From the NCBI GenBank assembly GCA_900142905.1, contig FSRV01000002.1:620001-684000 (forward strand): a DNA stretch of 64,000 nucleotides. Direction: 5' to 3'. A model generated the notes under the pieces. The model worked only from the letters and a program-made list of their open reading frames with translations. It was not told the origin of the DNA and did not search any database. Every line of letters begins with the position of its first letter. The stretch's first letter is position 1. Both the position numbers and the translations under genes were made by a program. Below, one piece after another: positions 1 through 64,000 of this stretch. The stretch comes from Burkholderia sp. GAS332. Its GTDB lineage: Bacteria; Pseudomonadota; Gammaproteobacteria; Burkholderiales; Burkholderiaceae.

Positions 1-373
1 CCTGAAATATCAGGGCGCGCCGATCTCGGAGTCGCAGTCGTTCATCGTCGCGACCAACAATTATCGTGCGAGCGGCGGCGGCAACTTCCCGGGGCTGGAC
101 GGCAGCAAGACGATTTACGCGTCGCCGGATGCGAGCCGTGACGTCCTGATTTCCTACATCAAGAAGGTGCAAGCCATCAAGGCGGCCAGCAACGGCAGCG
201 ACCGTAGCTGGCGTTTCACGAAGGTGGCGACGGCCGGGCAGGTGACCTTCAAGGCGGCGCCGAACCTGGTGGCGCTCGCGCAAACCTACGGCATCACCAA
301 CGTCGCCCAGATCCAGGCCGACGACGGCAGCGGCAAGGGGCTTGCCGTTTACTCGGTGAACCTCAACCAATGA
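1..373 (+). CDS. cpdB: CpdB-like cyclic-nucleotide phosphodiesterase/3'-nucleotidase, C-terminal part
   Basis: The frame is open from base 2 to the TGA at 371-373, giving the last 123 residues; the start lies before the window. The segment VATNNYRASGGGNFPG, followed by a DASRDVLISYIKK-like stretch, matches the C-terminal 5'-nucleotidase domain of periplasmic bifunctional 2',3'-cyclic-nucleotide 2'-phosphodiesterase/3'-nucleotidases such as E. coli CpdB. These enzymes scavenge nucleotides in the periplasm. The metallophosphoesterase half cannot be checked because it is outside the window. The last 60 residues (a LAQTYGI...IQADDGSG stretch) look like an added C-terminal module that I do not recognise. 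The stop overlaps the next start as ATGA. Confidence 0.72.
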   Translation, partial: LKYQGAPISESQSFIVATNNYRASGGGNFPGLDGSKTIYASPDASRDVLISYIKKVQAIKAASNGSDRSWRFTKVATAGQVTFKAAPNLVALAQTYGITNVAQIQADDGSGKGLAVYSVNLNQ

Positions 374-1140
374 CAGCGCGCTTTTCTTTGAAGCCGGCGG
401 GCATGGCGGTGACCGTCGTGGTGGCTGTCGCCCTCGCTGCCGGTACGCTCGCCACGGTCTCAGCCACACGCGTGGCGACGCCCGTCTCCAACGTGCAGAT
501 CGACGATTGGCGGATGCAGGGCACGGCCACGCACGCGGCGTGGCCGGTGTGGCGGCTGCGCCTCGCGGCGGCGTTCGGCAACGCGGTGGCGCGCGAGGCC
601 CTGGTCGACGTGCTGGTGAGCTCGGCGCAACTCGACGAGCGGCGCGAAGGCGTCGACCTGTATCGTCAACTTGCGCTCGATGCTGTGCCGAGTGCGCAAG
701 CCACGCTCGGCCATCTGCTGCTGCGCGGATTGCCGGGCATCGCGCCGGATTATGCGGAAAGCCGCCGCTGGTTGAACGTAGCCGCCTCGCATGATCCGCA
801 GGCTGCGTATGATCTGTCGACGCTTTATCGCAACGGTTACGGCGTCGCGCGCGATCCACGTCTCGCGATTTACTGGCTGGAACAGGCGGCGCAAGCAGGT
901 GTGCCGCTCGCGCAATTCCAGCTTGCCAACGAGTATCGCTTCGGTTCGACGCTGCCGCATGACGATGTCCTCGCACTGCAATGGCTGACGCGCGCGGCCA
1001 ATGCGGAGTTACCCGAGGCCAATCTGGCGCTGGCGATCGCCTATCGCAACGGCGAGCTCGGCATGGCGCGCGACGAAGACGCCTACTGGGCCCACGTGAA
1101 AGAGAGTGAGCACGATCTGAAGCACGTCAGCCGGCCATGA
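370..1140 (+). CDS. Sel1-repeat (TPR-like) exported or membrane-anchored protein
   Basis: 256 residues. An N-terminal hydrophobic segment (about residues 11-32) could be a signal peptide or membrane anchor. From about residue 105 onward there are four Sel1-like repeats of about 36 residues with the typical pattern of A..LG..Y..G.GV..D...A..W...AA; examples are around DLSTLYRNGYGVARD and LALAIAYRNGELGMARD. Sel1 repeats form alpha-solenoids that mediate protein contacts, so a scaffold or adaptor role in the envelope is inferred; no catalytic motif is visible. The ATG overlaps the stop of the nucleotidase gene by ATGA, so the two are probably translationally coupled. A strong terminator follows at 1191-1230. 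Confidence 0.75.
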   Translation: MTARFSLKPAGMAVTVVVAVALAAGTLATVSATRVATPVSNVQIDDWRMQGTATHAAWPVWRLRLAAAFGNAVAREALVDVLVSSAQLDERREGVDLYRQLALDAVPSAQATLGHLLLRGLPGIAPDYAESRRWLNVAASHDPQAAYDLSTLYRNGYGVARDPRLAIYWLEQAAQAGVPLAQFQLANEYRFGSTLPHDDVLALQWLTRAANAELPEANLALAIAYRNGELGMARDEDAYWAHVKESEHDLKHVSRP

Positions 1141-1190
1141 TCGCGCGTTGAAACGCGCCTGCGATTTTCTGTCGCAGAGCAACGTTAGCC

Positions 1191-1230
1191 GCCCCCTGCA
1201 GAGACTTTCGCTGCAGGGGGCGTGTTTTTT
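1191..1230 (+). terminator. Rho-independent terminator after Sel1 gene
   Basis: An 11-bp perfect stem, GCCCCCTGCAG (1191-1201) with CTGCAGGGGGC (1211-1221), is followed by six T at 1225-1230. It lies 50 bp after the Sel1-repeat stop codon. Confidence 0.85.
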
Positions 1231-1582
1231 CCGCTGCGCGGATCGGCATGGCGAGCGTGCCGATTCACGCGGCCGGGCCATCGAATTGTCATCCGCCGGC
1301 CAGCGCATCGCCATCGCCCGGTGCCGAAAGTGCCTCTATTCAGGCATCGAAATGCCTTGTAACGCTCTTTACGGGTTTGTGTTGCAGACCCGTCCGACGC
1401 ACGTTTACCCGCTAAAACAAGGATCAAAATGTGTTGCGCAGTCTGCGCCACGCAACAAACCTTCGCTGTTATACACAAAAGAGTCGCGCAAATCGTATTA
1501 GCGCTTGTAGAATCCGGCGTTGAAGCGTGCACATACCGTGTGCGCTTCGTGCAATTCACTGACCACTACAGGTAGGAGAAAC
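1231..1582. other. Gene-free leader of the HU-like gene
   Basis: No convincing coding frame is seen over these 352 bases. The interval must carry the promoter of the HU-like gene. It becomes relatively AT-rich around 1455-1510. A short imperfect dyad, GCACATACCGTGTGC, lies near 1530-1545; it may be an operator or part of the transcribed leader, but this is unproven. Confidence 0.4.
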
Positions 1583-2035
1583 ATGCCGACTTCCGCAAAA
1601 AAGGTGGCCAAGAAGGCTGCTGCCCCGGTACCGACCAAGAAGGTTGCTGCAAAGAAAGTCCCTGCGAAGAAAGCCGTCGCAGCTAAGAAGGTCGCCGTGA
1701 AGGCGTCCAGCGCTCCGTCGCCGATCAAGGACACCTTCACGAAGGCCTCGCTGGCTGCACACGTCGCTGAACGCGCCGCTGTGGAACCGAAGACTGCCAA
1801 GGCTGTTCTGGCCGCGCTCGAAGACACGATCCTCGGCGCTGTGCACAAGAAGGGCGCTGGCGAATTCACGCTGTCGGGTCTTCTGAAGATCGTCGTGCAA
1901 GCTGTGCCGGCGAAGAAGAAGCGCTTCGGCAAAGACCCGTTCTCGGGCGAAGAGCGTTGGTTCCCGGCCAAGCCGGCTAGCGTGCGCATCAAGGCACGTC
2001 CGCTGAAGAAGCTGAAAGACGCAGCAGCAGGCTGA
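1583..2035 (+). CDS. HU-family DNA-binding protein with lysine/alanine-rich N-terminal tail
   Basis: 150 residues from ATG 1583, chosen because AGGAGAA sits 4 bases upstream; an earlier in-frame start at 1520 has no ribosome site. Residues 1-45 are a low-complexity basic tail of AAKK/PAKK repeats resembling eukaryotic histone H1. Residues about 51-148 match the HU/IHF fold: helix pair FTKASLAAHVAERA...AKAVLAALEDTI, then the DNA-embracing arm region ending GKDPFSGEERWFPAKP and SVRIKARPLKKL. It is a nucleoid-associated protein; the tail probably adds sequence-independent DNA contacts. It is monocistronic, with a terminator at 2150-2184. The tail marks it as a Burkholderia-type variant distinct from standard 90-residue HU. 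Confidence 0.88.
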   Translation: MPTSAKKVAKKAAAPVPTKKVAAKKVPAKKAVAAKKVAVKASSAPSPIKDTFTKASLAAHVAERAAVEPKTAKAVLAALEDTILGAVHKKGAGEFTLSGLLKIVVQAVPAKKKRFGKDPFSGEERWFPAKPASVRIKARPLKKLKDAAAG

Positions 2036-2149
2036 TCGTGCTTCATGCGTTGCGGCGGTTTTTGAGAGAGCGTTTTTAACGGTGCGTTGTTAACCGTTCG
2101 CTTTTAACCGTCGTTAACGTTTGAGCCGACCCGCAGTGCGAGTTGTCCG

Positions 2150-2184
2150 AATCCCCGTGGATGCGAATCCTCGGGGATTTTTTT
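2150..2184 (+). terminator. Terminator of the HU-like gene
   Basis: AATCCCC (2150-2156) pairs with GGGGATT (2173-2179) and runs into T at 2178-2184. The 115 bases between the HU stop and the hairpin contain several GTTAAC/TTAACCG-like words of unknown meaning. Confidence 0.8.
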
Positions 2185-2435
2185 ATGCACGTCTGCTTGT
2201 GGTTAGGCGAACTCGCCGCCGCCCGCCGCGGTGCCCCAATGCACCGTACTAGCGCATCATGGGCCGCCGCAGTACGATGGCGACGAGGCCATGCCGGTCA
2301 GGATGCGCTCTTAGCGTGCATGCACCGTGTTTTGCACGCAAAAAGCTCAATGGCATAGCGCTTGCTTGAACGTTTGTCGAACACCGAATGCGCAGCGCAT
2401 TCGCCTTCTATCCGACAACAAGAGCGGGGCGTGAC
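2185..2435. other. Upstream region of the ATP-grasp operon
   Basis: About 250 bases without a supported gene; the promoter of the ATP-grasp, Alpha-E and transglutaminase genes is expected here. I see no clear promoter boxes or operators. Confidence 0.35.
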
Positions 2436-3845
2436 ATGCGATGCTATGACGAGATGCGTCATCATGACGATGCCGTGCGGCCACACTACGCGCGCTTTGA
2501 GCGGTGGCTGGTGAAGCAGGGCAATGAGGCGATCGCACGCAAGCGTGCGGAAGCCGACCTGCTGTTTCGCCGGGTCGGTATCACCTTCGCGGTGAACGGC
2601 GATTTGTCCGGTACCGAGCGGCTGATTCCTTTCGATCTGATTCCGCGCATCATTCCGCGCAGCGAATGGCAGACGCTGGAGGCCGGATTGCGCCAGCGGG
2701 TGCAGGCGCTCAATCTGTTTATCCACGACGTCTATCACGATCGCAACATTGTGCGCGCCGGTATCGTGCCGGCCGAACAGGTCTATACCAACGCGCAATA
2801 CCGGCCTGAAATGCAGGGCGTCAATGTGCCGCTCGGTGTTTACGCGCATATCGCCGGCGTCGACGTGGTGCGCGCGGGCGACGCGGGCGAGTTCTACGTG
2901 CTCGAAGACAACCTGCGGGTGCCGTCGGGCGTGTCCTACATGCTGGAAAACCGCAAGATGATGATGCGGCTTTTCCCCGAGCTGTTCGTGCAGAACCGCA
3001 TTGCGCCGGTCGCGCATTATCCCGATCTGCTGCTCGATACACTGCGCTCGGTGGCGCCCGAAGGCGTCGACGATCCGGTCGTGGTGGTGCTCACGCCGGG
3101 CATGTACAACTCGGCCTATTTCGAGCACACCTTCCTCGCGCAGCAGATGGGTGTCGAACTGGTGGAAGGCAAGGATCTGTTCGTCGACGACAACTACGTG
3201 TTCATGCGCACCACGCAGGGGCCGAAGCGCGTCGACGTGATCTACCGCCGAGTTGACGACGATTTTCTCGATCCGCTCGCCTTCCGCAACGATTCGGCGC
3301 TGGGCGTGCCGGGTCTGTTGACCGCGTATCGGGCAGGACGTGTCGCGCTCGCGAATGCCATGGGCACCGGCATCGCTGACGACAAATCGATCTATCCGTA
3401 TGTGCCGGAAATGATCGAGTTTTACCTCGGCGAGAAGCCGATCCTCAACAACGTGCCCACGTTCCAGTGCCGCAAGCCTGACGATCTCGCGTACACGCTC
3501 GCGCATCTGCCGGAGTTGGTCGTGAAGGAGGTGCACGGCGCGGGCGGCTACGGGATGCTGGTCGGGCCGGCGTCGACGAAGGCCGAAATCGAATCGTTCC
3601 GCGAGCGCCTGATTGCGCGGCCCGCGGGTTATATCGCGCAGCCCACGCTTGCGCTCTCCGCGTGTCCGACCTTTGTCGAAGCGGGCATCGCGCCGCGCCA
3701 TATCGATTTGCGTCCCTTCGTGCTGTCGGGCAAGAGCGTGACGATGTGCGCGGGCGGTCTCACGCGCGTGGCGTTGCAGGAGGGCTCGCTCGTCGTCAAT
3801 TCGTCGCAGGGAGGCGGGACCAAAGATACGTGGATGGTCGACTGA
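2436..3845 (+). CDS. Circularly permuted ATP-grasp protein (DUF404/DUF407 type)
   Basis: 469 residues from ATG 2436, which gives the family-typical opening MRCYDEM...VRPHY; an earlier in-frame ATG at 2388 would add 16 unrelated residues. The protein has the features of circularly permuted type-2 ATP-grasp enzymes: GDLSGTERLIPFDLIPRII, the FYVLEDNLRVPSGVSYMLEN segment, LTPGMYNSAYFEH, and a late VVKEVHGAGGYGMLVGP ATP-binding loop. ATP-grasp enzymes activate carboxylates and join them to amines, so a peptide or amide ligase is predicted; the substrate is unknown. It heads the Alpha-E, transglutaminase and Anbu neighbourhood. An overlapping reverse frame (2298-3857) is considered a shadow. Confidence 0.88.
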   Translation: MRCYDEMRHHDDAVRPHYARFERWLVKQGNEAIARKRAEADLLFRRVGITFAVNGDLSGTERLIPFDLIPRIIPRSEWQTLEAGLRQRVQALNLFIHDVYHDRNIVRAGIVPAEQVYTNAQYRPEMQGVNVPLGVYAHIAGVDVVRAGDAGEFYVLEDNLRVPSGVSYMLENRKMMMRLFPELFVQNRIAPVAHYPDLLLDTLRSVAPEGVDDPVVVVLTPGMYNSAYFEHTFLAQQMGVELVEGKDLFVDDNYVFMRTTQGPKRVDVIYRRVDDDFLDPLAFRNDSALGVPGLLTAYRAGRVALANAMGTGIADDKSIYPYVPEMIEFYLGEKPILNNVPTFQCRKPDDLAYTLAHLPELVVKEVHGAGGYGMLVGPASTKAEIESFRERLIARPAGYIAQPTLALSACPTFVEAGIAPRHIDLRPFVLSGKSVTMCAGGLTRVALQEGSLVVNSSQGGGTKDTWMVD

Positions 3846-4041
3846 CGCGGTTGCCAATGCGGTTGCTCCTAGTGCAGCTCATAGGGCAGCGCATGCAGCA
3901 ACGCCCGCAGCCATGCAGGCAACCGCGTTCGCAACCTAACGCGCCGGCACAACAGTCAAACCGCCGCCGGCGCACACGGATAACCCGCGCGAGCCTTTTA
4001 CTTCTGCAAAGGTCTCGCGTCATCAGATACGGAACGCCGTC

Positions 4042-4992
4042 ATGCTAAGCCGAACCGCCGATCACCTCTTCTGGATGGCCCGCTACATGGAGCGCGCGGA
4101 GAACACCGCCCGCATGCTCGACATCAACCTGAAGGCCTTGCTGCTGCCGCAGACGCCCGAACAGGAGGCGCGCGCGCAACGCTCGGTGCTGCGCATTTCC
4201 GAACTCGAATCCGCGTTCGCGCAGCGCTACGATGAACCGACCCGTGAACATGTGCTCGATTTCATGGTGGCCGATGCGACCAATCCGTCGAGCATTCACT
4301 CGTGTTTGCAGGCCGCGCGTGAAAATGCCCGCGCCGTGCGCGGCACCTTGACGACCGAGTGGTGGGAAACCATCAACGACACCTGGCTCGAGTTCAACGA
4401 ACGTTCCTCGGCCGGCCAGGCGGCGAGCAATCCCGGCGCGCTATTCGAGTGGGTGAAGTTCCGCTCGCACCTGTCACGCGGCGTGACGATCGGCACGGCG
4501 TTGCAGGACGACGCGTTCTTCTTCACGCAGCTTGGCACCTTTCTCGAACGCGCCGACAACACCGCGCGGATTCTCGACGTGCGGTTTGCCGACGTCGAAC
4601 CGAATTCACGCGATGCCGCGCGCCAGCTTGAAGACTTCTACTACTGGACGTCGATTCTCAGTTCGGTGTCGGCGCTGGAGATTTATCGCAAGGTGTATCG
4701 CGATGTCGTCACGCCGGCGCGGGTGGTCGAATTGATGATCCTGAACCAGCAGATGCCGCGCTCGCTGCTCGCGTCGCTCGAAGGCGTCTGCGTGAATCTG
4801 GCGATGTTGCGCACCTCCGGCTCGAACCAGTGCGAGCGGTTTGCCGGCAAGCTGCGCGCCGAGCTGGTGTACTCCGACATCCGGCAGATTTTCGAAGCCG
4901 GCCTGCACGCCTATCTGACGCAGTTCCTTGCTCGCGTGTTCGAGCTCGGCAATCTGGTTGCGCGTACCTATCTGATGTTGCCAGTCGCCTGA
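4042..4992 (+). CDS. Alpha-E domain protein (DUF403)
   Basis: 316 residues, mostly predicted helical. It begins with the family signature MLSRTADHLFWMARYMERAEN and repeats a related element at about residue 165 (LGTFLERADNTARIL), consistent with the internally duplicated Alpha-E helical domain. Alpha-E proteins occur almost only next to circularly permuted ATP-grasp and transglutaminase-like genes and are thought to form part of a peptide-modifying complex; no enzymatic activity is established. It lies 196 bp after the ATP-grasp gene and 12 bp before the transglutaminase gene, so the latter pair is certainly cotranscribed. Confidence 0.9.
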   Translation: MLSRTADHLFWMARYMERAENTARMLDINLKALLLPQTPEQEARAQRSVLRISELESAFAQRYDEPTREHVLDFMVADATNPSSIHSCLQAARENARAVRGTLTTEWWETINDTWLEFNERSSAGQAASNPGALFEWVKFRSHLSRGVTIGTALQDDAFFFTQLGTFLERADNTARILDVRFADVEPNSRDAARQLEDFYYWTSILSSVSALEIYRKVYRDVVTPARVVELMILNQQMPRSLLASLEGVCVNLAMLRTSGSNQCERFAGKLRAELVYSDIRQIFEAGLHAYLTQFLARVFELGNLVARTYLMLPVA

Positions 4993-5004
4993 CGGAGTTT
5001 TTCT

Positions 5005-5805
5005 ATGTACCTGACGATCCGCCACGACACGTCCTATCGTTACGAAGCGACTGTCCATTATTCGATTCAGCAACTGCGTCTGACGCCGGCCAGCGGCGCC
5101 TCGCAGGTGGTGCGGCGCTGGAGCATCGATGCGCCCGGCAAGCTCGACGCGACCTTCGATGCCTACGGCAATGTGTTGCATACGCTCGTGATCAACAAGC
5201 CGCATGGCGAGATCCGTCTGCATGTAGCGGGCGAAGTCGACACGATCCCGCTCAAGGACGGCCGCTTACCCGATGCCGTCGGCCCGATTCCGCTCGAGCA
5301 TTTCACCTGCTCGACGCGTCTCACCGAGGCCGATGCGGCGATCCGCGAGTTGGCCGGATCGGTGCCGAGCCTCGCGAGTTCGAGCGATCTGATCGCGTTG
5401 TCCGAGCAGATCCTGCAGCGCGTGAAGTACAACCCCGGCATCACCGAAGTCACCAGCACGGCCGCCCAGGCGCTCGCGCTCGGCAATGGCGTGTGCCAGG
5501 ACCACGCGCATCTGATGCTGGCCTGCTGCCGCACGCGTGGCATTCCGGCGCGTTATGTGAGCGGCTACATCGAACCCGGCGATGTCGAGCACGGCGCGAG
5601 CCACGCATGGGTCGACGTGTGGCTCGACGGCAAGGGCTGGATTTCCGTCGACGTGACGCACGCCGCGTTTGCCAGCGAGATCTACTGCCGGCTCGCCGTG
5701 GCGCGCGACTACGAAGCCGCCGCCCCGGTGCGCGGGCGGCGTATCGGCGGGCTGGAAGAGCAGTTGAAGGTGTCGGTCACGGTCAGTGGGCAGCTTTCGC
5801 AATAG
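5005..5805 (+). CDS. Transglutaminase-like cysteine peptidase family protein
   Basis: 266 residues. An N-terminal all-beta domain (MYLTIRHDTSYRYEA...) of the bacterial transglutaminase-like type precedes a transglutaminase core. The catalytic triad is visible: Cys164 in NGVCQDHAH, His200 in SHAWVDVW and Asp216 in SVDVTH. Such proteins may cleave or cross-link peptides. GGAG is placed 7 bases before the ATG. Given its position after the ATP-grasp and Alpha-E genes, it probably removes or transfers the peptide made by the ligase; this is inference from gene neighbourhood. Confidence 0.9.
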   Translation: MYLTIRHDTSYRYEATVHYSIQQLRLTPASGASQVVRRWSIDAPGKLDATFDAYGNVLHTLVINKPHGEIRLHVAGEVDTIPLKDGRLPDAVGPIPLEHFTCSTRLTEADAAIRELAGSVPSLASSSDLIALSEQILQRVKYNPGITEVTSTAAQALALGNGVCQDHAHLMLACCRTRGIPARYVSGYIEPGDVEHGASHAWVDVWLDGKGWISVDVTHAAFASEIYCRLAVARDYEAAAPVRGRRIGGLEEQLKVSVTVSGQLSQ

Positions 5806-6015
5806 CGGCCGCTGGCGGTGGCCAATGAGTTGTCAGGGCCGCCTTGAGGGGCGCATTGCAGGGCGGCTTGCCGGCAGCCATGGCAAGGGCTTGAATGAGC
5901 GTCAGCCCGTATAGCTATTCAGATTAGGCCCGCGTCCGCCGTAATACGGAGAAAGGCGCATGCGGGCCGCATTACAATAGCGACGTTCTGTGGTTTTTTG
6001 CGGGTACTTTTCCTT

Positions 6016-6888
6016 ATGACTTACTGTGTAGCGATGTCCGTCGACGACGGGCTCGTGTTCCTGTCGGACACGCGCACCAACGCGGGCGTCGATCACATCA
6101 GCACCGCGCGCAAGATGTCGGTGTTCGAGCAGCCAGGTGAACGCATGCTGGTGGTGCTGTGCGCCGGCAATCTGTCGCTCACGCAAGCGGTGCTGCACGA
6201 GCTGTCCGAGCCTGCCGATGCCTCGCTGCCCACGCTCTGGAATGCGCCCACCATGGCCGACGCGGCTCGCGTGATCGGCCGCGCGGTGCGCTGCGTGCAT
6301 CAGCGCGAAGCGGAGGCGTTGCAGGAATTCGGTGTCGACTTCAATTGCAGCTTCATTCTCGGCGGCCAGATCGCGGGCAACCGGCCGCGCCTGTTCATGA
6401 TCTACGCGGCGGGGAATTTCATCGAAGCGTCGGCCGTGAACCCGTATTTCCAGATCGGCGAGGCCAAGTACGGCAAGCCGATCATCGATCGCGTGCTGAC
6501 GCCGTCCACGCCGCTCGACGAAGCGGCCAAGTGCGCGCTGATTTCGATGGATTCGACGCTGCGTTCGAATCTGTCGGTCGGGCTGCCCCTGGATCTGCTG
6601 GTGTACGAGAAAGATTCGCTGCACGTCACGCGTTTCGTCTCGATCGATCACGACAATGCGTACTTCGAGATGATTCACCGCACGTGGGGCGAGCGGCTGC
6701 GCCAGGTGTTCGGCGAGATTCCCGATCCTGACTGGCAGGATTCGCCCAATGTGCCGCTGCTGCAGCGCGAGCGTGCGCTGGTGCTGCATCGCGCGCCGGT
6801 GGGGGCGGACGGCGTGGAGCATGAGCTCGATGCAAAGCCGGCGCAGACGTTGGCGCAGGCGGAGAAGGGCAAGGCCCAGCGGCGCTAG
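6016..6888 (+). CDS. Anbu-type proteasome homologue (Ntn hydrolase)
   Basis: 290 residues from ATG 6016. After Met removal the chain starts with Thr1 (TYCVAMSVDDG), and Asp17 in FLSDTRTNAGVDH and Lys32 (STARKMS) fit the Thr/Asp/Lys active site of proteasome beta subunits and HslV. The SDTRTNAGVD signature is that of Anbu, a self-assembling bacterial proteasome relative that is commonly encoded beside circularly permuted ATP-grasp, Alpha-E and transglutaminase genes, as here. No propeptide is present. A charged C-terminal tail of about 40 residues extends beyond the core. The 210-bp spacer from the transglutaminase gene suggests its own promoter. The natural substrate is unknown; an earlier start at 5998 would bury the threonine and was rejected. 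Confidence 0.88.
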   Translation: MTYCVAMSVDDGLVFLSDTRTNAGVDHISTARKMSVFEQPGERMLVVLCAGNLSLTQAVLHELSEPADASLPTLWNAPTMADAARVIGRAVRCVHQREAEALQEFGVDFNCSFILGGQIAGNRPRLFMIYAAGNFIEASAVNPYFQIGEAKYGKPIIDRVLTPSTPLDEAAKCALISMDSTLRSNLSVGLPLDLLVYEKDSLHVTRFVSIDHDNAYFEMIHRTWGERLRQVFGEIPDPDWQDSPNVPLLQRERALVLHRAPVGADGVEHELDAKPAQTLAQAEKGKAQRR

Positions 6889-7088
6889 ACAGTTTAGAGT
6901 CGGTCTACGGCCGGGAGCACTACATCAAGGTCGTCACGAGCCCGTTAAGGGCTTGCTGGCGGCCTTTTCTTTTACCTCATCTGTCGAATTGATCACGATG
7001 GACGCGCAGTGCGTGCGTGGCTGTCCGTCTATTCGCGGCGTGATCTGGACGTGCCAGCGCTAACCGCGTGCGCCAGAACCAGCAGACG

Positions 7089-7125
7089 AAAAAAAACCAG
7101 CCACAGGCTTATCGCCCGTGGCTGG
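7089..7125 (-). terminator. Terminator of the porin gene
   Basis: Reading the minus strand, CCAGCCAC (complement of 7118-7125) and GTGGCTGG (complement of 7097-7104) form an 8-bp stem followed by eight T (A run at 7089-7096). It lies 40 bp after the porin stop. Confidence 0.85.
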
Positions 7126-7165
7126 TCTTCAACTGCGTGTTGCTTCAGCAGTCCGTCAAGTTCGA

Positions 7166-8365
7166 TTAGAACTTGTGGCGGATGCCCAGGCTAACCATTG
7201 CTTGCTCGTTGGAAGCCGAGTTGAAGCCGTACGAACCGATCGACGCGCCAGCTGCGCCCACCGTCGTGCTCGAGGTACGTTGTTCGCCGCTTGCGTGCTG
7301 CCATGCGCCGACCAGGTAGAGGTCCGTGCGCTTCGACAGGTTGTAGTCGCCGCCCAGGGAAACCTGGTTATACGTTGCGCTCGTGTCGCCCGTACCCTTC
7401 GTGTAGATGTAGCCCACGCCCACCAGCATTGCCGGCGTGACTTGATAGCCAAGGTACACGCCACCGACGTTGTACTTCTCGGTCGAACCGAAGCCCGACA
7501 GGCCGTCCGGCTTGTATTGCGCGTTGCTGTAGCGCAGGTTGACCGTGAACGGGCCGGTTACGTATTGCGCTGCGACCTGAGCGATACCGATCGAACGTGC
7601 CGATGCGTAGAAGCTGTTGACCTGGCCGTCGAACGTGCCGTCCGACGTGCTGCCGTTCCAGCCCGGCGTCGCGACCGGCGGGGTGCCGCTGGTCGTGAAG
7701 CGGCTAGCCAGCGTGTTGCCGTTGTCAGCGCGGAAGTAGCCTGCAGCTACGCTAAACGGACCCGTTGCGTACGTTGCAGCGCCCGACCACGTTTGGCCTG
7801 CGCCCGTCGAACCAGCCACGCCGCCGAATGCGTACATGCCTTCGAACTGGAAGCCGCTCCACACCGGCGAGGTGTACTTGACGGCGCTGTTCGTGCGCGA
7901 GGAGTTGTCGTTGTTGTCGACGTCGCCCGGCGTTGCGAAGGTGGAACCGAAGTAGTTGTCACCCGTCAGCGGCTGAACCAGGTCGACCACCGGATCGTAC
8001 TGACGACCCAGCGTGACCGTACCCCATTGGTCGCCCGTCAGGCCGACGTACGCTTGACGACCGAACAACCGGCCGCCTTGACCCAGCTTACCGGAGTTCA
8101 CGTCGAAGCCGTTTTCCAACTGGAAGATTGCCTTCAGGCCACCGCCGAGGTCTTCCGTGCCCTTCAGGCCAAAACGATCGCCTTGCAGATTGCCGGCGGC
8201 CATTTGGACCAGATTCGAATTCTTACCAGCCGAGTTTTGCGTGTTGTGAACGTACTGGACCGACTCATCGATCAGGCCGTACAGGGTGACGCTGCTTTGA
8301 GCATGTGCCATGCCGGTGACGCCGAGAAGCGCCAGCGAGAGGGTAGACAGGGCGATTCGTTTCAT
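7166..8365 (-). CDS. Gram-negative porin (Burkholderia general porin family)
   Basis: 399 residues from ATG 8365. A signal peptide MKRIALSTLSLALLGVTGMAHA precedes the mature start QSSVTLYGLIDESVQYV, typical of betaproteobacterial 16-strand trimeric porins. The constriction-loop region (PVVDLVQPLTGDNY), YNVGGVYLGYQVTPAMLVGVGY and the terminal aromatic residue (VSLGIRHKF) match the family. It forms a diffusion channel in the outer membrane. GGAG sits 10 bases before the start; an upstream frame extension to 8461 lacks a signal-peptide layout and was rejected. It is monocistronic, with its own terminator and a long AT-rich upstream region. Confidence 0.95.
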   Translation of the reverse strand: MKRIALSTLSLALLGVTGMAHAQSSVTLYGLIDESVQYVHNTQNSAGKNSNLVQMAAGNLQGDRFGLKGTEDLGGGLKAIFQLENGFDVNSGKLGQGGRLFGRQAYVGLTGDQWGTVTLGRQYDPVVDLVQPLTGDNYFGSTFATPGDVDNNDNSSRTNSAVKYTSPVWSGFQFEGMYAFGGVAGSTGAGQTWSGAATYATGPFSVAAGYFRADNGNTLASRFTTSGTPPVATPGWNGSTSDGTFDGQVNSFYASARSIGIAQVAAQYVTGPFTVNLRYSNAQYKPDGLSGFGSTEKYNVGGVYLGYQVTPAMLVGVGYIYTKGTGDTSATYNQVSLGGDYNLSKRTDLYLVGAWQHASGEQRTSSTTVGAAGASIGSYGFNSASNEQAMVSLGIRHKF

Positions 8366-8756
8366 CCATTTCTCCACGCAGATGATTAGTTTGTTGTTGC
8401 GGAAAGGAGAATAGCTCACTGCCTCAACCGGCAAGAACTGGAAAAAAAAGAGTGTCGCCAAAAACCGACAAAACGTGCAAACCCTTGTATTTAAAGCCTG
8501 TTAACGATTATTGCTATTTCCGCAATATTCGTTCATAGACTGCGCATTATTGTTGTTTTGTTAACAGTGAAGGCGTCGGTACCTGTAATTTAGACACTTG
8601 TTTGAATGGGCGTTGTAATTTAGTTGTCTAGATGTTCTCGCCGTTTTGAAGCGTTCATATAAAAACGGAGCCGCATTTCGCTTGACGGGCGCGCTAGACA
8701 GAATTTATGCGGTGTGAGCGGGCGCCGCCCGCTTCAGGCTTCACTCGCGACAGCCG
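8366..8756. other. Porin upstream region, AT-rich
   Basis: About 390 bases without a gene. It is much more AT-rich than its surroundings between about 8480 and 8660, as expected for the regulated promoter of an abundant porin transcribed leftward. It carries a 30-bp-spaced direct repeat listed separately. Near 8717-8735 a GC-rich dyad (AGCGGGCG/CGCCCGCT) lies just after the end of the BrkB gene but lacks a T run. Confidence 0.45.
8584..8623 (-). promoter_or_regulatory. Direct repeat TGTAATTTAG, possible regulator sites
   Basis: TGTAATTTAG occurs at 8584-8593 and again at 8614-8623, exactly 30 bases apart, i.e. about three helical turns, 219-258 bases upstream of the porin start. This spacing suits a dimeric or cooperative activator on one DNA face. 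No protein can be assigned. Confidence 0.3.
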
Positions 8757-10067
8757 TTATCGTCCGCCGTTGCGGCGCGCCACGGCAACGGCCGCCAGCC
8801 CGGCCGCCGCGGCAACCAGCACTGAGGTCCACGGATGCTGTCTGACATAGCGATCGGCCGCGACGGCCCGGCGGCCCGCGCCGACCAGCGTGACGGCGGC
8901 GGCGCGTGTCGCCTGTGCTTCAGCAACGACGACGGTGCGGCCGATCTTGACCGCAGCCGCCCGCGCTGAAGTCTTCTCTCGCCCTTGCTCCCTTGGCAGA
9001 GCCGAGGCTGCATCGTTCGCGGCAAGCGCCGCGGCTTCTGCCGTTCCAGCGGCAGGCGCCAACCCGGCAGCAGGCGATTCGCGGTCTTCCACGCGAGGCA
9101 ACGCATTGGCCGATACCGTCGATGCCGCCAGCACCGAAGCGAGCTTGGCGCGGCTGCCGGGCGGCGACGCGTCCTGCATGCCCCATCCGCCACGCGGATC
9201 GTGCATGCGCCCGCGTGCCGCCGAAAACTCCGCGCCGAGCAGGAGCACGGCGGCCGAGAAGTACAGCCACATCAGCAGCACGGCCAGCGAGCCGGCCGCG
9301 CCAAACGAGCTCGCCATGCCGGCGTGGGCGATATACAGCGCGAACAGTTTCTTGCCCGCTGAGAACAGCACGGCCGCGACGATCCCCCCGACGAACGCAT
9401 CGCGCCACCGCACCTTGGCGTCCGGCAGAAACTTCAGCAGGCCGGCAAAGGCAAACGCCAGCACCAGCAGGCCGACGCCGAGTTGCAGCAGATTGCCGAT
9501 CACCACGTACGGCGAGTCGCCCCACAGCCACTTGCCGATGAACGTGATGACCGTGTCGAGCACCAGCGAGACGATCAGCAGGAACGCGACGCCGAGCACC
9601 AGACCGAACGAAATCAGGCGCACGCGCACCAGCGCGATCACGCTCGACGAGCGCGGCCCGGTATACGGCCACACGAGGTTGAGTGCGCTATTGAGGGACG
9701 AGAAGGTGGCCGAGGCGCCGATCGCCAGCATCGAGAATGAAATGATGGCCGCGATGCCACCGGCGCTGCCGCTGTGATGGGCGTTCTCGACGATGGTTTG
9801 CACGCCCGCGGCGGCCTGGTCGCCGAGCAGGCCGTGAATGTGGGTGAACAGTTCGCCGCGTGCGGCTTGGGCGCCGAAGAACCAGCCGGCCACGGCGATC
9901 ACCATGACCAGTGTGGGCGCGAGCGAGAACGCCGCATAGAAGGCGATGCTGGCGGCCATCGCTGCGCAGCGGTCTTCGGCAAACTGTTTGAATGCGCCGA
10001 TTGCCCAATTGGCCTGCTTGCGCGCCACCAACTGGAGGTTCTCGGCGGAAAGCGTGTCGCTGTCCAT
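8757..10067 (-). CDS. YihY/BrkB-family inner-membrane protein with DUF883-like C-terminal tail
   Basis: 436 residues from ATG 10067, with GAAG upstream. The core (residues about 20-300) is the YihY/virulence factor BrkB family (formerly called ribonuclease BN): QFAEDRCAAMAASIAFYAAF, then about six membrane segments ending MWLYFSAAVLLLGAEFSA. No RNase activity is expected for this family; a transport role is suspected. After an alanine-rich linker of about 100 residues, the last 30 residues, YVRQHPWTSVLVAAAAG...ARR, closely resemble the C-terminal membrane anchor of ElaB/YqjD/YgaM (DUF883) stress proteins. This fusion is unusual. The longer frame start at 10172 has no ribosome site. Confidence 0.85.
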   Translation of the reverse strand: MDSDTLSAENLQLVARKQANWAIGAFKQFAEDRCAAMAASIAFYAAFSLAPTLVMVIAVAGWFFGAQAARGELFTHIHGLLGDQAAAGVQTIVENAHHSGSAGGIAAIISFSMLAIGASATFSSLNSALNLVWPYTGPRSSSVIALVRVRLISFGLVLGVAFLLIVSLVLDTVITFIGKWLWGDSPYVVIGNLLQLGVGLLVLAFAFAGLLKFLPDAKVRWRDAFVGGIVAAVLFSAGKKLFALYIAHAGMASSFGAAGSLAVLLMWLYFSAAVLLLGAEFSAARGRMHDPRGGWGMQDASPPGSRAKLASVLAASTVSANALPRVEDRESPAAGLAPAAGTAEAAALAANDAASALPREQGREKTSARAAAVKIGRTVVVAEAQATRAAAVTLVGAGRRAVAADRYVRQHPWTSVLVAAAAGLAAVAVARRNGGR

Positions 10068-10281
10068 GGTCGTTCTTCTCAATGGGATACTCGCGCCGGA
10101 TGCGCCGTGTGCGTGCCGTTGAGGTGGCCCGAGGTGGCCTTGATGCAGTCCGTGCATCGATGCCTTTCGCAAACCTTGTGCCTGTCACTATAACAAGCGA
10201 CACGCGCTGCATGCGTGTGCCCGCACGCCGCACGCAGGTGTGCCGTTAGAATGCCGATGGACCTTCACACTTGTTATCACC

Positions 10282-10821
10282 ATGCACTCGCACGAACTCG
10301 TAAAGCAGTTTGACGTCATTCCTGCCGAACAATTGAGCGCGCATTTGCCGGCGCATGTCGTCGAGCACTTGCCGGCTCAGGGCGTGACCGTGTTCGCCGT
10401 TAGCGACGACGCCTCGGACACCGCCGAATTCAGCGCGCGCTACGGCTTCGGCCTTGAAGACTGCGCCAACACGATCGTGGTCCGGTACAAGAAGGAGGGC
10501 GCCGAGCATTACGCGGCGCTGGTCTCGCTGGGTTCGCTGCGTCTGGATATCAATGGCGCGGTGAAGGCTGCGCTGGGCGCGCAGCGCCTTTCGTTCGCCA
10601 AACGGGAGGCCGCCGTGGAGCATAGCGGCATGGAGTTCGGCGGAATTACAGTCTTCGGCTTGCCGGCGGACTGGCGCGTTCTCGTCGACGCTGCGGTCAT
10701 GGAGCGTGCGCAGATCGTGATGGGCGCGGGGGTGCGGGCGGCCAAGTTGCTGTTGGCGCCCGAGGTGCTGCAGCAGTGGCCGCGCTGCGAAGTTGCCTCG
10801 CTTGCGCTGCCGGCCGAGTGA
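10282..10821 (+). CDS. YbaK/ProX-family aminoacyl-tRNA deacylase-like protein
   Basis: 179 residues from ATG 10282. The central part carries the YbaK/EbsC editing-domain pattern: CANTIVVRYKKEG (with the conserved lysine), SLRLDINGAVKAALGAQRLSFAKREAAVEHSGMEFGGI split by short variable positions, and GLPADWRVLVDAAVMERAQIVMGAGVR. Such proteins hydrolyse mischarged tRNAs such as Cys-tRNA(Pro) or Ala-tRNA(Pro) in trans. It is divergent from the BrkB gene. No clear Shine-Dalgarno sequence is visible before this ATG; an upstream in-frame ATG/GTG region (10240) is possible but adds residues unlike the family. Confidence 0.82.
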   Translation: MHSHELVKQFDVIPAEQLSAHLPAHVVEHLPAQGVTVFAVSDDASDTAEFSARYGFGLEDCANTIVVRYKKEGAEHYAALVSLGSLRLDINGAVKAALGAQRLSFAKREAAVEHSGMEFGGITVFGLPADWRVLVDAAVMERAQIVMGAGVRAAKLLLAPEVLQQWPRCEVASLALPAE

Positions 10822-11005
10822 AGGGTTGGGGCGCCGCCGCCGCCCGCAAGTAGCACCAATCTAGGTCCTTCCCATAGGCCAACGCACGAAGGCATCCAAC
10901 AAACGCTGAAGTTTTCCAGCGTTCCGCCGTTATTCCGAAGATTGACCTGAACAGTTACGGTGCCCGCTCGCGCGGTGCTGACTATAAGTACAAAGGAATA
11001 CGGAG

Positions 11006-12565
11006 ATGGAACGCTTTCGCCTGAAAGTGCGGCTTTGGCTCGCGCTAGCGGTAATGTGCATGGGAATTCTGGCGATCGGCCTGTGGGGCGCGTTCAAAAC
11101 GCGCGACACGATGATCGCCGATCGTCAGGCCGAGCTGAAAAGCGTAGTGAGCGTGGCCTACAGCGTACTGGATCGCTATAACGGCCTCGTCGCGGCCGGC
11201 ACGATGCCGCTCGCCGACGCGCAACGCACGGCGATGGCCGACCTGCGCGCGATGCGCTACGACGGCGCCGGCGGCTACCTCGTGATCGAGGACGCGCAGG
11301 CAAAAGTGCTGATGCACGGCGTGCGGGCCGATCTCGAAGGCAAGGACATGAGCGGCTTCACGGATCCGAAAGGCCGCCACGTGTTCAAGGACGGCTCGGA
11401 TCTCGCCGAGCGCGACGGCGAAGGCTTCATCCACCTGCAGTTCCTGAAGCCGGGCTCCGATCAGATGGCGCCGAAGATCAACTACGTGCGGCTCTACAAG
11501 CCGTGGGACTGGACGATCGTCACGGGTGTGTTCACCGACGATATCGACGCCGCGTTTTACACCACCCTCGTGCAGTACCTCGGCGCCGCGCTGATTCTGT
11601 GTCTGGTGGTGGGGCTCGTGATCGGCGTGATCCTGCGCAGCATCTTGCGGCAACTCGGCGGCGAACCGGCTTACGCGGCGCAGATCGCTTCACGTATCGC
11701 CGATGGCGACCTCGATGTGGTCGTCGAGACGAAAGCCGGCGACACCGTCAGCCTGCTCGCCGCGATGCAGCGCATGCAGCATCGACTGGCGCAAGCGATC
11801 ACGCAGATTCGCAGCGGCGCAACCCTGATTTCGACGGTCTCCAACGAGATCGCCGCCGGCAACGCCGATCTGTCGCGCCGCACGGAACAACAGGCGACCG
11901 CGCTCGGCGAAACCGCTTCCAGCATGGAGCAGATCACCGCGACCGTGAAGCAGAACGCCGACAACGCCAAGCAGGCCAGTCAACTGGCGCACAACGCCTC
12001 GGAGACGGCGGCGCGCGGCGGTGAAGTGGTCGGCCAGGTGGTCGAGACAATGCGCGGCATCTCGCAGTCATCGCACCGGATCGGCGACATCATCGGGGTG
12101 ATCGAAGGAATCGCCTTTCAGACCAACATTCTTGCCTTGAACGCGGCCGTTGAAGCGGCGCGCGCCGGTGAGGAAGGGCGCGGCTTCGCGGTGGTGGCGG
12201 GCGAAGTGCGAAGCCTCGCGCAGCGCAGCGCGGCGGCGGCCAAGGAGATCAAGACGCTGATCGAAGAGTCGGCCGCGCAGATTGAAGGCGGCTCGCAGTA
12301 CGTGGGCCGGGCCGGTGAAACGATGCAGGAAGTGGTGCACGCGGTGCGCCGCGTGACCGACATCATGGGCGAGATCAGCGCGGCGTCGGTTGAGCAAAGT
12401 TCGGGTATCGAGCAGGTCAACATCGCGGTGGCGAGCATGGATCAAACGACCCAGCAGAACGCTGCACTAGTGGAAGAAGCCAGCGCGTCGGCCGATGTAT
12501 TGAAAGCGCAGACCAGGCAACTGGCGGCTGCGATTGCTGTGTTTACGCTGCCGGAAGGGGCGTGA
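11006..12565 (+). CDS. Methyl-accepting chemotaxis protein with single Cache sensor domain
   Basis: 519 residues. Membrane helix 1 at residues about 8-28, a periplasmic sCache_2-type domain at about 35-185 ([20 protein letters not shown], the [11 protein letters not shown] and [17 protein letters not shown] elements), membrane helix 2 at about 190-215, HAMP around 215-265, then the cytoplasmic signalling hairpin with the tip region [21 protein letters not shown]. The C-terminus (FTLPEGA) has no CheR-tethering pentapeptide. sCache receptors often sense small carboxylates, but the ligand is unknown. GGAATACGGAG precedes the ATG. It is a stand-alone gene with no che genes nearby. Confidence 0.93.
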
Positions 12566-12734
12566 ACAGCGTGACGGGACACGAGGGGCCAGACAAGATG
12601 AATGTCGTGGCCAAGGCGGCGCAGTGGCCAGGCAGGATTGCAAAACGGGTGAGTTTTACAGCGGTGTGGTCAATGTGACGGGTGAGGCCGGTAGAGTCGT
12701 GACCGTGGCGCGCGTGACGCCGCCAGATGGACGC

Positions 12735-12777
12735 GTCACGCAGCCGGCTGCAAACTGCGTGACTGCGTGACTGCGTG
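12735..12777. repeat. Hairpin and 3 x 8-bp tandem repeat after the chemoreceptor gene
   Basis: GTCACGCAG (12735-12743) pairs with CTGCGTGAC (12755-12763); the right arm belongs to three tandem copies of ACTGCGTG at 12754-12777. It lies between convergent genes, so it could slow polymerase or be slippage debris. No T run follows. Confidence 0.6.
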
Positions 12778-12823
12778 ACCGTTTGAACGGGTGACAGCGG
12801 GACAGTGCGCTGGGCGCGCTCGC

Positions 12824-13414
12824 TCAGATCATCAGACGTGAGACCTTGGTGCCTTCGAGCGACACACCGGCCATCAGCCCGCCGTTCGTCAGCACAAAAG
12901 CTTCGACCGGGCTGGTGGCGGTCGAGGTATCGACCGCGCCGTTCGCGCCGACCTTCAGCACGGCGACCGTTGCATCGGCGCCTGCTGCCCATCCCTGGCT
13001 GTGCAGGAACGTGTCGAGTGCGTCTTGCGTCATGAACAGAAACACGAGCGCTTTGGACTGCGCGCCAATCTGCAAACCGAACGAGCCCGCGACGGTGCTG
13101 TAATAGCCCGCCGTGCGTCCGGCCACGCGCAACGCGCCTTCGCCGTATTGCCCACCGATCCAGAAGCCCGCCGAAATCACCGATGGGAACACGAGCACGC
13201 CGCGCGCTTTGTCGACGAGTTCACGCGAACCGGCAACGTTCGTGTAGAGACGCGACATGGTGGCATCGACCCCGGCATTAATCGAGTCACGCTTGCTGGC
13301 GTCCGTCGAAGACGACGCGCTCGAGGACGGCGACGTGGTCGTGCAGCCGGCGAGGCCAAAGCCGGCCGTAGCCAAAGCTGCACCTGTGGTCATGATGAAT
13401 TGTCGTCTGCGCAT
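12824..13414 (-). CDS. SYLF-domain (Ysc84/DUF500) lipoprotein
   Basis: 196 residues from ATG 13414, preceded by AAGGAGAACGATC. The N-terminus RRRQFIMTTGAALATAGFG...LAGC combines a twin-arginine-like motif with a lipobox (Cys at about residue 23), so it is an exported lipoprotein, possibly via Tat. The remainder is a SYLF/Ysc84 domain: ARGVLVFPSVISAGFWIGGQYGEG, GYYSTVAGSFGLQIGAQ and a SVEGTKVSRL-like end (SLEGTKVSRLMI). SYLF domains bind lipids such as phosphoinositides in eukaryotes; the bacterial role is unknown. Five tandem GTAGCCC units lie 66-100 bp upstream of the start. Confidence 0.88.
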   Translation of the reverse strand: MRRRQFIMTTGAALATAGFGLAGCTTTSPSSSASSSTDASKRDSINAGVDATMSRLYTNVAGSRELVDKARGVLVFPSVISAGFWIGGQYGEGALRVAGRTAGYYSTVAGSFGLQIGAQSKALVFLFMTQDALDTFLHSQGWAAGADATVAVLKVGANGAVDTSTATSPVEAFVLTNGGLMAGVSLEGTKVSRLMI

Positions 13415-13479
13415 GATCGTTCTCCTTGTGCGAGATGGAAGTTGCGTTTTCTTTTCGAACGGTGAGTGCCGTGACGCCG

Positions 13480-13514
13480 GTAGCCCGTAGCCCGTAGCCC
13501 GTAGCCCGTAGCCC
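13480..13514. repeat. Five tandem copies of GTAGCCC
   Basis: Perfect 7-bp units at 13480-13514, in the leader or promoter region of the SYLF lipoprotein gene. Because 7 is not a multiple of 3 and the array is non-coding, copy-number slippage would change promoter spacing. Confidence 0.9.
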
Positions 13515-13603
13515 GGCAAACCCCTACGCTTGCTAACCAGCATTTAGCGTGCCTGACGTCACGGCTCGTGTATCAGACAGCCGTGATGCGCGGACGTTCG
13601 CAC

Positions 13604-13637
13604 AAAAGGGGGGACGGCGTTCAACGCCGCGCCCCCC
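13604..13637 (-). terminator. Terminator of the FAD oxidoreductase gene
   Basis: On the minus strand a GGGGGG..CGGCGTT / AACGCCG..CCCCCC stem with a 3-base loop is followed by TTTT (AAAA at 13604-13607). It sits just after the oxidoreductase stop at 13644. Confidence 0.75.
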
Positions 13638-13643
13638 CGATCC

Positions 13644-15032
13644 CTACGCTGCCGGACGGATATTCTGATTGTGGCGGAACAGGTTGTGCGGGTCGTAGCT
13701 TTGCTTGACGGCGATGAGACGCTCATAGTTCGGCCCATACGCATCGGCCACCCGGCCGCCTTCCTCCTGCGTCATGAAGTTGACGTACACGCTGCCTAGC
13801 GCGAACGGTGCGGCTGCGGCGAAGAAAGCGCGCGCCCAGGCGATGCAGCGCTCGTCATCGCTCGCGTCGTCCCAACGACCGTGCACGTTCATCGCGTACT
13901 GCGTGTCGCGGCTCGAATAGGCTGTGGCGTCGACCGGCACCCGGCACGTCTGCGCACCGATCTGGCCGAGGAAGATTTCGCATTGCGGCGACGGCAGCGT
14001 GCCGATCGCATCGAGCAAGGCGTCGATGAGGCCGTCCGATATTTTGTCGAGATTGTGCGACTTCCAGTAGTTACGCGCGCCCGGCGCGAGCAGCGGATCG
14101 AACGCCTGTTGCCACATGGCGTACGGCATCGGACCAAGATGTTCGCCGACGGGTGTGCCGAAACCGCGTACAACCTCCACAACGGATGGACCGTTTTCGA
14201 CGGGGCCGGAGTAGCACATCGCGAATACGATCACCGGCTTGCCGTGCGCCTCGGGTGGCAGAAACGGCAGCGGCGGCGCAAGCCGCACCACCGGCCATAC
14301 GCTGAGTTCCTCCGGCATCTGTTCTACCGCCGTGCGGTACTGAAGCAGGGCATGCTTTGCCTGGTCGAACGGCAGCACGACCAGGCCGCCGTACACGAGC
14401 GGCCCGACCGGATGCAGCGCGAACTCGAAGCGCGTCACGACGCCGAAATTGCCGCCGCCACCGCGAATCGCCCAGAACAGATCTGGATGGGAGTCGGCGC
14501 TTGCGTGGAGCAGTTCGCCGTCGGCGGTGACCACGTCTGCTGAAATCAGATTGTCGACGGTCATGCCGTATTTGCGGCTCAGCCAGCCGAACCCGCCGCC
14601 CAGAGTCAGACCTGCCACGCCAGTGGTCGAGTTGATGCCGAGCGGGGTGGCGAGCCCGAACGCTTGCGCTTCGTGGTCGAAATCGCCGAGCGTCGCGCCG
14701 GGTTCGACATAGGCGCGTCGCGCTGCCGGATCGATCTGGACCGATTTCATCGGTGACAGGTCGATCACGAGGCCGTCGTCACACAACGCGGTACCGGCGA
14801 TGTTGTGGCCGCCGCCGCGCACCGCGAGCGGCAGATCGTTGTCGCGCGCGAACGCTACGCCGCGGCGCACGTCGGCTACGCCGGCGCAACGCAGGATCAT
14901 CGCCGGATGCCGGTCGATCATCGCATTCCAGATGCTGCGGGCCTCATCGAAACCTGCGTCGCCAGGCAGCAGAAGCTGGCCCCGGGTCGCGGTTTTTAGT
15001 TCGTCGACGGCGCTACTGGACACACTAACCAT
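13644..15032 (-). CDS. FAD-binding oxidoreductase, berberine-bridge-enzyme-like
   Basis: 462 residues; GGAGG sits 6 bases before the ATG. The N-terminal FAD_binding_4 (PCMH) domain has VRGGGHNIAG with His76 placed for an 8-alpha-histidyl-FAD bond, and LTLGGGFGWLSRKYGMTVDNL. The C-terminal BBE motif NYERLIAVKQSYDPHNLFRHNQNI is present. The position that would carry a second, cysteinyl FAD bond (GVAGLTLGGG) has no cysteine, so attachment should be monocovalent. Substrates in this family are usually alcohols, sugars or alkaloid-like compounds; none can be named. No export signal is visible, so it is probably cytoplasmic. Confidence 0.88.
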   Translation of the reverse strand: MVSVSSSAVDELKTATRGQLLLPGDAGFDEARSIWNAMIDRHPAMILRCAGVADVRRGVAFARDNDLPLAVRGGGHNIAGTALCDDGLVIDLSPMKSVQIDPAARRAYVEPGATLGDFDHEAQAFGLATPLGINSTTGVAGLTLGGGFGWLSRKYGMTVDNLISADVVTADGELLHASADSHPDLFWAIRGGGGNFGVVTRFEFALHPVGPLVYGGLVVLPFDQAKHALLQYRTAVEQMPEELSVWPVVRLAPPLPFLPPEAHGKPVIVFAMCYSGPVENGPSVVEVVRGFGTPVGEHLGPMPYAMWQQAFDPLLAPGARNYWKSHNLDKISDGLIDALLDAIGTLPSPQCEIFLGQIGAQTCRVPVDATAYSSRDTQYAMNVHGRWDDASDDERCIAWARAFFAAAAPFALGSVYVNFMTQEEGGRVADAYGPNYERLIAVKQSYDPHNLFRHNQNIRPAA

Positions 15033-15457
15033 GGCACACCTCCAGATACAGTGGAAGACGCGCTTAGAACACTATTCAGCTGAACAAAGTAAATGAAGAT
15101 TTCTGAAAAGGTTCGATTTGCGTCAATCCAGTAAACGGGACTGCCTCCGTAAGTCAAACAAAGGTAAACCCGCCCCTGTAACCGACACTGCGCGAAAGCT
15201 CGTGCAGCAAGTGTCTGCGAGTCGCGGCGGGAATGATGACCCGTCGGTGATGCAGTGGATGGTGGGAACGCTTCGGGAAAAGCGGCGCGAAGAGGAGGTG
15301 GTTATCCGCTGGGATGGCGGCTGCGAGGCGACACTTTTGCCGCCGAAAGCGGGCATGGTTGTTTGCGTGCCGTGCAGAAGTGTCGATTTACAGGACGTTT
15401 CGCACGGAGGATTATGCGCGTATCGACTCGTCCACAACCTATCGCTGAGGAAGCGTC
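15033..15457. other. Intergenic region between divergent oxidoreductase genes
   Basis: 425 bases with no convincing gene. A forward frame at 15118-15543 runs into the next gene, lacks a ribosome site and resembles no family I know, so it is not called. Both flanking promoters should lie here; no operator is evident. Confidence 0.35.
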
Positions 15458-16444
15458 ATGTCCATGCAAGCTCTCGTTCTCAAGCAGCACGGCGGTCCGC
15501 TCGAACTCACGGAACTACCGCGCCCCGAGCCGGCGCGCGGTGAGGTGCTGGTGCGCGTCGGCGCGAGCGGCCTGAATCCGCTCGACACCAAAATCCGCGC
15601 CGGGGCCGCGGGGCACGCGCAACATCCGTTGCCGGCGGTCTTGGGTATCGACATGGCGGGTGTCGTCGAGGCGGTGGGCGAGGGTGTCGGCAGATTCAAG
15701 GCGGGCGATCGGGTCTACGGAATGACGGGCGGCGTGGGCGGCCTGCAAGGCTCGCTGGCGCAATACGCATCGGTCGATGCAGACCTGCTGGCCTTGATGC
15801 CGTCCAATCTCTCGATGCGCGAAGCTGCTGCGCTGCCGCTTGCTTTCATCACGGCGTACTCGGGCATTGTCGATCGCGCGCATTTGCAGGCGGGGCAAAC
15901 GGTGCTCGTACATGGCGGGGCGGGCGGTGTGGGATACGTCTCAGTGCAGTTGGCGCTCGCGCTCGGTGCGAAGGTCTTTACCACGGTTAGCGAGCGCGAC
16001 CGCGGCGTGGTGGAGGCGCTTGGTGCTACGCCGATCGATTACCGTGCGCAGCCGGTTGACCAATATGTCCAGTCTGCGACGGACGGCGCGGGTTTCGACC
16101 TGGTCGTCGATACGGTCGGCGGCGCGACGCTCGACGCATCGTTTGCCGCCGTGAGGCATTTCGGCCATGTGGTCAGCGCGCTCGGGTGGGGCACGCATGC
16201 GCTGGCGCCGCTGTCGTTTCGCGAAGCCAGTTACTCGGGTGTGTTCACGCTGCACGCCTTGCTTTCCGGAGAAGGCCGCGCGCATCTCGGCGAGATGCTG
16301 CGCGTGGCGGCGCAGCTCGCTGAAGAAAACCGGCTCGCGCCCCGCCTCGACGCACGGCGCTTTGATCTGAGCGCCGCGCAGCTTGCTTATGACGCACTGA
16401 CCGACGGCAGCGCGCGGGGCAAAGTCGTGGTCGAGGTGAATTGA
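15458..16444 (+). CDS. Quinone-oxidoreductase-type MDR (zinc-free) NADPH oxidoreductase
   Basis: 328 residues, GAGGAA upstream. It is a medium-chain dehydrogenase/reductase: N-terminal GroES-like domain (LVRVGASGLNPLDTKIRAG, VLGIDMAGVVEAVGEGV) and a Rossmann domain with HGGAGGVGYVSVQLALALGA. The zinc-binding cysteines and the GHE motif of alcohol dehydrogenases are absent, so it belongs with NADPH:quinone oxidoreductase or enoyl-reductase members. A soluble cytoplasmic reductase of quinones or enones is likely. It stands alone, convergent with the SDR gene. Confidence 0.88.
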   Translation: MSMQALVLKQHGGPLELTELPRPEPARGEVLVRVGASGLNPLDTKIRAGAAGHAQHPLPAVLGIDMAGVVEAVGEGVGRFKAGDRVYGMTGGVGGLQGSLAQYASVDADLLALMPSNLSMREAAALPLAFITAYSGIVDRAHLQAGQTVLVHGGAGGVGYVSVQLALALGAKVFTTVSERDRGVVEALGATPIDYRAQPVDQYVQSATDGAGFDLVVDTVGGATLDASFAAVRHFGHVVSALGWGTHALAPLSFREASYSGVFTLHALLSGEGRAHLGEMLRVAAQLAEENRLAPRLDARRFDLSAAQLAYDALTDGSARGKVVVEVN

Positions 16445-16484
16445 GTGGAACGCTGAGCGCAGAGTTGCCTGCGCTCCTTTTGCA

Positions 16485-17246
16485 TTAACCCTTCACGAGG
16501 CCGCCATCGACAATCAGATTCTGACCGGTGACCGCGCGCGCCCACGGCGAGAGGAAGAACAGCACGGCGTCGGCGAACTCCTCAGGCGTCGTGACACGCC
16601 GCAACGGTGTCGAACTGGCGATCAGGTCGAAAACGACCTCCGGCGTGGCCGCGCTCGCATCGGTGGTGCGTAGCAGGCCACCCGACACCATGTTCACCGT
16701 GATGCCGTCCGGGCCGAGATCGTGAGCTGCGGTGCGCGTTAGCGACAACAGTGCCGCTTTGGCTGCCGTGTAGTCGTGATAGGGCACCACGGGGTTCTGA
16801 AACAGATTGGTGCCGACGTTGACGATGCGGCCGAACCCGCGCGAGCGCATGCCCGCGGCGGCCGCTTGTATCGTATTGAGCGCGCCCTTGAGCGAACCGT
16901 CTAACTGCTGCTGAAATCTCGTCCAATCAATGACGTCGATTTTCGGGCGGGCGTCGCCGTCGAACTGAAAGTCGGCCAGTGCATTGTTAACTACCGACAC
17001 GATGGGCTGCCCGGTTTGCGCGTGGGCCGTTTCGAACAGACGCGCGATGGCGGCCGCATCGGTCACGTCCGCCTGGATCGGCAGGACACGGTCGCCGAGT
17101 TCTTCTCTCAGCGCGTGAGCCAGCGTTTCGCTCTTACGATAATTCACCACGACGCTCGCACCTTCGCGCACCAGTGCACGCGTGATCGCGGCGCCGAGTC
17201 CGCGGGCGCCGCCCGTTACCAGCACCCATTGTTGGGATAAAAGCAT
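16485..17246 (-). CDS. SDR-family oxidoreductase (FabG-like)
   Basis: 253 residues from ATG 17246 with AGGAAAAG upstream. A classical short-chain dehydrogenase: TGGARGLG cofactor loop (residues 11-18) and YTAAK with Tyr159 and Lys163. The catalytic serine position, 13 before the tyrosine, is Thr146 (NVGTNLFQ), and the usual NNAG is NNAL. Thr can substitute in some SDRs, so activity is possible but altered. The end VTGQNLIVDGGLVKG is typical of 3-oxoacyl-ACP reductase-like SDRs. The true substrate is unknown. The longer frame start at 17333 has no ribosome site. Confidence 0.85.
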   Translation of the reverse strand: MLLSQQWVLVTGGARGLGAAITRALVREGASVVVNYRKSETLAHALREELGDRVLPIQADVTDAAAIARLFETAHAQTGQPIVSVVNNALADFQFDGDARPKIDVIDWTRFQQQLDGSLKGALNTIQAAAAGMRSRGFGRIVNVGTNLFQNPVVPYHDYTAAKAALLSLTRTAAHDLGPDGITVNMVSGGLLRTTDASAATPEVVFDLIASSTPLRRVTTPEEFADAVLFFLSPWARAVTGQNLIVDGGLVKG

Positions 17247-18007
17247 CTCTTTTCCTGTTGTCGATGAGGTTGCGATTTTTCTATTGTCGCCTGATTCAGC
17301 TTTCTCGCTCGCTCGCTCAGTGGGGTGGCGCACGGATAACGACGGCGCGGATGCAGATGTGATGTGTGTAACGGCGTGCGCCTCGTTTGCGCTCAGTGGT
17401 CGGCCTTATGTCTTCGCACTGTCTGTGTGATTGCGCTCACGCCCGCTCTTACAAATGCTATTTCGTGTCCGGACAAACACGGATACGAAACGGTGGTTCG
17501 TGTCACGGTCTACTCCCTTGCTCGAAAACTAGGCCCTGTGGGTGACAGGCTCGCCAGCGGATGATCGATTCATCTGACGAAGAGATCCAGTCGTCTATTA
17601 AAAATAATAATTTGGACTGCGTATCTAAGTGCGGAAATTAAGGCCTTTTAATAAATGGTAATTAACGATATTTGACAGTCGAGTAGCGCAATTAATCGGA
17701 AACAGGTCGGCAATATCGTATTGCGTGGGCTAGCGCACGGTCACTGGATCGCGCTCCGCATAACTTCAACGTCCATTAGGTCCTGCTGTGCTCTTTTCAA
17801 GGCTTTGTTCGCGCACAGCGAGTTGTTTCTCCCGGATCACGTCAAATCGGATCGGGATTATCTGCGAGAGAGATGTCGAGTGCCGTGCGGATCTCGTATG
17901 GCACGCAGCAATATCGATCGCGTTTTGAAGGGTCATTTATTGACAGCGAACAGCAGCTGACTCGTTGTCGGCATCTGTCTTTCAAAATATATAGTTAGGA
18001 GACTGAA
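17247..18007. other. 760-bp gene-free region with AT-rich island, upstream of the repeat-protein gene
   Basis: No supported gene. Bases 17581-17700 contain 41 G+C in 120 (34%), far below the surrounding sequence. Within it lie A/T tracts around TTAAAAATAATAATTT and TAATTAACGATATT. Such islands are typical H-NS-silenced promoters or traces of transfer. A small frame at 17721-17960 was not called because it has no family match and poor codon use. Confidence 0.5.
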
Positions 18008-19714
18008 ATGAAAAAGCAAAACGGGGACACGCGGACGTTGGGGACAAGTAAGGCTGTGTTGGCGGTTGCTGTGAGTCTTTATGCGGCAATGGCAGGCGCT
18101 CAAACGAGTCCGGCGGCACCTGCGGCACCGTCGGCAAGTTCGACGAAGCTGATGGTTGCGCAAACGTTGCCGATCGATTGTCCGCTATTCGACGCGTTTG
18201 GCTGTAAGCAGGAAGACGGTGGATCGCGGGCGTCCGGCGGAGTTGGCGTGGCGGCGGCCGCGGGTCTGGGGTCGACATCGCCTTCGGGCTCACAGAGCAG
18301 CAATGGCAGCGGGACTTCGTCGGCTGGGTTGGGCGCTAACGGTGGCGGGGGCGGATCGACGTCGAACGCGGCGGGACTCGGTGCTGGGGGGGCGGGGAGT
18401 GGTAGTGGGGGGAAGGGCGGGGCGGGTAGTGGTGGGAATGGTAGTGGTGGGACGGGCAGTGGTGGGACGGGCAGTGGTGGGACGGGCAGTGGTGGGACGG
18501 GCAGTGGTGGGACGGGGAGTGGTGGGACGGGGAGTGGCGGAACCGGCAGTGGTGGGACAGGCAGTGGTGGGACAGGCAGTGGCGGAACGGGCAGTGGTGG
18601 AACAGGCAGCGGTGGAACGGGCAGTGGTGGGACGGGCAGTGGTGGGACAGGCAGTGGTGGGACTGGCAGTGGCGGAACGGGCAGTGGTGGAACAGGCAGT
18701 GGTGGGACTGGCAGTGGCGGAACAGGTAGCGGTGGAACTGGCAGTGGTGGGACAGGCGGCAATGGTCATGGCGGTGGTGACGGCGGTCATGGCGATGGCG
18801 GTCATGGTGACGGTGGTCATGGCGATGGTGGCCACGGTGATGGCGGTCATGGCGATGGCGGTCATGGTGACGGCGGTCATGGTGACGGCGGTCATGGCGA
18901 TGGCGGTCATGGTGACGGTGGTCATGGCGATGGTGGCCACGGTGATGGCGGTCATGGCGATGGCGGTCATGGTGACGGCGGTCATGGTGACGGCGGTCAT
19001 GGCGATGGCGGTCATGGTGACGGTGGTCATGGTGATGGCGGTCACGGCGATGGTGGTCATGGTGACGGCGGCCACGGTGATGGCGGTCATGGCGACGGTG
19101 GTCATGGTGATGGCGGCCATGGCGACGGCGGTCATGGCGATGGCGGCCACGGTCATGGCGACGGTGGTCATGGTGATGGCGGTCATGGCGACGGCGGTCA
19201 CGGCGACGGTGGTCGTGGCGACGGCGGCGATGGCGGTCATGGCGGGCATGGCGACGGCGGGCACGGTGATGGTGGCCACGGCGACGGTGGTCATGGCGAC
19301 GGTGGCCACGGTGATGGCGGTCATGGTGACGGTGGCCATGGCGACGGTGGCCACGGCGACGGCGGCCACGGCGACGGTGGTCGTGGTGACGGCGGTCATG
19401 GCGACGGTGGTCGTGGTGACGGCGGCCATGGCGCTGGCGGTCACGGCGACGGTGGCCATGGCGATAGCGGTCATGGCGACGGTGGCCACGGTGATGGCGG
19501 TCATGGTGACGGTGGCCATGGCGATAGCGGTCATGGTGACGGTGGCCATGGCGATGGCGGTCACGGCGACGGTGGCCATGGTGACGGTGGCCACGGCGAC
19601 GCTGGCCACGGCAATGGAGGCCACGGCGACGGCGGCAAAGGCAGCAGCGGCCAAGGCCATGGCAGCGGCTCCGGCGGCCAAGGCGGCGGTTACGGCGGCG
19701 GCCACGGCCACTGA
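18008..19714 (+). CDS. Secreted low-complexity protein with TGSGG and HGDGG pentapeptide repeats
   Basis: 568 residues; AGGAG sits 9 bases before the ATG. A probable signal peptide (residues 1-35, ending AAMAGAQ) is followed by a short unique segment with two cysteines (CPLFDAFGC), then a Gly/Ser/Ala-rich linker. Bases 18452-18751 encode exactly 20 TGSGG units (15-bp minisatellite), and about 18788-19632 encode roughly 55 HGDGG-type units with occasional HGDSG, RGDGG, HGAGG and HGNGG variants. The C-terminus is GSGSGGQGGGYGGGHGH. No anchor or enzyme domain is seen. Regular His/Asp spacing suggests metal binding or a glycine-rich extracellular fibre; this is inference. It is not a standard RTX protein, whose repeat is nine residues. 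Frames on the other strand are open only because of the repeat. Confidence 0.8.
   Translation: MKKQNGDTRTLGTSKAVLAVAVSLYAAMAGAQTSPAAPAAPSASSTKLMVAQTLPIDCPLFDAFGCKQEDGGSRASGGVGVAAAAGLGSTSPSGSQSSNGSGTSSAGLGANGGGGGSTSNAAGLGAGGAGSGSGGKGGAGSGGNGSGGTGSGGTGSGGTGSGGTGSGGTGSGGTGSGGTGSGGTGSGGTGSGGTGSGGTGSGGTGSGGTGSGGTGSGGTGSGGTGSGGTGSGGTGSGGTGSGGTGSGGTGGNGHGGGDGGHGDGGHGDGGHGDGGHGDGGHGDGGHGDGGHGDGGHGDGGHGDGGHGDGGHGDGGHGDGGHGDGGHGDGGHGDGGHGDGGHGDGGHGDGGHGDGGHGDGGHGDGGHGDGGHGDGGHGDGGHGHGDGGHGDGGHGDGGHGDGGRGDGGDGGHGGHGDGGHGDGGHGDGGHGDGGHGDGGHGDGGHGDGGHGDGGHGDGGRGDGGHGDGGRGDGGHGAGGHGDGGHGDSGHGDGGHGDGGHGDGGHGDSGHGDGGHGDGGHGDGGHGDGGHGDAGHGNGGHGDGGKGSSGQGHGSGSGGQGGGYGGGHGH
18452..18751 (+). repeat. 15-bp minisatellite, 20 copies (TGSGG)
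   Basis: Twenty in-frame 15-bp units of the form ACGGGCAGTGGTGGG with silent differences between copies (ACA/ACT, GGA/GGG, AGT/AGC). Copy-number change would keep the frame. Confidence 0.95.
18788..19632 (+). repeat. 15-bp minisatellite, about 55 copies (HGDGG), with higher-order duplication
   Basis: In-frame 15-bp units CAYGGYGAYGGYGGY over about 845 bp. Bases 18796-18900 and 18901-19005 are an exact 105-bp (7-unit) tandem duplication including all silent variants, showing recent expansion. Phase breaks in the pattern occur near 19148 and 19215-19250. Confidence 0.93.
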
Positions 19715-20047
19715 CGCAGCAAACTCTCCTCAGCGCGCGGCGGCCGGTACACGGCCTCCCGCGCTGATATCCCGTCCGGGATCGCACGAGCGGACCGCCG
19801 AACGTCCGCTCACCCTCACATCCGCACACATCGGATTCGCACGTCGGCGAACAGCTCGCAGTAGAAGTTCCGAGTGGACCAATAAACCGCGCAGGTGCTG
19901 CACGATCGCCTCGTCGCCCTAACGCACGGCATGCCATCCGTGTTTAAATGCCAGGGCCTCGCTCGCCGATGTAGAACCCTAACGCCATAGCCTGGCGCGA
20001 TAGCCCGGCGGGCATACCGCAACGGTCCATTCAAAACGGAGTTCGCG
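19715..20047. other. Intergenic region before the nitrilase-family gene
   Basis: 333 bases without a supported gene. It should contain the end of the repeat-protein transcript and the promoter of the hydrolase. No terminator or operator is clear. Confidence 0.3.
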
Positions 20048-20914
20048 TTGAATAACAAACAGGCCCCGCTGCCGCAAGCACCCTTGCGAATTGCGGCTGC
20101 GCAGGCGCAACCGGTTTCCGGCGACGTAACGGCAAACATTGCCAGAACGGTCGAACTGACCAACCTCGCCGCCGACCGCGGCGCGAAACTGGTGGTCTTT
20201 CCCGAGAAATTCCTAAGCGGCTATGAGCCCGATCTGATTGCCGGCGACCCGGCGAAATACGCCTTCGACCAACACGACGCACGGCTCGAGCCGATTCGAG
20301 CCGTCTGTCGTCAGCGCGAGATCGCCGTGATCGTCGGTGCGGCAACGCGCGGCGCAAGCGGCGAGAGCGGCCTCCATATTTCTTCGCTGGTGTTCAATCG
20401 TTCCGGCGAACTGATCGAGCCGTATCACAAGCAGCATCTCTACCGCAGCGAGACGGCGATTTACCGGCCGGGCACGCAAGGCTGCATGCTGGAGATCGAC
20501 GGCTGGCGCCTCGCGCTCGGCGTGTGCTACGACTCCGGCTTTCCGGAGCACGCGCGCCGCGCCGCGATGAATGGCGCGCACGCGTATCTGGTGAGCGCGC
20601 TCTTCAGCCTGAAGACGGGCTATCACCAGTCACGCATCTGGTTTCCCGCGCGTGCTTTCGACAACACCCTGTATGTGCTGTTGTCGAACCACGTCGGCAC
20701 CACAGGCGGCTGGGAAACATGCGGCGCGAGCGCGATCTGGGGTCCGTATGGCGACGTCGTGGAGGAGGCCAGCCGCGAGCGGGAAGAAGTGATTACCGCG
20801 CTACTCGATCCGGCCGTGCTCGCCGATGTTCGCGAACGCGAGACGGTGCTTGCCGACTTCAAGGCGCACGCCGAAGAGACGTCGGGTGGTTACGTCGCGC
20901 ACCGTCTGGATTAG
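20048..20914 (+). CDS. Carbon-nitrogen hydrolase (nitrilase superfamily) amidase
   Basis: 288 residues from a TTG start at 20048, supported by CGGAG six bases upstream and by family length. The catalytic triad is present: Glu53 in VVFPEKFLSGYE, Lys128 in EPYHKQHLYRSE and Cys160 in LALGVCYDSGFPEHAR. The protein hydrolyses an amide or nitrile in the cytoplasm; the sequence resembles aliphatic amidase/carbamoylase-like branches rather than true nitrilases, but the substrate is unknown. It converges on the MFS gene with only 16 bp between stops. Association with the permease and sulfatase-like genes suggests a shared nutrient. Confidence 0.88.
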   Translation: MNNKQAPLPQAPLRIAAAQAQPVSGDVTANIARTVELTNLAADRGAKLVVFPEKFLSGYEPDLIAGDPAKYAFDQHDARLEPIRAVCRQREIAVIVGAATRGASGESGLHISSLVFNRSGELIEPYHKQHLYRSETAIYRPGTQGCMLEIDGWRLALGVCYDSGFPEHARRAAMNGAHAYLVSALFSLKTGYHQSRIWFPARAFDNTLYVLLSNHVGTTGGWETCGASAIWGPYGDVVEEASREREEVITALLDPAVLADVRERETVLADFKAHAEETSGGYVAHRLD

Positions 20915-20930
20915 CCAACCGCGCGCCTGC

Positions 20931-22265
20931 TTACTTCAACGCAGCGGGCCGCACTACGCCCACCGTATCGCGGCGCGGCGCGGGCACGGCCCACAGCAGG
21001 GCAACCATGCCCACGATCAGGAGCGCTGCAATGACGGCAAAGCCTGCGTAGACGCTGCCGGTTTCGGCCTTCAACATCCCGACCAGCGAAGGACTCACCG
21101 CGCCGCCGATCGCACCGATCGCGGTAATCGTCGCGATACCGGCTGCTGCGGCGCCGCCGTCCAGATAGGCGGTAGGGATCGTCCAGAAGATACTCAGCGT
21201 CGCGTAGATGCAGATCGACGCGACCACCAGCAGGGCAACGGTGAAGGGAACGCTATGCGCGGCGAGCGGCAGCAGCAGAAAACTGCCGGCCACCGCGAAG
21301 CCGCAACCCGCCACATGCCAGCGCCGTTCGGCGTGACGATCCGAACTGCGCCCGATCGCCACGATACCGATGGCGGTACAAACCGAAATCGCGCCGCTGA
21401 GCCAGCCGATATTGCCGATCTGTTGTACGCCGACGTGCCGCAGCAGCGTTGGAATCCAGAAGCCGACCGCATTGAGTCCCATGAACACGCAGAAATAGAT
21501 CGCTGACAGCAGATAGATCCGCGGGTTGCGCAACACATCGGCGAGGCGCGCGGGCGGCGCGTGGTGTGCGCCGCGCTGTTTTCGATCCGCTTCAAGCGCC
21601 GCGGTAACGTGGGCCTTTTCCGCGTCGGTCAGCCATTTTGCGTGCGACGGACGATCGTCCAGATAGAGCATCGCCATGACACCGAGCACGATGGCCGGTA
21701 TGCCTTCGACCAGAAACAGCCATTGCCAGCCGTGCAAGCCGAGCATGTCGTGGAAATGCACCATGATCCAGCCCGACAGCGGCCCACCGATGATGCCCGC
21801 CAACGGCACGGCCATGATGAACAGACTCGTGATGCGCCCGCGTTGACGATCGGGAAACCAGTAGGTGAGGTACAGAATGATGCCGGGGAAAAAGCCGGCT
21901 TCGGCGGCGCCCAGCAGAAAGCGCAGCAGGTACAGCATGCTCGCGCTTTTGACGAACATCAGCAGTACGGTCAAACCACCCCACAGCACCATAATCCGCA
22001 AGAGCGTCTTGCGTACGCCGATGCGTTCCAGCAGCAGATTGCTCGGCAACTCGAACACCAGATAGCCGACAAAGAACATCCCTGCCGCGAGACCGAACAC
22101 GGCGTCGTCAAGTTTCAGATCTTGCAGGAACTGCAGCTTGGCAAAGCCGATGTTGACGCGGTCGATGAAGTTGACCACGTAGCAGATGAACAGAAACGGC
22201 ACGATGCGCCGAGCGATCTTGCGATAAATCGCGTCATCGGGCGTAACGGCTGACGAGCGCTGCAT
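20931..22265 (-). CDS. MFS transporter, anion:cation symporter (ACS) family
   Basis: 444 residues from ATG 22265, preceded by AGGAG. Twelve predicted membrane helices. The N-terminal YVVNFIDRVNIGFAKLQ, the FLLGAAEAGFFPGIILYLTYWFP signature and DRQRGR loop are typical of the ACS family (phthalate, tartrate, glucarate, 4-hydroxyphenylacetate permeases). Uptake of an organic anion across the inner membrane is predicted. It lies 138 bp downstream of the sulfatase-like gene on the same strand and is probably cotranscribed with it. Confidence 0.88.
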   Translation of the reverse strand: MQRSSAVTPDDAIYRKIARRIVPFLFICYVVNFIDRVNIGFAKLQFLQDLKLDDAVFGLAAGMFFVGYLVFELPSNLLLERIGVRKTLLRIMVLWGGLTVLLMFVKSASMLYLLRFLLGAAEAGFFPGIILYLTYWFPDRQRGRITSLFIMAVPLAGIIGGPLSGWIMVHFHDMLGLHGWQWLFLVEGIPAIVLGVMAMLYLDDRPSHAKWLTDAEKAHVTAALEADRKQRGAHHAPPARLADVLRNPRIYLLSAIYFCVFMGLNAVGFWIPTLLRHVGVQQIGNIGWLSGAISVCTAIGIVAIGRSSDRHAERRWHVAGCGFAVAGSFLLLPLAAHSVPFTVALLVVASICIYATLSIFWTIPTAYLDGGAAAAGIATITAIGAIGGAVSPSLVGMLKAETGSVYAGFAVIAALLIVGMVALLWAVPAPRRDTVGVVRPAALK

Positions 22266-22403
22266 GGTGTCTCCTGGCGGCCCGGCACGTTGCGCCGGGC
22301 GCATATGATGTTCTTGTTAGGCGCCGAGTCAGGCTCTGCATGGGGCTCTGCTTAATGCGCTGTTAGAGACCGCATTCGCGCCTTTACCGCCCACTGCCTT
22401 GTC

Positions 22404-23975
22404 CTACCACTCGCCGAAAAAGACCCCCCAGTCCTTGTGCGTGTTGGTCTTGCTTTCGACAGTCGGGTTATCGATCGTGACGCGCTGTTTCAACGAGCCA
22501 TACCAGTCGGCGAGCTTTGCATGCATTTGCGCGCGGACGATGGCGTGACTCGCATCGGCGCCGAGATCGACGTATTCGTCCGGATCGTTCGCCAGATCGA
22601 AGAGTTGCGGACGGTAGCCCTGCCAATGTATGTATTTCCAGCGCGTATCGCGCACCATCCAGCCACGGCATTCGTCGGGCTTGCGTTCCAGTGCGAGACG
22701 CGCGCCGCGGAAACTGTAGTCGAGTTCGGAGACCACGTAGTCGCGCCAGCCTTCCGCACGGTCCGCTTCACCACGCGTGAGCGCCAGAACCGAGTGTCCT
22801 TCGATACGCTCTTCATAGGCCGGCAGGCCGAGCGCGTCGAGCACCGTCGGCACCACGTCGATGCCCGAGACGAAGCGCGGCTCAGCGCTGCCGCGGGTGG
22901 CGTCGGCACGCGTCGACGGATCGTAGACGATCATCGGCACGCGCTGCACGGTGTCGTAGAACAGTTCCTTCTCGCCGAGCCAATGATCGCCGAGGAAGTC
23001 GCCGTGGTCGGCGGTGAACACGATCAAAGTGTCTTGCCAGCGGCCGAGCCGTTCGAGCGTGTCCCACAGTTGGCCGAGATGGTCGTCGATCTGCTGGATC
23101 AAGCCTTGATAAACCGGCCGTACGGTGTTCGACACTTCTTCACGCGCGAAATTGGCACACTCTTCATGCGTGCGATACGCGGCCACAACCGGATGCGCAT
23201 TGTCGAGTTCGGCGGGCTTGCGCGCGAGCGGCAGGCATTGATCGAGTGAATAGAGATTGTGATAAGGACGTGGCGCGACATAGGGCCAATGCGGCTTTAC
23301 GTACGACAAATGCAATGCCCACGGCGTGTCGCCTTGTTGCTCGATATAGCGGATCGCCTGATTCGTCATGTAAGCCGTTTCGGAATGCGGCTCGGCCACC
23401 CGCGCCGGCCAGCGCACGTTGCGCATTTTCCAGCCGGAATGCACCGCGCCGCTGTCGTCTTCCACACTGATCGCGAAGTCGCTCCACGGCTTGTCGCTGA
23501 CATAGCCGTGCGCGCGCAAAAAGGCCGGGTAACCGCTCTCCTTGCCGGGTTCGTGGTGACCGTCGTAGCGGTCGAGTTCGTCGAACGAACCGGTCGAGAG
23601 GCGCTGCCCGAGCGGACTTTGGCGCGCGATGTCGAGCCGTTGCATGCCGTTGCTGTCGGCCATCACGTGCGTTTTGCCGGCCAGCGCAAGCGAGCGGCCA
23701 TTCAGGCGCAGGTATTCGCCAAGCGTCATTTCGCCGATCGAGAGCGGCACGCGGTTCCAGTTGGCGCCGTGACTGCTCATCGTGCGGCCGGTGTAATACG
23801 ACATACGCGACGGACCGCACACGCCGGAACTGACGAAGGCATTGTCGAACCGCACGCCGCGCGCGGCCAGCGCGTCGATATGACGGGTTTGAAGGTAGGG
23901 ATGTCCGTAGCAGCCGAGGTGATCGCGGCGAAGCTGGTCGCACATGATGAAGAGAACGTTGCGGGTGTCCGACAT
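22404..23975 (-). CDS. Sulfatase-like alkaline-phosphatase-superfamily hydrolase
   Basis: 523 residues. The opening NVLFIMCDQLRRDHLGCYG supplies metal ligand Asp13, and SSGVCGPSRMSYYTGR carries Cys53 in the CxPSR signature that is converted to formylglycine. TADHGDFLGDHWLGEKELFYD gives the later metal-binding Asp/His. The family includes choline-sulfatase, arylsulfatases and phosphonate monoester hydrolases; overall arrangement suggests one of these, acting on a sulfate, phosphonate or phosphate ester. No signal peptide is visible, so it should be cytoplasmic and depend on import by the neighbouring permease. The start is close to the divergent MarR promoter. Confidence 0.88.
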   Translation of the reverse strand: MSDTRNVLFIMCDQLRRDHLGCYGHPYLQTRHIDALAARGVRFDNAFVSSGVCGPSRMSYYTGRTMSSHGANWNRVPLSIGEMTLGEYLRLNGRSLALAGKTHVMADSNGMQRLDIARQSPLGQRLSTGSFDELDRYDGHHEPGKESGYPAFLRAHGYVSDKPWSDFAISVEDDSGAVHSGWKMRNVRWPARVAEPHSETAYMTNQAIRYIEQQGDTPWALHLSYVKPHWPYVAPRPYHNLYSLDQCLPLARKPAELDNAHPVVAAYRTHEECANFAREEVSNTVRPVYQGLIQQIDDHLGQLWDTLERLGRWQDTLIVFTADHGDFLGDHWLGEKELFYDTVQRVPMIVYDPSTRADATRGSAEPRFVSGIDVVPTVLDALGLPAYEERIEGHSVLALTRGEADRAEGWRDYVVSELDYSFRGARLALERKPDECRGWMVRDTRWKYIHWQGYRPQLFDLANDPDEYVDLGADASHAIVRAQMHAKLADWYGSLKQRVTIDNPTVESKTNTHKDWGVFFGEW

Positions 23976-24074
23976 CTATAAGCACCGTCTGCGGCCTTGC
24001 GGCCTGAAGTAGGAGAAACCGGGGAGATACTTGGATGCTAGAAACGAACCGGACGATTGACCTAATCAAATAAA

Positions 24075-24088
24075 TGTGCGAACGCACA
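24075..24088. promoter_or_regulatory. Palindrome TGTGCG-AA-CGCACA, candidate MarR operator
   Basis: A perfect 6+6 inverted repeat with a 2-base centre lies in the 148-bp divergent interval between the sulfatase-like gene and marR, 35 bases before the marR ATG. MarR regulators usually bind such dyads beside their own gene. An in-frame GTG at 24076 falls inside it. Confidence 0.4.
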
Positions 24089-24123
24089 ATCCGCCGCGGC
24101 CGGTGCGGCCAAAGCGCGTCATA

Positions 24124-24690
24124 ATGACCGCCACCCCCCTTATTAGACGTACGCTTACCGTGCCTGCGACCGACCCTCAATCGATATCCGTGCTGAAGCA
24201 TCCCGAGCACATCGACGAATTTCTGCTCTACAGGCTTCACAACCTGGCGCGTCTGGCGACTCAGGGTGTCGGTCTGATGTTCCGGCGGGAACTTGGCATT
24301 AGCCGGCGCGACTGGCGCATTCTCGCGTTCGTCGGCAAGTACCCGGACGCGAGTCTGACCCAACTCGCTGAATCGGCCGCGCTCGACATGGTGGTGGCGA
24401 GCCGCTGCGTCGCCAACATGGTGAATAAGGGGTTGATTGCGAAAACGCGCTTGCCGGAGAACAAGCGGGTGACCGTGCTCGCGCTGACCGAAGCCGGTCG
24501 TATTGCCTATGAACAGGCACGCGTAAGCGGGCAACGCTATAACACCGAGTTCGCGGCCTGCCTGAGCGATGAGGAAGCGGTTTTACTCGACGGCTTGCTT
24601 AAGCGGATGGAGCAGCAAGCCGCGCAACTGACGCAACGCGAGATCGCCAGAAGCGGGCCCATGCCGTTACTTAGCGAGGACGTCGAGTAA
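24124..24690 (+). CDS. MarR-family transcriptional regulator
   Basis: 188 residues from ATG 24124. The winged-helix region is clear: LGISRRDWRILAFVGKYP, LTQLAESAALDMVVASRCVANM (recognition helix), GLIAKTRLPENKRVTVLALTEAGR (wing). About 40 N-terminal residues precede the domain, and a C-terminal helix (LLDGLLKRMEQQAAQ) completes the dimer interface. No strong ribosome site is visible, so the GTG at 24076 remains an alternative. Divergent from the sulfatase-like gene and flanked by a palindrome, it probably represses that operon in response to a small aromatic or organic acid. Confidence 0.88.
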   Translation: MTATPLIRRTLTVPATDPQSISVLKHPEHIDEFLLYRLHNLARLATQGVGLMFRRELGISRRDWRILAFVGKYPDASLTQLAESAALDMVVASRCVANMVNKGLIAKTRLPENKRVTVLALTEAGRIAYEQARVSGQRYNTEFAACLSDEEAVLLDGLLKRMEQQAAQLTQREIARSGPMPLLSEDVE

Positions 24691-24704
24691 GTCCCTACGC
24701 GCAA

Positions 24705-26000
24705 TCATGTCGGCCAGAACATGCCGAGCGCGGCGAGCCCCATTGCGGCGGTGGCGATCCAGCCGACCCAGCGTAACCAGCCGGTCACCGCAAACTGACC
24801 CATGACTTTGGGGCTGGCCGCCATCACCATCACCAGCACCATGATCGGCACGGCCGCGACGCCGTTGATCACCGCGCTCCAATACAGTGCCTTGATCGGG
24901 TCGAGACGCATGAACGTGAGCGCAATGCCGCCGAGAATCGATACGGCGATCACGCCATAGAACTGCTTCGCCAGATTCACCTGCAACGCCAGGCTGTTGC
25001 GCCATTTCATCGAACCTGCAGCTGCGTAGGCCGCCGAACCCGCCAGCACCGGCAGCGCCAGCAGACCCGTGCCGATGATACCGAGACTGAACAGCGCAAA
25101 CGCCATGTTGCCGGCAATCGGCTTGAGCGCGCTGGCGGCATCGGCGGTGGTTTTGACTTCGATGTGATGCGCGTGCAGCGTGGCGGCGGCGGTGAGCATG
25201 ATAAAAAACGCTACGCCGTTCGAAACGGCCATGCCGACCCACGTATCGACGTTGATCCGCTTCAGTTGTGCAGCAGCTTGCATCGGCGCGCGCAATAGCG
25301 GTCGCTCTGCTGGTTTCGAGTGAATCTCCTCGACTTCCTGCGACGCTTGCCAGAAGAAGAGATATGGGCTGATCGTCGTCCCGAGCACCGCGACCACGGT
25401 GGTCAGATAGTCGCCGGACAATTGGACTGGCGGTTTCACGATGCTCAGACCGACTGCTTTCCAATCGATCGGAATCACGAAGATGATGGCGACGTAGGCG
25501 AACAACGCGAGCGTCAGCCATTTCAGAACGCTCGCATAGCGTTCGTATGGAATGAACACCTGCATCAGCAGGGACGCCGTGCCGAACAACGCGACGTAGA
25601 GTTGGACCGGGCCACCGATCACCAGTTTGGCGGCGGCGCCCATTGCCGCAAGATCGGCGGCGATATTGATGGTGTTGGCCGCGAGCAGCACCAGTACCGC
25701 AAGATACAAAACCGGCGCGGGGTAGTGACGGCGCAGATTGGTGGCGAGTCCGCTGCCCGTCACCCGTCCCATGCGCGCACTCACCAGTTGTATCGATACC
25801 ATCAGCGGGTAAGTGATCAGCAACGTCCATAGCAGTGCGAAGCCGAATTGCGCGCCGGCCTGCGAATAGGTGGCGATGCCGCTCGGGTCGTCGTCCGCTG
25901 CGCCGGTGATCAGGCCGGGGCCTAGCCGCTTCATCCAGGAGCGTTCGGCGATATCTTCAACAACAAGCTCCGGTTCGAGGTTTTCAGTGGTCATCGTCAT
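24705..26000 (-). CDS. Nramp-family transporter with non-canonical metal site
   Basis: 431 residues with 11 predicted membrane helices. Helix 1 has GAADDDPSGIATYSQAG, where canonical Nramp proteins have DPGN. The helix-6 segment reads LGTTISPYLFFWQASQEVEE, where canonical Mn/Fe transporters carry an A-M-P-H motif whose methionine binds soft metals; that methionine is missing. This pattern recalls Nramp-related magnesium transporters, so Mg2+ or another hard cation, or a non-metal substrate, is possible. It converges with marR (14 bp between stops). Starts at 26000 and 25994 are equivalent; no regulator box for Mn or Fe is visible. Confidence 0.82.
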   Translation of the reverse strand: MTMTTENLEPELVVEDIAERSWMKRLGPGLITGAADDDPSGIATYSQAGAQFGFALLWTLLITYPLMVSIQLVSARMGRVTGSGLATNLRRHYPAPVLYLAVLVLLAANTINIAADLAAMGAAAKLVIGGPVQLYVALFGTASLLMQVFIPYERYASVLKWLTLALFAYVAIIFVIPIDWKAVGLSIVKPPVQLSGDYLTTVVAVLGTTISPYLFFWQASQEVEEIHSKPAERPLLRAPMQAAAQLKRINVDTWVGMAVSNGVAFFIMLTAAATLHAHHIEVKTTADAASALKPIAGNMAFALFSLGIIGTGLLALPVLAGSAAYAAAGSMKWRNSLALQVNLAKQFYGVIAVSILGGIALTFMRLDPIKALYWSAVINGVAAVPIMVLVMVMAASPKVMGQFAVTGWLRWVGWIATAAMGLAALGMFWPT

Positions 26001-26221
26001 CCGCCTGCAAAGGGAACCCGTATTGAGTCGCTTATATATAGACAGCCCACGTGCTCGCCGGGTGGCGGCGGTACGCGTCGCTCGTCAGGCAGCAGCATTC
26101 TCTGTGCCACGGCCCTTGCCGCTCAATTGCCATTGCGTCTGCGACTGGCCGAATCGGCGGGCGGCGGCATGCAACATGTCATCCGCTACAATGATGCGCA
26201 CTACCCACCTGGAGACTCGCT

Positions 26222-26620
26222 TTGAAATCTATCGTTGCTTTGGTCGCCGCGGCTGTTCTTTCTTCAACGGCAATGGCCGCTTCCACCACTGAAAAGCTGC
26301 CTTCCGGCGTAATCGTTGAACATCTCACGCCGGGCACGGGTGCCCAGCCGGCTGCTGACGACGTCGTGAAGGTCAACTATCGCGGCACGCTCGCCAATGG
26401 CACCGAATTCGATAGTTCGGCGAAGCACGGCGGCCCGGCGACTTTCCCGCTCAATCGCGTGATTCCGTGCTGGACACAAGGCGTGCAAAAGATGAAGGTC
26501 GGCGAGAAGGCCAAACTGACCTGCCCGGCGGCGACTGCCTATGGCGAACGCGGCGTTGGCCCGATTCCGCCGAATAGCGACCTGACGTTCGAAGTCGAAC
26601 TCGTTGGCATCGTCAAGTAA
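26222..26620 (+). CDS. Periplasmic FKBP-type peptidyl-prolyl isomerase
   Basis: 132 residues from a TTG start at 26222, supported by CTGGAG eight bases upstream and by the signal peptide that begins there (MKSIVALVAAAVLSSTAMA). The mature part is a complete FKBP domain: VVKVNYRGTLANGTEFDSS, FPLNRVIPCWTQGVQKMKVGEKAKL, AYGERGVGPIPPNSDLTFEVELVGI. It catalyses prolyl cis-trans isomerisation and assists folding in the periplasm. It is monocistronic, ended by the terminator at 26646-26683. Confidence 0.93.
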   Translation: MKSIVALVAAAVLSSTAMAASTTEKLPSGVIVEHLTPGTGAQPAADDVVKVNYRGTLANGTEFDSSAKHGGPATFPLNRVIPCWTQGVQKMKVGEKAKLTCPAATAYGERGVGPIPPNSDLTFEVELVGIVK

Positions 26621-26645
26621 TACGGCGCGCAGCGCGCTGAGACTA

Positions 26646-26683
26646 AACCCCGCTCCGGAGACTGAAGCGGGGTTTTTCTTTTT
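26646..26683 (+). terminator. Terminator of the FKBP gene
   Basis: AACCCCGCT (26646-26654) pairs with AGCGGGGTT (26666-26674), followed by TTTTTCTTTTT. Confidence 0.88.
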
Positions 26684-26855
26684 CGGGGCACGGCATGGAT
26701 TCGCTGAACGCTATCCGTGATGACGCTGTAGCGTTCTTTTAAAGTTCCGCCGTACTCGGTCGTTTACTTTCTACGCATGCGCCGGCGCTGCAACAACCGC
26801 TTTGCGCATTCCGGAAGATCTGGCTGTCATTCGTTGCGCGTCGGGAGCGCCTGTC

Positions 26856-27929
26856 ATGAACATCGACTTTCATTACGGTGTGGTCTATATCGTCGCCCGC
26901 ATCGGCGGCATGACGGCCAGCGATGCACTCACCGTGGCGCATGCCTGCCAGTATGTCGACGACGCGACCACTTCAGGAATACTGCGTTTTTCGGGCGGCG
27001 AGACTTTCGAGCGTTTCGCCACCGCGCACAAGCTCTTCGACTATACCAACACGGAAAACGACCAGAACCGCCTGGTGTGGGCGCCATTTCATTTTCTGCC
27101 CGCGGGTGTCGGGGAGACTCTCGACGATAAGGCGGTGTGCCGCGCGGATAGCACTGTTGCTCGCGAGGTGGTCCGCCGCGCGATCCGGCAGCGGGGCACT
27201 GACACGGCCTTGTACCGCCTGGGTGTGACGCTTCACACCTACGTCGATACGTGGGCCCACCAGGGCTTCGCCGGTATCGAAAGCCCGATGAACCGTGTCC
27301 ATATGCTGGAGGCGGAAGATTGCACGCGTGAAGGCTGGCTTGCCCACCTTACCCGCGCCACGCGGCATCTGGTCCAGCACCTCGAGGAAGATGTGCTGAC
27401 GCTTGCACTGCCCGTCGGTCACGGTGCCGCCTTGCACTATCCCGACCAGCCGTGGGCGAAGTGGCATTACATCGACGGCAGAAATGTGCGTGTCAAAAGG
27501 CACAATCTGCCGGAATTCATGCAGGCGGCGGAGATGACCTGCCGCGCGGTGCGCGCTTACGTCGCGGGGCGGGAAGATTTTGAATGCCAGCCCGGTCTGC
27601 CGGAAGAGGTAACAGCCGCGCTCACCAAGCTTCTCGACACCAATCGGAACCCTGACGACAACAAACGCCTGCAGACCATTTGCGAAGCGGTGAAAACCGG
27701 CGTGATTCCTGGTTTGGAAGAATCGATTCCGGACTATGTGCCCAAGGGGCTCGGCTCCTGGAAATACAAGGCCACCGGTTTGCGGTCCGACGACGACAGC
27801 GGGGACCGCCCCCAGTGGAGCGACGTCTTTGAGAAAAGCGACTACCGGCTCTTTCACGACGCCGTCAAAGAGCACCGTTTCGTGGTGACGCAGGAGATTT
27901 TGCCGGCGCGCGGACTGCGGATCGCGTGA
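26856..27929 (+). CDS. DUF6765-like protein, possible zinc phospholipase C-related hydrolase
   Basis: 357 residues from ATG 26856, preceded by GGGAG. It opens with MNIDFHYGVVYIVARIGGM and AHACQYVDDAT, and contains LGVTLHTYVDTWAHQGFAG. The spaced His and Asp residues (DFHYG, YVDD, HTYVDTWAH) resemble the metal-binding pattern of zinc-dependent phospholipase C/S1-P1 nuclease-like helical proteins; I believe the family is catalogued as DUF6765. No signal peptide is visible, so it is probably cytoplasmic. It stands between the FKBP gene and two small secreted-protein genes. Function is unknown; a metal-dependent hydrolase is inferred only from residue pattern. Confidence 0.65.
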   Translation: MNIDFHYGVVYIVARIGGMTASDALTVAHACQYVDDATTSGILRFSGGETFERFATAHKLFDYTNTENDQNRLVWAPFHFLPAGVGETLDDKAVCRADSTVAREVVRRAIRQRGTDTALYRLGVTLHTYVDTWAHQGFAGIESPMNRVHMLEAEDCTREGWLAHLTRATRHLVQHLEEDVLTLALPVGHGAALHYPDQPWAKWHYIDGRNVRVKRHNLPEFMQAAEMTCRAVRAYVAGREDFECQPGLPEEVTAALTKLLDTNRNPDDNKRLQTICEAVKTGVIPGLEESIPDYVPKGLGSWKYKATGLRSDDDSGDRPQWSDVFEKSDYRLFHDAVKEHRFVVTQEILPARGLRIA

Positions 27930-27939
27930 AGCGGCCGGG

Positions 27940-28176
27940 CTATTCCGCTCTCACTTGCTGACGTTGCGCGGCCCGTTCTTCCGCTTGTTTTTTCGCCATA
28001 TGTCGTCCCACCAGGCAGCCGCCCACTGCGCCGACTACTGCGTGGTGCCCCGCATAGTGGCCGGCGACGCCGCCCACCACTGCGCCTTTCATACAGCCGG
28101 CCGCGTTGGCCGTGCCGACTGCGGCCGAAGTCAGTACGGCCGCCGCGAGGGCGGCCTTGATAAAACCCGCTTTCAT
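27940..28176 (-). CDS. Small exported glycine-zipper protein
   Basis: 78 residues. Signal peptide MKAGFIKAALAAAVLTSAAVGTANA, then CMKGAVVGGVAGHYAGHHAVVGAVGGCLVGRH split by small residues in a GxxxG glycine-zipper pattern, and a charged tail. Glycine-zipper proteins insert in or associate with membranes, for example 17-kDa surface antigen and Rickettsia-type 2TM proteins. AGGAA lies before the ATG. The two cysteines flanking the zipper could form a disulphide. Function unknown. Confidence 0.75.
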   Translation of the reverse strand: MKAGFIKAALAAAVLTSAAVGTANAAGCMKGAVVGGVAGHYAGHHAVVGAVGGCLVGRHMAKKQAEERAAQRQQVRAE

Positions 28177-28227
28177 CTGAAAGTTCCTGCTACTGAGTTA
28201 TTCAAAGTGGCGCTTTTGCGCGCCGTT

Positions 28228-28518
28228 TCAATAGCCACGCCACTGGCCGCGCTCATGCCATTCGTGCTCGCGCCATTGCTCGCGGCGCCATTCATGCTCA
28301 CGCCACTCGCGCCCGCGCCAGCCGTTATAGCCGCCATAGGCCACCGTGACCGGGGCCGGACCGTAGACGACCGGTCGTGCAACATAAACCGGAGGAGGCG
28401 GCACATAGACGCCGACCGGAATACCGATTCCGACCGCCACATCCACGTGCGCGGATGCCATTGACGATGCCGCCAGAAATACCAGACCCAGTGCTGCGCC
28501 AACGATCTTCTTGTTCAT
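28228..28518 (-). CDS. Small secreted Pro/Val- then Trp/Arg/Glu-rich protein
   Basis: 96 residues from ATG 28518, with GGAGAAAGGG directly upstream. A signal peptide (MNKKIVGAALGLVFLAASSMASA) is followed by a VPPPPVYVARPVVYGPAPV stretch and then repeated WREHEW/WRREQW motifs to the end. Similar proline-then-aromatic/arginine exported proteins are common in Burkholderia but are unassigned. It is 51 bp upstream of the glycine-zipper gene on the same strand; they may share a transcript and act in the envelope. Confidence 0.72.
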   Translation of the reverse strand: MNKKIVGAALGLVFLAASSMASAHVDVAVGIGIPVGVYVPPPPVYVARPVVYGPAPVTVAYGGYNGWRGREWREHEWRREQWREHEWHERGQWRGY

Positions 28519-28781
28519 TTCCCTTTCTCCTTGCACATCCAGGTGCGATGCATCCGGTTGCTACCGGGTTGCCACTGCTTTGTTTCTGACTACGGTTCGG
28601 AGTGTAGAAGGGCAATCCGGACACAGGTGAAACAGCGCTGCGAGATTGGTAACGTGGGATTACCAGCTAAAAAATGAACTGCCACCCTTTGAATCTCCGG
28701 ATGCTTGCCTATAGTAGAAGCAACAATTGCCGCATTGCACAGCGGCCGGTCTTTCTTGATGTGGGTGACGGGGAAACAGAA

Positions 28782-29120
28782 ATGACGCCATCGAACGCTG
28801 CGATCTACCAGAGCCAGGCTTGCACGCCGGATTCATTGCGAACGCTTGCCGGTTACCTCGAATTGGCGCTCGACGAAGGAGAAAGCGTGGTTCTGATGCG
28901 GATCGGCACGCAGGTACGCAGTGTGTATGTCGGCAATCCGTCCGGCGCTCTGGAGGATTTGACGGATCACGGCGTCGTGGCCGCTTTTCAAGCCGACGAA
29001 ATGCTGGCATTGACGCAGTTGGGACTCAACCGGATCACCGCCGACGATCAACAGTACCGGTTCACGCGCAGCGTGAGGTATATCGCCGACCGCCAGGTTG
29101 TCGTTTTTACTCCGACTTGA
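28782..29120 (+). CDS. Hypothetical protein, unrecognised
   Basis: 112 residues from ATG 28782 with GGGGAAA upstream; an earlier frame start at 28674 adds residues with no support. The composition is mixed alpha/beta with no signal peptide or membrane segment (LRTLAGYLELALDEGESVVLM, VVAAFQADEMLALTQLGLNRI). I recognise no domain. Codon use matches the neighbours, and the size fits a small cytoplasmic lineage-specific protein. A 179-bp intergenic stretch separates it from the H-NS gene. Confidence 0.6.
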   Translation: MTPSNAAIYQSQACTPDSLRTLAGYLELALDEGESVVLMRIGTQVRSVYVGNPSGALEDLTDHGVVAAFQADEMLALTQLGLNRITADDQQYRFTRSVRYIADRQVVVFTPT

Positions 29121-29299
29121 GCGGCTCGCCAGTAAACGGAAAGACTAAGGAATACGGTTATCGAGTGGTGGACTCGAAAGGTTCGTACTCCACTGGATGT
29201 GTTCTCGTGTAGATCTGGTGTCTTTATAGCCACATAGATCTGCCTTTCTCGTGCTATTCATGGCATAGTTCGTTCGATTACCACATAAGGAGCAATCAA

Positions 29300-30112
29300 A
29301 TGCCCACGTTAGAGCAAATCCAAGCAAAGCTTAAGAAGCTCCAGGCGCAAGCGGACGTCCTTATTGCCCGGAAAGCACAAGTCGCAGTCGACCAGATCCG
29401 GGAGTTGATGCTCAAGCATGGCCTGACTACTGCGGATATCGAAGCAAAGGCAAAAGCGAAGCGCGCCGCGCGCGGCTTGAATGGGCATGCTGCAAGTGGC
29501 AAGGCAAAAGCCGCTGGCGCAGGCAAGTCGATTCCGAAGTACCGCGACAATGCAACTGGCGCGACATGGACGGGCCACGGGCGTGCACCGGCCTGGATTG
29601 CCGCCGTGAAAGACCGGACTCAATTCCTGATTGAAGGTGTGAGCGAACTGAAGTCCGCGGCGAAGGCAGCGGTCACTCACGCCAAAACCGGAAGCAAAGG
29701 TCAGCCTAAAGGCGCGCAACCGCCCAAGTACCTCGATCCGAAAACCGGCGCCACCTGGAGTGGGCGCGGTCCGGCGCCGGCATGGCTCGCAACGGTCAAA
29801 GACCGCACCAAGTTTCTGATCGATAGCGCCGCGGCGAGCAGCAATGTCGCCGCCAAAAAAGTAGCGACGGCGAAGAAGGCCGTAGCGTCCAAACCGGCTG
29901 CGAAGAAGGGCACGGCGGCGACTAAAAAAGCAGCGGCAAAGAAAAGCGCTGCCAAACCGGCTGCGAAGAAAGCCGCTGCAAAGAAGACAGCCGTGAAGAA
30001 AACCGCTGTGGCAAAGAAAGCGCCGGGTCGCAAGACGGGTGGTAGAGGCAAAGCCGGCGCGACGAGCGCTGCCGCAGCGCCGCAAACCTCAACGGTGCAA
30101 ACCGGCGCGTGA
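29300..30112 (+). CDS. H-NS-family nucleoid protein with two DNA-binding modules and H1-like tail
   Basis: 270 residues; AAGGAG lies 7 bases before the ATG. Residues 1-50 form the helical/coiled-coil oligomerisation part, though shorter than usual. Residues 80-110 (KYRDNATGATWTGHGRAPAWI) and 143-174 (KYLDPKTGATWSGRGPAPAWL) are two separate copies of the H-NS C-terminal DNA-binding module with the minor-groove loop TW[TS]G[HR]G.AP. Residues 185-255 are an Ala/Lys repeat tail like histone H1. Typical Burkholderia H-NS proteins are about 100 residues with one module. It should bind and perhaps bridge AT-rich DNA with raised affinity and silence transferred genes. It may be cotranscribed with the small gene 22 bp downstream. 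Confidence 0.88.
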   Translation: MPTLEQIQAKLKKLQAQADVLIARKAQVAVDQIRELMLKHGLTTADIEAKAKAKRAARGLNGHAASGKAKAAGAGKSIPKYRDNATGATWTGHGRAPAWIAAVKDRTQFLIEGVSELKSAAKAAVTHAKTGSKGQPKGAQPPKYLDPKTGATWSGRGPAPAWLATVKDRTKFLIDSAAASSNVAAKKVATAKKAVASKPAAKKGTAATKKAAAKKSAAKPAAKKAAAKKTAVKKTAVAKKAPGRKTGGRGKAGATSAAAAPQTSTVQTGA

Positions 30113-30134
30113 GTGCAACGGAGTCGCGAAGTAG

Positions 30135-30620
30135 ATGACTAGTACGTTCGACTCACCCCAGCAGGAGGACCACGTCGTCCTGCTGGACGCCGTTCCTCAC
30201 CCGGCCGCCGACGCCGCCGAGCCATTCATCGTCGCCAGCGACCGCCGGGTGATTCTGGCTTATCCGATTGCTGAATCCGACTTCGAGCGGTTCGGCCCAT
30301 TCGATTCCGATGACGATCCCTATTGCACGGTGCTCTTTCCGGACGCCGTGTTTCATCGGCTGGGGCCGCCTGGCGATGCCGATCTCGAGATCCATCCACT
30401 CGCGTCGCAAGGACTCAGTGGGTACTCGGTTCACGAAGTGATGAATTCGTCGCTGGCCGCCGAGATCTCGGCCGTCACTTCGCCTGGGTCCGCACAGCGC
30501 CATTTTGTCATCACGTTCCAGGGCGCTACGTTCGAATGCGTGGCGTCGGACTATACGGTGATCGGCGTGTATGGCGCGGGTGAGATCGCCAGTCGGGAAG
30601 CCTTCTCGCTGGTCCGTTAG
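30135..30620 (+). CDS. Hypothetical protein downstream of the H-NS gene
   Basis: 161 residues, beginning MTSTFDSPQQEDHVVLLDAV. It is acidic and mostly beta-predicted in its second half (HFVITFQGATFECVASDYTVIGVYG), with no signal peptide, membrane segment or motif I know. It follows the H-NS gene by 22 bp in the same direction, so a shared transcript is likely. The start is the only ATG near the frame opening; GGAG-like bases (ACGGAG) are 14 upstream. A partner of the nucleoid protein is possible but speculative. Confidence 0.6.
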   Translation: MTSTFDSPQQEDHVVLLDAVPHPAADAAEPFIVASDRRVILAYPIAESDFERFGPFDSDDDPYCTVLFPDAVFHRLGPPGDADLEIHPLASQGLSGYSVHEVMNSSLAAEISAVTSPGSAQRHFVITFQGATFECVASDYTVIGVYGAGEIASREAFSLVR

Positions 30621-31190
30621 TCTTGTTAGCGGTCAGTGCCGTTTCGGCGTAGCCGCTTCTTTCCCCTCCTTGCGCCATCGCCCAAACGCTCGCTCCCTTA
30701 CGCAGCGTTGCGGGCGATCCGTTGCAATGGCTGTGCAACGCGCTGTGGTTTCCTTTCAATAAGATTTTCCCCGCCCATTTCGAACATATGCCCAATGATT
30801 TTTTTGGCTTTTATTTTTGAAACATGTTAAAAAGCTTTCCGTCATCCTATATTGACATGAAGTCTTCACGCAGTGCGGGCAGACTGGCGTCAACGAATGG
30901 CGTGCGGCAGCGATTGGCGCACCGTTATCGAAATTACATATAAATATATTACGAGGCATCGAACGCTCGATTGAAGCGGACCTGAGGTCAGGCACGCGTC
31001 ACAGAGAGCCGGCAGGTATCACGTCGAGTGGTGCGTGTTTCGGTGCAGTAGCGGTCGTCGTGGATCGGATTTGCCGGCGCAAAGGCAGATCGCATGGGCC
31101 TGATCCCCGGTAGTACGGCCGCAAGGCGTCCGCGAGCGCGGGCGCGGTATCGGTACGCATTTGCTTTGCGCAAGTGCATGCGAATACGCC
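30621..31190. promoter_or_regulatory. Promoter region of the rhamnolipid operon
   Basis: 570 bases without a gene. An AT-rich element around ATATAAATATATTA (about 30938-30953) could form the core promoter, and a short palindrome CCTGA-GG-TCAGG lies at 30981-30992. LuxR-type regulators control rhl operons in known producers, but I find no full 20-bp lux box. A stretch rich in A/T also lies near 30790-30860. Confidence 0.4.
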
Positions 31191-32171
31191 ATGCCCATCG
31201 AAAAACTCCTTGTTCCGCTACCGGCGGGCCTGAAAGTCTACGTTGAACGTCACGTATTCGATCCGGCCTTCGAGAGTGTCATTCTGATCAACGGCGCGCT
31301 GGCCACCACAGCGTCGTTCGGACAGACAATCAAATACCTCGGCGAACGCTATAACCCAATTTGTTTCGATTTACCTTATGCAGGTCAATCGAAAGCGCAT
31401 AACGTGTGCGACTTCGTCCTTACAAAAGACGATGAAGTCGACATTCTGCTGCATCTAATCGGCTTATTCGAGCCGAGCTTCCTGTTGTCGGTGTCGTGGG
31501 GCGGGGTGGCGTCGCTGCTGGCGCTCTCGCGGGCGCGCACCAGCGTGAGGCGCGCGGTGATTGCGTCATTCTCGCCGCGGCTCAACGCGGCGATGACCGC
31601 GTACGTGACCGCGGCACGCGACCACATCGCCGCCGGCGAAAATCTGAAGGCCGCACAACTGCTCAACGATACCGTTGGGCAGCATCTGCCGCGCATCATG
31701 AAGCTCTACAACTATCGCTACCTCTCTATGCTGCCACGCGATGAGCAGGACCAGGTGGCGTTTCACGTCGACCAGATTCTGGCCATCCGTCCAGAGGACT
31801 ATCTGCACGAGTTTCGCAACATCGATTGCGGTCTGAAATTCCTTAACGGCGAGCTCGACAACTACACCACGCCTGAGGACGCCCGCTCGCTCAGCGCGCA
31901 TCTGAAGCGCGCCGAGTTTCTCACGATCGAGCAGGCCGGGCACTTCCTCGATCTCGAAGGGCGGCCCGCGTTGCGCCAGGTGAAGACGGCGATTTTCGAT
32001 TACTTCGGCGCCGCGCCGGTGCAGGCGGCAGGCCGTGCGCTCGACTGTTTCGACGCGTTCGCCGCCCGCTCGCCCATCATGCCGGTGCAGCAACCCGCCA
32101 TTGCAAACGTCGCGAACGTCGCGTTGCAGGCCACCGCCGATCACTCGTTCCAACAGGTCGAACTACCGTGA
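31191..32171 (+). CDS. rhlA: RhlA, 3-(3-hydroxyalkanoyloxy)alkanoic acid synthase
   Basis: 326 residues from ATG 31191 (MPIEKLLVPLPAGLKVYVER, which aligns with the start of Pseudomonas RhlA). It is an alpha/beta-hydrolase-fold acyltransferase that joins two 3-hydroxyacyl-ACPs to give the lipid part of rhamnolipids. Matching landmarks are NGALATTASFGQT, DLPYAGQSKAHN, LLSVSWGGVASLLALSRA with nucleophile Ser102 (same number as in P. aeruginosa), and EQAGHFLDLE with the catalytic histidine. A C-terminal extension of about 40 residues follows. The stop overlaps the next start as GTGA. No strong ribosome site is visible; an upstream TTG at 31161 is the alternative. Confidence 0.95.
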   Translation: MPIEKLLVPLPAGLKVYVERHVFDPAFESVILINGALATTASFGQTIKYLGERYNPICFDLPYAGQSKAHNVCDFVLTKDDEVDILLHLIGLFEPSFLLSVSWGGVASLLALSRARTSVRRAVIASFSPRLNAAMTAYVTAARDHIAAGENLKAAQLLNDTVGQHLPRIMKLYNYRYLSMLPRDEQDQVAFHVDQILAIRPEDYLHEFRNIDCGLKFLNGELDNYTTPEDARSLSAHLKRAEFLTIEQAGHFLDLEGRPALRQVKTAIFDYFGAAPVQAAGRALDCFDAFAARSPIMPVQQPAIANVANVALQATADHSFQQVELP

Positions 32172-32737
32172 ATATCGCTCAGAGCATCGCCATCGTCGTA
32201 CCGTGGGCGCTGTGGCTGCTGTATTGGGTCGCCACTTCGAACCGCGTCAAGGAGACCGCGCGCAAAGAGGCGTCGCTGTCGCGCACGTTGCAGTCGATTC
32301 CGTTGATCGGTGGGGGCGCGCTGATCGTGCTGCCGGATTTCAACACAGCGGCGTTGTCCCTCGATCCGCATGCGATCGGGCCACTGCAGCTGGCCGGTTT
32401 GGCCGTGCTACTGGCCGGCCTGGCGTTTTCCGTGTGGGCGCGCCTGCATCTCGGCACCAACTGGAGCGTGTCGGTCACGCTGAAGGAAGGGCATGAGCTG
32501 GTGCGCAGCGGCCCTTATGGACTGGTTCGTCATCCGATCTATACCGGCTGTCTGCTGGCGCTCCTGGGCGCCGTGCTGATCGGCGCGCAATGGCGTGGCG
32601 TGGCTGGCCTGTTGCTGATTTTCGCGTCGCTGGCTTACAAGGTGCGGGTCGAAGAGAGCTGGTTGACCGGTCACTTCGGCCGTGCATACTCGCAGTATCG
32701 TCGCGACGTGGCCGCGCTGATTCCCGGTCTCTTCTGA
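32168..32737 (+). CDS. ICMT-family (isoprenylcysteine carboxyl methyltransferase-like) membrane methyltransferase
   Basis: 189 residues from a GTG at 32168 overlapping the rhlA stop. Four to five hydrophobic helices are followed by the family signature ELVRSGPYGLVRHPIYTG and the C-terminal VRVEESWLTGHFGRAYSQYRRDV, which bind S-adenosylmethionine and membrane substrate in ICMT/PEMT-type enzymes. These enzymes methylate carboxyl, amine or thiol groups of lipids or prenylated peptides. Its position inside the rhl operon, coupled to rhlA, suggests the free carboxyl of the hydroxyalkanoyloxy acid or rhamnolipid as substrate; this is inference. Not part of the classical Pseudomonas rhlAB unit. Confidence 0.88.
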   Translation: MNIAQSIAIVVPWALWLLYWVATSNRVKETARKEASLSRTLQSIPLIGGGALIVLPDFNTAALSLDPHAIGPLQLAGLAVLLAGLAFSVWARLHLGTNWSVSVTLKEGHELVRSGPYGLVRHPIYTGCLLALLGAVLIGAQWRGVAGLLLIFASLAYKVRVEESWLTGHFGRAYSQYRRDVAALIPGLF

Positions 32738-32746
32738 GCCGCCGGC

Positions 32747-34087
32747 ATGACGAGAGTCATCATCACCGCGATTGGGTCGGCGGGCGACGTGCATCCTTTG
32801 CTCGGCGTTGGCGCGGCGTTGGCTGCGCGCGGCCACGAGATCGTCTTCTGCACACATCCGCCGTTCGCGGAGGCTGCTACGCGCCAGGGTTTCGCGTTCG
32901 TGCCGATCGGCACCGCCGCCGAGTATGAAGTGGCGATGGCGAACCCGGCGCTATGGCATCAGCGTACCTCGTTCCGTACGCTGTGGGCGGTGATTGCGCC
33001 GACGCTGCGTCCGCATTTCGACACGCTGGCTGCGTTGGTCGACAACGACACCGTGATGGTCGGGACGTTGTGGGCCTTCTCCGCCCGGTTGATGCAGGAG
33101 TTGTACCGCGTGCCGTTCGTGTCGGTGCAAGTGTCGCCGTCGACCTTGCTCTCCGCGTATGCGCCGCCGACGCACCCGCGGCTGACCATTCCGCGCGGCT
33201 TACCGCTGGCTATCAAAGCGACGCTGCTGCGGCTGATCGAGCGGCAGGCGCTCGACAAGGTTTGTGGCCCGGCGCTGAATGCGTTGCGTGCGGAACTGGC
33301 GCTCGCACCGGCGCGACGCATTTTTGGCAAGTGGCTGCATTCGACCGACGGCGTGCTGTGTCTCTTTCCTGAATGGTTCGCGCAACCTCAGCCGGATTGG
33401 CCGGCGCCGCGCTGTCTCAGTGGTTTTCCGCTGTTCAACGACACGAGCGTGCCCGCGTCCGATCCGCAACTCGACGCTTTCCTCGCCGCCGGCGAGCGGC
33501 CCGTGGTTTTCACAGCGGGTTCGACCTTGATCGATCAGGATCGCTATGCGAATGCAGTAAGCGCGGCACTGATGGAAAGTGGGCTGCGCGGCATTCTTTT
33601 GACGCCGGATGCTCCTCCAGCCGATACAGCCGCCGCTCAGGCGGGGGCGCGTGCGGATGCACCGGGCGTGCTGCTCAAGCGGCGTTACGTGCCGCTGCAG
33701 AAGCTGTTGCCGCGTTGCCGGGCGCTGGTGCATCACGGCGGCATCGGCACGGCAGCGCTGGCCTATGCCGCCGGCATTCCGCAAGTGGTGACGCCATTCG
33801 CGCACGATCAGTTCGATAACGCGCAGCGTGTCGTCGTGAGCGGTTGCGGTGTTCGGCTCGATAGGCCACTGCAGCCGCAGGCGCTGGCGCGCGCATTGAA
33901 GCAGGTGCTCGGCAGCCCGTCAATCGCGACGCAGTGCGGCCGCATGCAGGACCGGCTCGCGACGTCGCCGGATGGTTGCGAGGCGGCGGCACGCTATATC
34001 GAAGGTCTCATGCGGACCGGCGTGCGCACGCAATCCGTTGGCCACACGTTTTCGCTGGCGTTAGCCGGCCGCGAACATAGCCTATGA
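32747..34087 (+). CDS. rhlB: RhlB, rhamnosyltransferase 1 (GT1 family)
   Basis: 446 residues. A GT-B glycosyltransferase of the UGT type: N-terminal ITAIGSAGDVHPLLGVGAALAARGHE and C-terminal nucleotide-sugar site with LLPRCRALVHHGGIGTAALAYAAGIPQVVTPFAHDQFDNAQRV. RhlB transfers rhamnose from dTDP-L-rhamnose to the RhlA product to make mono-rhamnolipid at the inner membrane. Gene order (rhlA, methyltransferase, rhlB, exporter, rhlC) fixes the assignment. It starts 9 bp after the methyltransferase stop and overlaps the exporter gene by ATGA. Confidence 0.94.
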   Translation: MTRVIITAIGSAGDVHPLLGVGAALAARGHEIVFCTHPPFAEAATRQGFAFVPIGTAAEYEVAMANPALWHQRTSFRTLWAVIAPTLRPHFDTLAALVDNDTVMVGTLWAFSARLMQELYRVPFVSVQVSPSTLLSAYAPPTHPRLTIPRGLPLAIKATLLRLIERQALDKVCGPALNALRAELALAPARRIFGKWLHSTDGVLCLFPEWFAQPQPDWPAPRCLSGFPLFNDTSVPASDPQLDAFLAAGERPVVFTAGSTLIDQDRYANAVSAALMESGLRGILLTPDAPPADTAAAQAGARADAPGVLLKRRYVPLQKLLPRCRALVHHGGIGTAALAYAAGIPQVVTPFAHDQFDNAQRVVVSGCGVRLDRPLQPQALARALKQVLGSPSIATQCGRMQDRLATSPDGCEAAARYIEGLMRTGVRTQSVGHTFSLALAGREHSL

Positions 34088-35667
34088 GCACCGCGTCGGC
34101 TCACGAGGCGCATCGCGTCGACCCGGGCCCCGGCGACGAGCGCGGCGTACCCAGCATGCGGGGCGCGCGGCTCGCCTTGCTGACGTTCGCACTATCGCTG
34201 GCCACATTCATCGAAGTTCTGGATTCGACGGTCACGAACGTCGCGGTACCGGCTATTTCCGGCGGCCTCGGCGTGTCCAACAGTCAGGGCACGTGGGTGA
34301 TCAGCTCGTACTCAGTGGCCGCCGCCATCGCCGTGCCGTTGACGGGCTGGCTCTCACGGCGGCTCGGCGAAACGCGGCTGTTTCTCGGGGCAGTGATCCT
34401 GTTCACCTTGACGTCGCTGCTGTGCGGCGTGGCCGGTGACTTTCACCTGCTGGTGGTATGCCGGGCATTGCAGGGGCTCTGTTCCGGGCCGATGGTGCCG
34501 CTTTCCCAAACGATCCTGATGCGCGCCTTTCCGCCGGATAAGCGCGTTGTGGCACTGGCGCTGTGGGCGATGACGGTGCTGCTCGCGCCGATCTTCGGTC
34601 CCGTGGTCGGCGGCTGGATCATCGACAATTTCTCGTGGCCGTGGATCTTTCTGATCAATCTGCCGATCGGCATTTTCTCGTTCGCGGTGTGCATGACGCT
34701 GCTGCGCCGCGATGCGCCCACTGCCAAGGCGGCGCCGATCGATCTGCCTGGCATTCTCCTGCTGGTCATCGGCGTCGGCTCGCTGCAGACGGTGCTCGAT
34801 CTCGGTCACGATCGCGGCTGGTTCGATTCGCCTTTGATCCTGACGCTCGCGATCGTCGCCGGGCTGGCGATCGTGTCGCTGCTGATCTGGGAGGCCGGCG
34901 AAAAGCATCCGGTGATTGATCTGAGCCTGTTCCGTGACCGCACGTTTTCGTTTTGCGTGCTGATCATTTCGCTCGGCATGATGAGTTTTTCGGTGGTCGG
35001 CGTGATCTTTCCGCTCTGGCTGCAGGCCGTGATGGGCTACACCGCGTACCAGGCCGGGCTCGCCACGGCGCCGCTCGGTGTGCTCGCGCTGGTGTTCTCG
35101 ATTCTGGCCGGCATTTATGCGGGCCGTTTCGACGCGCGTGTGCTCGCGACGTTCGGCTTTCTCGTATTCGCGGCCGTGTTGTGGTGGGACGCGCATTTCA
35201 CGCTGACCATGACTTTCACGCAGATCATCACGCCAGGTTTGATCCAGGGCATCGGCTTGCCGTGCTTCTTCATTCCGCTGACCGCGGCGACGCTCTCGCG
35301 TGTATCCGACGACAAGCTCGCCGCGGCGTCCAGCCTGTCGAACTTTTTGCGCACGCTATCGGCGGCGTTCGGCACGGCGATGAGCGTCACGCTATGGGAT
35401 AACCGCGCGCTGTATCACTACGACGTCGTCGCGCAGTCCGTGACGAAATCGTCCGGGAACACGCAGCGCTTCGTTCAGAGTCTGCACGGCATGGGCATCG
35501 ACGGTGCGCGCGAACTCACCACCTTGCATCAGGTCGTGCAGCAGCAGGCTTACATGATGGCGACCGGCGACATGTTCTACATGGCAAGCATCACCTGCCT
35601 CGTACTCGCCGCGATGATGTGGCTCACGCGTCCGAAGCGCGGCGCGGCAATGGCTTTAGGTCACTGA
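34084..35667 (+). CDS. MFS exporter, DHA2 (EmrB/QacA) 14-TMS family
   Basis: 527 residues with 14 predicted membrane helices. Signature motifs include EVLDSTVTNVAVPAISGGLG (motif D1), WLSRRLGETRLFLGA and GLCSGPMVPLSQTILMRAFP. DHA2 proteins pump amphiphiles using the proton gradient. Together with the NodT outer-membrane factor and HlyD/EmrA-like adaptor two genes on, it forms a probable tripartite pump for rhamnolipids. ATGA overlap with rhlB and a 10-bp gap to rhlC show tight operon structure. Confidence 0.92.
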   Translation: MSTASAHEAHRVDPGPGDERGVPSMRGARLALLTFALSLATFIEVLDSTVTNVAVPAISGGLGVSNSQGTWVISSYSVAAAIAVPLTGWLSRRLGETRLFLGAVILFTLTSLLCGVAGDFHLLVVCRALQGLCSGPMVPLSQTILMRAFPPDKRVVALALWAMTVLLAPIFGPVVGGWIIDNFSWPWIFLINLPIGIFSFAVCMTLLRRDAPTAKAAPIDLPGILLLVIGVGSLQTVLDLGHDRGWFDSPLILTLAIVAGLAIVSLLIWEAGEKHPVIDLSLFRDRTFSFCVLIISLGMMSFSVVGVIFPLWLQAVMGYTAYQAGLATAPLGVLALVFSILAGIYAGRFDARVLATFGFLVFAAVLWWDAHFTLTMTFTQIITPGLIQGIGLPCFFIPLTAATLSRVSDDKLAAASSLSNFLRTLSAAFGTAMSVTLWDNRALYHYDVVAQSVTKSSGNTQRFVQSLHGMGIDGARELTTLHQVVQQQAYMMATGDMFYMASITCLVLAAMMWLTRPKRGAAMALGH

Positions 35668-35677
35668 GGAGCTTCCA

Positions 35678-36709
35678 ATGACGATCCTGGGCGCATTGAT
35701 CATCCTGTTTCATCCGAGTGAGGCGCAGCTTGCGCGGGCGGTGGCGATGCGCTCTGCGTGTGACCGCTTGCTGGTGGTCGACAACTCGCCCTCGCCGGAC
35801 GCGCGCGCTGCAATGATGCTGGGTGAGGCGGGCGTCGCGTTGCTGCATCACGGTAATCGCAATGGCATTGCCGGCGCCTTCAACTGCGGCTTGAGTGCGC
35901 TGTTCGACTCAGGTGTGGACGCGGTCGCGCTGTTCGACCAGGATTCCGAGGCGCCAGCCGCCTATTTCGCGGTGATGCGCGACCGGTGCGCGTCGATGAG
36001 CGGCCGGGCATTCTTAGTCGGGCCGCGCATCTTCGATGAAAACGACCAACGCTTCTTGCCCGAGCTCGCCACGAGCGGTTTGACGGTGGAGAGATTGCCT
36101 ATACACGCCGACGCTGCGTTGCAGCGCTGCGCCTTTCTGATTTCGTCCGGTTGCGTCATCTCGCGCGAGGCGTTCGCGCGGCTCGGCCGTTTCGACGAAT
36201 CGCTTTTTATCGACCATGTCGATACCGAGTACTGCTTGCGCGCGCTGTTGCGCAATGTGCCCGTGTATGTGGTGCCGTCACTCGTGCTGCTGCACCGAAT
36301 CGGCTCGCGGCGCCGCCACAAACTGGGTTCTTTGGAATTGACGACGATGAATCACCCGAGTTTCCGCCGCTATTACAGCGCGCGAAACGCGATGCAGCTG
36401 GCGCTGCAATACGGGCTGCGGTTGCCGGTGGCGATCGTGCCGAACGTGCTGACGCTCTGGCAAATCGTGCAGATCGTGCTGCTGGAGAGAGACAAGCTGG
36501 CGAAGCTCCATGCGATTGCGCTGGGCCTTTTCGATGGATTCTTCGGACGGATGGGGCCGCTCGAGCGGATGCGTCCGCGCCTTGCGGCCAAAGTGGCTAG
36601 GACCGCGAATGCGGCTAATGCGACTGACGCGCCCAACACGGCGAGGCTCGGCGAGATGAACACGCCGGTAGCAGGCGAGCGCGCAATACCGCGTACCCGG
36701 CACTCATGA
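35678..36709 (+). CDS. rhlC: RhlC, rhamnosyltransferase 2 (GT2 family)
   Basis: 343 residues with GAGGAG upstream. It aligns along its length with P. aeruginosa RhlC: LGALIILFHPSEAQL, LLVVDNSPSPDAR, VALLHHGNRNGIAGAFNCGL, VALFDQDSEAP (the DQD nucleotide-sugar/metal site), FLISSGCVISREAF, GRFDESLFIDHVDTEYCLRA and FRRYYSARNAM. It adds the second rhamnose to yield di-rhamnolipid. A 50-residue C-terminal tail rich in Ala/Asn is extra. The stop overlaps the NodT gene (ATGA). Confidence 0.94.
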   Translation: MTILGALIILFHPSEAQLARAVAMRSACDRLLVVDNSPSPDARAAMMLGEAGVALLHHGNRNGIAGAFNCGLSALFDSGVDAVALFDQDSEAPAAYFAVMRDRCASMSGRAFLVGPRIFDENDQRFLPELATSGLTVERLPIHADAALQRCAFLISSGCVISREAFARLGRFDESLFIDHVDTEYCLRALLRNVPVYVVPSLVLLHRIGSRRRHKLGSLELTTMNHPSFRRYYSARNAMQLALQYGLRLPVAIVPNVLTLWQIVQIVLLERDKLAKLHAIALGLFDGFFGRMGPLERMRPRLAAKVARTANAANATDAPNTARLGEMNTPVAGERAIPRTRHS

Positions 36710-38256
36710 GACAGCCTATGCGATTCCCTGTGCCACGCGCCTGGCTGCTGCCGTCGCTGCTGATTGCGGCGGCGCTGACGGGTTGCGTGAGCGATTCGGG
36801 GCTGCACACAAACGTCAAACCGATCAAACCCTCCGCCGATGCACTTGCGCAGACCGTCGGGCCAGGCGCGAACGGCGCCTGGCCCGCACCCGATTGGGTC
36901 AAGCGCTACCGCGATCCGCAACTGGATGAACTGACCGCCGAGGCGTTGCAAAACAATCCCGACCTGCAGATCGCCAAGGCGAGGGTGGGCGCCGCGCAGG
37001 CGCAACTCGAACAGTTTGCTTCGCTGACCGGCCTCACCGGTACCGCGGGCGCGACGGTGAGCAAGGCCCGTTTGCCGCAGCCGAACGACGCGGCCAACGT
37101 GTCCGTCGGCGGTCAGCAGATTCCGGTGCAGTTGTTCAACGATCCGGTGGTCTCGCCGGCCGCGCTGTTCGCCGGCTTGAGCTACCAGCTCGATTTGTGG
37201 GGCAAGAATGCCGCGCTGACCGGCAGCCTGCTGTCCACGCGCGATGCGGCACGCGTCGATGCAGAGCAGGCGCGGCTCACTCTGACGGTCGCGCTCGTGA
37301 CGCTTTACTGTGAGCTCGACCGCGCCTTTGCGATGCAGGACATTCTGCTGCAAAAGCAACAGGCTGCGGATAGCGTCGATGCCGTGTTGCGCGAGCGTGG
37401 TGCGCGCGGCCTCGATAACGCGTACGACGCAGCCGACGCCACACTCAAGCGAAGCCGGCTCGCTTCACAGCAGGCGCTCAATGACGAGCGCATCACGTTG
37501 ACTGAGTTGCAGATCGGTGTGCTGACGGGGCGCGGCGCGGAGCGGGGTTTGTCGCTGCATCGTCCGCAACTGGCCGCGGCTGCCGATGCGCCGATGCCCG
37601 CGCAACTGCCGGTCGACCTGCTGGGCCGCCGGCCCGACATCGTGGCGGCGCGTTTGCGAGCCGAAGCCGCGCTTGCCAACATCGACGCCACGCGGGCGCA
37701 GTTCTATCCCGATGTGAACCTGGTGGCCTTTGCCGGGCTAACAGCGCTGACACCCGCCGCGCTTTTCTCGCGTGCGGCCATGACCGGGTCGGTGGGGCCG
37801 GCAATCTCCTTGCCGATCTTCGACCGGACCCGGTTGCGCGCGCAACTAGGCGGCGACTATGCCAATGTCGACGCCGCGATAAGCCTCTACAACAAGACCG
37901 TCGACGAAGCGCTCGGCGAGGTCGCGCGCCAGCTGACTTCCTTGCGCACGGTCGATACGCTGACTACCGAGCAGACTCGCGCGGTGGACGCGGCTTCGCG
38001 CATCGTCGCGATTGCCGAGGAGCGGCATCGGCGCGGCATCGGCATGCAGAAGGACGTGACGCTAGCTGACCTGTCTTTACTCGACGAACGCGCGCAGCAA
38101 GTCGATTTGCAGGGCCGCCGCAGAATGCTGCAGGTCGCGCTGGTCGGCGCGCTCGGTGGCGGCTTCGACGTACGCAAGGTGGCCGGTGCGCCGATTTCTC
38201 ACTATCAAACCACCTTTCCCTCTCACGCACGTATCACGGACACGCACTTCGATTGA
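36706..38256 (+). CDS. NodT-family outer-membrane efflux lipoprotein
   Basis: 516 residues. The signal peptide ends at a lipobox, LTGC, with Cys27 as lipidation site. The rest shows the duplicated TolC/OprM-like pattern: DPQLDELTAEALQNNPDLQIAKARV, and in the second half LLGRRPDIVAARLRAEAALANIDATRAQFYPDVNL, the hallmark of RND/NodT outer-membrane factors. It makes the trimeric exit duct of the proposed rhamnolipid exporter with the DHA2 pump and HlyD adaptor. Directly followed by the HlyD gene with no spacer (TGA then ATG). Confidence 0.93.
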   Translation: MRQPMRFPVPRAWLLPSLLIAAALTGCVSDSGLHTNVKPIKPSADALAQTVGPGANGAWPAPDWVKRYRDPQLDELTAEALQNNPDLQIAKARVGAAQAQLEQFASLTGLTGTAGATVSKARLPQPNDAANVSVGGQQIPVQLFNDPVVSPAALFAGLSYQLDLWGKNAALTGSLLSTRDAARVDAEQARLTLTVALVTLYCELDRAFAMQDILLQKQQAADSVDAVLRERGARGLDNAYDAADATLKRSRLASQQALNDERITLTELQIGVLTGRGAERGLSLHRPQLAAAADAPMPAQLPVDLLGRRPDIVAARLRAEAALANIDATRAQFYPDVNLVAFAGLTALTPAALFSRAAMTGSVGPAISLPIFDRTRLRAQLGGDYANVDAAISLYNKTVDEALGEVARQLTSLRTVDTLTTEQTRAVDAASRIVAIAEERHRRGIGMQKDVTLADLSLLDERAQQVDLQGRRRMLQVALVGALGGGFDVRKVAGAPISHYQTTFPSHARITDTHFD

Positions 38257-39495
38257 ATGCACAACGATAAACAGGCACAGCGTGCCGCCGGCTGGACCGA
38301 GGGGCAGGCGAACCCGGCAAATGCGGCAAGCATAACGGGCGACGCGCACGATTCGAAACGGGCGGTGCGGCGGCGCCGCTTTGCCGTTTTCTTTGGCGTG
38401 GTGGCGCTCGCCGGTGTGGCGTGGCTGACGTATTGGGGTTTGAGCGCGCGCTTCTACGAAGAGACCGACGATGCCTACGTCGCGGGCAACATCGTGCAGA
38501 TCGCCGCGCAGATACCCGGCACAGTCACCGACATTCTGGTGGACAACACGCGGCAGGTACGCGCGGGCCAGCCGCTCGTCAAACTCGACGATGCCGAAGC
38601 GGCCGCCGCGTTCGCGCAGGCCAAAGCGCAACTGACCTTAGCAGTGCGCCAGGTGGCGAACGCGACGATCTCGCGCAAGCTCTACGTGCAATCGATCGAC
38701 GCGCGCCGCGCCGAACTTGCATTGGCGCAGCGTGCGCTGGCGGCGCGTGATCATGCATCGGTGGAAGTCGTGTCGCCGGAAGAATTGGCGCGCGCTCGCG
38801 AAACAGTGGCCGTCGCGCAAGCGAACCTCGCTTCCGCACAAGTCCAACTCGACGCCGCCCGTGCGCTCGGCGGAAAATTCCCGGTCGAAGCCAGTCCGCC
38901 GGTTCTGCAAGCCGCCGCGCAATTGCGGCTCGCTTATCGGAATCTGCAGCGCACCACCGTCATTTCTCCCGTCGACGGTACGGTCGGGCAGCGCTCGGTG
39001 CAGATCGGCCAGCAGGTCGGGCCGGGGCTGGCACTCATGTCGATCATTCCGCTCGAGCGTCTGTGGGTCGAGGCGAACTTCAAGGAAGGCCAGATTCGCA
39101 GCATGCGCGTCGGGCAGCCGGTGCGCATCGTGTCGGATGTGTACGGCTCGCAGGTGGTGTATCAGGGGCGCGTCGAAGGCTTTTCGGCGGGCACGGGCAG
39201 TGCGTTCTCGATGCTGCCCTCGCAGAACGCGGCCGGTAACTGGATCAAGGTCGTGCAGCGTGTGCCAATCGTGATTTCGCTCGATCCGGCCGAGCTTGCG
39301 GCGCATCCGTTGCGGCTGGGCCTGTCGATGCAGGTGTCGGTGGATACGCATGTGCGTAGCGGTCATCTGATCGGCAACGATACGCCGGCGGCCACGCAAA
39401 GTACCCGCGTTCACGATAACGTCTCGCGTGACGCCGATGCGTTGATCGCGCAGATCATTCGGGACAATAGCGACCATGGTGGTGCTGGCGATTAG
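38257..39495 (+). CDS. HlyD/EmrA-family periplasmic adaptor
   Basis: 412 residues. A cytoplasmic N-terminus of about 40 residues, one membrane helix (VFFGVVALAGVAWLTYWGL), then TDDAYVAGNIVQIAAQIPGTVTDILVDNTRQVRAGQPLVKLDD (here broken at residues: barrel-sandwich half-motif), an alpha-hairpin, and TVISPVDGTVGQRSVQIGQQV for the second lipoyl half. This is the EmrA type that partners DHA2 pumps. It ends the rhl operon. No terminator is obvious before the convergent BON gene 28 bp away. Confidence 0.92.
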   Translation: MHNDKQAQRAAGWTEGQANPANAASITGDAHDSKRAVRRRRFAVFFGVVALAGVAWLTYWGLSARFYEETDDAYVAGNIVQIAAQIPGTVTDILVDNTRQVRAGQPLVKLDDAEAAAAFAQAKAQLTLAVRQVANATISRKLYVQSIDARRAELALAQRALAARDHASVEVVSPEELARARETVAVAQANLASAQVQLDAARALGGKFPVEASPPVLQAAAQLRLAYRNLQRTTVISPVDGTVGQRSVQIGQQVGPGLALMSIIPLERLWVEANFKEGQIRSMRVGQPVRIVSDVYGSQVVYQGRVEGFSAGTGSAFSMLPSQNAAGNWIKVVQRVPIVISLDPAELAAHPLRLGLSMQVSVDTHVRSGHLIGNDTPAATQSTRVHDNVSRDADALIAQIIRDNSDHGGAGD

Positions 39496-39523
39496 CGATC
39501 CGCGCCACTGAGATACCGTGTGC

Positions 39524-40066
39524 TTAGTTACCCGGATCGATCACGGGTTTGTCCGGGTCTGCAAGCGTTTTATAGGGGAGTGACGCCGCGTGCGGGTGAG
39601 TTGTGGTGTCGTCGATCACGCGATCCACGTCCGCGGTTTTCGCGAGTTCCGCGAGGAACGTCTGTTTGTCGAAGCCGGGTGCGACGCAGCCTTGCACGTA
39701 GATGAAGCGGCGTTGCAGTGTGAGCCACAGCGTCGACTGTTCGCGCCAATGGGTAGCGTAGTTGATATTGGTGAGGCGCCGTTGGACGGCGTCGGCGATT
39801 TCCGCGTCGTAGAGGTACGCGTTCGACAGACGGCAACGGCCTTCCACCCAGCAGCTATTGCCGCGCTCGATCCGGTAATGACTATCGTCGAGCCATTCCT
39901 GCTCGGTCTCGAGTGGGCCTAAGGGTACCGGGCATTCGCTGATCGCCTGGGATATCTGAAAGAACGGGTCGTGCCCGCGGTTGATGCGTTGCGTTTCAGC
40001 ATAGGCGTGCGTTGCGGCCATGCAGACCAGCAGACTCGCCACGTGCTGTTGGATCAGGCGTTTCAT
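39524..40066 (-). CDS. Periplasmic BON-domain protein
   Basis: 180 residues; CGGAG precedes the ATG. The signal peptide MKRLIQQHVASLLVCMAATHAYA is followed by a segment with three cysteines (ISECPVPLG, NSCWVEGRC) and then a BON domain: YDAEIADAVQRRLTN, LTLQRRFIYVQGCVA, FLAELAKTADVDRVIDD. BON domains bind phospholipids and appear in OsmY-like stress proteins. The cysteine-rich lead is unusual for OsmY. It is divergent from nothing and convergent with the rhl operon; role in envelope integrity inferred. Confidence 0.8.
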   Translation of the reverse strand: MKRLIQQHVASLLVCMAATHAYAETQRINRGHDPFFQISQAISECPVPLGPLETEQEWLDDSHYRIERGNSCWVEGRCRLSNAYLYDAEIADAVQRRLTNINYATHWREQSTLWLTLQRRFIYVQGCVAPGFDKQTFLAELAKTADVDRVIDDTTTHPHAASLPYKTLADPDKPVIDPGN

Positions 40067-40161
40067 CGTCTTAGGCTCCGGGATGTTGAGCGTGGGGAGA
40101 CGGATCGACGGTTTTGATTCTCGGCTACCTGGTGGAGATTATGCCGCGGTGGCTCAGGACC

Positions 40162-40809
40162 TCACTGGCTCTTACGCCGATTTTCGACGGCGAACTTGAT
40201 CAACTCGGCCTGGCCCTCGATATCGAGCTTGCGTTTCAGATTCAACCGATGCGTCTCGACTGTGCGCACCGACAGGTCGTTGCGTTGAGCGATCTGCTTG
40301 CTCGAGAGGCCTTCCGCGAGCGCATCGAGAATATCGCGCTCTCTTGGCGTGAGCCGTTCAATGGGTGATTGCGTCGCCGATGCCTGAATTAATCGCGCGC
40401 CCAACCCTGCGCTGAAGAACGTCTTGCCTTCCAGCACCGCGCCGATCGCCTGGATAATTTCGGTGGCGGGCGAGTCCTTGAGTACATAACCGCTGGCCCC
40501 TGCGCGCACGGCCTGGGTCACGTATTCGAGGTTGTCGTGCATGGACAGCATCAGTACGCGTATCGCCGGGAAGCGCTCATGGAACATGCCGGCCAGCGCG
40601 ATGCCGTTCATCCCGTTCATGCCGACGTCCATCAGCACCAGATGCGGCTCCTGACTTTCCGCGAGCGCGAGCGCTTCCTGCGCATTGCCCGCTTCGCCGA
40701 CGATTTCGATGTTGCGTACGGCTTCGAGCCGGGCGCGCAAACCGTCGCGTACGAGCGGGTGGTCGTCGATCAGAACCAAACGTGCGATGGCGAGTGACAT
40801 GTCGTTCAT
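40162..40809 (-). CDS. NarL/LuxR-family response regulator
   Basis: 215 residues from ATG 40809 with AGGAAAC upstream; the upstream frame overlaps the kinase gene and was rejected. Receiver domain with acidic pair Asp15/Asp16 (LVLIDDHPLV) and phospho-acceptor Asp61 in LVLMDVGMNGMNG; LKDSPA carries the conserved lysine. The C-terminal GerE/LuxR helix-turn-helix is LTPRERDILDALAEGLSSKQIAQRNDLSVRTVETH. It is encoded 2 bp after the kinase gene, so the pair is one operon. A likely target is the divergent symporter operon at 42465. Confidence 0.93.
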   Translation of the reverse strand: MNDMSLAIARLVLIDDHPLVRDGLRARLEAVRNIEIVGEAGNAQEALALAESQEPHLVLMDVGMNGMNGIALAGMFHERFPAIRVLMLSMHDNLEYVTQAVRAGASGYVLKDSPATEIIQAIGAVLEGKTFFSAGLGARLIQASATQSPIERLTPRERDILDALAEGLSSKQIAQRNDLSVRTVETHRLNLKRKLDIEGQAELIKFAVENRRKSQ

Positions 40810-40811
40810 AT

Positions 40812-42221
40812 TCAGGTTTCCTGCAAGGCCGGCGATTGAAGCGTAGACACTACTACGGGCACGCGCGCGGTCACGATCGTATGACCGGCCTGAGAGCTGA
40901 GCGACAGCTTGCCGCCCAGTGCCTCCAGCCGCTCGCGCATATTGCGCAGACCCACGCCTGCGCGTGGACTGACGAGCGCGTGCGCCACGTCGAAACCGCA
41001 TCCATTGTCCGAGATCGTCAGCGTGACGGCGTCGTTCGATATTTCCAGCGCCAGTGCCGCGCTGGACGCGTGTGCGTGCCGCACGATGTTGGTCAGCGCT
41101 TCCTGGGCGATACGGAACAGCACCGTGTTCACCGCGTCCGGCAAAGACGCTGCGTGGGTGTGTGCGATCTGCGTGAAACCGATCTGGATACCCGACTCGT
41201 CACTCAACTCACGGGAGAGTTGCTCCAGCGCGGCCGCTACCCCGAGGTCGTCGAGCATCGACGGTCGCAATGCGTGAGAAATGCGGCGCACTTCACGCAA
41301 GGTATCGCCAATGCGCGCAACACTGGTCGTTAGCGCGGCTTCCGCTGCGGGCACCCGCACGTCGCTGCGTTCGAAACGCGCCAACGCCGATTCGAGCAGC
41401 AGTTTCACGGAGACCATCATCTGGCTGATGCCGTCGTGCAATTCACGCGACAGGCGCGCCCGTTCGTTTTCCTGTGAATCGACCACTTGCTGCGCGAGCC
41501 GCTTCAGCTTTGCATCGGCGCTGCGATATTCGGTGACGTTGAGCACCAGTGCACACAGGGCGATCACGGCGAGTCCGGCCACGGCGATGCCGTCGATCCA
41601 TTGCATTGTGCGATCGATGTTGGCCGCCGCACCCTGATCGATGTGCGCGAGCGTGGCGTCGACGTCGTCGAGATAAATGCCGGTGCCGATCATCCAGCCC
41701 CAACGTTCGAGCGGCACGACATAGCCGAGTTTCGACGCGAGCTTCCCGGTCGACGGACGATGCCACAGGTAACGCACATAGCCCCCGCCGCGCGAGGCGG
41801 CGGCGAGCAGTTGCTGGATCGTCGGCGTGCCTTGCGGATCGCGCAGCGTCCACAGGTCACGTCCGACGAGGTCGGGCTCGCGCGGATGCATCAGCGAACG
41901 GCCGTGCATGTCGTAGACGAAGAAGTAGCCGTCCTTGCCGAAATCCATTTTTCCGAGGATATCGAGCGCGCGGGTGCGCAGCATCGCATCGTCGCGCGCG
42001 TTGTCGCCGCCGGCGTTGTAGAGCGGGGCGATTGCCGTGGTCGCGAGCTCGACGTAGTGTTTGAGTTCGATTTCCTTGCTGGCCATGTACGCGGCCTGGG
42101 TGGTCGCGTGCTGCGTTTCGGCGAGCGCCGTGGCTTCCCGGCGTACACCGATTTCAATGCTGGCGATGGCCGCCAGAAAGGGCACGATCGCCAGCAGGAC
42201 AATCTTTGCTTTGAGTTTCAT
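40812..42221 (-). CDS. Cache-domain sensor histidine kinase (HisKA_3)
   Basis: 469 residues. Membrane helix at about 7-27, periplasmic sCache_2 domain (about 35-200: GKDGYFFVYDMHGRSLMHP, LGYVVPLERWGWMIGTGIYLDDVD), second helix about 208-230, then HisKA_3 with His262 in RARLSRELHDGISQMM and an HATPase domain with TLTISDNGCGFD and GVGLRNMRERLEALGG. sCache sensors often recognise small carboxylates. Rhizobial MctS/MctR controls the mctP symporter in a similar arrangement, so sensing of pyruvate, lactate or acetate is proposed from context, not shown by sequence. Confidence 0.92.
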   Translation of the reverse strand: MKLKAKIVLLAIVPFLAAIASIEIGVRREATALAETQHATTQAAYMASKEIELKHYVELATTAIAPLYNAGGDNARDDAMLRTRALDILGKMDFGKDGYFFVYDMHGRSLMHPREPDLVGRDLWTLRDPQGTPTIQQLLAAASRGGGYVRYLWHRPSTGKLASKLGYVVPLERWGWMIGTGIYLDDVDATLAHIDQGAAANIDRTMQWIDGIAVAGLAVIALCALVLNVTEYRSADAKLKRLAQQVVDSQENERARLSRELHDGISQMMVSVKLLLESALARFERSDVRVPAAEAALTTSVARIGDTLREVRRISHALRPSMLDDLGVAAALEQLSRELSDESGIQIGFTQIAHTHAASLPDAVNTVLFRIAQEALTNIVRHAHASSAALALEISNDAVTLTISDNGCGFDVAHALVSPRAGVGLRNMRERLEALGGKLSLSSQAGHTIVTARVPVVVSTLQSPALQET

Positions 42222-42464
42222 CGTAGAAAAGGCGGCCGACGGGCTACGTAGTATTACGTAGCCGGCTTACGTAGTTGCGCGCTTGTGAGGGCGCTCACGA
42301 AGGCGAATACTACATCCCCGCGGCGTGCCGCACCTTCCGGCGCGCTTTGGTGCCGTGCAAAAAGCAAACTTCGGTTTTGCCGTCTAATATCAGGTAACCG
42401 GTTTTCCGCGTGCCCGGCCACAAGTCACGGCGCGCGGTTTCAATAATAGACTTAGGAGAAGTTC

Positions 42465-42662
42465 GTGGAGACCTCCCCATCCGCCGGCCGTTCATGGCTA
42501 TGGCTCATCTTGCTGATCCCGTACATCGCGTTGCTGTGGTTGCCGTTCTATAACGACACGCGCCCCTCGTTCGCCGGCTTTCCGTTCTTCTACTGGTATC
42601 AGTTCTTGTGGGTGCCGTTGACCTCGCTACTGATTTACGTTGTGTACCGAGGTGTCAAATGA
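42465..42662 (+). CDS. DUF3311 small membrane protein
   Basis: 65 residues from a GTG start with TTAGGAGAA six bases upstream. Two membrane helices: WLWLILLIPYIALLWLPFY and FLWVPLTSLLIYVVYRG, separated by NDTRPSFAGFPFFYWYQ. DUF3311 proteins regularly precede sodium:solute symporters of the MctP type and are thought to be accessory subunits. The stop overlaps the symporter start (ATGA). The intergenic region 42222-42464 between it and the kinase gene should hold both divergent promoters. Confidence 0.9.
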   Translation: METSPSAGRSWLWLILLIPYIALLWLPFYNDTRPSFAGFPFFYWYQFLWVPLTSLLIYVVYRGVK

Positions 42663-44140
42663 GCGATGTGAATCCTGTGAATCCGGTCGCGATGAGCGTC
42701 TTTATCGCGTTCTTTGTGCTTGTTACCGTGATTGGTTTCTTTGCCGCGCGCTGGAAGCGGGGCGACATGACGCAATTGCATGAGTGGGGGCTGGGTGGCC
42801 GCCAGTTTGGCACGGTGATTTCGTGGTTTCTCGTGGGGGGCGATTTCTATACCGCTTATACCGTGATTGCGGTGCCCGCATTGGTGTATTCGGTGGGCGC
42901 GTATGGGTTCTTTGCGCTGCCGTATACGATCATTGTCTATCCGTTTGTGTTTGCTGTGATGCCGAAGCTTTGGAAGATCGCTCATGCGAAGAACCACATC
43001 ACGGCAGCAGACTATGTGCAGGGGGAATACGGCGGTAAGTGGTTCCCGGCTGCCATCGCCATCACGGGGATTGTCGCGACGATGCCGTATATCGCGCTGC
43101 AACTCGTTGGTATGCAGGTGGTGATCAAGGGGCTCGGCGTGAGCGGTGAAATGCCGTTGATCGTCGCGTTCGTGATTCTTGCGCTGTACACCTATGCAAG
43201 CGGCTTGCGGGCGCCGGCGATGATCGCGTTCGTTAAGGACATCATGATCTATATCGTTGTGATCGCGGCGATCTGGCTGATTCCGGTGAAGCTCGGCGGC
43301 TACGCGCATGTGTTTGATGCGGCTGATACGTATTTCAAGGCTAAGGGTGGTGCGACTGGGATCATTCTTAAGCCGACGCAGTTCACTGCTTATGCATCGC
43401 TTGCGTTGGGGTCGGCGCTGGCGGCGTTTATGTATCCGCATACGATGACGGCGGTGTTGTCGTCTTCGTCGGCTAATACCGTGCGGAAGAATGCGATTTT
43501 TCTGCCGGCGTATACGTTGTTGTTGGGGTTGATTGCGTTGCTTGGGTATATGGCGATTGCCGCTGGGGTGCATGTGAAGTCGGCGTCGGACATAGTGCCT
43601 GCGTTGTTCAATACGCTGTTTCCGTCGTGGTTTGTTGGCTTTGCGGCTGCGGCCATCGCGATTAGCGCGTTGGTGCCCGCCGCGATCATGTCGATTGGGG
43701 CGGCTAATCTGTTCACGCGGAATCTGTGGCGGCCGATCGTCTCGCCGAATATCACGCCTGCGGCGGAGGCTTCGACCGCTAAGATCGTTTCGCTGGTTGT
43801 GAAGTTTGGGGCGCTGTTGTTTATTGTGTTTTTGCCCACGCAGTATGCGATTGATTTGCAGTTGCTGGGTGGGGTGTGGATTTTGCAGATCTTCCCGGCT
43901 GTTGTGTTTTCTTTGTACACGCGGCGGTTGAATACGCCAGGGTTGTTTTTGGGGTGGCTTGTGGGGATTGTGCTTGGGACCGGGCTGGCTATTTCGCAAG
44001 GGCTTAAGCCGGTGTTTGCACTGCATGTCGGTGATGCGATCTATCCGCTTTATATTGGGTTGATCGCGTTGGGCGCTAATGTTGTGGTGAGTTTTGTTGT
44101 GGCGGTTTTGTCGCCGCGGAGGGGTGTGGCGGCGGTTTGA
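42659..44140 (+). CDS. mctP: MctP-like monocarboxylate sodium:solute symporter (SSS family)
   Basis: 493 residues from ATG 42659, overlapping the DUF3311 stop. About 13 membrane helices; HEWGLGGRQFGTVISWFLVGGDFYTAYT, AADYVQGEYGGKW and FMYPHTMTAVLSSSSANTVRKN are characteristic of the SSS branch containing MctP and acetate/pyruvate permeases. It probably imports lactate, pyruvate or similar monocarboxylates. From about base 43300 to the end the coding strand becomes C-poor and G/T-rich: bases 43501-43560 have 9 C, 22 G, 23 T and 6 A, unlike the first third of the gene. This leaves a long open antisense frame that I consider a shadow. Confidence 0.88.
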   Translation: MSDVNPVNPVAMSVFIAFFVLVTVIGFFAARWKRGDMTQLHEWGLGGRQFGTVISWFLVGGDFYTAYTVIAVPALVYSVGAYGFFALPYTIIVYPFVFAVMPKLWKIAHAKNHITAADYVQGEYGGKWFPAAIAITGIVATMPYIALQLVGMQVVIKGLGVSGEMPLIVAFVILALYTYASGLRAPAMIAFVKDIMIYIVVIAAIWLIPVKLGGYAHVFDAADTYFKAKGGATGIILKPTQFTAYASLALGSALAAFMYPHTMTAVLSSSSANTVRKNAIFLPAYTLLLGLIALLGYMAIAAGVHVKSASDIVPALFNTLFPSWFVGFAAAAIAISALVPAAIMSIGAANLFTRNLWRPIVSPNITPAAEASTAKIVSLVVKFGALLFIVFLPTQYAIDLQLLGGVWILQIFPAVVFSLYTRRLNTPGLFLGWLVGIVLGTGLAISQGLKPVFALHVGDAIYPLYIGLIALGANVVVSFVVAVLSPRRGVAAV

Positions 44141-44216
44141 GGTTTGTTTCTGTGTGGCTGGCGCCGGTGAGGGTGGTTACTTAGCGGTGCTGGCCTTTCC
44201 TTGTATTGTTTGTGGT

Positions 44217-44297
44217 CTATTAGTGTTGCCCCTGTGCGGGGCGGCACCTACTTTTCTTTGCCGGCCGCAAAGAAAAGTAGGCAAAAGAAAGCGGCTC
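44217..44297. repeat. Palindromic intergenic repeat element
   Basis: Two adjacent hairpins: GCCCC/GGGGC at 44227-44241, and a perfect 15-bp dyad CCTACTTTTCTTTGC (44246-44260) with GCAAAGAAAAGTAGG (44266-44280). I recall this CCTACTTTTCTTTG core as an element repeated between genes of many Burkholderia/Paraburkholderia genomes; that recollection needs a search. Sequence to about 44490 may belong to the same element. It lies between mctP and a convergent membrane-protein gene and could terminate both transcripts. Confidence 0.6.
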
Positions 44298-44498
44298 GAA
44301 CCCCCTGCTAAGCGGGTCCCTCGCACAGTCACGGTAGTGGTGCATCTGGAATCTGTGTTCTCGCACATTCGGCGTCAGTGACAAGGGCGTCATACTTCCG
44401 GCGGCGCTCCGCGCGCCGATGGGTACCTCAAAAACCATTGGTTACTCGGGGTCCATCGCTGTCGACTGCGATGACGAGGAAACGCTGTACTTTTTTTG

Positions 44499-45200
44499 TC
44501 AGCGCCTCCGCCGGAAATTAATTCCCACGAATACTGCCATCAACATCACAAATCCGCCAAACAACAGCGCAGAATTGATGACCACATGTCTGACGCCAAG
44601 TACGTCGACGTTGATGAAGGGATAGGGGTAAAAATCCGATAAACTCCCGCGCCAGAAGGTGACAACAAGGTACGCAATGGGATAGACCAGCCACAGCAAA
44701 CAATGCCGTAACCGCAGATGAAATCGCGGAACGAATAGCACCCAGTACAGCGCCGCGAGCATAGGCAAAACGCTGTGCATCGATTCATTCAGCAATAGCC
44801 GATAGGCCGCAGGCGACCACATCCCTCGCAGAAGAAGGTTATAGGCGATCCCCACAAAAACCATGTAGACAACAACAGCGGTCACGACAGTAGGCTGCCG
44901 GAAAAAACGCACGGTCGCTGAACTGCGCCCGCGTAGCGCGACGCACGTAAAACAGATCGCGCACATCAATACCGTCAAATTAGTGAGATAACTGCTCATC
45001 CGCGCAATCCCATCCAGCACGCCAAGCCCCCGGGCAAGCGTACGATCAATCGTCAGATTGGCTTGGGCCGCAATGGAAATCCAGGCGATAAATGCAATCA
45101 CGGCCGCCAGCGTCACCGACGACACGCTGGGCGTATGGAGCGGAAGCTCGGGCTCATGTTGCTGAGAAGAGGCAGGGCGCATTCGAATGATTTTATACAC
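44499..45200 (-). CDS. Pr6Pr-family (FAR-17a/AIG1-like) membrane protein
   Basis: 233 residues from GTG 45200 or 215-227 from ATG 45182; neither start has a good ribosome site. Six membrane helices: LAAVIAFIAWISIAAQANL, MSSYLTNLTVLMCAICFTCVAL, VVTAVVVYMVFVGIAYNLLLRG and later segments, with the conserved LNESMHSVLPMLAALYWVLF, WLVYPIAYLVV and YPFINVDVLG motifs of the Pr6Pr family. Function is unknown; eukaryotic relatives hydrolyse fatty-acid esters using a membrane Thr/His pair, and His in ESMHSV may correspond. Confidence 0.82.
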   Translation of the reverse strand: MYKIIRMRPASSQQHEPELPLHTPSVSSVTLAAVIAFIAWISIAAQANLTIDRTLARGLGVLDGIARMSSYLTNLTVLMCAICFTCVALRGRSSATVRFFRQPTVVTAVVVYMVFVGIAYNLLLRGMWSPAAYRLLLNESMHSVLPMLAALYWVLFVPRFHLRLRHCLLWLVYPIAYLVVTFWRGSLSDFYPYPFINVDVLGVRHVVINSALLFGGFVMLMAVFVGINFRRRR

Positions 45201-45547
45201 CCCTCATTCGCTTTGCCGCAAGTACGAGGTATCGACGCGCCAACCGGTTCATCTATAGCATCGAGTTCCAGTCATTCTGTCCGCGTGGTGAGCAGCCGTT
45301 GCAGTCGCGATCATGCGTGGTTTTCACGGGCTGGGCGATGGAAGACGTCGCTGCGTCGCGTGTCCATTCAAAACGCATGAGCCAACCAGAACGTGTGACG
45401 CAACATTTTTACCGATTGGTCTGCTAGCATGGCAAGCGATTTGTAACCGCTTCCAGTTGCGGCGTTTAAGGCCGTGACCCGGCGCCCCGCCGAATGCCGA
45501 ATACCAAACGCCGGCAACCATAGAGAGCCATCCGGAGAGACGACTGC
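45201..45547. other. Divergent intergenic region
   Basis: 347 bases between the Pr6Pr-like gene and the barrel-protein gene. No coding frame, hairpin or operator can be supported. Confidence 0.3.
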
Positions 45548-46561
45548 ATGCGGGTTCTGAATTCTGCACCTAACCGTAGCCTGGCAATCAAGACGGCTTC
45601 CTGCATGGCCTGTCTCGCTCTTCTCGTCGGATCCAATACGGCTCACGCCCAGGAGTTTTCACTATTCGGCGGAGGCTCGCGTGCGGGCAATACGAATACC
45701 TACACGTGGGCATTCAACTATCAGGAAGGGATCGGGCAATACTTCGCCGCGAGCTTTACGTGGCTCAACGAAGGACACATTCCCGACCACCATCGCGATG
45801 GCCAGATGGTCCAGGTGTGGGGCCGTATTCCGGTAGGCAGTCCGCAGTTTGTCTTGCAGGCCGGCGTCGGCCCGTACCGCTACTTCGACACCACCACCGC
45901 CACGCAAGGTGGAAGCTATTCGGACACGCATGGCTGGGGTGTCGTGTATAGCGTGCGCGCCGCGTACTACGCGTCGAGCCGGTGGATCACGCAGCTGCAG
46001 TTGAATCGCGTGCATGTGCAACGCGGGCCGGATGCGACCAGCGTGATGTTCGGCGTCGGCTATCAGCTCGATGCCCCAGGCACCCCCGGTCCGCGCGACT
46101 GGGCGAGCGGCAGTACACACAACGTCACCAACAACGAAGTCGCGGTGTACCTCGGCAAAACCATCGTCAATTCGACCAGCTCGCCGAGTGCGTTGGGCGG
46201 CGCGATCGAATACCGGCGTGGCCTCGCGAAGTACCTCGACGTGACGCTCGGCTATCTTCACGAGGGCAGCAGCAAGGTGGCGCGCCGCGATGGCTTGACC
46301 AGCCAGCTGTGGGCGACGCGGGCTTTCCTCAACGACAAGGTCACGCTCGGGCTCGGGCTCGGCGCTTACTATGCGATCAACGAAAACGAAAATAGCGAGT
46401 CGCCAGGACCGGGCGCCGGGAAGTTTTCCGGCCTGGTCACGATCGCCGGCTCGTATCGCTTGACCGATCACTGGGACGCGCGGATTGAATGGAATCGCGT
46501 CGTGACACGCTATGATCGCGATTCAGATGTGATTTTCGGCGGTGTGGGCTACCGTTGGTAA
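45548..46561 (+). CDS. Outer-membrane beta-barrel protein with internal duplication
   Basis: 337 residues with GGAGAG upstream. Signal peptide ends near SNTAHA. The mature chain is a series of amphipathic strands ending in aromatic VIFGGVGYRW, the outer-membrane signature. Two halves resemble each other: ASFTWLNEGH..HRDGQMVQVWGR (about residues 59-85) and LGYLHEGS..RRDGLTSQLWAT (about 229-254), each followed by strand pairs ending in FGVGYQ or FGGVGYRW. The arrangement suggests two fused 8-strand-type barrels or one 16-strand barrel; a faint likeness to PagL-type lipid A deacylases is noted but no catalytic His-Ser pair is established. Confidence 0.75.
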   Translation: MRVLNSAPNRSLAIKTASCMACLALLVGSNTAHAQEFSLFGGGSRAGNTNTYTWAFNYQEGIGQYFAASFTWLNEGHIPDHHRDGQMVQVWGRIPVGSPQFVLQAGVGPYRYFDTTTATQGGSYSDTHGWGVVYSVRAAYYASSRWITQLQLNRVHVQRGPDATSVMFGVGYQLDAPGTPGPRDWASGSTHNVTNNEVAVYLGKTIVNSTSSPSALGGAIEYRRGLAKYLDVTLGYLHEGSSKVARRDGLTSQLWATRAFLNDKVTLGLGLGAYYAINENENSESPGPGAGKFSGLVTIAGSYRLTDHWDARIEWNRVVTRYDRDSDVIFGGVGYRW

Positions 46562-46633
46562 TGGCTCACTGTGCCAGCAGAAGCAGTCTTCTAGAACCGA
46601 TAGTAAAGATTCATACAAAAACCGGAGAGGAGC

Positions 46634-48046
46634 ATGAAAGCTAGCACCATCGCCGAACGGGAAGCCCGTGGCCGTGCCGCCCGTGAGCACTCGAAACGTT
46701 CGAGCCATCGCACAGTAGGCGAATTGCATCGCAACCCGATCGAATTGCTTAAGCAAAGCAGCGAGGGGCGCGTGACGAACCTGGTGCCGCTGCGCTATGG
46801 ACGCATGGCCGTGTCGCCGTTCACCTTTTTCCGCGGCACCGCGATTATTCAAGCCCACGATCTAAGCCAGGTCCCCGGCACCGGTCTCACCATGCCGATA
46901 TGCGGCGACGGCCATCTGATGAATTTCGGCGGCTTCGCGACGCCGGAGCGGCAACTCGTATTCGATCTGAACGACTTCGACGAAGTCGCGACGGGGCCTT
47001 TCGAATGGGACCTGAAACGCCTGACCGCGAGCCTCGTGGTCGCCGCGCGTCACATGCGTCTGAGCCGCGGCACGGCCGAGCATCTGGTGATGACTGCCGT
47101 CACCGAATACCGCGACCGCATGGCGCAATACGCGCAGTGCGGCGCGCTCGAACTGTGGTACGACCGCATTACCTTCGATCTGATGGCCGAGACGGCGTTG
47201 ACACCGGAGCGCCGCCGTATCGTGCGCCGCGGCATGGAGAAGGCGGCGAGCCGTACCAACGAAAGCCTGCTGGAGAAAATGGCGGAGTTCGACGGCAACC
47301 ATTGGACGGTCCGCGATGCGCCACCGGCGTTGTTCCACGTGTTGGGCGCGAACACGCTATTCACGCCGGAAGAGACGGAAGCTTACAGGGGGGCCAACTG
47401 GCGCAAGATGCTCGAACACATGTGGGGCGACTATCTGAAGACCCTGTCGCACGACCGGCGTGAGCTGCTCAGTCATTTCACGGCACAGGACCTGGTGTTC
47501 AAAGTGGTGGGCGTCGGCAGCGTGGGGACGCGCTGCCTCGTGCTATTGAACGTCGATCACATGGGCAAGCCGCTGTTCATCCAGATCAAGGAGGCACGTC
47601 CATCGGTGGTCGCGCAGTACTACAAGTCGCCCTCCCTCAAACACGAGGGTGAGCGGGTGGTGCGCGGGCAGCGCATGCTGCAGGCAGCGAGCGACATTTT
47701 TCTCGGCTGGGCAAGCGGACCGTTGGGGCGTCATTTCTACTTCCGGCAACTGCGCGACATGAAACTGTCGGCGAACATCGAGTTGTTCGACACCGACCTG
47801 CTGGAAGGTTACGCGAAACTCTGCGGCTGGATCATGGCGCGCGCGCATGCCAAGGCGAGTGGCCAGGCGATCGAAGTCAGCGCGTATATCGGCCGTAGCG
47901 ACCAGTTCGCGGAAGCGCTCACCGGCTATGCCACCAGCTACGCCGATCAGGTGGAGCGTGATTACGACGTGTTCCTGAAGGCTTGCCGCAGCGGCGAGCT
48001 CGTGGCGCGCTCGGACGAAGACATGGCGGCGGATTTCCGCGTGTAA
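46634..48046 (+). CDS. DUF2252 protein, kinase-fold-like
   Basis: 470 residues with GGAGAGGAG just before the ATG. The DUF2252 landmarks are present: RYGRMAVSPFTFFRGTA, ICGDGHLMNFGGFATPE, LVFDLNDFDEVATGPFEWDL and a later GVGSVGTRCLV/IKEARPS stretch. GDGHLMNFG resembles the catalytic loop, and DLNDFDE the metal-binding loop, of aminoglycoside-phosphotransferase-like kinases, so a small-molecule phosphotransferase is possible (inference). It sits 72 bp after the barrel-protein gene and may be cotranscribed with it. Confidence 0.88.
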   Translation: MKASTIAEREARGRAAREHSKRSSHRTVGELHRNPIELLKQSSEGRVTNLVPLRYGRMAVSPFTFFRGTAIIQAHDLSQVPGTGLTMPICGDGHLMNFGGFATPERQLVFDLNDFDEVATGPFEWDLKRLTASLVVAARHMRLSRGTAEHLVMTAVTEYRDRMAQYAQCGALELWYDRITFDLMAETALTPERRRIVRRGMEKAASRTNESLLEKMAEFDGNHWTVRDAPPALFHVLGANTLFTPEETEAYRGANWRKMLEHMWGDYLKTLSHDRRELLSHFTAQDLVFKVVGVGSVGTRCLVLLNVDHMGKPLFIQIKEARPSVVAQYYKSPSLKHEGERVVRGQRMLQAASDIFLGWASGPLGRHFYFRQLRDMKLSANIELFDTDLLEGYAKLCGWIMARAHAKASGQAIEVSAYIGRSDQFAEALTGYATSYADQVERDYDVFLKACRSGELVARSDEDMAADFRV

Positions 48047-48108
48047 CCGTGGCGTTTGCGTGGCTCGCTGCGTGTCGGCAGGCGAGCCGCGCGGAACGTG
48101 TGCTCGTC

Positions 48109-48966
48109 TCAGTCGTCGATACGCGCTTGACGCAGCGTCACGAAGCGCAAGTGCCGGCGGCGTGCCGCGTCGATCACACGTGGCAGGACGGTGAGTATCA
48201 GCGGTTTGCCCGCCATGGTGAGCGCGGCATTGCCGTCGTGCAGCAGCAGAATGTCGCGTGGGGCAAGGCCGTCGAGCAGCCGGTGTGCGACGACTTGCGG
48301 ATCGCGCTCGCGCGTGTCGTAGCCGCGCCGTGTCCATGCCGCAAGCCGCAAATCGAGTTTGCGCAGGACGGGCTCGAGAAAAATGTTGCGCAACCCCGCC
48401 GGGGCGCGGAAGAACATCGGCCGCTCGCCGCTCAATGCCTCGAAGGTGCGCTGCGCAGCCTCGATTTCGCGCGTAAGTGCGCCTGGAAACGTGACTGAGA
48501 ACGTGTGCACGTGAATCTGCGAATGGTTCTCCAGCGCATGGCCGCGCGCGACGATTTCGCGTGCGAGCTCCGGGTAGCGTTGCGCTTTCGCGCCGATACA
48601 GAAGAAGGTGGCGCGCACATTGAAGGCATCGAGCAGATCGAGCACTTGCGGTGTGACGACCGGGTCGGGACCGTCGTCGATGGTCAGTGCGATCGCGTCT
48701 GCGTTGCGCGCGTCGGCGGGCAGGCGCGTCCAGTTCGGGCCCAGCAGCGAGCTGCGCGGCAACAGGCCGGCCACGGTGAAAATAGCGTGATTCGCGAAGA
48801 TCGCGGCCAGCCACCACGGCCACGCGGCGGGCGCCAGCAGGCATCCGGCCAGCACCAAGACGTGCCATGCGGCGGTGGCCGTGACCATCGCGGGATAGCC
48901 GGTGCGCGGCCAGCGGCGCCGCGGCGCGGCCTCACCGCCTTGCGGCGGCGTGAAGAGTTCGTTCAT
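48109..48966 (-). CDS. Polysaccharide deacetylase (NodB homology, CE4)
   Basis: 285 residues from ATG 48966 with AGGAAG ten bases upstream; the frame continues to 49281 without support. Two N-terminal membrane segments (about residues 29-69). The NodB domain has Asp97/Asp98 in LTIDDGPDP, His148 and His152 in ENHSQIH (metal triad), FRAPAGLRN and the final LLHDGN motif. All catalytic motifs are intact, so deacetylation of an N-acetylated glycan (peptidoglycan, chitin-like or exopolysaccharide) at the inner membrane is expected. Divergent from the SDR gene. Confidence 0.9.
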   Translation of the reverse strand: MNELFTPPQGGEAAPRRRWPRTGYPAMVTATAAWHVLVLAGCLLAPAAWPWWLAAIFANHAIFTVAGLLPRSSLLGPNWTRLPADARNADAIALTIDDGPDPVVTPQVLDLLDAFNVRATFFCIGAKAQRYPELAREIVARGHALENHSQIHVHTFSVTFPGALTREIEAAQRTFEALSGERPMFFRAPAGLRNIFLEPVLRKLDLRLAAWTRRGYDTRERDPQVVAHRLLDGLAPRDILLLHDGNAALTMAGKPLILTVLPRVIDAARRRHLRFVTLRQARIDD

Positions 48967-49204
48967 AAAGCGTGCTTCCTGTCTTCCAGCCTCCTTCCTG
49001 GGAAGGCCCTGAATCGCGCGCGTGGCGCGCAACAGCAAACGATACCATTGATGCATCGTTCGACGCTGTTGCGGACGGTAACCATAAGTAATGAAAGCAC
49101 GCTGAAAGACACCATGTTTCGCGACGGTCGCGACCTTGCATTTGTGAAGGGCGATCCGCTGTTGTATGGTGCTAGGGCCAAAGAAACGGAGCAGGAGACG
49201 CGCT

Positions 49205-49969
49205 GTGACAGGAACGGGAATCAAGAAAGTGGCGCTGGTGACGGGCGCGGGCAGCGGCATCGGCCGGGCCTGCGCGCTCAAGATGCTGGAACACGGTTAT
49301 AGCGTCGTCCTTGCCGGCCGTCGCCAGGCCGCGCTCGACGCCGTGGTCGAAGCAGCGCAGCAACTTGGCGGTGACGCGCTCGCCGTGGCCTGCGACGTGA
49401 CGGACGCCGACAGCGTCGCCGCGTTGTTCGACACGATCCGCACGCGGCGCGGCCGGCTCGACGTGCTTTTCAACAACGCGGGACGCGGTGGCTCGCCTGT
49501 CGATATCGACGAACTCGATATCGACGAATGGCGCTCCGTGGTCGATACCAATCTCACTGGCGTGTTTCTCTGCACGCGTGCCGCCTTCGGTCTGATGAAA
49601 ACGCAGACGCCGCGCGGTGGCCGCATTATCAACAATGGTTCGATTTCCGCGCATGCGCCGCGGCCGAACAGCATTGCCTACACGGCGACCAAGCACGCGA
49701 TTACCGGCCTCACGAAAGCGGTTTCGCTCGACGGCCGAAAGTACGACATCGTGTGCGGGCAGATCGACATCGGCAATGCAGCGACGGAAATGGCCGAGCG
49801 GATGGCGCGTGGCGTGCCGCAGGCGAACGGCGAAATCGCGGTCGAGCCGTTGATGGATGTGCAGCACGTTGCCGACGCGGTGCTGCATATGGCGGAATTG
49901 CCGCTGTCGGCGAATGTGCAGTTCATGACCATCATGGCGAGCAAGATGCCGTTCGTCGGCAGGGGCTGA
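49205..49969 (+). CDS. SDR-family oxidoreductase
   Basis: 254 residues from GTG 49205, chosen because AGGAG lies seven bases upstream; the ATG at 49166 would add 13 basic residues. TGAGSGIG (residues 14-21) is the cofactor loop, NNAG at 90-93, and the full Ser146-Tyr159-Lys163 triad is present ([13 protein letters not shown]). Substrate unknown; position alone suggests a general alcohol/ketone dehydrogenase. Not in an evident operon. Confidence 0.9.
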
Positions 49970-50041
49970 GCGTGGCGCCGCACGCGTCGCCGGAGATCAA
50001 CTTATACTGAGCGCTTCCCGCCTTCCGGAAGCCGATTCGCC

Positions 50042-50227
50042 GTGCCCCGAGCCACACCCAGGGACGACCCACAGCCGGTGCCGCCCGTGCAGCCCGACCT
50101 CGACGATTGTTGTCATAGCGGCTGCAATCCGTGTGTCTTCGATCTCTACGATGACGCCCTCGAGCGCTACCAGTTAGCGCTCGCCGAGTGGCAAGCGCGG
50201 CAGAGCAAACCGCGTAAGCGCCGCTGA
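50042..50227 (+). CDS. Oxidoreductase-like domain protein (small, Cys-rich)
   Basis: 61 residues from a GTG start. The core DDCCHSGCNPCVFDLYDDALERY matches the short oxidoreductase-like domain (PF09791 type) with four closely spaced cysteines, which probably bind zinc or an iron-sulphur centre. A proline-rich lead and basic tail surround it. It precedes the sirtuin gene by 50 bp and may be its operon partner. Confidence 0.82.
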   Translation: MPRATPRDDPQPVPPVQPDLDDCCHSGCNPCVFDLYDDALERYQLALAEWQARQSKPRKRR

Positions 50228-50277
50228 ATGGCGTTTCAGGTTAAACGCCAAGACCGCAGCTACACCCTGTCCCCGTC

Positions 50278-51147
50278 ATGACCGACTTTCAGCCCGCGCA
50301 CATCGAACCCTTCAACGAATCGCACACGCTGGACGACCTGCATACCTTCGTGCAGCGCTATCCGCGTCTGTTCGTGCTGACCGGCGCGGGCATCAGCACC
50401 GATTCCGGCATTCCCGGCTATCGCGACGACAACGGCGCATGGAAGCGTTCGCCACCGATCACGCTGCAGGAATTTCTCGGCACGGCCGCGATGCGCCAGC
50501 GCTATTGGGCACGCAGCATGGTCGGCTGGCCGGTGGTGGCCGACGCCCAGCCGAATGCCGCGCATACCGCGTTGGCCCGGCTCGAGGCAGCAGGCCATGT
50601 GCCGACGCTCGTCACGCAGAACGTCGACGGCTTGCATCAACGGGCGGGCAGCCGCGAAGTGATCGAACTGCATGGCGGCATCGACGGTGTGACGTGTCTG
50701 GACTGCGGAATGCAGCATTCGCGCGCGTCGATCCAGCGGACGCTCGAAGCCGACAATCCCGCGTTGTTGAACGTCACCGCCGAAACCGCCGCCGACGGCG
50801 ATGCGCATCTGGAGTGGCACGATCTCGAATCTTTCCGCATTCCGGCGTGCACCCATTGCGGTGGTTTGCTAAAGCCCGCGGTGGTGTTCTTCGGCGAAAG
50901 CGTGCCGCGCGAACGCGTCGAAGCGGCTTCGCATGCGCTCGACGCGGCGGATGCCGTGCTGGTGGTCGGCTCGTCGCTGATGGTCTATTCGGGCTACCGC
51001 TTCTGCGTGTGGGCACAGCAGCAGGGCAAGCCGATCGTCGCGATCAATCTGGGGCGCACGCGCGCCGATGCGCTGCTGTCGCTGAAAATCGCCGCGCCCT
51101 GTGCCGATACGCTGACCGCGCTGGCGGGCCGTCTGGCGCTCGACTGA
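50278..51147 (+). CDS. Sirtuin, NAD-dependent protein deacylase (SIR2)
   Basis: 289 residues. NAD-binding GAGISTDSGIPGYRD (36-50) and TQNVDGLHQRAG, catalytic His132 in IELHGG, and a zinc ribbon from Cys140/Cys143 (CLDC) and Cys191/Cys194 (CTHC) separated by a 47-residue insert. VVFFGESVP and VVGSSLMVYSG complete the fold. The layout is that of class II (SIRT4-like) sirtuins. It removes acyl groups from lysines using NAD in the cytoplasm. No acyltransferase gene is adjacent. Confidence 0.93.
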   Translation: MTDFQPAHIEPFNESHTLDDLHTFVQRYPRLFVLTGAGISTDSGIPGYRDDNGAWKRSPPITLQEFLGTAAMRQRYWARSMVGWPVVADAQPNAAHTALARLEAAGHVPTLVTQNVDGLHQRAGSREVIELHGGIDGVTCLDCGMQHSRASIQRTLEADNPALLNVTAETAADGDAHLEWHDLESFRIPACTHCGGLLKPAVVFFGESVPRERVEAASHALDAADAVLVVGSSLMVYSGYRFCVWAQQQGKPIVAINLGRTRADALLSLKIAAPCADTLTALAGRLALD

Positions 51148-51259
51148 GCCAGCCGCCCGAGCCGCCCGAGCCGCGTGCGGCTCGCGTAAATCGCCGATAA
51201 TCCCATTCCCACGCAGCGCCGCTTTCACGAAAAACAACCGCCCCGCAAAAGGAACGCCG

Positions 51260-51865
51260 ATGTTGACGACGATCGAACAGCTCGAAGCAATCTACGGTCA
51301 GCCCCACGAACGCGCAGTGCGCAAAGAAATTCCCTACGTCAACGAAGACTATCGCGCGTTCATCGAAGTCGCGCCCTTCGTCGTGCTCGCCACCGCCGGT
51401 CCCGAAGGCCTCGACTGTTCGCCGCGCGGCGACGCGCCGGGTTTCGTGCGCGTGATCGACGAACGCACGCTCGCGCTGCCGGACCGCATCGGCAACAATC
51501 GCATCGACAGTCTGCGCAATATCATCGCCGAGCCGCATCTGGCGCTGCTGTTCATCATTCCGGGCGTTGGTGAAAGTTTGCGCGTGAACGGCCGCGGCCG
51601 TATTTCCAACGATCCAGAATGGCTGGACAGTTTCGCCGTCGAAGGTAAATTGCCGCGCACTGTGCTGCTGATCGACGTCGACGCGGTGTACTTTCATTGC
51701 TCGAAGGCGCTGGTGCGCTCGAAACTGTGGGACCCGGCGCGTCATGTTGAACGTTCGCGCCTGCCGACTGCGGGCGAGATTCATCGGCGCATCAACGGGG
51801 CGAGTTTCGACGCCGTGACCTATGACCGGGAACTCGCCGAACGCGTGCGCACGACCCTGTATTGA
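51260..51865 (+). CDS. PNPOx-like FMN-binding protein (split-barrel)
   Basis: 201 residues with AAAAGGAACG upstream. FVVLATAGPEGLDCSPRGDAPGFV followed by LALPDRIGNNRIDSLRNI is typical of the pyridoxamine 5'-phosphate-oxidase-like split barrel, MSMEG_1061 subgroup, and RVNGRGRISNDPEW and YFHCSKALVRSKLWDP match further along. It likely binds FMN or F420 and reduces a small molecule. The next gene starts 12 bp after its stop, so the pair forms an operon. Confidence 0.87.
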   Translation: MLTTIEQLEAIYGQPHERAVRKEIPYVNEDYRAFIEVAPFVVLATAGPEGLDCSPRGDAPGFVRVIDERTLALPDRIGNNRIDSLRNIIAEPHLALLFIIPGVGESLRVNGRGRISNDPEWLDSFAVEGKLPRTVLLIDVDAVYFHCSKALVRSKLWDPARHVERSRLPTAGEIHRRINGASFDAVTYDRELAERVRTTLY

Positions 51866-51877
51866 AACCAAGTGACC

Positions 51878-52519
51878 ATGACTGATTCCCATCCGGCGCT
51901 GCGGCAACACTCGCCGTCCGCCGAGCGCAACCGAGAACCGATCCTGACTGTATTGCGCGAGGTGCTGCCGGCCACCGGCCGCGTGCTGGAAATCGCGAGC
52001 GGTACGGGCCAGCACGCTGTCTGCTTCGCCGGCGCGTTGCCTGGGCTCGACTGGCAACCGAGCGATCCCGATGCCGATGCGCGTGCGTCGATTGCCGCAT
52101 GGGTCGCGCATGCGGGGCTGGCGAACGTGCGCGCGCCGCTTGCCCTCGACGTGCATCAGGCGGATTGGGGTGTGCATGCGCCCGACAAGCTCGACGCCAT
52201 GGTCTGTATCAACATGATTCACATCTCGCCGTGGAGCGCGACGCAGGCGCTATTCGCCGGCGCGAGTCGCCGACTGGTCGACGGCGGTGTACTGTATCTG
52301 TACGGCCCTTACAAACGCGGCGGCGCGCAAACCTCGCCGAGCAACGATGCGTTCGATCAACAATTGCGCAGCCGCGACCCCGCATGGGGCGTGCGTGATA
52401 TGGAGGCCGTGGTAGCGTTGGGCGCATCGGTCGGGCTCGTGTGCGACGAACCGATCGCGATGCCGGCCAACAATTTCAGTCTGGTATTCAGGAAACGCCT
52501 GGACGCGATGCGGGTCTGA
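51878..52519 (+). CDS. DUF938 SAM-dependent methyltransferase
   Basis: 213 residues from ATG 51878 (a GTG six bases earlier is an alternative). LEIASGTGQHAVCFAGALPGL is the SAM-binding loop; HSPSAERNREPIL at the start and YGPYKRGGAQTSPSNDAFD in the middle are DUF938 hallmarks. Class I methyltransferase fold, cytoplasmic, substrate unknown. It probably shares a transcript with the PNPOx-like gene. Confidence 0.9.
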   Translation: MTDSHPALRQHSPSAERNREPILTVLREVLPATGRVLEIASGTGQHAVCFAGALPGLDWQPSDPDADARASIAAWVAHAGLANVRAPLALDVHQADWGVHAPDKLDAMVCINMIHISPWSATQALFAGASRRLVDGGVLYLYGPYKRGGAQTSPSNDAFDQQLRSRDPAWGVRDMEAVVALGASVGLVCDEPIAMPANNFSLVFRKRLDAMRV

Positions 52520-52783
52520 CACACGGTTGGTAACGCACGATGCCTAGGTGGCGTCGTGCGATGCGTGAGGCGGTGCGTAGTGCGGTGCGTCATAAAGCGC
52601 CTCACGAGGCGCCGCATCAAGTATCTCGTGAGGCCCGCACGCAGTGGAAAGGCCGCTCGTTGAGTGCTAATGCGCGCCAGCGAGCGGCAAGCCGGCATTT
52701 CTTTTATCCTTTCACCCTCGACGTCCCGCCGACGTTCCTTCCGGCGCGGCGTCTCGACATTTTTTGGACTCTGGAGAATTCAC

Positions 52784-54193
<1,410 letters not shown>

Positions 54194-54336
54194 GCGTTTG
54201 AATCGTGGCCCGGCGCGCGCTTGCCGTAAGGCGCGCCGGACTGCGCAATCGATTGAAATCGAGATAGGCAATTATTGCTGAAAGCTATTAGACAGGTAGT
54301 GAGGCGGCACCCCAGTCCGTCTACTGTTTCAGAAAT

Positions 54337-54372
54337 CGAAATAGTGTTTCGTCGTTTTAGGGGTTTCCCCTA
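54337..54372. promoter_or_regulatory. Two short inverted repeats upstream of the DUF4148 gene
   Basis: CGAAA-TAGTG-TTTCG at 54337-54351 and TAGGGG-TTT-CCCCTA at 54358-54372 lie about 85-120 bases before the DUF4148 start. They may be operators or leader hairpins; no binding protein can be named. Confidence 0.35.
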
Positions 54373-54457
54373 GATGTCGACACTCCTAAACTTCTACTTA
54401 AGCGCTACGGACAACAAGCCCAAAGCGCATTAACTACAAGTTTTGGAGGTTTACATC

Positions 54458-54775
54458 ATGAAGACTCTTATCTCTGCAGTTGTCGTCGCCGCCGCTCTGG
54501 TTGCTCCTGTTGCTTCGTTTGCTCAATCGAACCAGCCGGTGACGCGCGCTGAAGTCCGCGCTCAACTGGTACAACTGGAAAAGGCCGGCTACAACCCGAT
54601 TGGCGACCATGTCGACTATCCTGCCAACCTCCAAGCCGCACAAGCTCGCGTTGATGCACAGAACGGCACCGCTCAAGCTGTGAACAGCGGCTACGGCGCA
54701 CCGATCGCAGGCAGCTCGCAATCCGGCCGTCCGGTGAGCAGCAACGACCGTAACTCGGTCTACTTCGGCAACTAA
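54458..54775 (+). CDS. DUF4148 exported protein
   Basis: 105 residues from ATG 54458 with TTGGAGG upstream. Signal peptide MKTLISAVVVAAALVAP...FA, then the DUF4148 motif VTRAEVRAQLVQLEKAGYNP and a short Gln/Asn/Ser-rich tail ending VYFGN. This family is abundant as many paralogues in Burkholderia; its role in the periplasm is unknown. A bidirectional terminator lies at 54832-54863. Confidence 0.93.
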   Translation: MKTLISAVVVAAALVAPVASFAQSNQPVTRAEVRAQLVQLEKAGYNPIGDHVDYPANLQAAQARVDAQNGTAQAVNSGYGAPIAGSSQSGRPVSSNDRNSVYFGN

Positions 54776-54831
54776 TTCGCGCCGACGCTGATGGAAACGC
54801 CGCCTGGATGAAGGGCGGCAAGTAAAGAAGC

Positions 54832-54863
54832 AAACGCCGCCCGGAATTGCCGGGCGGCGTTTT
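54832..54863. terminator. Bidirectional terminator
   Basis: A perfect 13-bp stem, AAACGCCGCCCGG (54832-54844) with CCGGGCGGCGTTT (54850-54862), with 5-base loop, ends in T on one side and A on the other. It separates the convergent DUF4148 and DUF2968 genes. Confidence 0.88.
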
Positions 54864-54910
54864 GTCGTTTACGGCTGTGGCTAGCCATCAGTTCAATTTC
54901 AACGCGCGCA

Positions 54911-55663
54911 TCAACGGCTCGGCAAGTGCGGAATGCCTTCGTTGCTGGTCAGATTGAGCTGGTGAATCTGCCGGTGCGCCTTGTTCAGATGCGCCTGCGC
55001 GGCCACGCGTTGCGCTTCCAGTTGCGATACGTCCTTGCGCACCTGATGCTGCCGGTTCGTCACAGTCTGTTCCTGGGCGCTGCGCCGTTGCAGATCCGTA
55101 CGCAGCCGTTCGGCCTGTGCCTCGGAGCGCGCAATCATGCGCGCAAGCTGTTCGTTTTGCGCCTCGAGTTGCGCGCGACGCGTTTCGCCCTCCGAGAGCC
55201 GCGTCGCCTGTTCCTCGAAGTGATGGAAGGCCGCTTCCGCGGCTTCGAGGTCGGCGGCCTTGAGCGCGCGCCACAGCGAGCCGTCCTGATACAGCGCGAC
55301 GTAGTACGCCAGTTCCTTCGCGTGGAACAGCAGGCTCACTGAATAGTCGAAGCTGCGAAACACACGGAACGGCGTCAGCGCTTCTTCTTCGGCCAGCCAT
55401 TCGATTTCGGCGGTGTCGGCCATCTGCACGCCGCGTGCGCTAACCTGCGAGGGCACCACCGGCACCGGCCGTAACGTCGTCACCGGCCGCGCCGGCTCAG
55501 CGACTGGGGCGGCCGTGGCAGCGGGCGTGACGCCGGCCGCCGCGGCCAGCGCCGCGTCCTCGCTGTCGTCGGGCGATACGGGATCTGCGGCACGCTCTCG
55601 CGCGACCTGCACGAGATGCGATGGGCCTGCCAGCACGCTGCGGCGGTTCAGGAGACTTTTCAC
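54911..55663 (-). CDS. DUF2968 protein
   Basis: 250 residues from GTG 55663, selected because the strong site GGAGGAACCGCC lies directly upstream; a farther ATG at 55729 lacks one. An Ala/Pro-rich N-terminal region of about 85 residues precedes the DUF2968 domain (EIEWLAEEEALTPFRVFRSFD, SVSLLFHAKELAYYVALYQDG), and a long coiled coil (about 165-240) closes the protein. No clear signal peptide is seen. The family occurs mainly in Burkholderiales; function unknown, possibly structural. Confidence 0.85.
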   Translation of the reverse strand: MKSLLNRRSVLAGPSHLVQVARERAADPVSPDDSEDAALAAAAGVTPAATAAPVAEPARPVTTLRPVPVVPSQVSARGVQMADTAEIEWLAEEEALTPFRVFRSFDYSVSLLFHAKELAYYVALYQDGSLWRALKAADLEAAEAAFHHFEEQATRLSEGETRRAQLEAQNEQLARMIARSEAQAERLRTDLQRRSAQEQTVTNRQHQVRKDVSQLEAQRVAAQAHLNKAHRQIHQLNLTSNEGIPHLPSR

Positions 55664-55829
55664 GGCGGTTCCTCCGGTTGACTCGCCCAAAACCTTCAGA
55701 CGGCGCCGACGGTCAAGCATGCCGGACAATCTGGCGGTTCGAGCGGTGAGCGAAAAGTGGCGGACCGGCGGCGCTTACGGTGAGCGTCGGGGTGCGCGGC
55801 AGTGCGGATGGGTTTCCGCGAGCGCAGCT

Positions 55830-56150
55830 TTAATGCAGGGAGCGATGCCGGCGGCCTATTTCATCGAACAGCGCGCGGCTGGGTTCCAGGGCAAGCAACC
55901 AGGATTCGTCGTAACCGCTGAGATTGTCGAGCGCCTCGCGTAGCCGTTCGATCGCAAGAGCCGGAATCTCGACGCTGGCTTCAACGCCGCTCGACAATCC
56001 CGCGATGCTGGCCAGTTGGACCAGCGCGTCGGCGGCTTCGGCTACGTCCGCCGCAAAGACCAGATGCGTGTTCAGCAACTCGACCAAACCGGGCGACGCC
56101 GCAATATCGTCCACGTTGAGTTGCACGGCCAGAAAGGTGGCTTTGTTCAT
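55830..56150 (-). CDS. Hypothetical small acidic helical protein
   Basis: 106 residues from ATG 56150, where GAGGAG lies seven bases upstream; the frame remains open to 56237 without a site. It is acidic and strongly helical (GLVELLNTHLVFAADVAEAADALVQLASI), with a repeated AxxLV pattern but no motif I recognise. No signal peptide. Single gene between DUF2968 and the cupin gene. Confidence 0.6.
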   Translation of the reverse strand: MNKATFLAVQLNVDDIAASPGLVELLNTHLVFAADVAEAADALVQLASIAGLSSGVEASVEIPALAIERLREALDNLSGYDESWLLALEPSRALFDEIGRRHRSLH

Positions 56151-56399
56151 CCCCAACTCCTCGCAGAATTCAGGCGTTTTGCTTACGGTGCGTTGCGGCA
56201 GCATGACTGAGTATAGGCGAGGGTCGAAAGGATTCAATAATCACACGAATGCGGTCATGCGAGCGCGTGCCGACGGGCGCGCCAGCCGCAGCACCTATAA
56301 TGGGGCCAGCCGGAACGCGTGATCCTCGCGGGCCGGCTGGTTCGGTATGCGGCACGGATAACGCGTCGACAGCGTACGCTTTTCAACCTGCTATTCACC

Positions 56400-56711
56400 A
56401 TGAAGATCATTCGCAGCAAGAGCTTCACCGCGACGCGTCCGTGGGGCGCGCTCGATATCGCCAACATGGGCGGCATCACGACGCGCCTGCATTGGACCGA
56501 TCAGCCGTACAAGTGGCATGTCAACGACGGCGAGGAAGTGTTCGCCGTGCTCGACGGCCGCGTGGAGATGCGCTATCGCGAAGCTGGCGTCGAACAGTCG
56601 GCCATTCTGGAAACGGGCGATGTGTTCTACGCGTCGGTGGGCACCGAACATGTCGCGCATCCGCTCGGTGTGGCGCGCATTCTGGTGGTTGAAGCTAAGG
56701 GCAGTGTTTGA
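56400..56711 (+). CDS. Small cupin-domain protein
   Basis: 103 residues from ATG 56400. A single cupin barrel: WHVNDGEEVFAVLDGRVEMRYRE holds motif 1 (His plus Glu), and ILETGDVFYASVGTEHVAHPLG holds motif 2 with its histidine. A metal is probably bound. Function unspecific: isomerase, dioxygenase-like or ligand-binding. No operon partner is certain; 144 bp lie before the LytM lipoprotein gene. Confidence 0.88.
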   Translation: MKIIRSKSFTATRPWGALDIANMGGITTRLHWTDQPYKWHVNDGEEVFAVLDGRVEMRYREAGVEQSAILETGDVFYASVGTEHVAHPLGVARILVVEAKGSV

Positions 56712-56855
56712 CGTCGCAGCCCGATATCGTGGCGATTCCGTTGCCGGTGCGCATGGCAGCATAATGGATAAGCGCCGTGGCGCTCGCGCCGGGCGGCACG
56801 GCACATGCTTCGGGCTGATTGAATCCGATTGAATCAAAGTGTCGAGGAAAATCAC

Positions 56856-57620
56856 ATGACAAGACAATGGCAATTCACGGCGACCCGGTTGCTGATCGCA
56901 GCCACGTTCGGCGTGATGGTCAGCGGCTGTACGTCGATGCCGTGGGAGAGCACGCCGTTCTACAGCAGCGCGCCGTCCCGCCCGACTACGCTTGCCACGG
57001 TTCCGGTGCCGGCCGGTTACTACCGTGCCAATCCGGGTGACACGCTCGCGGGTATCGCGTCGGCGTATGGCCGTAAGCCGCAGGAGATCGCGGCGTGGAA
57101 CGGCCTCGCGGCGAATTCGGCGGTCAATTCCGGGCAGGTGTTGCGGGTGGCGCCGCCCATGGCGTCGGGTAGTGTGGTGACACCACCGGTCAATGTTGCC
57201 GGTCCGAATGGTTCGGCGACGACGCCCGGTGCCGCCGGCGTTGCGCAGCAAGGTGTGCTGTTGTGGCCGTTGCATGGACCCGTGCTGAAGACCTTTGCGC
57301 CAGGCAAGTCGAACGGTATCGTGATCGGCGGCCATCCGGGCGATCCGGTCAAGGCGGCCGCGACCGGCCGGGTGGTCTACGCGGGCACGGGTATCGAGGC
57401 GTACGGTCCGCTCATCATCATCAAGCACGACGACTCGCTGATTACCGCCTACGGACAGAACAGCACGCTGCTGGTCAAGGAAGGCGACGCTGTCGCACAA
57501 GGACAAACCATCGGCGAAGTCGGCGTGGATAGCCGGGGTGTGGCGTCGATCCAGTTCGAAGTCCGCCAGAACGGCCAGCCCGTCGATCCGCTCGCGTGGC
57601 TGCCGAAGTCGGGTGGCTAA
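56856..57620 (+). CDS. LysM/LytM lipoprotein with degenerate M23 domain (NlpD-like)
   Basis: 254 residues from ATG 56856 (GAGGAAAATCAC upstream). Lipobox VMVSGC with Cys25. LysM at about 55-100 ([18 protein letters not shown]). C-terminal LytM/peptidase_M23 domain at about 150-250, but the zinc ligands are lost: the usual HxGxD is NGIVIGG and the usual HxH before FE is SIQFEVR. Such inactive LytM proteins, like NlpD and EnvC, activate cell-wall amidases rather than cutting peptidoglycan. Presumably attached to the outer membrane and involved in division or cell-wall remodelling. Confidence 0.88.
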
Positions 57621-57655
57621 CATTGACACAAACAGGGACACACAAGGCTCTCATC

Positions 57656-58663
57656 ATGATCGATTTGCGCAGCGACACCGTAACCCGTCCGACCCCGGCC
57701 ATGCTCGCGGCAATGTCGGCCGCCGAAGTGGGCGACGACGTCTGGGGCGACGACCCAACCGTGCTGCGTCTGCAAGCAACGGTCGCGGAGCGCGCCGGCA
57801 AGGAAGCCGGCCTGTTCTTCCCGAGCGGCACGCAAAGCAATCTGGCGGCGTTGATGGCGCATTGCGCGCGCGGCGACGAATACATCGTCGGCCAGTTGGC
57901 GCACACCTATAAGTACGAAGGCGGCGGCGCGGCGGTGCTCGGCAGCATTCAGCCGCAGCCGCTCGAGAATGCCGCCGACGGTTCGATTCCGCTCGAGAAG
58001 ATCGCTGCAGCGATCAAGCCGATCGACAACCACTTCGCGCGTACGCGGCTGCTGGCGCTGGAAAACACCATCGGCGGCAAGGTGCTGCCGGCGGGTTACG
58101 TCGACGAGGCAGTGCAACTGGCGCGTCAGCGCGGGTTGTCGGCTCACCTCGACGGCGCACGGGTTTACAACGCGGCGGTCGCGTCAGGCAAGCCGGTCGC
58201 GGCGCTGTGCAAACCGTTCGATTCGATCTCGATCTGTTTTTCCAAGGGGCTGGGCGCGCCGGTCGGCTCGGTATTGGTCGGCAGCCAGGCGCTGGTCGAC
58301 GTGGCGCATCGCTGGCGCAAGGTGCTGGGCGGCGGCATGCGTCAGGCCGGTGTGCTGGCGGCGGCATGCCTGTACGCGCTGGATCACAACGTCGAACGTC
58401 TTGCCGACGATCACGCGAACGCCGCGCATCTGGCGGCCGGTCTGGAAGCGATCGACCACGTCAAGGTGCAGTCAATCGCGACCAATATGGTGTTCGCGCA
58501 GTTTCCGCAGCAGCATTGTGCGCCGCTCGAAGCCTGGCTCAAGGAGCGCGGCATCCTTACGCAGATGCTGTACGCGTCACGATTCGTCACGCATAAGGAT
58601 GTGTCGCGCGCGGATATCGATACGTTTATCGCCGCAGTGAAGGGGTATTTCGCCGCGCATTGA
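57656..58663 (+). CDS. ltaE: Low-specificity L-threonine aldolase
   Basis: 335 residues from ATG 57656. PLP-dependent fold type [43 protein letters not shown] with His83, and [13 protein letters not shown] with Lys197 as the Schiff-base lysine. It cleaves threonine and allo-threonine to glycine and acetaldehyde. It begins 35 bp after the LytM gene. The hairpin at 58699-58728 ends it. Confidence 0.93.
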
Positions 58664-58698
58664 TCGATTGCGCAGCGGATGTAAAGCGGCGTAAAAAC

Positions 58699-58733
58699 GC
58701 GGGCGCACTGCCACAACAGTGCGCCCGCTTTAT
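58699..58733. terminator. Bidirectional terminator between ltaE and the MFS gene
   Basis: A 12-bp perfect stem, GCGGGCGCACTG (58699-58710) with CAGTGCGCCCGC (58717-58728), is flanked by AAAAA before and TTTATTT after. Confidence 0.85.
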
Positions 58734-60191
58734 TTATTCCGCCGACGCTTTCGCATGCACGCCTGAACGGTGCGACGGCGCGAACAGCCGCAGTCCGCTC
58801 GCGAGGCTGGCCGCGCCGGCAAAGAAGGCGCCGGTGCTGAGCGCGAGTGTCGGTCCATGCCGGCCGGCGATACCGAAGCTCAGCGCGACCAAAGCCGCGC
58901 CGGTGGTCTGCCCGAGCAGCCGGGCAGTCGCGACGATGCCGCTTGCGCCGCCGCTGCGCTCGGGCGGCGCGCTCGCCATCAATGCCTTCAGATTGGGCGA
59001 CTGGAAGAAGCCGAAGCCCGCACCGCAGATCGCCATCCGGATACCGATATCGAGCACATGCGGATGCACCGGCAGCAACGCCAGCGACGCCATCCCCGCC
59101 GACATCACCGCAAGACCGATCGCACCGAGCAAGCCCGGCGGATAGCGGTCGGACAGACTGCCCGCCAGCGGCGCGGCCAACGCGACCACCACGGGCCACG
59201 GCGTCATCAGAAAACCGGTCTCGACCTGGCTGCGATGCAGCACGTCCTCGAAGTAAAAAGGCAGCGACACGAACGCCAGCCCTTGCGCGGCGAACGAGCA
59301 CACCGCGGTCACCGCCGACAATGCAAACACCGGCCGCTTGAACAGATCGACCGGCAGCATCGGAGCGGGGTGACCGGCTTCACGGCGAATCAGCAACACG
59401 CCGAATATCACGGCGATCGCGGCCGCGCTCAGCACGAGTTGCGTCGAGGCGCGCTGGGCCGCTTCGCCGAGCGCGAAGATCAGCGCGGCGAAGGTGATCA
59501 CGTTGAGGAGCGCCGCAATCGGGTCGAAGTGGTGTTTGCCGCGCTCGGTGTGCGGCAGCGCGGGCCACGCGAAGGCCAGCGCCAGCAGGCCGAGCGGCAC
59601 GTTGACCGCGAACAGCCACGGCCATGCGGCCACGGACAGAATCAGCGACGCCACCGTCGGACCGACCGCGAACGACACGCCGACGATCAGCGCGTTAGTG
59701 CCCAAGCCCCGGCCGAGCCGATGCGGCGGATACAGATAGCGGATCAGCGCCGTGTTGACGCTCATGATCGCGCTCGCGCCGAGCCCTTGCAGCACGCGCG
59801 CGGCGGCCAGCAGTGGCAGCGTCGAGGCGAGCGAGCACGCCAGCGAGGCCAGCGTGAACAGCGCAATGCCGCCAATGTAAATCCTGCGATGCCCGACGAT
59901 GTCGCCGAGCGCCGCGAGCGGCAGCAGGGTCGCGACCATGGCGAGCTGGTAGGCGTTGATGATCCACACCGACGCCGCAGGCGCCGCGTGCAGATCCGCG
60001 GCGATGGCGGGCAGGGCGGTGTTGGCGATCGCGGTATCCAGTGTGGCGAGCGCGACCGCGAGCATGATAGCGGCCATCGCGCGGCGGTTGGCGGCGGACA
60101 TCGGGCCGTCCGCTGGAAGCGTCTGGTCGAGCGTGGCGCCATGGGTGGCGCTGGGTTCGTTGGACAAGGCGTGGCTCGTCGGGTTATGCAT
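58734..60191 (-). CDS. MFS transporter, DHA2 (EmrB/QacA) drug-exporter type
   Basis: 485 residues with 14 predicted helices after a 35-residue cytoplasmic lead. ATLDTAIANTALPAIAADLH (motif D1), LGDIVGHRRIYIGGIALFTLASL and ARVLQGLGASAIMSVNTALIRY are characteristic. Unlike the exporter in the rhl operon, it has no outer-membrane factor or adaptor nearby. It probably exports antimicrobials across the inner membrane. No ribosome site is clear before ATG 60191; internal Met at the GPMSAANRR stretch is an alternative start. Confidence 0.88.
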   Translation of the reverse strand: MHNPTSHALSNEPSATHGATLDQTLPADGPMSAANRRAMAAIMLAVALATLDTAIANTALPAIAADLHAAPAASVWIINAYQLAMVATLLPLAALGDIVGHRRIYIGGIALFTLASLACSLASTLPLLAAARVLQGLGASAIMSVNTALIRYLYPPHRLGRGLGTNALIVGVSFAVGPTVASLILSVAAWPWLFAVNVPLGLLALAFAWPALPHTERGKHHFDPIAALLNVITFAALIFALGEAAQRASTQLVLSAAAIAVIFGVLLIRREAGHPAPMLPVDLFKRPVFALSAVTAVCSFAAQGLAFVSLPFYFEDVLHRSQVETGFLMTPWPVVVALAAPLAGSLSDRYPPGLLGAIGLAVMSAGMASLALLPVHPHVLDIGIRMAICGAGFGFFQSPNLKALMASAPPERSGGASGIVATARLLGQTTGAALVALSFGIAGRHGPTLALSTGAFFAGAASLASGLRLFAPSHRSGVHAKASAE

Positions 60192-60842
60192 GCCGCAGCG
60201 CCGGGCAAGTCGGAGGGACAGCGCGGCGCGGAAGCGGCAGGGTGCGTGAAGTGGGCGGCGCGCGGCCTGAGTCCTGCAGTCAGGGCGGCGCGCGTGGCGA
60301 ATGAAGTGATTGTTACAGAGAGCTGGAAATCGTGCTGAGCGCTCGGCAGGGCGGGGCAGGCTATCGGGCGACTAAAATGCAACTAACGGTCAAGCCCGCG
60401 CGGCGTCTTCGAGCCGGGTACGCTACCGCGTTGACCCACACCGCTTCGGCAGAACAGTTCAGCAGACGAGGCGCGCCAATTTGACCACGTATCGAACCGG
60501 TCAACGCATTCATCGGCTAGTCACATGTCGAAAAGAATAATCGTGCTGTCTCGCTTATGAAGGCGTTTTTCGCTGCGCGCCATGCGTTTGCCTGTTTTCC
60601 GGGCCGATGCACGCGCGCAGTGCCGTGCCCAGCCCGCCTCTGCACCGCGTGCGTGCGCAAAACCTGCGAAGCACCGTGTACCGGCGGGCATGGCATGTGC
60701 GTGAGCACGCGCTCGCGCTCGCCGGTGTGCGCTGGCCGTAAAATGTCGTACTCTGTTTGTTAACCCGCCTGACCGACACACGCCTCCCGTCCGTCATCTA
60801 TGCGGTTCGCGTATGTCGCGTCGTTATTTCCCGGAGGCCTCG
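60192..60842. other. 651-bp gene-free region before glgP
   Basis: No supported gene. A 68-residue cysteine-rich frame at 60557-60763 has no ribosome site or family match. The divergent promoters of the exporter and of glycogen phosphorylase should lie here. No operator stands out. Confidence 0.35.
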
Positions 60843-63296
60843 ATGACAGCCGTCGATCTGGAATTCGACCAGCTCAACAGTACCGTCGACGCGCTACGGC
60901 GCTCAATTTCCAATCGCATGATGTACGGCGTCGGTAAGGACGCCGTCACCGCTCACCCGCATGACTGGCTGCACGCCGCGGCGCTCGCTGTGCGCGACCG
61001 GCTGGTCGCGCGCTGGATGAAGACCACGCGCCTGCAGTACGAACAGGACGTCAAACGCGTCTACTACCTGTCGATGGAATTCCTGATCGGTCGCACGTTT
61101 ACGAACGCGTTGCTTGCGCTCGGCATCCACGATCAGATGAAGGAAGCGCTCGCGAGTCTCGGCGTCGATATGGACATGCTGGTCAATATCGAGCCGGATG
61201 CGGCGCTCGGGAATGGGGGTCTCGGGCGGCTCGCCGCCTGTTTTCTCGATTCGATGGCGACGCTCGGCATTCCCGGCTTCGGCTACGGGATCCGTTACGA
61301 ATACGGCATGTTCCGCCAGGAGATCGTCGATGGCGAACAGGTCGAAGCACCGGACTACTGGCTGCGCGCGGGCAATCCGTGGGAGTTTCCGCGGCCCGAG
61401 ATCAAGTACATGGTGCACTTCGGCGGCCGCACGGTGCAGCGTGGCGAGCATGTCGAGTGGATCGATACCGAGCATGTGAACGCCACGGCCTACGACACGG
61501 TGATTCCGGGTTACGCGACCAGTGCGACGAACACGCTGCGCCTGTGGTCCGCGCGCGCAACCGAAGAGCTCGACCTCGGCGCGTTCAACCGCGGCGATTA
61601 CCGCAACGCCGTTGACACCAAGAACATGTCGGAGAACGTGTCGCGGCTGCTCTACCCGGACGATTCGACGCCGGCCGGCCGCGAACTGCGGCTGCGTCAG
61701 GAGTACTTCTTTGTTTCAGCGACGATGCAGGACCTGATTCGCCGCTATCAGCGCACGCACAGCACGTTCGGGCGCTTCGCCGAAAAGGTGGCGGTGCATC
61801 TGAACGATACGCACCCGGTGCTGGCGATTCCGGAGCTGATGCGTTTGCTGGTGGATGTTCATCATCAGCCGTGGGACAAGGCGTGGCAGCACGTTACCAA
61901 GATCTTCTCGTACACGAACCACACCTTGATGCCCGAAGCGCTCGAAACGTGGGATGTGGAGATGCTCGCGCGCCTTTTGCCGCGGCATCTGGAGATCATC
62001 TTCGAGATCAATGCGGGCTTTCTCAAGCATGTCAGCGAACAATCGGGACATGACGGCGAGATGATCCGCCGCATTTCGCTGGTCGACGAATATGGCCAGC
62101 GGCGGGTACGGATGGCGTATCTGGCGATTGTCGCGAGTCACAAGGTGAATGGCGTATCGAAGCTGCATTCGCAACTGATGACACGCGATATCTTCGCCGA
62201 CTTTGCGCGCATTTATCCGGACCGTTTCACCAACGTCACCAACGGCATCACGCCGCGGCGCTGGCTGGCGCAGGCGAATCCGTCACTGTCGTCGCTGATC
62301 GATCAGCAGATCGGCAAGGATTGGCGCAGCAATCTGCTCGAACTGGACCAACTGCGCACGCTGCGCAACGACAGCGCGTTTATCGACGCTTTCCGTGAAG
62401 CAAAGCGGCAGAACAAACTGCGGCTCGTGCAGCACCTCGCGCATCACACGAAACTGCACTTCGATCCCGATGCGTTGTTCGACCTGCAGGTCAAGCGCAT
62501 TCACGAATACAAGCGGCAGTTGCTGAACGTGCTGCACGTGATCGTGCGCTACAACCAGATTCGCGCGAATCCTGAGCGCGATTGGGTGCCGCGCGTGGTG
62601 ATGTTCGCCGGCAAGGCCGCGTCCGCGTATCGCATGGCGAAGACGATCATCAAGCTGATCGGCGACGTCAGCGAGAAAGTGAATCACGATCCGTTGATCG
62701 GCGATCGCCTCAAGGTGGTGTTCGTACCGAACTACGGCGTGAGCGTGGCCGAGTTGATCATTCCGGCGGCCGATCTGTCCGAGCAAATTTCCATGGCCGG
62801 CACCGAAGCGTCGGGCACCGGCAACATGAAGCTCGCTCTGAACGGCGCGTTGACGATCGGCACGATGGACGGTGCCAACATCGAGATCTGCGACGCAGTG
62901 GGGCGCGAGAATATCTTTATCTTCGGCCATACCGCTGACGAAGTGGACAACCTGCGCGCCACCGGCTACCGGCCGCGGCAAGTGTACGAGGAGAATCCGG
63001 AACTGCGCATGGCCCTCGACCAGATTCGCACGGGCTTCTTCTCGCCGGACGATCCGCTGCGCTTCTCGGATATCTTCCACACCTTGGTGGATTGGGGCGA
63101 TCACTATATGGTGCTCGCCGATTTCGCCGCGTTTGCAAAAGCGCAGGATGAGGTGGATGCGCTGTTTGTCGACAAACGCGCGTGGGCCGAGAGTGCGATC
63201 GAGAACGTCGCCGGCATGGGGACGTTTTCGTCGGACCGCACCATCGGCGAATATGCACGCAATATCTGGCACGTGAATCCGCTCAGCATGGAGTGA
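60843..63296 (+). CDS. glgP: Glycogen/alpha-glucan phosphorylase
   Basis: 817 residues from ATG 60843 with CCCGGAGG upstream, the usual length of the family. VYYLSMEFLIGRTFTNAL, DAALGNGGLGRLAACFLDS, GIRYEYGMFRQEI, TNVTNGITPRRWLAQANP, LFDLQVKRIHEYKRQLLN and the PLP-lysine region EASGTGNMKLALNGALTIGT are all intact. It releases glucose-1-phosphate from alpha-1,4-glucans in storage-polymer breakdown. No other glg gene is in the window. Terminator at 63328-63366. Confidence 0.97.
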   Translation: MTAVDLEFDQLNSTVDALRRSISNRMMYGVGKDAVTAHPHDWLHAAALAVRDRLVARWMKTTRLQYEQDVKRVYYLSMEFLIGRTFTNALLALGIHDQMKEALASLGVDMDMLVNIEPDAALGNGGLGRLAACFLDSMATLGIPGFGYGIRYEYGMFRQEIVDGEQVEAPDYWLRAGNPWEFPRPEIKYMVHFGGRTVQRGEHVEWIDTEHVNATAYDTVIPGYATSATNTLRLWSARATEELDLGAFNRGDYRNAVDTKNMSENVSRLLYPDDSTPAGRELRLRQEYFFVSATMQDLIRRYQRTHSTFGRFAEKVAVHLNDTHPVLAIPELMRLLVDVHHQPWDKAWQHVTKIFSYTNHTLMPEALETWDVEMLARLLPRHLEIIFEINAGFLKHVSEQSGHDGEMIRRISLVDEYGQRRVRMAYLAIVASHKVNGVSKLHSQLMTRDIFADFARIYPDRFTNVTNGITPRRWLAQANPSLSSLIDQQIGKDWRSNLLELDQLRTLRNDSAFIDAFREAKRQNKLRLVQHLAHHTKLHFDPDALFDLQVKRIHEYKRQLLNVLHVIVRYNQIRANPERDWVPRVVMFAGKAASAYRMAKTIIKLIGDVSEKVNHDPLIGDRLKVVFVPNYGVSVAELIIPAADLSEQISMAGTEASGTGNMKLALNGALTIGTMDGANIEICDAVGRENIFIFGHTADEVDNLRATGYRPRQVYEENPELRMALDQIRTGFFSPDDPLRFSDIFHTLVDWGDHYMVLADFAAFAKAQDEVDALFVDKRAWAESAIENVAGMGTFSSDRTIGEYARNIWHVNPLSME

Positions 63297-63327
63297 TGCG
63301 GGCGCGTTCGTGGCGCTTGCTCAAATG

Positions 63328-63366
63328 AAAAAGGCCGTGCGGTTCCATCCGCACGGCCTTCTTTTA
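63328..63366. terminator. Bidirectional terminator after glgP
   Basis: AAGGCCGTGCGG (63331-63342) pairs perfectly with CCGCACGGCCTT (63349-63360), with A run before and CTTTTAT after; it serves glgP and the convergent partial gene. Confidence 0.88.
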
Positions 63367-63380
63367 TCGACTCGTGAAAA

Positions 63381-64000
63381 TCACGGGGCGAATCGTTCGC
63401 TCTCTGCTGCTGCATGCAAACCGAGCTGCGCTTTCGGGAAGTCGAACAGCACGTCGATATTCTGCATCGCCATCAAACCGACTACGATCCGGTTCGCGTC
63501 CGGTTTCGCCTTGACGATCGTGACTTGCGCCTTCTCGTAACGGTGCACCCACGATCCGCTGCCGATGGCTGTTTGATAGTTGCCCTGATCGAGCACACTG
63601 CCGACATCGCCGTCACCGGTCCAGTTTGGCGCTTTGTCCATTTCGACGCGGATCATGCCGGTGCTGCCCGTGGCGAACACCAGCGGCGCGCAGAAGGTCA
63701 TCTTGTCACCCACATTCACGCAGCCTCTTGGCCATTGCGCCGTACCGTCTTTCGACACCGTCATCGGCACCATGGTGTAGTCCTTCGTGATGGCGTTCGA
63801 GGGACTCAACACCATGTACGGCTTCGCGAAGTTCGCGTGCACCAGATAACGTTGGCCGATGTTGCCGGGTAACGCACGCAACGGTTGGGTGCAGCAGCTA
63901 TCGTCCGGTTGCGCGGCGCCGACGCCGAAGATGCCGGAAAACGCCCAACCGAATTCACCGGTGTAGCCGTCCATCCCGACGCACTTCCGCGCGTTCGGCA
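63381..64000 (-). CDS. Unrecognised protein, C-terminal part, cut by the window end
   Basis: The frame is open from base 64000 down to the stop at 63381, giving about 206 C-terminal residues; the ATG at 63974 is probably internal because the frame continues (PNARKCVGMDGYTGEFGW). Six cysteines or more are visible (CVGM, DSCCTQ, RGCVN, TFCAP), suggesting an exported protein with disulphides. The end, VGLMAMQNIDVLFDFPKAQLG, resembles the last strand of retropepsin/pepsin-like aspartic-protease folds, but no catalytic Asp can be confirmed. Family unknown to me. Confidence 0.55.
   Translation of the reverse strand, partial: PNARKCVGMDGYTGEFGWAFSGIFGVGAAQPDDSCCTQPLRALPGNIGQRYLVHANFAKPYMVLSPSNAITKDYTMVPMTVSKDGTAQWPRGCVNVGDKMTFCAPLVFATGSTGMIRVEMDKAPNWTGDGDVGSVLDQGNYQTAIGSGSWVHRYEKAQVTIVKAKPDANRIVVGLMAMQNIDVLFDFPKAQLGLHAAAESERFAP

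Follow-up and report, generated by a model that had tools for sequence, protein, structure and literature searches.

The PE_PGRS proteins of mycobacteria are glycine-rich, low-complexity repeat proteins that vary in length and occur in one genus. GrrA is a glycine-rich repeat peptide that goes together with GrrM, a radical-SAM maturase. The repeat motif of the pentapeptide repeat family PF00805 is A(D/N)LXX, with a central Leu or Phe. The histidine-rich beak proteins of squid and the elastin-like pentapeptides are of animal or engineered origin, and their association is driven by aromatic or hydrophobic residues. The RTX repeat, according to PMC6891781, is a nonapeptide of proteins exported by type I secretion. 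In the stretch of DNA analyzed here (64 kb, hereafter the window), we examined a gene whose glycine-rich repeat product bears a predicted export signal. It belongs to a genus-specific, real and selected protein family of Paraburkholderia that is so far uncharacterized.

The coding sequence (18008..19714, + strand) starts with ATG, encodes 568 amino acids and has homologues. A Shine-Dalgarno-like TTAGGAG (17995..18001, +) precedes it and is kept in most rows of the upstream alignment A2. The N-terminus looks like a signal peptide (18008..18100, +) with n, h and c regions, an AxA cleavage site and no lipobox, as judged by eye from sequence and conservation; cleavage is predicted, by eye, between A31 and Q32 (AGA followed by Q). 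The protein is apparently exported, as the initial annotation had proposed in calling it a secreted repeat protein. The mature head (18101..18451, +) contains C58 and C66, each found in 61/62 heads compared, and passes into an irregular Gly/Ser/Ala linker; head and linker place about 115 residues between the signal peptide and the repeats. There follow exactly 20 consecutive TGSGG units (18452..18751, +; aa 149-248), the number given by the initial annotation, and 56 HGDGG-type units of the form [HRK]G[DANS][GSA]G (18788..19651, +; aa 261-548), where about 55 had been counted. All 56 are in register and 47 are exact. A distinct C-terminal tail (19652..19711, +), recognized from its sequence and from the terminal His across copies, ends in GGGYGGGHGH. 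Tandem Repeats Finder independently delimited 22.6 copies of a 15-bp unit at 18419-18757 for the TGSGG block and 56.8 copies of a 15-bp unit at 18775-19635 for the HGDGG block. The conserved leader, the unusual conservation of the signal peptide, the head and linker with the Cys pair, and the GGGYGGGHGH end were absent from the initial annotation.

The synonymous sites of the repeats vary while the residues are fixed. Among the 56 HGDGG-like units pS was 0.656 and pN 0.040 (pN/pS 0.061); among the 20 TGSGG units pS was 0.457 and pN 0 (pN/pS 0.000). The repeat residues of the window's gene are therefore under purifying selection at the protein level, and the reading frame of the repeats is not a product of chance, as third positions vary while the frame holds. 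Exact duplications of up to 150 bp, the longest word tested, were found, indicating that the array grows by block duplication. Such multi-unit exact duplications are a sign of recent slippage or recombination in the array. The source genome is in 3 contigs, the array is internal to one of them, and the head occurs once in the genome. A 15-nt pattern for GDGGH gave 72 matches in this genome, 47 in the gene and 25 scattered, and its backwards control gave 14.

We examined the distribution of the gene with the 76-residue head. The head was found in 64/144 genomes of the genus, with one match each (E 1e-3 or better), and had no match in the other 80/144; the gene is therefore dispensable or replaced in those genomes. 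A profile of 28 heads reached 71/144 genomes, 7 beyond the single-head search. One of the seven, G069, is a distant relative (E 1.2e-11), and its glycine-rich repeat protein was read. The six further matches are weak (E 1e-4 to 6e-4) and were not counted as relatives; the only one inspected, L151, specifies a protein without a glycine-rich repeat. In a family-wide sample of 398 genomes, strong head matches were confined to the same genus, and seven genomes of other genera gave weak matches only (E 2e-4 to 6e-4). A named-genome collection searched with one peptide pattern yielded 38 loci titled Paraburkholderia or Burkholderia sp., from which we take the genus name; named carriers include P. 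xenovorans LB400 (L107), P. fungorum, P. bryophila and P. tuberum. A DNA pattern for two HGDGG units was present in 48/144 genomes of the genus, all 48 head-positive, and in 1/369 genomes of a class-wide sample, which was the source genome itself. The head was not matched in the plasmid collection. Searching protein databases with it returned nothing, which we took as a limit of such searches on low-complexity proteins, given the 64 genome-level matches.

The 64 loci (63 fetched plus the window) were compared for gene neighborhood. At 56/64 loci, the first 6 kb upstream include a homologue of the Ysc84-domain gene or of the FAD-dependent oxidase gene seen in the window; the repeat gene is therefore mostly inherited at one locus. 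The neighbors in the window encode an SDR, a zinc-type alcohol dehydrogenase, a berberine-type FAD oxidase, a carbon-nitrogen hydrolase, an MFS transporter, a sulfatase and a MarR regulator. Across the loci we found no constant, obvious functional partner gene.

The homologue search that the initial annotation had suggested found relatives in 64/144 genomes, and 45/64 copies are complete, in frame and carry a glycine-rich repeat tail; for L093, which is among the 45, reading began at a non-Met position. Eleven of the 64 copies end at contig edges and two have N gaps in the array (L040 and L049). Five of the 64 are broken or interrupted, through either real damage or sequencing error: L050 and L079 shift frame within the array or immediately ahead of it, L059 has an interrupted array, L051 has a stop at codon 4, and L056 seems to lose its frame and continue into the neighboring hydrolase gene. 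L094, a weak match with a different start, was set aside. The broken copies, together with the multi-unit exact duplications, would fit a drifting, non-functional slippage array that is open by luck. We regard this explanation as very unlikely in view of the low pN/pS, the signal peptide and Cys pair kept over 62 heads, the terminal His of 44/45 complete copies and the leader of 57/64 loci.

The signal peptide is the best-conserved part of the protein. When 62 heads were compared (all but L051 and L094), the mean pairwise column identity was 0.75 for residues 1-32, compared with 0.37 and 0.42 for the next two stretches, and A19, V22 and A26 were invariant. Signal peptides are usually less conserved than the remainder of a protein, and the pattern is reversed here. 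Fourfold third positions agreed in 0.63 of comparisons in both the signal peptide and a neighboring gene (49 loci). Because the fourfold sites of the signal peptide are no more conserved than those of the neighbor, the conservation is at the protein level, and an RNA constraint reaching into the coding region is unsupported. Twin arginines are present in only 34/62 heads (the window protein has SK), thus export as a Tat substrate is not indicated.

The tails of the 45 complete copies vary in length and are 50-61% glycine. The pattern xGx(x/G)G accounts for 0.55-0.87 of the tail in 44/45 copies, the exception being L093 at 0.08; under the strict form xGxGG, the lowest coverage after L093 is 0.38. 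His ends the protein in all of the 45 except L048. The His count follows the Asp+Glu count (r = 0.94, n = 45), and units with His first have Asp third in 84%. The computed pI has a median of 5.44 (window 5.31), and the computed charge has medians of -49 at pH 7.5 and +12 at pH 5 (45 copies). By median position, T/S-type units come before H/D-type units in 18 of the 31 copies that contain five or more of both; this block order is not universal.

The tail of the window protein has 58 His, 55 Asp+Glu and 1 aromatic residue. In low-complexity regions of prokaryotic Ni/Co-binding proteins, His and, less strongly, Asp are enriched (PMC6821194). By analogy, metal binding by the H/D repeats is plausible. 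The protein might then be an extracytoplasmic metal sponge, in which the HGDGG block would serve to buffer or sequester Ni, Zn, Cu or Co, leaving the Gly/Thr/Ser block as a mere spacer. A gene for an Nramp-family metal transporter (PF01566 by Pfam) at 24705-26000, about 5 kb downstream of the repeat gene, would suit this role, and in 5/64 loci, window included, a homologue follows within 9 kb downstream; in the other 59, some of them on short contigs, Nramp is not near. What speaks most strongly against a purely metal-binding role is the pair L060 and L061, which have 4-5 Asp+Glu and 13-14 His, their H/D units being largely replaced by T/A and by Q/N or Q/S units. Both retain the polymer, the signal peptide, the Cys pair, the terminal His and the leader. 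L043 (14 His, 9 Asp+Glu) likewise keeps the remaining architecture. We therefore consider a dedicated metal sponge unlikely, though it deserves attention. On the sequences compared, H/D cannot define the whole family, because L060 and L061 keep the polymer with few Asp+Glu and His. Since these two keep the architecture despite the loss of H/D, the polymer looks like the core function. This points to a glycine-rich, period-five polymer as the common denominator of the family, with H/D as its prevalent flavor.

A tail that varies in length and composition behind a constant signal peptide could also suggest a surface or secreted factor directed toward plants, fungi or competitors and made hypervariable by arms-race selection. 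The genus is rich in plant- and soil-associated species, which would suit such a factor. However, the residues of the window array are conserved rather than diversified (pN/pS 0.06), and neither Pfam nor NCBIfam recognized a binding domain. An interaction factor of this kind seems improbable to us.

Domain searches at E up to 10 returned no match in Pfam, where the window protein and five relatives were run, or in NCBIfam, where the window protein and six relatives were run; PDB sequences (E up to 1) gave none for the window protein. The claim that no anchor domain is present is borne out to the extent that Pfam and NCBIfam recognized none. PF00805 was rejected, as the units are HGDGG and TGSGG and Pfam gave no match; PE_PGRS was rejected, as Pfam found no N-terminal PE domain. 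Collagen-like proteins, which are built of Gly-X-Y triplets, were set aside because the Gly pattern of the window tail agrees at 0.89 at lag 5 versus 0.59 at lag 3. The initial annotation had placed the period of five apart from both collagen and RTX, and this is confirmed. The tandem Gly/Asp-rich repeats could still recall a calcium-binding RTX-like protein or another folded beta-solenoid. Such a fold is extremely unlikely, as the period is 15 nt or five residues and not nine, hydrophobic residues are almost absent from the repeats, PF00353 and all other Pfam models gave nothing at E up to 10, and AlphaFold2 gave no confident fold. The AlphaFold2 model from a 12-sequence alignment had a mean pLDDT of 38.7 and a pTM of 0.20, with a helix at 2-33 (the signal peptide) and no other secondary structure. 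We read this low-confidence model as disorder, with caution, as AlphaFold2 is weak on such repeats. With the same caution about the program, the defined glycine-rich fiber considered in the initial annotation finds no support in this model.

Glycine-rich repeats behind a signal peptide are also what a precursor modified by a radical-SAM maturase would have, as in GrrA or the His-Xaa-Ser repeat peptides. A search of the protein database with the HGDGG array returned two compositional look-alikes only; one of them, a radical-SAM protein, has an HGDS tail. Nevertheless, NCBIfam gave no precursor match for seven members, none of the eight flanking proteins scanned is a radical-SAM protein, and the GrrM model TIGR04261 had no match above its cut-off in 144 genomes of the genus. 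Weaker TIGR04261 matches in 52 genomes, 21 of them head-positive, showed no association with the 64/144 head-positive genomes. We thus rejected assignment to the GrrA/GrrM system, and a radical-SAM precursor in general is hardly credible.

Several hundred bases ahead of the ATG are conserved. RNAalifold on 25 of the 64 upstream sequences first proposed a branched fold there, and a probable structured leader RNA of about 178 nt was placed at 17760..17938 (+) by alignment A3 (57/64 leaders) and covariance model R1. The consensus fold consists of an outer helix P1 (17762-17769/17925-17932 and 17779-17783/17920-17924), P2 (17785-17791/17813-17819), P3 (17822-17825/17915-17918), P4 (17827-17834/17865-17872) and P5 (17874-17886/17898-17910), all on the + strand. 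Seven loci (L087 and L089-L094) could not be aligned in this region and were left out of A3. The 57 leaders are 171-186 nt long and differ by single-base indels, which makes it unlikely that the leader is coding. The RNAalifold consensus energy was -64.0 kcal/mol, versus -30.6 +/- 3.6 (minimum -40.3) for 60 column-shuffled alignments. As a single sequence, the window leader folds moderately better than its shuffles (z -2.07), and that of L047 has z -4.41.

We then compared the base changes in the leader with several nulls. Of the 50 pairs, 29 had at least one change on both sides (18 +/- 2 in shuffled alignments, 12-19 with slid partners), and 148 cells were double-changed (54 +/- 7 in 500 shuffles, 24-55 with slid partners). 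In a tree-based null, the inferred substitutions of each column were moved to random branches in 500 permutations. The paired fraction was 0.903 versus 0.828 +/- 0.018, the double-changed cells 148 versus 38 +/- 13 and the doubly changed pairs 29 versus 15 +/- 3; 0/500 permutations reached the observed value in each case. Because the consensus structure was derived from the same alignment on which it was scored, the test was repeated with the single-sequence minimum free energy fold of L047 (62 pairs, 32 of them in the consensus), scored on the other 56 leaders. Double-changed cells (151 versus 67 +/- 15) and doubly changed pairs (36 versus 24 +/- 3) were again reached by 0/500 permutations, and the paired fraction (0.79 versus 0.75) by 2/500. 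A generic tree-based, APC-corrected G-test with 60 simulated nulls gave no significant leader pair, and its top-ranked column pairs were mostly outside the leader structure. Double substitutions on the same branch were not enriched (25 versus a null of 18.7 +/- 4.0 and slid decoys of 19-26). G-U cells numbered 390 versus 83 A-C cells, which fits an RNA on the strand of the gene.

R1 found the leader in 57/144 genomes of the genus, the same 57 from which it was built, with one copy each, and in 18/398 genomes of the family sample, all of the same genus; these scans used Infernal's stricter filters. The leader copies compared end 65-71 nt ahead of the gene. Divergent copies were not matched by R1; among them, the clade of L087 and L089-L092 has a conserved upstream region of its own. 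Rfam gave 0 matches to 17334-18100 of the window at E up to 1, and for the leader loci L047, L009 and L003 it gave two weak matches, both in L047 and outside the leader. The leader did not sequester the Shine-Dalgarno sequence in a consistent way: the unpaired probability was below 0.3 in 21/55 and above 0.7 in 6/55, and thus no switching mechanism is visible. From these comparisons, the leader is a probable new structured RNA element tied to one gene.

Just upstream of the leader is a 20-nt box, TGCGTGGGCTAGCGCACGGT (17722..17741, +), that is near-invariant in 25 aligned upstream regions. It may be an operator, a promoter element or an outer RNA hairpin. Allowing up to 3 mismatches, the box occurs once in the window, and its sole mismatch-free match in the source genome is at the repeat gene; the second-best site, with 2 mismatches, falls within an ORF. 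A search for a regulon in the source genome gave 17 matches with up to 3 mismatches, versus 28 for the backwards control. The proximity of this box, the long-range outer helix that closes the element ahead of a U-rich stretch, and the negative generic covariation test would all suit a separate small RNA, or a conserved promoter or operator stretch, in place of an mRNA leader. Against this, the element accompanies the repeat gene alone: under the strict filters, 57 of the 144 genomes have it, 65-71 nt upstream of the gene, and it occurs at no other place. The excess of G-U over A-C argues against a DNA-only element, and a small RNA is unaffected by that argument. We judge these alternatives to the mRNA leader rather unlikely, but to be taken seriously.

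Taken together, we tentatively prefer, with confidence somewhat short of even, that the family is an exported disordered polymer, probably a pH- and metal-responsive material of the envelope or matrix under the control of its leader. The protein polymer would be genus-specific and mostly vertically inherited, exported presumably by Sec with cleavage after A31, and C58 and C66 might form a disulfide. The tail would be a hydrated, disordered polyampholyte with a charge of about -50 at pH 7.5 that becomes slightly positive at pH 5 (pI 5.3). Acid pH or divalent metals could collapse or crosslink it through the His and Asp placed every five residues, giving a gel-like material that would lie in the periplasm, at the cell surface or in the matrix. 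We saw no path for the repeat protein through the outer membrane, and it may therefore be retained in the periplasm. The leader RNA would set the timing or amount of the protein made, and slippage or unequal recombination would alter the copy number, so that chain length changes while function is kept. A more specific proposal is a dedicated two-part module of Paraburkholderia, in which a new class of structured leader RNA would sense pH or a metal as a cue relevant to the envelope and switch on a secreted, disordered HGDGG polymer of balanced charge that condenses or crosslinks in response to that cue. The result would be a bacterial smart-polymer material of the matrix, controlled in the manner of a riboswitch. 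We offer this only as a speculation with a small chance of being correct.

Searches of the open full-text literature showed, in titles and the beginnings of abstracts, no description of the protein or the leader; most subscription journals and all preprints lie outside that collection. HGDGG itself also occurs in a COG0523 protein, as part of a His-rich stretch (PMC2770081). The family is of interest as a genus-wide, apparently exported family that Pfam and NCBIfam do not recognize, and one whose constant parts are the signal peptide, the Cys pair, the terminal residue and the leader, not the repeat itself. Should the leader fold prove real, it would be a new candidate among cis-regulatory RNAs, associated with a single gene. 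(HGDGG)n is an attractive natural candidate for a pH- and metal-responsive biomaterial.

Compared with the known systems, the Paraburkholderia protein resembles PE_PGRS in being rich in Gly, variable in length, of low complexity and restricted to one genus. Unlike PE_PGRS, it lacks a PE domain, is built of period-five H/D and T/S units and has one head match per genome. With GrrA it has glycine-rich repeats in common, but it has no NCBIfam match, and GrrM is below the cut-off in 144 genomes. Like RTX proteins (PF00353), it joins tandem Gly/Asp-rich repeats to apparent secretion, whereas its repeat is of five residues, its predicted signal peptide is N-terminal and Pfam gives no match. The leader resembles the structured mRNA leaders of bacteria (Rfam cis-regulatory) in placing a conserved fold, branched and RNA-like, directly ahead of a single gene; it differs from them in lacking any Rfam match (E up to 1) and in being found with this one gene only. 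The squid beak and elastin-like proteins share with this family the disordered, glycine-rich pentapeptide repeats, and it is by analogy with them, with no homology claimed, that a response to pH or metal is proposed. In contrast to them, the Paraburkholderia tail is almost free of aromatic and hydrophobic residues, the tail of the window protein having a single aromatic one.

Several of the 64 loci that carry relatives of the repeat gene contain damaged copies. The repeat array is interrupted or frame-shifted at loci L059, L050 and L079, and the copy at L056 apparently continues out of frame into the adjoining hydrolase gene. The L051 copy has a stop at codon 4 and yet keeps its leader; the genome that contains it is 4.3 Mb. 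The divergent clade (L087 and L089-L092) has an upstream region of its own, which is strongly conserved (80% mean column identity, n = 5 sequences) and gave no match to the main covariance model of the putative leader RNA.

A radical-SAM protein, P0002, came from the database search with the HGDGG array, which it resembles in composition; it carries PF04055 and PF13353, and its HGDS-type repeats form a C-terminal tail. A GrrM-like radical-SAM maturase (genome G127, contig C33, 22958-24094) scored 289 bits, slightly below the 310-bit family cut-off, and its host, a single genome, is positive for the N-terminal head of the repeat protein.

In the window, an Nramp-family metal transporter gene (24705-26000, minus strand) sits roughly 5 kb beyond the 3' end of the repeat gene. 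A homologue is found no more than 9 kb downstream in 5 of the 64 loci, the window's included.

The heptanucleotide GCCCGTA is repeated 5.7 times at 13476-13515, by the 5' end of a Ysc84-domain ORF (12824-13543, minus strand). The repeat is probably located upstream of the true start of this ORF and may be a regulatory repeat that varies by slippage.

A 270-aa H-NS-type protein (29300-30112, plus strand) matched PF00816, the H-NS C-terminal DNA-binding domain, over two stretches and has a long tail rich in Lys and Ala. It would be an unusual, two-domain H-NS. An alpha/beta hydrolase gene followed by a GT28/UGT-type glycosyltransferase gene occupies 31161-34087 on the plus strand, an arrangement resembling the rhlA-rhlB rhamnolipid pair.
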